A DNA stretch of 21,506 bases from a virus: the IMG/VR virus record IMGVR_UViG_3300032177_000081, positions 1-21,506 of that record, one strand, 5' to 3'. Shown one piece after another: positions 1 to 21,506 of the stretch. Within the stretch, counting starts at the first letter, position 1, and the number at the start of each line of letters is the position of its first letter. The translations under genes and the position numbers were made by a program. Below the pieces are notes generated by a model that saw nothing but the letters and a program-made list of their open reading frames with translations, did not search any database and was not told the DNA's origin.

Positions 1-78
1 ATCGGCCTGCGCGATTATAGAGACTCGACAAGCGATCACCATAAAACAGCAGATATGGCGACATATCCGATCAAGTAG
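1..78 (+). CDS. 3' end of an upstream phage gene (partial)
   Basis: Frame 1 is open from the first base and ends at TAG (76-78), giving the last 25 residues of a protein that ends in TYPIK. The stop lies 8 bases before the next start codon, and a GAGGAAA ribosome binding site overlaps the gap. By position just ahead of an HK97 gp10-like gene it may be a head-tail connector or head closure protein. That is inferred from gene order only, because too little sequence is visible to recognise a family. Confidence 0.5.
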   Translation: MGLRDYRDSTSDHHKTADMATYPIK

Positions 79-86
79 AGGAAACT

Positions 87-581
87 ATGCCGACTATTTT
101 TGGAGTGAAAATAACCGGAGCGCAAGAGATCTCTATGAAGTGGAAATTAGCGCAACCGATTATTAGAAAAAGAGTCGAAGTCGAAATGTTTAATGCCGGA
201 CTTATTATAGCCGAGCGTGCAAAAGAAATACTCGATACCGTTCAATGGAAAGTGCCGTCAGAGAAAAAAGACGGATCGCCTCGGACATACGGTTATAGGC
301 GTGGTGATAATAGCAAGACAGCAGAATATTATCCACCTGGATCAACAGTGATCGGACATATTCAGAGCAGAGAATTACGCAACAGTATTTCAGCAGTAGC
401 AAAAGCGCCTGCGCCGGATAAAATGGAAGTCAATATAGGAACGTGGAAAGATTATGCGCCTTATATTGAAGCGTTGCCGGACGGTGGATTTTTATATAAG
501 GCGTATTTGGAAAAGCGCGACGCAACGGTGGCCAGGTTACAGGGAATTATACGCGCAATGTCGGACAGTAAAGAAATATAA
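87..581 (+). CDS. HK97 gp10-like neck/tail component
   Basis: A 164-residue protein. HK97 gp10-family proteins act at the head-tail joining or tail completion step. What is seen: a helical N-terminal half with an AGLIIAERAKEIL segment (about residues 37-49), a charged central part, and a C-terminal YAPYIEALPDGGFLYKA segment (about 122-138). This resembles the 'YA-YVE-G' motif of the gp10 family, in which a long helix precedes a beta-hairpin and this motif. The length is normal for the family. The start ATG has GAGGAAA just upstream. The next gene begins 11 bases after the stop and is the tail completion gene, which is the usual order. The family call rests on the motif and the position. Confidence 0.65.
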   Translation: MPTIFGVKITGAQEISMKWKLAQPIIRKRVEVEMFNAGLIIAERAKEILDTVQWKVPSEKKDGSPRTYGYRRGDNSKTAEYYPPGSTVIGHIQSRELRNSISAVAKAPAPDKMEVNIGTWKDYAPYIEALPDGGFLYKAYLEKRDATVARLQGIIRAMSDSKEI

Positions 582-592
582 GGGAGATCAAT

Positions 593-1054
593 ATGCCGTT
601 TACTATGAACGCAGGACCTAAAATAATATACGAAACCTTAACGACTTTATTGAGAGGGGACGCGACGTTAAAGTCTTTGGTGAATTATACGAGTAAGAAC
701 CCGAATATCCGGAGAGGTTTTGTTTTGGACGGAGAGTGGAAGACATTGCTTGTTTATTATTTGCAGACAGAAACCGTAATGGGTGACGTCTCGCAGAAAA
801 TAAGACAAGTGCCTTTGATCGTTAATATGTGGACGAAGGAAAATGAATTGATCCTTTATGATATTAGCGAGAGAGTTATTCAGTTACTTGATAATGACGA
901 CGGAGTTGAAGATCTATTAAGTAAGCCAGGCTATCTGCGCGTGTATGGAATTTCGTATGTAGGAGAAGTATCGGGAATGTTTTTTGACGAAACAGTAAAA
1001 GCCTATAATAGATCGTTGAGATTTCTTCTAACGGTCAGAAAGGAAGGTGATTAA
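593..1054 (+). CDS. tail completion / tail terminator-like protein (DUF3168-like)
   Basis: A 153-residue protein. Proteins of this size and place cap the tail tube and join it to the head. The N-terminus (IIYETLTTLLRGDATLKSLV) is the alpha-helix plus 'L..D..L..LV' start typical of DUF3168/gp17-like tail completion proteins. It is followed by alternating beta strands (LLVYYLQ, VPLIVNMWT) and a helix (ERVIQLLDN). The C-terminal strand RSLRFLLTVRK matches the 'R...F.v.v..' ending of that family. A GGGAGAT ribosome binding site precedes the ATG. The stop TAA directly abuts the next ATG, so translation is probably coupled to the major tail protein. The exact subfamily is not certain. Confidence 0.6.
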   Translation: MPFTMNAGPKIIYETLTTLLRGDATLKSLVNYTSKNPNIRRGFVLDGEWKTLLVYYLQTETVMGDVSQKIRQVPLIVNMWTKENELILYDISERVIQLLDNDDGVEDLLSKPGYLRVYGISYVGEVSGMFFDETVKAYNRSLRFLLTVRKEGD

Positions 1055-1630
1055 ATGAGCGACTATAATTCAAAAAATGTAATAGTCGGGATCAGCACGT
1101 TAAAAGTTGACGGAGTATCTGTCGGGTATACGTCCGGCGGTGTTATTCTCACTGCGTCGGCCGACAAAATTGATAAGGAAGTAGATCAGAGTTATGCTCC
1201 GATAGGAATTATGAAGGTGAAAGAGTCTTTTGGGGTGAAGACGAACCTTGCCGAAGTGACTTTGGAAAACTTAAAAATCGTTTGGGAGCAGACAAGCGCC
1301 ATAACGACATTAGGTGGACCACCGGCGACAAGGACGTTGAAATGGGGAATGAACCAGTCGGTTGTTGAACACACGTTGGAGTTTAAGGGAAAGTCACCGG
1401 ACGGCCTGGATAGGATATTTTCAATTTATAAGGCCGTAGTTATGGAAAGCGGAGATATATCGCATACGAAAGACGCAATGAGCCTTATTCCTGTAACTTT
1501 TAGAGTCCTTCCGGATATTACGAAGCCGGCAGGCGAGGAATACGGAACGATCGTGGATCAAGTCCTTCCTGCACCGCAGGTCGGAGATAATATCACAGTC
1601 ACCGAAGACGTGAACGACGTGGTGATCTAA
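1055..1630 (+). CDS. major tail protein, copy 1
   Basis: A 191-residue structural protein expected to form the tail tube. It is almost all predicted beta strand, has no signal peptide or membrane segment, and lies between the completion protein and the tail chaperones, where major tail protein genes are found. It is about 93% identical to the next gene product over the first 165 or so residues. It differs in a longer C-terminus, with about 18 extra residues rich in V, T, D and N after the shared EEYGTI segment. The ATG follows the previous stop with no gap and has AAGGAAGGTGA as ribosome binding site. The structural role follows from gene order and beta content; the exact fold family is not recognised. 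Confidence 0.75.
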   Translation: MSDYNSKNVIVGISTLKVDGVSVGYTSGGVILTASADKIDKEVDQSYAPIGIMKVKESFGVKTNLAEVTLENLKIVWEQTSAITTLGGPPATRTLKWGMNQSVVEHTLEFKGKSPDGLDRIFSIYKAVVMESGDISHTKDAMSLIPVTFRVLPDITKPAGEEYGTIVDQVLPAPQVGDNITVTEDVNDVVI

Positions 1631-1660
1631 CAGTAGCATAAAAGAAAGGGGGGACTAAAA

Positions 1661-2182
1661 ATGCCCGATTATAATAGTGGTAATGTTTTAGTTGGAATTT
1701 CTACCTTGAAGGTAGACGGATCTTCCGTCGGATATACGTCCGGTGGAGTAATTCTTACGGCAAGCGCCGACAAAATCGACAAGGAAGTAGATCAGTCGTA
1801 TGCGCCCATAGGAATTATGAAGGTTAAGGAGTCTTTCGGCGTCAAAACAAATCTTGCCGAAGTGACGCTCGAAAACTTAAAAATCGTTTGGGAGCAGACG
1901 TCAGCGATCACCACGTTAGGTGGACCGCCTGCAACAAGAACCTTAAAATGGGGTATGAACCAGTCCGTGATCGAGCATACTCTTGAATTTAAGGGGAAGT
2001 CTCCACAGGGATATGATCGGACATTCTCTGTTTATAAAGCAGTTGTTATGGAGTCGGGAGATATTTCTCACACCAAAGACGCAATGAGTTTAATTCCGGT
2101 TACTTTTCGCGTGTTGCCCGACGTTGCAAAACCGGCCGGAGAGGAATACGGAACGATTATAGATACAACGTCGTTAGTCTAA
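1661..2182 (+). CDS. major tail protein, copy 2 (tandem paralogue)
   Basis: A 173-residue near-copy of the preceding gene product. About 12 substitutions are seen over 165 aligned residues, nearly all conservative. The DNA is much less alike: in the 29 identical codons from position 1166 (copy 1), 15 of 87 bases differ and all changes are silent. The duplication is therefore not recent, and the protein has been held by strong purifying selection. It ends in DTTSLV and lacks the C-terminal extension of copy 1. It has its own strong ribosome binding site (AAAGGGGGGAC) in a 30-base gap. Both proteins could assemble into one tube, or one could be a minor or decorated form. Confidence 0.75.
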   Translation: MPDYNSGNVLVGISTLKVDGSSVGYTSGGVILTASADKIDKEVDQSYAPIGIMKVKESFGVKTNLAEVTLENLKIVWEQTSAITTLGGPPATRTLKWGMNQSVIEHTLEFKGKSPQGYDRTFSVYKAVVMESGDISHTKDAMSLIPVTFRVLPDVAKPAGEEYGTIIDTTSLV

Positions 2183-2191
2183 TAGTAATTT

Positions 2192-2232
2192 GTCGAGAGG
2201 CCAGGCGAGTAAAATCGCCTGTCCTCTACGAC
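2192..2232 (+). promoter_or_regulatory. intercistronic hairpin after the major tail proteins
   Basis: The 76-base gap between copy 2 and the first chaperone holds an inverted repeat. Arms 2196-2208 and 2215-2227 pair over 13 positions with one mismatch (2201/2222), around a 6-base loop GTAAAA. A bulged A then allows GTCG (2192-2195) to pair with CGAC (2229-2232). No T-run follows, so this is not a standard intrinsic terminator. A plausible role is an mRNA processing or stability element that keeps the abundant tail-tube message separate from the low-level chaperone genes. That role is inferred from place and structure only. Confidence 0.5.
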
Positions 2233-2258
2233 GCACAGCGAAATAAAAGGAGAAGGTT

Positions 2259-2651
2259 ATGGACGAAATAAAAGTAATGAGCCTGGAAGAAATTAGAGCA
2301 ACCATTGGAAAGGCGAGAGTCGTAACATTGCCGTCGGGTATCGTTGTAAAGGTTAGACATTTAACGCCTCTTGATTATTTGAAAGAGGGAATAACCTCGA
2401 TCCCGAACGAGTTTGCGTCTTTCATTATTCAATTGAACAAGGGAGAATTGGATCTAAAAGGTGAAGCAAACAAAATAAAGAAAAACTGGGATCTATTTGA
2501 GAAATTTTTAACGGTTACTATCGAGGAAGGCGTGTTAGAGCCTAAAATGACGTTGAGATATGATATTGAAACAGTGGAAACGCATTTACTCTATCACGAA
2601 TTATCGACAGCAGATCAGTCGGCGCTTTTAGACGCCATAAGCGGAAGATAA
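2259..2651 (+). CDS. tail assembly chaperone, first (gpG-like position)
   Basis: A 130-residue soluble protein between the major tail protein and the tape measure, the standard place for tail assembly chaperones that coat the tape measure during tail building. The start region (SLEEIRATIGKARVVTLPSG) and the following strand VVKVRHLTPLDYL are like 'v.LpSG..v.vr.lt..d.l' in many phage chaperones of this class. The ATG follows AAAAGGAGAAGGTT. It ends in TAATG, overlapping the start of the second chaperone. No convincing slippery heptamer was found in the end region, so the two proteins appear to be made by coupled translation and not by the -1 frameshift used in lambda G/GT. Confidence 0.6.
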   Translation: MDEIKVMSLEEIRATIGKARVVTLPSGIVVKVRHLTPLDYLKEGITSIPNEFASFIIQLNKGELDLKGEANKIKKNWDLFEKFLTVTIEEGVLEPKMTLRYDIETVETHLLYHELSTADQSALLDAISGR

Positions 2652-2947
2652 TGACGCACGGTGCGCTTGCAACAAAAAATTTGGGCCTGCTATTAAAGGA
2701 CGACGATATGGTCCTTATAGTAGACACAATGGCAAAACGATATGGACTTTTGCCTTATGATGTTTTGTCCGGACAGACACTTTATCAATTTAATTTTAAC
2801 GTGGCCATTATGATCAACGCGATCGCAGTCGAGGCCAGGTTAAAAAAGGAAGCACAGGACGGAAGACAAGGAAAACCGGTATCGGAAGCGCAGAGGCCGA
2901 AAACATATCGAGATTTTGGAATAAAGCGCACGGTCATTTCAAAATAG
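2651..2947 (+). CDS. tail assembly chaperone, second (gpT-like position)
   Basis: A 98-residue protein whose start overlaps the stop of the first chaperone (TAATG). The central segment AKRYGLLPYDVLSG followed by LYQFNFNVAIMINAIAVEA is typical of the short helical protein found directly before tape measure genes ('a..yg..P..vl....f.f...'). It is rich in Lys, Arg and Gln at the C-terminus. It is probably the partner that brings the tape measure to the first chaperone. The gap to the tape measure gene is 21 bases and holds its ribosome binding site. Confidence 0.55.
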   Translation: MTHGALATKNLGLLLKDDDMVLIVDTMAKRYGLLPYDVLSGQTLYQFNFNVAIMINAIAVEARLKKEAQDGRQGKPVSEAQRPKTYRDFGIKRTVISK

Positions 2948-2968
2948 TTGCAGGAAAAGGAATAACAT

Positions 2969-5824
2969 ATGGCAGAAAATACAGTAAATGTAAAATTTAC
3001 GTCTGATCTTACCGAGTTACAAAGCGGTATACAGAGGGCGCAGGGACAAATGTCGTCTTTTGGCAAAGAAGGCGCGTCGGCCCTGGCCGGATTATCGAAG
3101 GCAATGATCGCCGTTGCCGTTGCTTTTGCAGGAAGTAAAGCAGTCAATATGTTTGCAGAATGGGAAACCGGACTGTTAAACATTGCGTCAGATATAGGCG
3201 AGTTGCGCGAAAAAGAATTGCCGAAGTTTGAGGACGGATTAAAAAATTTAGCGATCACGTCCGGAGTCGCGCTTCCACAATTAGAAGAAGGCCTGGCCGA
3301 TATTGCGCATAGAGGGATAGAAGTTGGGAACGAATTAGAGGCCCTAAATCAGTCAGTAATGCTATCTGTTAATACGCAGTCAAGTTTGACTACGGCATTA
3401 AATACGACAGATATTATTATGAAACAATTAGGTGCGTCGGCCGGAACGTTTGCGGAAGTGTCCGGAAAAGTTTATGCGATCTCAAAAGCCGGAGTCAAAG
3501 ACATTGGAGAGTTGGGAACGTTTATGCGCCGAGTCGGAACGTCTGCACAGCAGGCCGGAGTCGACATTGAAAATCTTGGAGCAGTAACGGCATTTTTAAC
3601 AGAAAAGCAAATACCTCAAAGGCAGGCGACAACGGCCCTGGTGCAAGTTATGGGTGCATTGTCTAATATGTCAGCAGAAAAAATTGCGCTCTTGAAAGCA
3701 GAGGGCGTTGAAATTGATAATAATTCCTTAAAGAATGAAGGCCTAATTAACGTTTTAGGAAAATTAGAAACATTATCGGCCGAAGCAAAAAAACGTATCC
3801 TTCCGGAAATTGAAAATAAGAATGTCCTAAACCTTCTTACAAAAAGTCAGATCGAATTACAAACAAAATATAATGAAATAGTCTCCGAGTCCGGTAAAAT
3901 GTCGACGGAATATGCGAAGCGACAGGAGTCGGTGGCGCAACAAATGAAGCAGTTGAATGAGGCATTTCGCGTTTTGACGATCGAAGCGATCGGTCCATTT
4001 ATTCCGTATCTAAAAATGGCGGTCGAGCAGATTATAAAAGCGATCGGTTTTATTAGAGAATGGGTAAGCGCTAACCAGGAAAATATCAAAGCATTACAAA
4101 GTTTGATCAATGACGGACTGGCCATTGTCGGACCGGCAATAATGAAGTTTGTGGAATTTGTCGGTATGGCGATACAGAATACTATGGATTTTGTCGGAGC
4201 GAACAAACAATTGATCATAGAGTTTGGGACAAATATGGTCAATGCGATCAAGAGAGTTTGGGAATGGTATATGAAATTAAATCCGGTCCTGGACTTTATT
4301 ATTAAAGGTGTCGGAAAATTGATCGGAGAAGCATACGAAGGACAGAAAGCCTGGTATGAAATGAACCGAGCAATTGAAGGAACGGTCCAGGTTTATGACA
4401 ACACGGTAAAAGCGATAGACGATTTAATCCTGGCGAAAAATAATTTATCAAAGGCAGACGTAGAATTATTAAATGCAGTAAAAGATCAAATAAAAGAGCA
4501 AGAAAATCACTATATAGCATTACAAAAAAGTAATACGGCGACAGAGGAACAGATACAGGTAGCAGGCCAGGCGCTACAAGTTACGAATGATATGGCTACC
4601 GGTATTTTAGAAGAAATGAAGGCTAAAACCGCGTCGGTAGAAAAGACAAAAGAGCAGACGATCGCTCTTGAAGAAGATAGCGTGGCCCAGGCCGAGGCCA
4701 CAGAAAAATTAAAGGCAAAAGATTTAGAGCAGAAAAAAGAAATTGCGCAGATCGACGTCCTGGTAGAGCAGTATAGAAAATTGCAGACAGAATATCAAAA
4801 TAACAAAATCGGGACTGATCAATATAAGCAGGGGATACAAGATATTGTGGACGCCGGAACAAAGATTACCGGATCGTCAGATATTATCATTGCAAAATTA
4901 AAAGAGATAAATCAGACGGATACAACGATAGATATAAAGATCCGTCTTGAAGGCGAGGAAACGCTTAACGAAATTCAAGAAAGAATTTTAAGGTTACAAG
5001 AGGATCTTGTTATTGCTCGATTAACCGGAGAAGCGCAGAAGCAGAAGTCGATAGAAGTAACCGAGGCCAGGGCCTTACGTGCGTTAAATAATGAAATGGG
5101 CGCAGAGACTATGCGTCATAATCAGCGCATACTTAATATAGATCTTGAATTACGGAAAGATTTAGATAATAAGGTTGCAATGGCAGAAGCAGAAAAAGTT
5201 TCGGTTGAGGAATATATAACATTACGAAAAAAACGAGCCGAGGAAAGCACGAAGGTAGAAGCAGAATTTTGGGCGAAGATCCAAACCGGTCTAAAAACAT
5301 TGGCCGAATTAGAAAAGGATCAAGCGGGAAATGCTAAATTATCAGACGAAGAAAGATTAAAACGAAGTAGGGAAATTGAGGGGAGTATTCGATCGAGGAC
5401 GTCTGCTCTTGAACAAGAGGCGCGCGCAGAGGAAAGTGTCGCGAACGCCTCAATGAATAGAGTCGTCCAGGGTGGAGCAGGATCAACAATTGATATGACT
5501 GGATTTCAACCTGGTAGAGTTACAACGATCCAGGGTGGACTCGGTGGATCTCTAATATCAACAATGACTCCCTGGGCCTCGTTTGCGGAAGGCACTGATT
5601 TCGTTCCGGCGACTGGGATCTATCAGTTGCATAGGGGAGAAAGAGTCGTGCCGTCAGTTGAAAATAAATCCGGATCTGAAAGTCCTATGACGATCGTAAA
5701 CTTAATTGATCCTAAAATGATACCACAGATTTTAGCGCAGTATCCGAACGCGGTCCTTAATATCGTCAACAGCGATATTTTACGCAATGGAATTACGCGG
5801 AGAGTTGTTAAAAAGGTAAAATGA
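2969..5824 (+). CDS. tape measure protein
   Basis: A 951-residue protein that fixes tail length and is ejected with the DNA. Residues 1-60 are coiled coil plus a hydrophobic stretch (about 42-58, ALAGLSKAMIAVAVAFAGSK). About residues 65-320 match the TP901-type tape measure core (AEWETGLLNIASD, then VSGKVYAISKAG). Hydrophobic helices at about 340-430 are likely membrane-active, and about 520-850 is Lys/Glu/Gln-rich coiled coil. Near the C-terminus SFAEGTDFVPATGIYQLHRG with ERVVP is the recurrent 'GtdyVP.tG.y.lH.GE.ViP' motif of tape measures. With the known rule of roughly 0.15 nm per residue, a tail near 140 nm would be expected. The ATG follows AAAAGGAATAAC. The stop is one base before the next ATG. 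Confidence 0.92.
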   Translation: MAENTVNVKFTSDLTELQSGIQRAQGQMSSFGKEGASALAGLSKAMIAVAVAFAGSKAVNMFAEWETGLLNIASDIGELREKELPKFEDGLKNLAITSGVALPQLEEGLADIAHRGIEVGNELEALNQSVMLSVNTQSSLTTALNTTDIIMKQLGASAGTFAEVSGKVYAISKAGVKDIGELGTFMRRVGTSAQQAGVDIENLGAVTAFLTEKQIPQRQATTALVQVMGALSNMSAEKIALLKAEGVEIDNNSLKNEGLINVLGKLETLSAEAKKRILPEIENKNVLNLLTKSQIELQTKYNEIVSESGKMSTEYAKRQESVAQQMKQLNEAFRVLTIEAIGPFIPYLKMAVEQIIKAIGFIREWVSANQENIKALQSLINDGLAIVGPAIMKFVEFVGMAIQNTMDFVGANKQLIIEFGTNMVNAIKRVWEWYMKLNPVLDFIIKGVGKLIGEAYEGQKAWYEMNRAIEGTVQVYDNTVKAIDDLILAKNNLSKADVELLNAVKDQIKEQENHYIALQKSNTATEEQIQVAGQALQVTNDMATGILEEMKAKTASVEKTKEQTIALEEDSVAQAEATEKLKAKDLEQKKEIAQIDVLVEQYRKLQTEYQNNKIGTDQYKQGIQDIVDAGTKITGSSDIIIAKLKEINQTDTTIDIKIRLEGEETLNEIQERILRLQEDLVIARLTGEAQKQKSIEVTEARALRALNNEMGAETMRHNQRILNIDLELRKDLDNKVAMAEAEKVSVEEYITLRKKRAEESTKVEAEFWAKIQTGLKTLAELEKDQAGNAKLSDEERLKRSREIEGSIRSRTSALEQEARAEESVANASMNRVVQGGAGSTIDMTGFQPGRVTTIQGGLGGSLISTMTPWASFAEGTDFVPATGIYQLHRGERVVPSVENKSGSESPMTIVNLIDPKMIPQILAQYPNAVLNIVNSDILRNGITRRVVKKVK

Positions 5825-5825
5825 T

Positions 5826-6530
5826 ATGGACTGGGATATATTTGTTTTTGAAGACTTTATTGTTACCGAGGACATTGCGCTTGATCTGATCCTTGAAATA
5901 AGCGTCAGTGACGACGTGTCGATCTTTGAGATAGGAGAGATCCGGTCTTTTGCCTATATCAATGATCCGGTTTTGGTAGAGGAAAGCGTTGAGATTTATT
6001 TAGAAGTATTAAATATTGAGGTTAGCGACGATATAACATATGAAGATATTGTCCTGGGGATCGAGCAAGATACTATCCAGGTTTTTGCATATGAAGATAT
6101 TTTGGTCCAGGAAGACGTTGAGCGCAATAAAGATAATGAGTGCGAATTATCAGACTCTTTATATGTAAATGAATTTGTAAATATAGCGCCGGCAATATAT
6201 TTTTTAAGTGTATCGGAAGACATAAATATATCAGAATATTATTTTAGTCTTTCTATCTGTTATTTTGAAGAATACGATCCAGTATTTATTCAAGACGTTG
6301 TGGAATTAACAGTCGGGCGCGCAGTGTTTGCGTCCAGGTTAATCACAGTAACAGAATATCTTAATATAGCGCGTGAAATACTTTACGTAGACGTTAATAA
6401 CAGTGTCTCAATAGTTGAATACACAATACTCGGCAGGAGCGAAGAACCTATGATAGCGATAACTAATATTTCGGTTGCGGAAGTTGTGAGCCTGGAAACA
6501 GCAGTGGATCTCGCCTTTAATGATTTTTTA
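5826..6530 (+). repeat. loose 20-residue coding repeats, tail-tip gene 1
   Basis: The first 235 residues of this gene product repeat a short pattern, for example SDDVSIFEI, SDDITYEDI, SDSLYVNEFV, EDINISEYYF and RLITVTEYLN, spaced at about 20 residues or multiples of it. The pattern alternates hydrophobic and polar residues, as in extended beta hairpins. The DNA copies have diverged far and show no long exact repeats. Confidence 0.6.
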
Positions 6531-6851
6531 AGGAGTTACCCATTCCAGGAAGAAACGATCACGAATGTTGTGGTAGAAGTTTTTGAAAATGGAGCAGAAC
6601 AGCGCAGGGATAAATGGGGAAGGACACGCAAGAGATTTCAAGTTAATTTTGCTCCGAGGTCGAAAGACGAAATTGATCAGATCAAGGCGTTTTTTGTGTC
6701 ACGTAGAGGGCCGGCAAATGCGTTTGATTTTGTTAATCCATTGGACAATATAGATTATGTCGTCCGGTTTGAAGAAAATAGTCTTAAAATCGCCAGGGTT
6801 GCGTTCGGTATTTATTCTGCCTCGGTGAACATAGTTGAGGTATTTATATAA
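5826..6851 (+). CDS. tail-tip protein: N-terminal beta-repeat region fused to a gpM/DUF2460-like domain
   Basis: A 341-residue protein in the lambda gpM position, just after the tape measure. About residues 245-341 look like a gpM/DUF2460-type distal tail domain. They contain a 'G.EQR.dkW' motif (GAEQRRDKWGRTRKRFQV), then 'eidqIkaFF..r.G...aFdf.nP', and a final 'vrFeE...ki' strand series. Classical gpM is only about 110 residues. Here about 235 residues precede it, very acidic and built from loose units of about 20 residues of the form D-x-I-x-V-x-E-x-V-x-I. The same unit fills the gene at 8106. The start is the ATG one base after the tape measure stop, with AAAAAGGT upstream. The domain call is moderate; the repeat is directly visible. 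Confidence 0.65.
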   Translation: MDWDIFVFEDFIVTEDIALDLILEISVSDDVSIFEIGEIRSFAYINDPVLVEESVEIYLEVLNIEVSDDITYEDIVLGIEQDTIQVFAYEDILVQEDVERNKDNECELSDSLYVNEFVNIAPAIYFLSVSEDINISEYYFSLSICYFEEYDPVFIQDVVELTVGRAVFASRLITVTEYLNIAREILYVDVNNSVSIVEYTILGRSEEPMIAITNISVAEVVSLETAVDLAFNDFLRSYPFQEETITNVVVEVFENGAEQRRDKWGRTRKRFQVNFAPRSKDEIDQIKAFFVSRRGPANAFDFVNPLDNIDYVVRFEENSLKIARVAFGIYSASVNIVEVFI

Positions 6852-7471
6852 TGAGAATTGTTGGAAACGCTTTTAATACAGGGAAAAATTCGCCAGTAGT
6901 TAGGCCTATTTATCTCTATTCTATTTTATACGATCCGACTGCAAATTCTTTTTTAAGAATGACTAATTGGCCAGGCGGTGTAACGTTTGACGGAGTCTTT
7001 TATAAGCATTATGCAGTAATTCATAGCGGTATAAACGAGGAAGCGTCCGGAATGATACAAAAAGCAAGCATTACGCTATCAAATGCGAACCGTGAAATGC
7101 AAGCGCTCCTGGACGACAACGAGGGCCTGCGCGAGCGCAAGGTAACGATCACGCAAGTTTGGGAAGATACTTTGGCAGATCCGACAGCGTTCATATCTGA
7201 TATTTTGACAGTGGAGCAAGCAAGCGTTACAGAAGAAAGAGTGACATTATCATTAGCCTCGGAGTTGGACGTCCTAAATATTATGTTACCGCGCAGAGTT
7301 ATGACGAGGACATTCTGCCGGTTTACATTTAAGAGCGCCGAGTGCGCCTATGCAGGAAGCGAGCAGTCTTGTAACAAAACATTTAACAGGTGTCGCGAGT
7401 TAGTAAATCAAAAACATTTTGGAGCATTTCCGGCGACGCCTTTGACGAAGACGTATTTGAGAGGGATATAA
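6851..7471 (+). CDS. gpL-like minor tail-tip protein with four cysteines
   Basis: A 206-residue protein. The N-terminal half has strands like TFDGVFYKHYAVIHSGI, matching '.v.fdG..Y.p.pi..sg' of the lambda gpL/DUF2163 group. The C-terminal part has four cysteines (C156, C165, C174, C181) in the context R-x-F-C-R-F-T-F-K-S-x-E-C-x-Y-x-G, ending with FGAFP. In lambda gpL a C-terminal domain with four cysteines binds an iron-sulphur cluster, so the same is expected here but not shown. The start overlaps the previous stop (TAATG), and the next gene overlaps this stop in the same way. gpK- and gpI-like genes, which follow gpL in lambda, are not present. Confidence 0.7.
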   Translation: MRIVGNAFNTGKNSPVVRPIYLYSILYDPTANSFLRMTNWPGGVTFDGVFYKHYAVIHSGINEEASGMIQKASITLSNANREMQALLDDNEGLRERKVTITQVWEDTLADPTAFISDILTVEQASVTEERVTLSLASELDVLNIMLPRRVMTRTFCRFTFKSAECAYAGSEQSCNKTFNRCRELVNQKHFGAFPATPLTKTYLRGI

Positions 7472-8106
7472 TGTATTCTCGTTTCGTAACCTGGCAGAGA
7501 AGTCAGAATGTGTCCGGATATGTGGAGAGCGCGGACGTTAATCAGTTTATAATTAACGACGATCTCCTGGACGTTAGGTTTTCATTGAAGGGTTACGGAT
7601 TTAAGAAGATCGGCGAGCAAAACAGGATCGTCCACCATTTCGGTTGTTATAAATGTTACTACCGAAAATATGGAGAAACGGACTGGAATTTATTTGCGCA
7701 CGTTGCTTGTGAGAGAAATTCGTCAGAAGCGCCGACAGTATATAAAGACGTTTTTGTAAGCAGTGGAGTATTACCGCAGGCGAAATACGAAGTTAAGATC
7801 GTGGCCTGCCGGTTAGTAGAATTAGAAAATTGGACCGGTGGAATAGTAGAAGGGATCGCAAGCGGTGATCGCTTTCATTATGGGATAGAAGCGCGACAGA
7901 ACGTCCCTTTGAAAGTAAAAGCAACGGACAATATTATCATTGAGTCAGATTTTTTATTCGGACTCGATCCTATGGACCTTTCAACAGGCCAGGCTTACGA
8001 GGATATAACATACGCGGTAGATTTAGCGATCGCAGAAGTAGAGATCGGCCTGGACGTGGTTGAATTTATGATCGTTGAAGATACCGTAAATGCGCAAAGA
8101 CAATAA
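7471..8106 (+). CDS. tail-tip protein, short paralogue (GCYKCYY domain)
   Basis: A 211-residue protein that I cannot assign to a named family. The first 155 or so residues are beta-rich with a conserved FGCYKCYYRK segment (about residues 52-61) and a later CRLVELENW. The whole region aligns with the N-terminus of the next gene product. The remaining 50 residues contain one or two units of the 20-residue repeat (EDITYAVDLAIAEV). The start was put at 7471 (MYSRFVTW) and not at the in-frame ATG at 7390. It forms a TAATG overlap with the gpL-like gene, has GAGAGGG upstream, and matches the start of the paralogue (MYSRFVIW). It probably sits on the tail tip. Confidence 0.65.
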   Translation: MYSRFVTWQRSQNVSGYVESADVNQFIINDDLLDVRFSLKGYGFKKIGEQNRIVHHFGCYKCYYRKYGETDWNLFAHVACERNSSEAPTVYKDVFVSSGVLPQAKYEVKIVACRLVELENWTGGIVEGIASGDRFHYGIEARQNVPLKVKATDNIIIESDFLFGLDPMDLSTGQAYEDITYAVDLAIAEVEIGLDVVEFMIVEDTVNAQRQ

Positions 8107-10472
8107 TGTATTCACGATTTGTTATATGGCAAAACGATCCGATCATAGAAGCGCAAGCGGAGATCAACGAATACAACGTATTCCGCGTGCAGGAGAAGTG
8201 TCTTGACATACGATTTATCCTTAAAGGATACGGTTTCAAAAAAGTTGGAGAAATTAACCGCGCGATCTACCATTTCGGTTGCTACAAATGCTATTACAAA
8301 AAAGTCGGTGATCCGCAATGGCAAATGTTCGCGCACGTTGTATCGGACCGCGCCGGAGTATCAGAGGCAACAGTCTATAAAGACGTCATTGTGTCAACCG
8401 GCGTCCTCGAATATGGGACATATGAGATTAAAGTTGAAGCGTGCAGACTTGTTGAATTATCGAATTGGCCGACCGGAGTCGTCGAAGGGATCGCGTCCGG
8501 AGATCAATTCTATTATGACGTCTCGGCCAGGACACAAGCGCCGAATAAAGTCAGCAAGATCGAGGAAATTGATGTATCAGAATTTTTTTATGCCGGCCTC
8601 GATCCGATCTTCCTCGAAGTCATTGATCCGGAAGAATATTCGCTTGACGGCGTCCAGGCCATTGACATTGCCTATATGGTCTTGGAGCATAACATTTATG
8701 GGATATGGGAAGACATACCAGTCAATGAAGTCCTCACAATTCAATACGACTACGACTTATATATTACGCCCGACGTTGTCATTGTCACAGACGGAAGCGC
8801 GCAATATCTTAATAGACTGCACGTCACACCTGCAAATTTCGGAGATCGAGTATATGTTAATGAATACAGATCTCTTACTTTTACGCCATTTTATTCTTAC
8901 TGGTTTCAACAGATCTTTGTTAATGAATGGGCCTTTGGAAATATTTATGGGACGTGCCAAAACTGGGATACGATCGCAGTCAGAGAAAATGCAGACGTTA
9001 ATATTTATGGTTGTCGGCAGGTCTTTGATACTGTCGACGTTGGAGAAAGAATTACTGTTAATATCCCAGGCCTCGTATTTGATAATGTCGACGTCCGAGA
9101 AAATATATTTGTCAACGTATTCGGATCGCGCCTTGTATTCGAGGAAATTCCTATTGAAGAATTTGTCGCAGTCAACGTGTTTGGAAGCAGACTCGTCTAT
9201 GAGACAATATTCGCCCAGGAAGTTATCGACGTCCATATACCCTGGAATAGATTATCCTGGGAGATTATTTTCTTATCAGAATATATCAGCGTTAATATTC
9301 CATTCGCGCGCTCGGTGTCAGACGAAATTCTCACTTGGGATATTGCCTTTGTGTTTATGTATTACCAGGCCTTTGTCTCCGAAAAAGTTTCAACGTCAGA
9401 AAATATACAAGTCCATATTCCATTCTCACGTATTGTCTTTGATCCTATCGCTGTCCTCGAATATGTATCTGTTAATAGGGCCGGCGTTGTTGAAGTCTTC
9501 CAGGATATATCCGTCAACGAATTTGCCTCGCTTAATGTTATCCGGACGATCCAGGTCTTTGAGCAGATCGAGGCTATGGACGTCCTTTATATCAATATCG
9601 ACAGAACGATCCAGGTTAGCGATATTATTCACGCAGACGAATTTGTCACGATCGCATTTCAAGCGATTAAGGTCCTATCCGTTTCCGACTCTATCACAGT
9701 CAATGAATACGTCGCCTATAAAGTTTATGGGACATTCTCTGTTGACGACGATATATTCGTTAATGAATTTGTTAAGATCTCCGTATTGTCAATATCGGCC
9801 GTGCAAAATATTACCGTTTCCGAATTTGTCCTTGTATCAGTTCCTAATTTGTCGAATTTCGATACCGTTACAATTACAGAGTCAGTTACTGTCCGGCCGA
9901 TTATCAGCATTGACGTATTTGAGAGTATTGCAATTGTTGAAAATCTATCGGCAGTCCTTATTAAACTTGTCAATGTATACGACACCATTACGGTTACAGA
10001 ATTTGCGACGAATTTCTATCCAGTCCTGGGCCTGTCCGTTTATGATTACCCAGGAATTGCGAATGACTGGGCCTGGTATAAAGTCTATGGGACATTCTCT
10101 GTCTATGAGTCGATTAACGTCCAGTCAGTCTATTCAACGCTTGAATTACGAAGTTACGTCGACGTATCCGATACAATTATCGTCAACGAAAACGTTATGC
10201 TTGAAACGATCATTGCGATCGTTGAGGTTACTGGCGACGACAGCGCGTTTGTCAACGGTGCATTGGTCGATTACATTACAGTCGTCGAAGAAGCCGTCAG
10301 TTTCGATATTTATTATGTCGTCGAAGCAGTTGCATACGAGACAATTGTTTCGACTGAAAGTATTATTGTGGCAGTGTTACTCGGTTTTGATCTCGGAGAC
10401 AGTGTCGGTGTAAGTGGAGCATTATTTGATACTATTAGCGTCACAGAGTTTATCAACGTGATAAGGATATAA
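8106..10472 (+). CDS. tail-tip fibre protein, long paralogue with about 25 twenty-residue repeats
   Basis: A 788-residue protein. Residues 1-160 are a paralogue of the preceding gene product (MYSRFVIW, LKGYGFKKVGEINR, FGCYKCYYKK, VEGIASGD). A linker follows, and from about residue 268 to the end the chain is a tandem array of units close to 20 residues. The pattern is [DE]-x-I-x-V-x-E-x-[VI]-x-V-N-x(6)-V-[FYS]. This suggests an extended beta-solenoid or stacked beta-hairpin shaft. The start overlaps the previous stop (TAATG). Codon choice differs from the short paralogue: Val GTA and Leu TTA before purine-starting codons are avoided, so the +1 frame stays open for 2.2 kb. The function is probably a side or central fibre. 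No known fibre family was recognised. Confidence 0.7.
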   Translation: MYSRFVIWQNDPIIEAQAEINEYNVFRVQEKCLDIRFILKGYGFKKVGEINRAIYHFGCYKCYYKKVGDPQWQMFAHVVSDRAGVSEATVYKDVIVSTGVLEYGTYEIKVEACRLVELSNWPTGVVEGIASGDQFYYDVSARTQAPNKVSKIEEIDVSEFFYAGLDPIFLEVIDPEEYSLDGVQAIDIAYMVLEHNIYGIWEDIPVNEVLTIQYDYDLYITPDVVIVTDGSAQYLNRLHVTPANFGDRVYVNEYRSLTFTPFYSYWFQQIFVNEWAFGNIYGTCQNWDTIAVRENADVNIYGCRQVFDTVDVGERITVNIPGLVFDNVDVRENIFVNVFGSRLVFEEIPIEEFVAVNVFGSRLVYETIFAQEVIDVHIPWNRLSWEIIFLSEYISVNIPFARSVSDEILTWDIAFVFMYYQAFVSEKVSTSENIQVHIPFSRIVFDPIAVLEYVSVNRAGVVEVFQDISVNEFASLNVIRTIQVFEQIEAMDVLYINIDRTIQVSDIIHADEFVTIAFQAIKVLSVSDSITVNEYVAYKVYGTFSVDDDIFVNEFVKISVLSISAVQNITVSEFVLVSVPNLSNFDTVTITESVTVRPIISIDVFESIAIVENLSAVLIKLVNVYDTITVTEFATNFYPVLGLSVYDYPGIANDWAWYKVYGTFSVYESINVQSVYSTLELRSYVDVSDTIIVNENVMLETIIAIVEVTGDDSAFVNGALVDYITVVEEAVSFDIYYVVEAVAYETIVSTESIIVAVLLGFDLGDSVGVSGALFDTISVTEFINVIRI
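8907..10469 (+). repeat. tandem 20-residue coding repeats, tail-tip gene 4
   Basis: About 521 codons divide into some 25 full units plus two shortened ones. Examples are DTVDVGERITVNIPGLVF, DNVDVRENIFVNVFGSRLVF, EEIPIEEFVAVNVFGSRLVY and DSITVNEYVAYKVYGTFSVD. Period 20 is held for many units in a row. At DNA level most units have diverged, but a few blocks are nearly identical, such as the 23-base block near 9720 that recurs near 10080 with one change. Confidence 0.8.
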
Positions 10473-10473
10473 A

Positions 10474-13400
10474 ATGGCAGAACAAGACAATACAGAATAC
10501 GGTTTACTCGGAATAGGGATCAATGATCCGGTAACAGAGATCCTTCCGGTTATTGACGCCTCATTGACTCCGAACGCCGAAGTCGATATGGACGAATTAC
10601 CGACATATCACTGGAACGGCGCGACAATGAAGCAGAAGATCGGGGACGTCCTTCCGATCGTTTACGGCCGGCACGCATTAGCGCCGACATTGATAAATGC
10701 CTATATTGAAGAAGGCGAACACGAAACATTAAATCTTCTCCTGGCCTGGTGCGAGGGAGAGATCGAGAGTATTACGAATATAAAAATCGGTGGAAACCCG
10801 ATCGAGAGTTTTTTCCATTCAGATCCGAACGATCCTTATGGCGAAAGCGCGGAGTTAAGCGTCCGGACTGGAAAGATAGAGCAGGAAGAAATACAGCACT
10901 TTGACGAATTGCATACTATTACGCCAGTATCGCAGGTGCTATTAAAAGGCATACCGTATCAAATGATCGGGACGATCAGCACGTGCAGAGCGATCCGCGT
11001 TGAATTATCAATTGATAAACTTTACGAAATAGACGCTATAACAGGAAATAATTTATCCTGGTATTTTGCGGTTGAAGTTAAGTTGCGAAAAGTCGGCGAG
11101 GGCGCATTTAGGACGCTCGGAATAATCGAAACGAATAAAAAGACCACGACAGTTTTCAAAAGATATTTCAAGACGGAATATTTAGAAGCCGGACAGTATG
11201 AAGTTATAATCACAAAAGTTTCGGACGATCAAGACGAAGGAGAAAATCCTGTCCATTTAGGAGAGGTAACGCTTGTCTCGATCGACGAAATTACGACCGA
11301 ACAATTAAGTTATCCGACAGTCGCATTGACTGGGATTAGAGTCCTGGCCTTCCAGGATCTTCAAGGAAGCATACCGAATATAACAGGAATTATTACCGGT
11401 CGAAAGGTTAGGTGTCCGAAAGTTACGTTTGACATTGGTGGCACGGACGTTGTTGACTGGGAACAATATTATTATGACGGATCAGATTTTAGACGCCTGG
11501 GAAACGACGCGCTTTTATACTGGGACGGATCGACATATATTGATCAATGGTGCGCGAACCCTGTTTGGTGTTTACGCGATCTTCTTACAAATAAACGCTA
11601 TGGCCTGGGCGATTATATTCCGGAGTCAAAAGTTGACGCCGGATCTTTCTTTGCCTCTGCTATGTATTGCGAGGAAGCGGTTAATAATGACGAGGGAAAT
11701 AAGGAAAAGCGATTTAGACTCGACTGCGTCCTGGACAGCGCAAGTCCGGCCACAGACGTTATCGGATCTATTATAAAATCATTTCGTGGAATTATTTATA
11801 TGAGCGAAGGCGTGATCAGAGTCAATGTTGAAAAACAGGAGACTCCGAAGGCCGTATTTAATATGGGAAATATCGTTGCAGGAAGTTTTGCACTGCAATA
11901 TCAAGGAAAGAAAAAGCCGAATGTTATATCGGCCCAGTATACAAATAAAGATAAAAGTTATATGCGCGAAAGTGTTGAGATCGCGTCCTCGGAGCAGGAA
12001 TTGCGAGACGTAGTTGCCTCGACGCAGTCCGTTCAATGGTATGGAGTTACCAGGTTGACGCAGGTGTTAAGAGAGTCGCGTATTTTATTAAATAAAATAA
12101 ATAATAATACGAAAGTAATTCATTTTAAGGCCTATTTCGACTCGGTCCTATTGCAACCGTATGACGTTTTCGGATTTCAGCACGACGTGCCTGGTTGGGG
12201 AAGCGGTGGCCGGATCACAGAATTTTCCTCGACCTTGAATGTCCGGTTAGATACTCCGGTTGTTTTAGATCCTGGGAGCGCTTATACACTTACAGTCCGA
12301 AACGCGATCACAGACGCGCTCGAAACACGGAACATTTCAAATATTCCTGGCGTGTATACGTCCCTTGACGTGGCCACGCCTTTTTCTTTTATACCGCAAG
12401 AAAACGACCTTTGGAGTTTAAGCACGGTCGGCGCTAATACCGGAACGCAATTATATAGAATAACGAATATCAGTAAAAAAGAAGAAGGGGACATAGATTT
12501 TTCTGCGGTTGAATACACAGACGATATTTATGATCCGTCAGTGATTATCATTCCGCAGGATAAATATAGTCACCTTATCCTGGACATTCCAAAGGTGCAA
12601 AATCTTAAACTTGAAGAAGCGCATAATAAGTTACCTTCCGGAAATTATGAAAATAAGATCCAGGTATCATTTCAAATAGCGCCAGTTACCGCAAAATATA
12701 TTAAGCAGGCAACGCGTTACGAAATATGGCTATCTGATAATGAAGGCGCGTCCTGGAATATGGTTGGATCAACGGACCGCGAGTATATGACGATCGCGGA
12801 AATGGTAAGTGTCGGGGTATTATATAGAGTCGCGGTTGTTTCAGTTACGGAGAGCGGAGAAAAAAATCCTATCGCTACCAGTCCGCAACAGACGATCTCA
12901 ATTCAAGGGATCACGACAGCACCGAGCAAGGTTGTTAATTTTCAATATACTTTTACGGACGAGATTTCATTGACTTGGGACAAAAATCCCGAAGCAGACA
13001 TTGTCGGATATGAGATCCGGACAAATAATTTTAGTTGGTTATCTGATACCGAGGGCCTGGTATGGCGCGGAGACGCGAGTAAGTTTATTATCGTCCGGCC
13101 GACAGCACGCCAGGGTGTCACTTATTATATTCGAGCGTATAATCAGCAGGGGATCGTATCGTCAGAAGGGACGTCAATAGAGCCTGTAAATCCCAGGCCT
13201 AACGCACCGTCACTTTTCGCTGTTACATTGTTTCAAAAGGTCTTTTTATCCTGGCTACCGGTAAATGACGCAGACATAGTGGAATATGAAATATGGCAGA
13301 ATACAGAGCCTGTATTTTTCGGAGTAGAGCGTCAAGAGGACGAGCGCTTATATGCGCGGATCAAGGCAACAAATTTTGTGGCCGAAGTTCCTTATCAAAT

Positions 13401-15120
13401 GACATATTATAGAATTTGCGCCGTAGATCGTTTTGGACGCGGAGCATTTTCAAATATAGTCTCGGCCGAGAGATTAGATATTGAGTCACAAGACATAGGC
13501 CTTAATGCGATCCTATCCACAAATATTGACGACGAAGCAATAAGCACTCCTAAATTAAGAGCCGGAGCGATTACAACAGAGAAGATCGCCACAAAAGCAG
13601 TCGTGGCAAATAATATTGACGTGGCCCAGTTGTCCGCGATCTCCGCAGACCTGGGAACGATCAGATCCGGAGAGATCATAGGCGCATTGATAAAAACGTC
13701 TAACGATCCATTCCGCGTTGAAATGGATAGTTTTGGTTTAAGATCTTACGATATGCAGGGCCGGAAGACAGTCGAATTATCACAAGGAAATTTACGTCTT
13801 TATAATCCCGAAGCACCGGAGTATTATTCTTCACTCGATAGCGGTGGCCTGGTATTTAATACGCCATATGGATCGACTCCTTATGCAACAAGACTTTGCG
13901 CCGGAGTTGCTACGGCCGGTCAAAAAGTTTGTCTTTCTAAATGGAGCAGTAAGCCGGAAGTAATTTTAGGGATCAAGCGCTTACAGTCTTATAATTCGGG
14001 CCGGCCGGAGTCGTCCCAGGAGTGGTGCGTTTATTCTGATAATCTTCAATATTATGATTTTGGATCGGGGAATTTCGGTTGGTCCTTTGACGTTCGCGCA
14101 AAATTAGTTATTACCGGTGGCACAAGAATTGAACAATATTTTGACGTTCCTTTCGGGACGTCTCGTTGCACTGGAAGCGGTGTTTGTCAAGTCCAGGTAG
14201 GCGCTTGCGTTCAAGTATGGTGTCACCAGGTTGCGCCCGATCCGATCTGCTATGCGTGTATTTGTTATGAGATCGCATATCGTCAAGTTGGTGCAGGAAG
14301 TTGGACCAGGGCCTGTTATGAATGGTTATCGCCTCACGATACGATCGGCGCGATTAAACAGACATATAAACTTTGTCATACGGTGGCCCTGGGAGCAATG
14401 GGACAATGGGAAGTTACGATCAATGAACGTGGTCGGCATTATGTGGCCTCGCCATTTCAGACAGGCGGTTATATTACCGTAATTTGTTGCACGCCGTATA
14501 CTATTGATCAGTCGTGTTGCGGTGTTGCTTATGTGTCCGGACGGTTTGGTGGATCTATAAGCGCGATAAGTCCAGGGACAAATAGAAGCGCAAGCGCGTC
14601 GCAAGACGTTTATGTAGATTTTGCAGATTATGGAAGGGCAGATCTTGTTGTTTTAAGTAGCGCCATAACGAATTGCGCCTATGGGACAGTTTTAGCAAGA
14701 ATAACAGCGCAGACGTCACGTGCGAACGCGGACGTAGCCGGATTATTCGGCGGTGGAATATCAAAGAGCGGAGATTTTTATTCGGCCTGGCAAGCGACAG
14801 GTTGTTGGACAGCGACAAAACAATTTGCAAGTTATCAGACGAGAGTCCTCGGATTTAGATTAAGCGCTTATGCCTCGGACGGATATATTTCCGGTTATAC
14901 CTGCGCCCTGGCCAGTGTTAGCGGTAGTTCAGTGCAGGTTGTTAATTATAAATGTTGTATCGTAAGGACGTGTTATACCTGCACTCCGTGCTGTCTATTT
15001 GTCGGAAGCGCGTGCAATGCAGATATAAGACTATTTTCGTCAATGAGAGATATTGTTGGAAATGAAGTCGTCCTCGATCCGGCAGGAGAAATAAATTATT
15101 TAGCGGTAGCATATCGGTAA
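10474..15120 (+). CDS. gpJ-like tail tip / host-specificity protein
   Basis: A 1548-residue protein expected to form the tip of the tail and contact the receptor. Residues about 45-115 carry the tail-J signature (WNGATMKQKIGDVLPIVYGR, then LLLAWCEGEIESI). About 300-640 continues the gpJ core. Three FN3-like domains follow at about 707-805, 812-905 and 910-1000 (motifs LTWDKNPEADIVGYEI and FLSWLPVNDADIVEYEIW). About 1005-1070 is the 'AIST.KLRAGAITTEKI' type linker seen in central fibre proteins. From about 1140 to the end the protein holds 26 cysteines in some 400 residues, including three CC pairs in the last third and dense clusters, against about eight in the first 1000. The start follows an AAGGA that lies in the end of the preceding gene. 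Confidence 0.88.
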   Translation: MAEQDNTEYGLLGIGINDPVTEILPVIDASLTPNAEVDMDELPTYHWNGATMKQKIGDVLPIVYGRHALAPTLINAYIEEGEHETLNLLLAWCEGEIESITNIKIGGNPIESFFHSDPNDPYGESAELSVRTGKIEQEEIQHFDELHTITPVSQVLLKGIPYQMIGTISTCRAIRVELSIDKLYEIDAITGNNLSWYFAVEVKLRKVGEGAFRTLGIIETNKKTTTVFKRYFKTEYLEAGQYEVIITKVSDDQDEGENPVHLGEVTLVSIDEITTEQLSYPTVALTGIRVLAFQDLQGSIPNITGIITGRKVRCPKVTFDIGGTDVVDWEQYYYDGSDFRRLGNDALLYWDGSTYIDQWCANPVWCLRDLLTNKRYGLGDYIPESKVDAGSFFASAMYCEEAVNNDEGNKEKRFRLDCVLDSASPATDVIGSIIKSFRGIIYMSEGVIRVNVEKQETPKAVFNMGNIVAGSFALQYQGKKKPNVISAQYTNKDKSYMRESVEIASSEQELRDVVASTQSVQWYGVTRLTQVLRESRILLNKINNNTKVIHFKAYFDSVLLQPYDVFGFQHDVPGWGSGGRITEFSSTLNVRLDTPVVLDPGSAYTLTVRNAITDALETRNISNIPGVYTSLDVATPFSFIPQENDLWSLSTVGANTGTQLYRITNISKKEEGDIDFSAVEYTDDIYDPSVIIIPQDKYSHLILDIPKVQNLKLEEAHNKLPSGNYENKIQVSFQIAPVTAKYIKQATRYEIWLSDNEGASWNMVGSTDREYMTIAEMVSVGVLYRVAVVSVTESGEKNPIATSPQQTISIQGITTAPSKVVNFQYTFTDEISLTWDKNPEADIVGYEIRTNNFSWLSDTEGLVWRGDASKFIIVRPTARQGVTYYIRAYNQQGIVSSEGTSIEPVNPRPNAPSLFAVTLFQKVFLSWLPVNDADIVEYEIWQNTEPVFFGVERQEDERLYARIKATNFVAEVPYQMTYYRICAVDRFGRGAFSNIVSAERLDIESQDIGLNAILSTNIDDEAISTPKLRAGAITTEKIATKAVVANNIDVAQLSAISADLGTIRSGEIIGALIKTSNDPFRVEMDSFGLRSYDMQGRKTVELSQGNLRLYNPEAPEYYSSLDSGGLVFNTPYGSTPYATRLCAGVATAGQKVCLSKWSSKPEVILGIKRLQSYNSGRPESSQEWCVYSDNLQYYDFGSGNFGWSFDVRAKLVITGGTRIEQYFDVPFGTSRCTGSGVCQVQVGACVQVWCHQVAPDPICYACICYEIAYRQVGAGSWTRACYEWLSPHDTIGAIKQTYKLCHTVALGAMGQWEVTINERGRHYVASPFQTGGYITVICCTPYTIDQSCCGVAYVSGRFGGSISAISPGTNRSASASQDVYVDFADYGRADLVVLSSAITNCAYGTVLARITAQTSRANADVAGLFGGGISKSGDFYSAWQATGCWTATKQFASYQTRVLGFRLSAYASDGYISGYTCALASVSGSSVQVVNYKCCIVRTCYTCTPCCLFVGSACNADIRLFSSMRDIVGNEVVLDPAGEINYLAVAYR

Positions 15121-15141
15121 GAAAAAAAGGAGAAAGAAAAA

Positions 15142-16242
15142 ATGTTGAATATGAATAAGAAAGTAGCAGAGGAAGCAGAGGTCCTGGTCCTGGTTGTCAA
15201 TGGTGGAATTGGCAGGAATATTATGGCGACAGCAGTCGTGCGGAATTTGAAAAAAGCATATCCGGATAAAAAAATCGTGGTGATGTGTGGAGTGCCGGAG
15301 ATCTTTTTGAAAAATCCAAATATTTATCGGGTGTATTCGTTAGCGAACCCTGTTTATTTTTACGAAGACTTTATCAAAAACAGGAAGTCGGCGGTCCTCA
15401 ATGTTGAACCGTATCAGCATTATGACTATACATATAAATCAAGACATTTCGTCCAGTGTTGGTGCGAAATGCTTAACATAGAGTGCGACAGCGTGTATCC
15501 GGAAATGTTTTTTACTGAAATGGAAAATAAACTGGCCGAAAATTTTGTTAAACTTTTTGATCGGCCTTTTGTCCTTTGTCAATTTGAAGGTGGAAAAATA
15601 CCGGAAGGGAAAGACGAAAAAAATAGGATCATTGCGCGCAATGCAATGTATCGTCGATCTTTACCGGAGCAGTTGCAGGTTAAAATCGTAGACGAATTAA
15701 ATACAATGGGATTTAAGGTTGGAGTTGTGGCGCACGAAAACGTTTATATTCCTGGTTGTTGCGACAGAATATTTTATCCGACCAGGGCCGTGATCGCGCT
15801 CTCCCAGTATGCAACGGCAATGATCGTTATTGATAGTTTCCTATTGCACGGATCAGCAGTGTTTCAGAAGCCGGCCCTGGCCTTGTGGTCCGGAACGAGT
15901 CCGGAGCAATTAGGATATGACTGTCACGTAAACCTGCGGAATAAAGTTTGTGATACTCCGGAATGTCATAGGCCTAATAGTTATTTTTTTGACATTGAGC
16001 CTAACGGTTATCAATGGGAATGTTCTCATAATAATAAATGTTGTGATTATGAGCCGAAGACAGTTATTGAAGCGTTCGATCAAATGACAGGTGGATTACG
16101 TGGACAGATAAAGGCGATCGGTGCGCCGTTGCCGGTGTTACCGGACGGATTTAATCCTTATGATAAAAAGGAATGTCCGGACTGCGATAAACACTCAAAA
16201 GAAAAAAATGCAGAGAAGACTCCGGTAGAAATAAAAATTTGA
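15142..16242 (+). CDS. GT9-family glycosyltransferase (ADP-heptose:LPS heptosyltransferase-like)
   Basis: A 366-residue soluble enzyme. The N-terminal motif NGGIGRNIMATAVVRNLKKA with YPDKKIVV matches the 'GgiGd...tt..lr.lk..yP...i' start of GT9 enzymes, which transfer heptose from ADP-heptose to the LPS core. The usual Asp after GIG is replaced by Arg here. In the C-terminal half ALSQYATAMIVIDSFLLHGS followed by KPALALWSGTSPEQLGY is the nucleotide-sugar site pattern ('a..d..lHlAaa...p.v.lfG.t.p'). The last 100 residues are cysteine-rich (CDTPECH, ECSHNNKCC, CPDCDK), which is not usual for LPS enzymes. A strong ribosome binding site (AAAGGAGA) precedes it. It may modify host surface glycans or a phage structural protein. 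Confidence 0.75.
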   Translation: MLNMNKKVAEEAEVLVLVVNGGIGRNIMATAVVRNLKKAYPDKKIVVMCGVPEIFLKNPNIYRVYSLANPVYFYEDFIKNRKSAVLNVEPYQHYDYTYKSRHFVQCWCEMLNIECDSVYPEMFFTEMENKLAENFVKLFDRPFVLCQFEGGKIPEGKDEKNRIIARNAMYRRSLPEQLQVKIVDELNTMGFKVGVVAHENVYIPGCCDRIFYPTRAVIALSQYATAMIVIDSFLLHGSAVFQKPALALWSGTSPEQLGYDCHVNLRNKVCDTPECHRPNSYFFDIEPNGYQWECSHNNKCCDYEPKTVIEAFDQMTGGLRGQIKAIGAPLPVLPDGFNPYDKKECPDCDKHSKEKNAEKTPVEIKI

Positions 16243-16258
16243 GAAAGGGGTGAGCGAC

Positions 16259-16663
16259 GTGCTACTAAAAGAAATAAATAAAATAGGAATGAAACTGAAT
16301 ACTGTCAATGCGTTACTGGCCATTGGAGATTTTAAGAGGATCAACGACGCAGTGATACAAGCGAAAGACGTATTGTTGCAGACGTTCACAGAGGAAAAAC
16401 ATTATCAAATAGGCGTTGCTAAATATGAAAAGCAAGGACACGAAATGCCGGATCATAGTCACGCAGGAATACAGGAATATGTAATACAAATTAAAGGAAG
16501 ATCAGCAGTATATTTTGAAGACGGTGGATATAGAATTGTTGAGGTTGGACAGTGCGTAGCAATATCTCCGGACGTGCAACATAAATTTGTAGCATTAACT
16601 GATCAGTGCGAGCAGATATATATATGCGTGCCTGCGGACGAAGGCTATCGAATACAAAAATGA
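16259..16663 (+). CDS. small cupin-domain protein
   Basis: A 134-residue protein with one cupin domain after an N-terminal helical part. Motif 1 is visible as PDHSHAGIQEYVIQIKG (about residues 65-81), giving the H-x-H, E and G pattern. Motif 2 is GQCVAISPDVQH (about 98-109), giving the P and the last His. The two His, the Glu and the distal His would bind one metal ion. The catalytic role is unknown; many such proteins are sugar isomerases, dioxygenases or binding proteins. An in-frame GTG at 16250 lies inside the Shine-Dalgarno sequence AAAGGGGTGAG. The GTG at 16259 has proper spacing and was chosen. The gene follows the glycosyltransferase by 16 bases, so a joint sugar-related role is possible. 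Confidence 0.7.
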   Translation: MLLKEINKIGMKLNTVNALLAIGDFKRINDAVIQAKDVLLQTFTEEKHYQIGVAKYEKQGHEMPDHSHAGIQEYVIQIKGRSAVYFEDGGYRIVEVGQCVAISPDVQHKFVALTDQCEQIYICVPADEGYRIQK

Positions 16664-16682
16664 TTACGGAAGGTGGATTATA

Positions 16683-17069
16683 ATGTCAGAGATTACAAAA
16701 GAAGAATTATTAGCAATGATCGACGTGCAGGTAAAATCGGCGTCAGCAATGGAAAATATTGCTAATTCGATCCGACAAATGACTGATTTGAATAAAGAAG
16801 TTTTGGCCTCGCATAAAGAGTTGATCAAAACGGTGACGGAGCATACTGAAAAATGTCAAGGAAGTATATGCTCGATCGTTGAAGCAAAAATGAATTTTGC
16901 CGGAGCAAGGTGCGCAGAAAATAAAACACTCTTGGACAATATTGATAAAAATATATTTTGGGTAAAGATTACTGCCGGTAGTATCGGTATAGTAACTGCC
17001 CTGGCCCTGGCGCTAACAAAATTTACGCACTGGATCTTTCATTCCGGCGCAGGACCAGGGGTAAAATAA
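16683..17069 (+). CDS. coiled-coil protein with C-terminal membrane segment
   Basis: A 128-residue protein. About residues 1-60 are charged and helical. A middle part has three cysteines (CQGSIC, then a Cys near residue 78). About residues 97-117 (ITAGSIGIVTALALALTKFT) form one strong membrane helix, followed by a short GPGVK-type tail. This N-terminal-coil plus C-terminal-TM plan is like XhlA-type and other holin accessory proteins. It is placed just before the holin candidate. I do not recognise the exact family. The ATG follows GGAAGGTGGATT, and the stop overlaps the next start (TAATG). Confidence 0.55.
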   Translation: MSEITKEELLAMIDVQVKSASAMENIANSIRQMTDLNKEVLASHKELIKTVTEHTEKCQGSICSIVEAKMNFAGARCAENKTLLDNIDKNIFWVKITAGSIGIVTALALALTKFTHWIFHSGAGPGVK

Positions 17070-17272
17070 TGAATGGAAATGATAAAAATATTATTGTTGA
17101 GATCGACATTCATACGCTGTCATATATAGTTGCCTCGTTACAGCAAATGGAAGCGCTTTTTGAAAAGGGAGCAGACTATTTTCCGGAATTAAAGCAGACA
17201 TTCCAGGCGCATAAAAATAACTGCTTTGAATTTGTGAATATAGTCAGAATGAAAAAATCAGAAACGCCATAA
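17069..17272 (+). CDS. small protein of unknown function
   Basis: A 67-residue soluble protein. The start overlaps the stop of the preceding membrane protein gene (TAATG), so translation is likely coupled. The content is mainly helical with two His and one Cys, and no motif is recognised. It could belong to the lysis cassette or be an unrelated small late protein. Confidence 0.5.
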   Translation: MNGNDKNIIVEIDIHTLSYIVASLQQMEALFEKGADYFPELKQTFQAHKNNCFEFVNIVRMKKSETP

Positions 17273-17357
17273 CAAGAAAGGTGGTGAGGCTATGGTTGAA
17301 AGTTGTATGGTGTTTGTTATAGAGTGATCCTAACGAAAATAAAAAAAGGAGAGAAAA

Positions 17358-17618
17358 ATGAATTGGTATACAATTTTATCAGTGGTAATAATTCCGTTGG
17401 TCGTTTGGGGATTAAGAGCAATAAAACTCCCGACGAAATGGTGTCCTGTTGTTGCGTTTGCAGTCGCAGTTGGATTAGTTGCGATCGGAAAAGCAATTGG
17501 CGTTGATTTAGACGTCAATACTATTCAGCAAGCGATTATCACAGCATTGGCCACCGCCGGCGTGTCCGTGTTAGGATACGATACGGTTAAGGGGTTAATT
17601 ACGCCACCGGCGAAATAA
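17358..17618 (+). CDS. putative holin
   Basis: An 86-residue membrane protein. About residues 3-19 (WYTILSVVIIPLVVWGL) and 30-48 (VVAFAVAVGLVAIGKAIGV) are two membrane segments, and a third weaker hydrophobic stretch is at about 60-75 (ITALATAGVSVLGY). Size, topology and position before spanin-like genes fit a holin, which opens the inner membrane at lysis. The strong ribosome binding site AAAAGGAGAGAAAA lies upstream in an 85-base gap. Other small phage membrane proteins could look the same. Confidence 0.55.
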   Translation: MNWYTILSVVIIPLVVWGLRAIKLPTKWCPVVAFAVAVGLVAIGKAIGVDLDVNTIQQAIITALATAGVSVLGYDTVKGLITPPAK

Positions 17619-17634
17619 GTCGGAGAAAGAATAT

Positions 17635-17871
17635 ATGTTAGCGTTAATCACAGGAATTGTCGGGATCACGTCGACACTGCTTGCGTGGTTTCTAAATCCA
17701 CGCAGGCAGTTATACGCCGAGATCGACAAAGTCTATAAGGAATTAGAGGTATGCTATGTTAAACGTGATAAAGCGTTGGCGAATAATGACAGTGATATTC
17801 TTACTGTCGTCACTGCCGATATTATCCGGTTGTGCGCACGTAAAACCGTATTATTTCAACGACTCGGATAA
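17635..17871 (+). CDS. small membrane-anchored protein, possible i-spanin
   Basis: A 78-residue protein with one N-terminal membrane helix (about residues 2-19, ending AWFLNP). A charged helical part follows (RRQLYAEIDKVYKELEVC). This is the topology of an inner-membrane spanin, but it is shorter than typical ones of 100 or more residues. The 3' third (17756-17871) is overlapped out of frame by a lipoprotein gene, as in Rz/Rz1 pairs. The start has GGAGAAAGAA upstream. The spanin assignment is inferred from topology and overlap. Confidence 0.45.
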   Translation: MLALITGIVGITSTLLAWFLNPRRQLYAEIDKVYKELEVCYVKRDKALANNDSDILTVVTADIIRLCARKTVLFQRLG

Positions 17872-17980
17872 AATTTATGCCGGCGACGCGAATACGCAAC
17901 CGCCGACTCCGACGTTTGAATGGGTTTTAATGAGCAAAGGAAAATATCGGACGATCACAACGGTTAATCCTATTCCGTAG
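17756..17980 (+). CDS. small lipoprotein, possible o-spanin (Rz1-like)
   Basis: A 74-residue protein that overlaps the preceding gene by 116 bases in another frame. A signal peptide (VIFLLSSLPILSGC) ends in a lipobox L-S-G-C, with the Cys at about residue 26. This predicts a lipid-anchored mature protein of about 49 residues with a Pro/Thr patch (QPPTPT). Outer-membrane spanins are small, often proline-rich lipoproteins encoded in or overlapping the inner spanin gene, which fits. The ATG at 17756 follows AGAGGT; an in-frame ATG ten codons later would still give the signal peptide. This gene is the best hint of a Gram-negative host. Confidence 0.55.
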   Translation: MLNVIKRWRIMTVIFLLSSLPILSGCAHVKPYYFNDSDKIYAGDANTQPPTPTFEWVLMSKGKYRTITTVNPIP

Positions 17981-17997
17981 ATCGAAAGGGGGACATA

Positions 17998-18186
17998 ATG
18001 GGGTTATTTGGAAAAAAGAAAAAGAAGGACGAAACGTGGCGCGAGGATATAATATTAAAAGTGCAGAAGATCGCAGATACGTCAAGTCAGAAGATCGACG
18101 CCTCGATCGTTTCCAGGGTTGCGTCATTGACAATAGACGAAACATTAAAAGCGATCAGCGAAGTTTTGAGTAGAGTAAAAAAATAA
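17998..18186 (+). CDS. small basic protein of unknown function
   Basis: A 62-residue protein with a Lys-rich N-terminus (GLFGKKKKKDE) followed by amphipathic helix (ILKVQKIADTSSQKIDASIV). A strong ribosome binding site (AAAGGGGGACAT) lies upstream. No family is recognised. It comes before a 109-base gap with a long-range inverted repeat. Confidence 0.5.
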   Translation: MGLFGKKKKKDETWREDIILKVQKIADTSSQKIDASIVSRVASLTIDETLKAISEVLSRVKK

Positions 18187-18192
18187 AAGTGT

Positions 18193-18280
18193 GGTAAGGC
18201 GAGGTCCTTGAAGACACTCACGATCACAAAATGGCGCAGAGCCGGTCGGACGAGTTTAACTTTGCCTTACCCTCTTTTTT
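18193..18280 (+). terminator. possible long-loop terminator or structured RNA
   Basis: GGTAAGGC (18193-18200) and its exact complement GCCTTACC (18264-18271) enclose 63 bases. Six T residues follow at 18275-18280. Inside the loop GTCC (18204-18207) can pair with GGAC (18248-18251). Geometry at the T-run is like that of an intrinsic terminator, but the loop is far too long for a standard one. It may be a structured RNA or a weak terminator in front of the gene at 18296. Confidence 0.35.
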
Positions 18281-18295
18281 AACAAGGAGAATAAT

Positions 18296-18496
18296 ATGCC
18301 CGAACCGAGAGGAAGCGAGACAGAGCAGGAATTTATGAGTCGTTGTATTCCGGAGTTGATCGGAGAAGGCAAGGACCAGGCCCAGGCGTCCGCGATCTGT
18401 TATAGCCTTTACGAAGGGAAGCAAAAAACATATGCGCCTATGGAAGAAGCGATCCGAGGCGACAAGGCCTGCGGAGATAAAAAGCCAAAGAAATAA
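18296..18496 (+). CDS. small conserved phage-type protein (RC...QA.AICYS motif)
   Basis: A 66-residue protein. The segment EFMSRCIPELIGEG followed by DQAQASAICYSLYE resembles a short motif ('F..RC......-.QA.AiCy..w') that I recall from several phage proteins, as a free small protein or as an end piece of head proteases. Its role is unknown. The two Cys might bind metal or pair. Ribosome binding site AACAAGGAGAAT precedes the ATG. The stop is 5 bases before a 16-bp inverted repeat arm. Confidence 0.55.
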   Translation: MPEPRGSETEQEFMSRCIPELIGEGKDQAQASAICYSLYEGKQKTYAPMEEAIRGDKACGDKKPKK

Positions 18497-18501
18497 AACA
18501 G

Positions 18502-18517
18502 AGTATTACAGTATGAG
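18502..18517 (+). repeat. left arm of perfect 16-bp inverted repeat
   Basis: The sequence AGTATTACAGTATGAG is found here, and its exact reverse complement at 18717-18732. The arms are separated by 199 bases that hold the 54-residue gene with its ribosome binding site. Confidence 0.85.
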
Positions 18518-18536
18518 TTAAGCGAAAGGGGACACA

Positions 18537-18701
18537 ATGCCGGACGTTAAGAAAGTGAAAATGACTGTAACGTTTCGTGTCGAAGGTGACGAGGTTGTTG
18601 AAAACGTCTTAACTTATGAAAATACGAATATGAAAACCGTTGTCCTGGTTGAACAGGCCTTAATGGGCGCGTTCGGTCAGATCCTGGAAGGACAAAAATA
18701 A
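18537..18701 (+). CDS. 54-residue protein enclosed by inverted repeats
   Basis: ATG at 18537 is preceded by AAAGGGGACACA, and the reading frame ends at TAA 18699-18701. The product starts MPDVKKVKMTVTFRV and contains a helix VLVEQALMGAFGQILEG. It has a beta-beta-alpha look, with no signal peptide or membrane helix. Codon use (GTC CTG GTT, GCG TTC GGT) fits the neighbours, which supports a real gene. No family is recognised. The gene and its ribosome binding site lie fully inside the 16-bp inverted repeat. Confidence 0.55.
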   Translation: MPDVKKVKMTVTFRVEGDEVVENVLTYENTNMKTVVLVEQALMGAFGQILEGQK

Positions 18702-18716
18702 TAAGAGAATGGTTGC

Positions 18717-18732
18717 CTCATACTGTAATACT
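18717..18732 (+). repeat. right arm of perfect 16-bp inverted repeat, followed by a T-run
   Basis: CTCATACTGTAATACT is the exact reverse complement of 18502-18517. It runs directly into T residues (18732-18737 are all T). If both arms pair in RNA, the end looks like an intrinsic terminator with a gene-sized loop. If they act in DNA, they could be recombination or transposition ends. Confidence 0.85.
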
Positions 18733-18812
18733 TTTTTGTTACATATTTTGATTTTGAAATTTGTTGCTATATTCCTGCTTGTTGAAGTAGTGTTAATGAT
18801 AATAAAGGAATA

Positions 18813-19151
18813 ATGGAATGGCGCGCGTCAAATAAAAACGACGTCATTATGATTTACGGTTTCCGGAAAGACGAAAAATGTTATGACGCGATCCTAACAT
18901 TGATCAAGAGAGACGACCGGACAACCGAGGCCTGCGGATTTTTGAGCCGATCCGCGCTTTCGGTGTTTGATCTGCGAGGCCTCTACACTCTTTTATTAAA
19001 CGTGATCAAGACCGAGATCCTGCAATTTGAAGTCCTGCCGGAGAGTTTCCACAGCGAATTTTATCAGCGTTTTCTTCCGATCGAAGAAATTTTAAGATCT
19101 AAAACCTTTGACGGTTTCGACTGCGAGATCCTGCGCGTCAAGATCCGGTAA
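18813..19151 (+). CDS. protein of unknown function, 112 residues
   Basis: A soluble protein of mixed alpha/beta character. Hydrophobic strands (VIMIYGF, DAILTLI) are followed by helix LRGLYTLLLNVIKTEI and an acidic C-terminal part. The local codon habits (GAT-C and GCC-T contexts) match the neighbours and support coding. The ATG follows AAAGGAATA. A 111-base AT-rich gap precedes it, with a TATATT (18768-18773) that could be a weak -10 box but no good -35. The role is unknown. Confidence 0.5.
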   Translation: MEWRASNKNDVIMIYGFRKDEKCYDAILTLIKRDDRTTEACGFLSRSALSVFDLRGLYTLLLNVIKTEILQFEVLPESFHSEFYQRFLPIEEILRSKTFDGFDCEILRVKIR

Positions 19152-19596
19152 GCCGGCGCGCGGTCCTGGCGCAAGCCTAAAACCGGACGTGTCAGAGCCT
19201 GGCCAGGCCGGAGATCGTTCGTCCTGGGCCATTGTAGCGATACATTTCCGAGTCATTTACATTAAAAATCCGTATTTGAGCAGATCCGGCCGGTTTCCGG
19301 AGATCTAAAACCGCGTCCCAGGCCCTGTTTTGGCCCTGGATCGTAAAGCCTGCCCGATACCCTAACCGGTGCGCGCCTGCGCGCCTGGCCTTATCCTGGC
19401 CCTGGCCTGGCCCTATTTCAAGATCCTATCCGATCCGGAGATCCTGGTTTCCTGCGATCTACGGCCCATATTATCAAGCCTTTACCGTCCCTTTATAAAC
19501 ACCTTACCTATATATAGCGCCGGATCTACCAGGCCGGCCGGACCAGGTCCGGATCTTGGCCGGTTGCCGGATACTATATAAATCCTTTACATACCC
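19152..19596. other. noncoding GC-rich stretch dense in short palindromes
   Basis: I see no credible gene in these 445 bases. By hand count there are about 10 GATC, 14 CCGG, 14 GGCC and 13 CCWGG sites, against one or two expected for a given four-base word by chance. A perfect 12-base palindrome GCCTGGCCAGGC lies at 19197-19208. It separates the late genes from a promoter that starts a second transcription unit, so it could be a control region, a replication-linked region or a spacer under DNA-level selection. Confidence 0.6.
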
Positions 19597-19625
19597 TTGA
19601 CAAAGACATATACCTATGATATACT
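19597..19625 (+). promoter_or_regulatory. sigma70-type promoter
   Basis: A perfect -35 box TTGACA (19597-19602), a 17-base spacer and a -10 box TATACT (19620-19625) differ from consensus in one base. Transcription would begin near 19632, giving a leader of about 50 bases with AAAAAGGAGAAG ahead of the ATG at 19681. It is the only strong promoter I saw in the window. Confidence 0.8.
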
Positions 19626-19680
19626 TATAATGAGGATAAGAGAGGGACAGTAAACCGAAACAAAAAAAGGAGAAGAAAAA

Positions 19681-20634
19681 ATGACAAAGACATTGACGGT
19701 AAAAAGAGCGATCTACGGAAAGAAGGAAACACCGGTCGATCAGCGCGAATACAAGTCCGAGTTTTCGTCAGCAGTCGGAACGTGCAACGACTGGAAAAAG
19801 TTTGCCTTGCAGAATGGTTACGGCAAAGTCGTATTCGTGGAGTTGGACGGATCGACCTGGGAGCAATTTGTTTTTGTAGACGATAGCGCAAAAGACGACG
19901 GATCGAAGGAATTGGAAGCGATCGCAAAAAAGCAGATCGACGGCCTGGACAAGATCTCGAAGGTCCTGGAAAGTTACGAAGCCGGCCGAGGCGTCGCGGT
20001 TGATATTAGCGCGGAGTTGGAAAAAGACAACGTAGTGTATGAAAAAAACAACAGATCAAATATTAAGATTTCGGTTATTAAGGAAAAAAAGATCACCTTA
20101 AAATCTATCGAGGCGAAATTGGACGTGTTAAGGGCCAGGGCCGAGAAGACCGGATATTCACTGGTTGACGAAGCCGATCGCCAGGCCTGGAAGGAATTAA
20201 GAGATCAGCAGGAAGCGATCAAGGACGAGCGCAAGAGACGCCAGGCAGAGAAGGCGTCCGGCAATAAAGAGTTTCAAGCGATCTATGACGAAGCGCGCAA
20301 GGCCGGATTACTGGCCGGCCAGGGATCGACGCCTAATCCGATCATAGTCTCCGAAGTCGGCCTGGACGATAAGCCGTATAACGGAAGCCAGTCCTGGTTG
20401 ATAAACGAGGGCGCTTGTGGTTTTGCTTGGATCGACATTCCGTCGCGCGAGGCGTTCGGTAAATGGATCGTGGCGATCGGATACGGTGATCGCGAAACGT
20501 ATAAACATTGCGTCGAAATATGGGTTGGAGAATTTAATCAGAGCGTGGCCAGGAAGGAAGCATATGCCGAAGCCTTTGCAAAAGTTTTGCAGAAGTATGG
20601 CATAACAGCATACGCCGGATCGAGGTTAGACTAA
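19681..20634 (+). CDS. phage protein of unknown function, 317 residues
   Basis: First gene after the strong promoter. The N-terminal third is beta-rich (YGKVVFVELDGSTWEQFVFV). The middle (about residues 140-210) is a highly charged helix, probably coiled coil (KSIEAKLDVLRARAEK, later DERKRRQAEK). The C-terminal 90 residues form a compact domain with NGSQSWLINEGACGFAWIDI, ending YGITAYAGSRLD. Similar 'G.AW......F..WL...G' and 'YAGSRLD' endings occur in uncharacterised proteins of other phages, as far as I recall. No enzyme motif is seen. It is likely an early or middle gene, given its own promoter and separation from the late genes. Confidence 0.7.
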   Translation: MTKTLTVKRAIYGKKETPVDQREYKSEFSSAVGTCNDWKKFALQNGYGKVVFVELDGSTWEQFVFVDDSAKDDGSKELEAIAKKQIDGLDKISKVLESYEAGRGVAVDISAELEKDNVVYEKNNRSNIKISVIKEKKITLKSIEAKLDVLRARAEKTGYSLVDEADRQAWKELRDQQEAIKDERKRRQAEKASGNKEFQAIYDEARKAGLLAGQGSTPNPIIVSEVGLDDKPYNGSQSWLINEGACGFAWIDIPSREAFGKWIVAIGYGDRETYKHCVEIWVGEFNQSVARKEAYAEAFAKVLQKYGITAYAGSRLD

Positions 20635-20647
20635 ATTTAACACAGCG

Positions 20648-20669
20648 CCGGCCGGAACGATCCGGCCGG
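20648..20669 (+). promoter_or_regulatory. GC-rich intercistronic stem-loop
   Basis: CCGGCCGGA (20648-20656) and TCCGGCCGG (20661-20669) form a perfect 9-bp stem with a 4-base loop ACGA. No T-run follows; an AGAAAGGCAGGG ribosome binding site for the next gene comes soon after. It is probably an mRNA stability or partial termination element between two co-transcribed genes. Confidence 0.55.
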
Positions 20670-20689
20670 TAGAAAGGCAGGGTGCTAAA

Positions 20690-21506
20690 ATGAAAAAAAT
20701 CAGAGTAAGTAATAAGGACGCCAGGTTTGCAGTAAACGGACAGCGTGAATTTAAGGGATCGCATACGTTCGCGGAGATCGACGAGTCCGGAGCGTATAAG
20801 GTTTATTCGTATGGTTATCATTTTCCGATCTATGCGTTTGTAAACGGAAAGTGGTATGCGAATAAAGACAAATATTCAGTCAGCACGTCAAAGCACCAGT
20901 CGCAATTGAGGCCGGAAGGAAATTTGATCCTGGTATCGACGCAGGAAATTAAGGATCTAAAAAACAAAAAAGTAAAGCACTTGGACCAGGACGCAAAGCC
21001 GGAGAAGCCGGCCGAGCCGGTTAAGGTGAAGTGCGACGGTTGCGACGAAGAAGTCAGCGAAGACGACCTGCAATATTGCGAATGGTCCGGAAAGCGGATC
21101 TGCAACGGTTGCGCGGAAGTCGATCGCGAGAGGCCGTCCGTCCTGGTGAAATATGAGGACGGAGCAAAAGAGGTTGTGAAATTTGGCGAGTATGACGCCT
21201 GGACCGAAGACGGCGACAGCGCGCCGGACTGGTTTAAGGACGTATACGAAGCCAGGACATACGTCCGGTCGGACGCCTGGCGTGGTCATTATGAGACGAA
21301 ATTTAAGGGCCTGGAAACGATCGTGGACGGTTGGGTGACAGGGTATCCGGACGACTCACAGAAGCCGGAGAAAAAAGCGATCGAATTTCACGAATACCTT
21401 AATAAAGGCGGTAAAATTCCAGTGACTCTTTACTGGTTATTTGAGCCGACGTCGAACGTATTTTCGACCGCGTCCGAGATCCTTTGCCGGACCGAGGACA
21501 AAGAAG
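20690..21506 (+). CDS. phage protein with N-terminal DUF8033-like region and zinc-ribbon-type cysteines (3' truncated by window)
   Basis: The frame from ATG 20690 (behind AAAGGCAGGGTGCT) is open to the window end, giving 272 residues without a stop. About residues 36-75 (YKVYSYGYHFPIYAF, then WYANKDKYSVSTSKHQSQ) resemble a domain seen in small phage proteins in which a 'fp.yay....wy.N.dkyS.sTskH' pattern is conserved; I believe it is DUF8033. About residues 115-141 hold C115-x2-C118 and C138-x2-C141 with a further Cys at 130, a likely zinc-binding ribbon. The C-terminal part is acidic and unassigned. Codon use is like that of the preceding gene, which it follows by 55 bases, so they are probably co-transcribed. 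Confidence 0.65.
   Translation, partial: MKKIRVSNKDARFAVNGQREFKGSHTFAEIDESGAYKVYSYGYHFPIYAFVNGKWYANKDKYSVSTSKHQSQLRPEGNLILVSTQEIKDLKNKKVKHLDQDAKPEKPAEPVKVKCDGCDEEVSEDDLQYCEWSGKRICNGCAEVDRERPSVLVKYEDGAKEVVKFGEYDAWTEDGDSAPDWFKDVYEARTYVRSDAWRGHYETKFKGLETIVDGWVTGYPDDSQKPEKKAIEFHEYLNKGGKIPVTLYWLFEPTSNVFSTASEILCRTEDKE

Follow-up and report, generated by a model that had tools for sequence, protein, structure and literature searches.

In an uncultivated bacterial virus, two neighbouring proteins of the tail tip share an acidic 20-residue repeat, which by its sequence is a previously undescribed family and is carried by many other uncultivated phages as well. The window, that is, the whole stretch of DNA analyzed here, is IMG/VR record IMGVR_UViG_3300032177_000081 with a length of 21,506 nt (21.5 kb), and its genes are named below by their start positions. 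Here 'unit' refers to one copy of the repeat and 'array' to a run of units.

The window contains a lambda-like tail module in the order of tape measure (2969), 5826, gpL-like (6851), 7471, 8106, and gpJ-like (10474) genes. The order of tape-measure, distal-tail, gpL-like, and J-like genes is shared with the gpM-gpL-gpK-gpI-gpJ tail-tip region of lambda, but no gpK- or gpI-like gene lies between L and J, where the window has two MYSRF-domain paralogues. It is from these gene positions that the 5826 and 8106 proteins are taken to be virion proteins. Gene order is conserved in the closest relative (L003/L004, contig G001), where the orthologue of gene 8106 encodes 1070 aa.

The 7471 and 8106 proteins both start with MYSRF, and their first ~150 residues are paralogous with 53–57% identity among four copies from the window and L003, a relationship that the original prediction had missed. 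AlphaFold2 returned a low-confidence beta model (pLDDT 46) for this domain of the 8106 protein, leaving it without confident identity, and its resemblance to the FNIII-A domain of gpJ is only suggestive.

Table 1 Features of the window discussed in the text
Feature	Position	Strand	Evidence
11 repeat units, residues 5–228, N-terminal part of gene 5826–6851	5838..6509	+	PSSM retrained on other phages
DUF2460/TIGR02217-like distal-tail domain, residues 236–341 of gene 5826 (341 aa)	6531..6848	+	PF09343, E = 3.3e-12
gpL-like tail-tip gene	6851..7471	+	PF05100 Phage_tail_L, E = 1.1e-13; 0 repeat units
Gene 7471, 211 aa, first ~150 residues paralogous to 8106 N-terminus	7471..8106	+	0 units above threshold
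N-terminal domain of gene 8106, residues 1–159, possibly FN3-like, proposed anchor	8106..8582	+	Paralogy; weak gpJ FNIII-A match
Overlapping +1 frame, 754 codons open	8149..10413	+	0 stops vs 23.3 ± 3.0, synonymous shuffles
24-unit array of 20-residue repeats, residues 198–738 of gene 8106	8697..10319	+	Autocorrelation, PSSM, AlphaFold2
gpJ-like central tail fibre gene, directly 3′ of gene 8106	10474..15120	+	phrog_31, E = 5.5e-123; 0 units

Periodicity is strongest in the 8106 protein (788 aa), where BLOSUM autocorrelation over residues 185–788 peaks at lag 20 (z = 10) and again at lag 40 (z = 5). A position-specific scoring matrix (PSSM) finds units that are mostly exactly 20 residues apart, while shuffled sequences of the same composition yield 1.7 units on average and 5 at most. 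The number of these units, 24, is close to the 25 or so that had been predicted. Mean pairwise identity between the units is just 23% in amino acids and 40% in nucleotides, and Tandem Repeats Finder detected nothing in the array, so the array is old and divergent. The 8106 and 5826 arrays are both acidic, with net charges of −59 and −45, respectively, and pI 4.05.

By itself, the 5826 protein gives no significant lag-20 signal, and 6 weak units are found in it with the 8106 profile. When the PSSM was retrained on other phages, with gene 5826 kept out of the training set, 11 contiguous units spaced 18–22 residues apart emerged in its first 235 residues, as compared with a mean of 0.83 and a maximum of 5 in 1000 shuffles of this segment. 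The L003 orthologue likewise has 8 units (shuffle mean 0.43, maximum 3). The array is followed by a distal-tail domain that scores 46.7 bits with PF09343 of the DUF2460 family, above the cutoff of 30.4, and matches TIGR02217 (E = 1.2e-9) with 38 bits, below the cutoff of 136.65. Thus, the repeat stretch proposed for the first 235 residues of gene 5826 was recovered, but the 'one or two units' proposed for the end of gene 7471 were not, as none is above threshold in the window; the L003 orthologue of 7471 has one unit, at residue 149. Of the three genes thought to share a modular repeat, the two flanking the gpL-like gene do so, and the third does not.

The repeat has no sequence match in Pfam, PHROG, NCBIfam, or PDB, in agreement with the original view that no phage fibre family with this period and motif is known. 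A literature search found neither the motif string nor any 20-residue phage fibre repeat. When cultured phages were searched by tblastn with gene 8106 and the arrays of four relatives, no repeat match was obtained, although the low-complexity filter may hide some; two weak matches (H3 and H4) were inspected and contain no array.

Relatives were collected by scanning IMG/VR with two DNA patterns, one spanning two units and a stricter one spanning three; the three-unit pattern was applied to 257 Gb of bacterial and archaeal genomes as well, and a profile check was added. A repeat ORF was found at 77 viral loci, as opposed to 8 of 72 cellular loci. Among these 8 is one clear member (L270), which adjoins an apparent tape-measure protein; two are archaeal variants, and the others are simple repeats. 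Removal of redundancy left 75 viral ORFs, ~7 of which are simple-repeat false positives by eye (L011, L015, and L112 among them). Accordingly, ~68 non-redundant relatives are present in phage contigs, which are fragments, and almost none in the 257 Gb of cellular genomes, the number being a lower bound that depends on the pattern. Incidentally, a subset with Arg-rich arrays (e.g., L016, L074, L103, and L203) may be non-homologous. Thaumarchaeal DSVSxSES repeats (L213 and L242) have the 20-residue period and a D-S-V-S-x-S-type core in common with the phage unit, but they are rich in Ser, Thr, and Lys, unlike it, and homology is not established.

Units of the family are spaced by 20 (559 cases), 21 (292), or 22 residues (128), and the consensus of 621 units is [IV]-[SN]-V-[SFY]-D-[ST]-[IV]-[TS]-[IV]-[ST]-E. 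Acidic residues occupy position 5 in 93% of units and position 11 in 94%, hydrophobic ones occupy positions 7 and 9 in 94–95%, and Ser or Thr predominates at positions 6, 8, and 10. No position in the 20–22-residue unit is rich in Gly or Pro. The motif as first written was therefore approximately right, its strongest elements being D/E at 5, I/V at 7 and 9, and D/E at 11.

The repeat had been thought to build a structure at the tail tip, but the relatives show that it is not confined there, as it is found also in giant proteins with lectin domains and directly ahead of the head-tail adaptor gene. Contig G001 has four repeat genes (2407, 1100, 322, and 1085 aa), two of them flanked by the head genes on one side and the head-tail adaptor on the other, and together they take up ~4,900 codons of the 45.6-kb contig. 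On our reading, the 2407-aa protein contains several LamG/ConA-like stretches between its arrays. A repeat ORF lies directly upstream of a gene of the head-tail adaptor family (phrog_442) at L004, L048, L025, L091, L168, L175, and L189. The repeats are N-terminal to the DUF2460 domain in the window, L003, and L291, and C-terminal to it in L048, whose tail tip is arranged differently and has no long array at that place. In L291, the orthologue of 8106 has an apparent ConA-like stretch inside its array by eye, and Pfam partners in other members are Laminin_G_3 (ConA-like; 3 members), kelch, LVIVD, Gly-rich, and beta-helix domains. By its gene contexts, the repeat is a promiscuous module of several virion genes with no tail-tip speciality. 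Since the family is now defined and spread over several virion genes, it offers a handle for annotating very long hypothetical proteins.

Phage Ig-like domains are likewise a promiscuous surface module on several unrelated virion proteins (PMC5009743), as is seen with Hoc (PMC10385173). The repeat described here is equally promiscuous, yet it is a 20-residue repeat with no Ig fold. No Ig profile matched it, and no frameshift was shown to be the route by which it was added.

For structure prediction, residues 262–541 of the 8106 protein were modeled by AlphaFold2 using 33 aligned stretches, in which units from many phages were mixed in arbitrary register. The model has 26 strands, two per unit, with pLDDT of 69.8 and pTM of 0.62, and shows the regular 20-residue rungs that were anticipated. 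The array is thus predicted to be solenoid-like, although the model is a monomer, from which a solenoid and an intertwined trimer are not distinguishable. If units stack in this way, their acidic residues would line up in ladders and probably require cations or protonation, so that a testable and perhaps cation-dependent fold is predicted.

Foldseek gave no significant match in PDB. Its top match there was CsgA of curli (E = 0.09, TM 0.29), followed mostly by parallel beta-helices and some trimeric tailspikes, all of them weak. Better matches than any in PDB were obtained among viral structures, the nearest being uncharacterized proteins from uncultured phages (TM 0.77 for A0A6J5PBZ6).

The curlin core motif is N-x-psi-x-psi-x-Q (PMC10192328). 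Curlin (CsgA, PF07012) and the phage repeat both have short units of ~20–23 residues with two strands, predicted ones in our case, and a common spacing of [N/D]-x-psi-x-psi-x-[Q/E]. On the other hand, the phage repeat reads D-x-[IV]-x-[IV]-x-E with D and E in place of the flanking N and Q, has the motif once per unit (D at 5, E at 11) rather than twice, and is found in virion genes. The Pfam curlin model matched nothing in the window, in L003, or in 58 repeat ORFs.

Fibre shafts of phages and viruses are mostly trimers, and instead of a monomeric solenoid the array could accordingly be a fibre of three intertwined chains, as in the triple beta-spiral of adenovirus or reovirus shafts, given that the monomer model has only moderate confidence. 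However, regular rungs form already in the monomer model, and CsgA, the best PDB match, is a single-chain solenoid, although all the matches are weak and some are trimeric tailspikes. Moreover, the triple beta-spiral is a trimeric shaft with a ~15-residue unit and a conserved Gly or Pro at the turn, which the 20–22-residue unit lacks. A trimeric fibre is therefore considered unlikely.

We think it probable that the unit is a strongly acidic, beta-structured shaft or spacer module that uncultivated tailed phages use on several virion proteins and that stacks into rods. The two short predicted strands of each unit would stack into a long solenoid-like rod. In this phage, the distal-tail (gpM/DUF2460-like) protein would carry one such rod as a fusion, and the protein encoded between gpL and gpJ would carry another, longer one. 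Array length would vary through gain and loss of units. Most likely, the rods would serve as spacers that keep a binding or assembly surface off the tail tip; in relatives, arrays adjoin or surround ConA-like, kelch, or propeller domains.

A spacer role is suggested by analogy also with evolved Dit, in which a distal-tail protein has acquired extra modules that help adsorption (PMC10688798). The 5826 protein is likewise a distal-tail protein with an added module, but evolved Dit has an inserted carbohydrate-binding domain, whereas proteins of the 5826 type have an array fused to one or the other end of a DUF2460-type domain. No carbohydrate-binding module was matched in gene 5826 by Pfam or PHROG profiles. 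Because the 8106 protein of the window itself shows no binding domain, we infer a role in adsorption from evolved Dit and from the lectin-like partners in relatives.

Alternatively, the arrays could be assembly or docking elements, with the units of 5826 and 8106 stacking on each other lengthwise or laterally, as curli subunits do, so that they would glue the distal tail ring onto the tail tip instead of projecting a surface for receptor binding. The unit is shared by two genes on either side of the gpL-like gene, and its motif spacing and weak fold match resemble curlin, whose subunits in curli dock through open edges (PMC10192328). But units occur also in genes remote from the tail tip and next to ConA-like, kelch, and propeller domains, which a glue would not need, and L048 manages with its different tail tip and no long array there, which makes docking quite improbable compared with spacing. 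That convergent low-complexity drift produced simple V/T/S/D repeats without common function, as some pattern matches plainly are (PSITTTP type, L011 and L112), is hardly credible for the family, because the divergent 8106 units mostly keep D/E at 5 and 11, viral loci are strongly enriched over cellular ones, and synteny and orthology are conserved.

Besides the array, gene 8106 has an overlapping +1 frame that is free of stops over most of its length (Table 1). Expected numbers were obtained from synonymous shuffles of codons 15–768 with amino acids and codon usage fixed, and the minimum in 400 shuffles was 14 stops. All three stop codons are missing (TAA, 0 vs 8.7 expected; TAG, 0 vs 10.5; TGA, 0 vs 4.1), while TAT is enriched (26 vs 8.5). 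In the L003 orthologue, there are 0 stops vs 24.4 once its first 47 codons and an insertion of its own are set aside, and stops in the insertion are about as numerous as expected (12 vs 12.7). As the stops themselves defined the ends of these stretches, whole-gene counts are fairer, and they are 4 vs 27.6 in the window (z = −6.9) and 18 vs 38.5 in L003 (z = −6.0). After a codon ending in TA, the next base is A or G in 0/32 and 0/21 cases in the two orthologues, in contrast to 64/106 in the gpJ-like gene and 62/86 in the tape measure gene.

Codon choice inherited with each unit position was ruled out as the cause by shuffles restricted to unit columns (0 vs 12.1 in the window, codons 191–767; 16.5 expected in L003). 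Stop numbers are normal in the +2 frame of 8106 and in all three frames of the opposite strand. They are also normal in the +1 frames of the paralogous domain of 7471, the other repeat genes of G001, and control genes, so openness is not general to repeat genes. Among 584 long ORFs screened, 8106 and its L003 orthologue stand out. Third positions of identical residues agree in ~20–50% over most of their alignment, with synonymous sites saturated, and the open frame is therefore no relic of recent descent. The signal comes from these two orthologues, and a third, L291, has no +1 stop depletion (33 vs 31.9).

The openness in the window and L003 suggests dual-frame coding. It is an even call whether gene 8106 is dual-coding over ~700 codons in these two phages, producing a second, basic protein by internal initiation or frameshifting under selection on the absence of stops and not on the sequence. 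The +1 amino acids show no clear excess of conservation between units or phages over stop-free shuffles, and the +1 product has no match in Pfam or cultured phages. Domains are known to be added to phage structural proteins by frameshifting, +1 included (PMC5009743). The sole T-run of at least 6 in each gene is located at the end of the N-terminal domain (codons 160–163) in both phages, but in L003 a +1 shift at this site would run into a stop at codon 295, and the T-run thus fails to account for the long open frame. At the 5′ end, RNA folding is inconsistent between the window and L003 (z = −0.2 and −3.9, respectively). If translated, the second frame would give a striking example of dual coding on one strand of a dsDNA phage, in which an overlap this long would, to our knowledge, be unusual. 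The best candidate +1 start preceded by a Shine-Dalgarno-like sequence in the window is TTG at 8203 (736 aa), with ATG at 8854 (519 aa) as an alternative, and those in L003 are ATG at 8400 and 8532, not clearly homologous to the window's. The predicted +1 product is strongly basic and rich in Ser and Leu, with a pI of ~11.

The +1 frame of gene 8106, a tail-tip gene carrying the 20-residue repeats, is free of stops over 754 codons, far beyond what is expected when codons are shuffled synonymously. The same expectation is far exceeded in the orthologue at L003, a locus on the closest relative, contig G001, where the +1 frame is stop-free for 687 codons. No such frame is found in the third orthologue, L291. 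Runs of six or more T occur just once in gene 8106 and once in the L003 orthologue, at a homologous position at the end of the N-terminal domain, and constitute a possible slippage site. The L003 orthologue also has a charged insertion at residues about 250-430, probably a coiled-coil, that the window gene lacks.

Features of the window and related loci
Feature	Sequence	Position
Stop-free +1 frame	window	8149-10413
Stop-free +1 frame	L003	8397-10460
T-run	window	8583-8589
T-run	L003	7741-7746
Gene 8106 orthologue	L003	7259-10468
L285	G001	18388-25608
Near-identical gene pair	window	1055-1630, 1661-2182
Duplicated gene pair	L003	275, 890
Duplicated gene pair	L291	997, 1605
gpJ-like protein, C-terminal part	window	13834-15117
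366-aa gene	window	15142-16242

Arg-rich 20-residue arrays (RVVDEsI.VaEtv) at L016, L074, L103, L113, L149, L152, L185, L194, L199 and L203 have a similar spacing, and may form a separate family. In L194, the +2 frame is open over 685 codons (1 stop versus 8.8). Thaumarchaeal proteins with LSDSVSxSES-type 20-residue repeats (L213, L242) resemble the phage unit.

Upstream of the head-tail adaptor on G001, L285 encodes a 2407-aa protein containing 36 repeat units, with several LamG/ConA-like stretches between arrays.

The consecutive, near-identical window genes, duplicated likewise in L003 and L291, are major-tail-protein-like or of an Ig-domain family, the first matching phrog_2175. The gpJ-like protein contains 34 Cys over its whole length, and its C-terminal part looks unusually cysteine-rich. 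The 366-aa gene has a weak, below-cutoff match to glycosyltransferase family 9 (heptosyltransferase-like).
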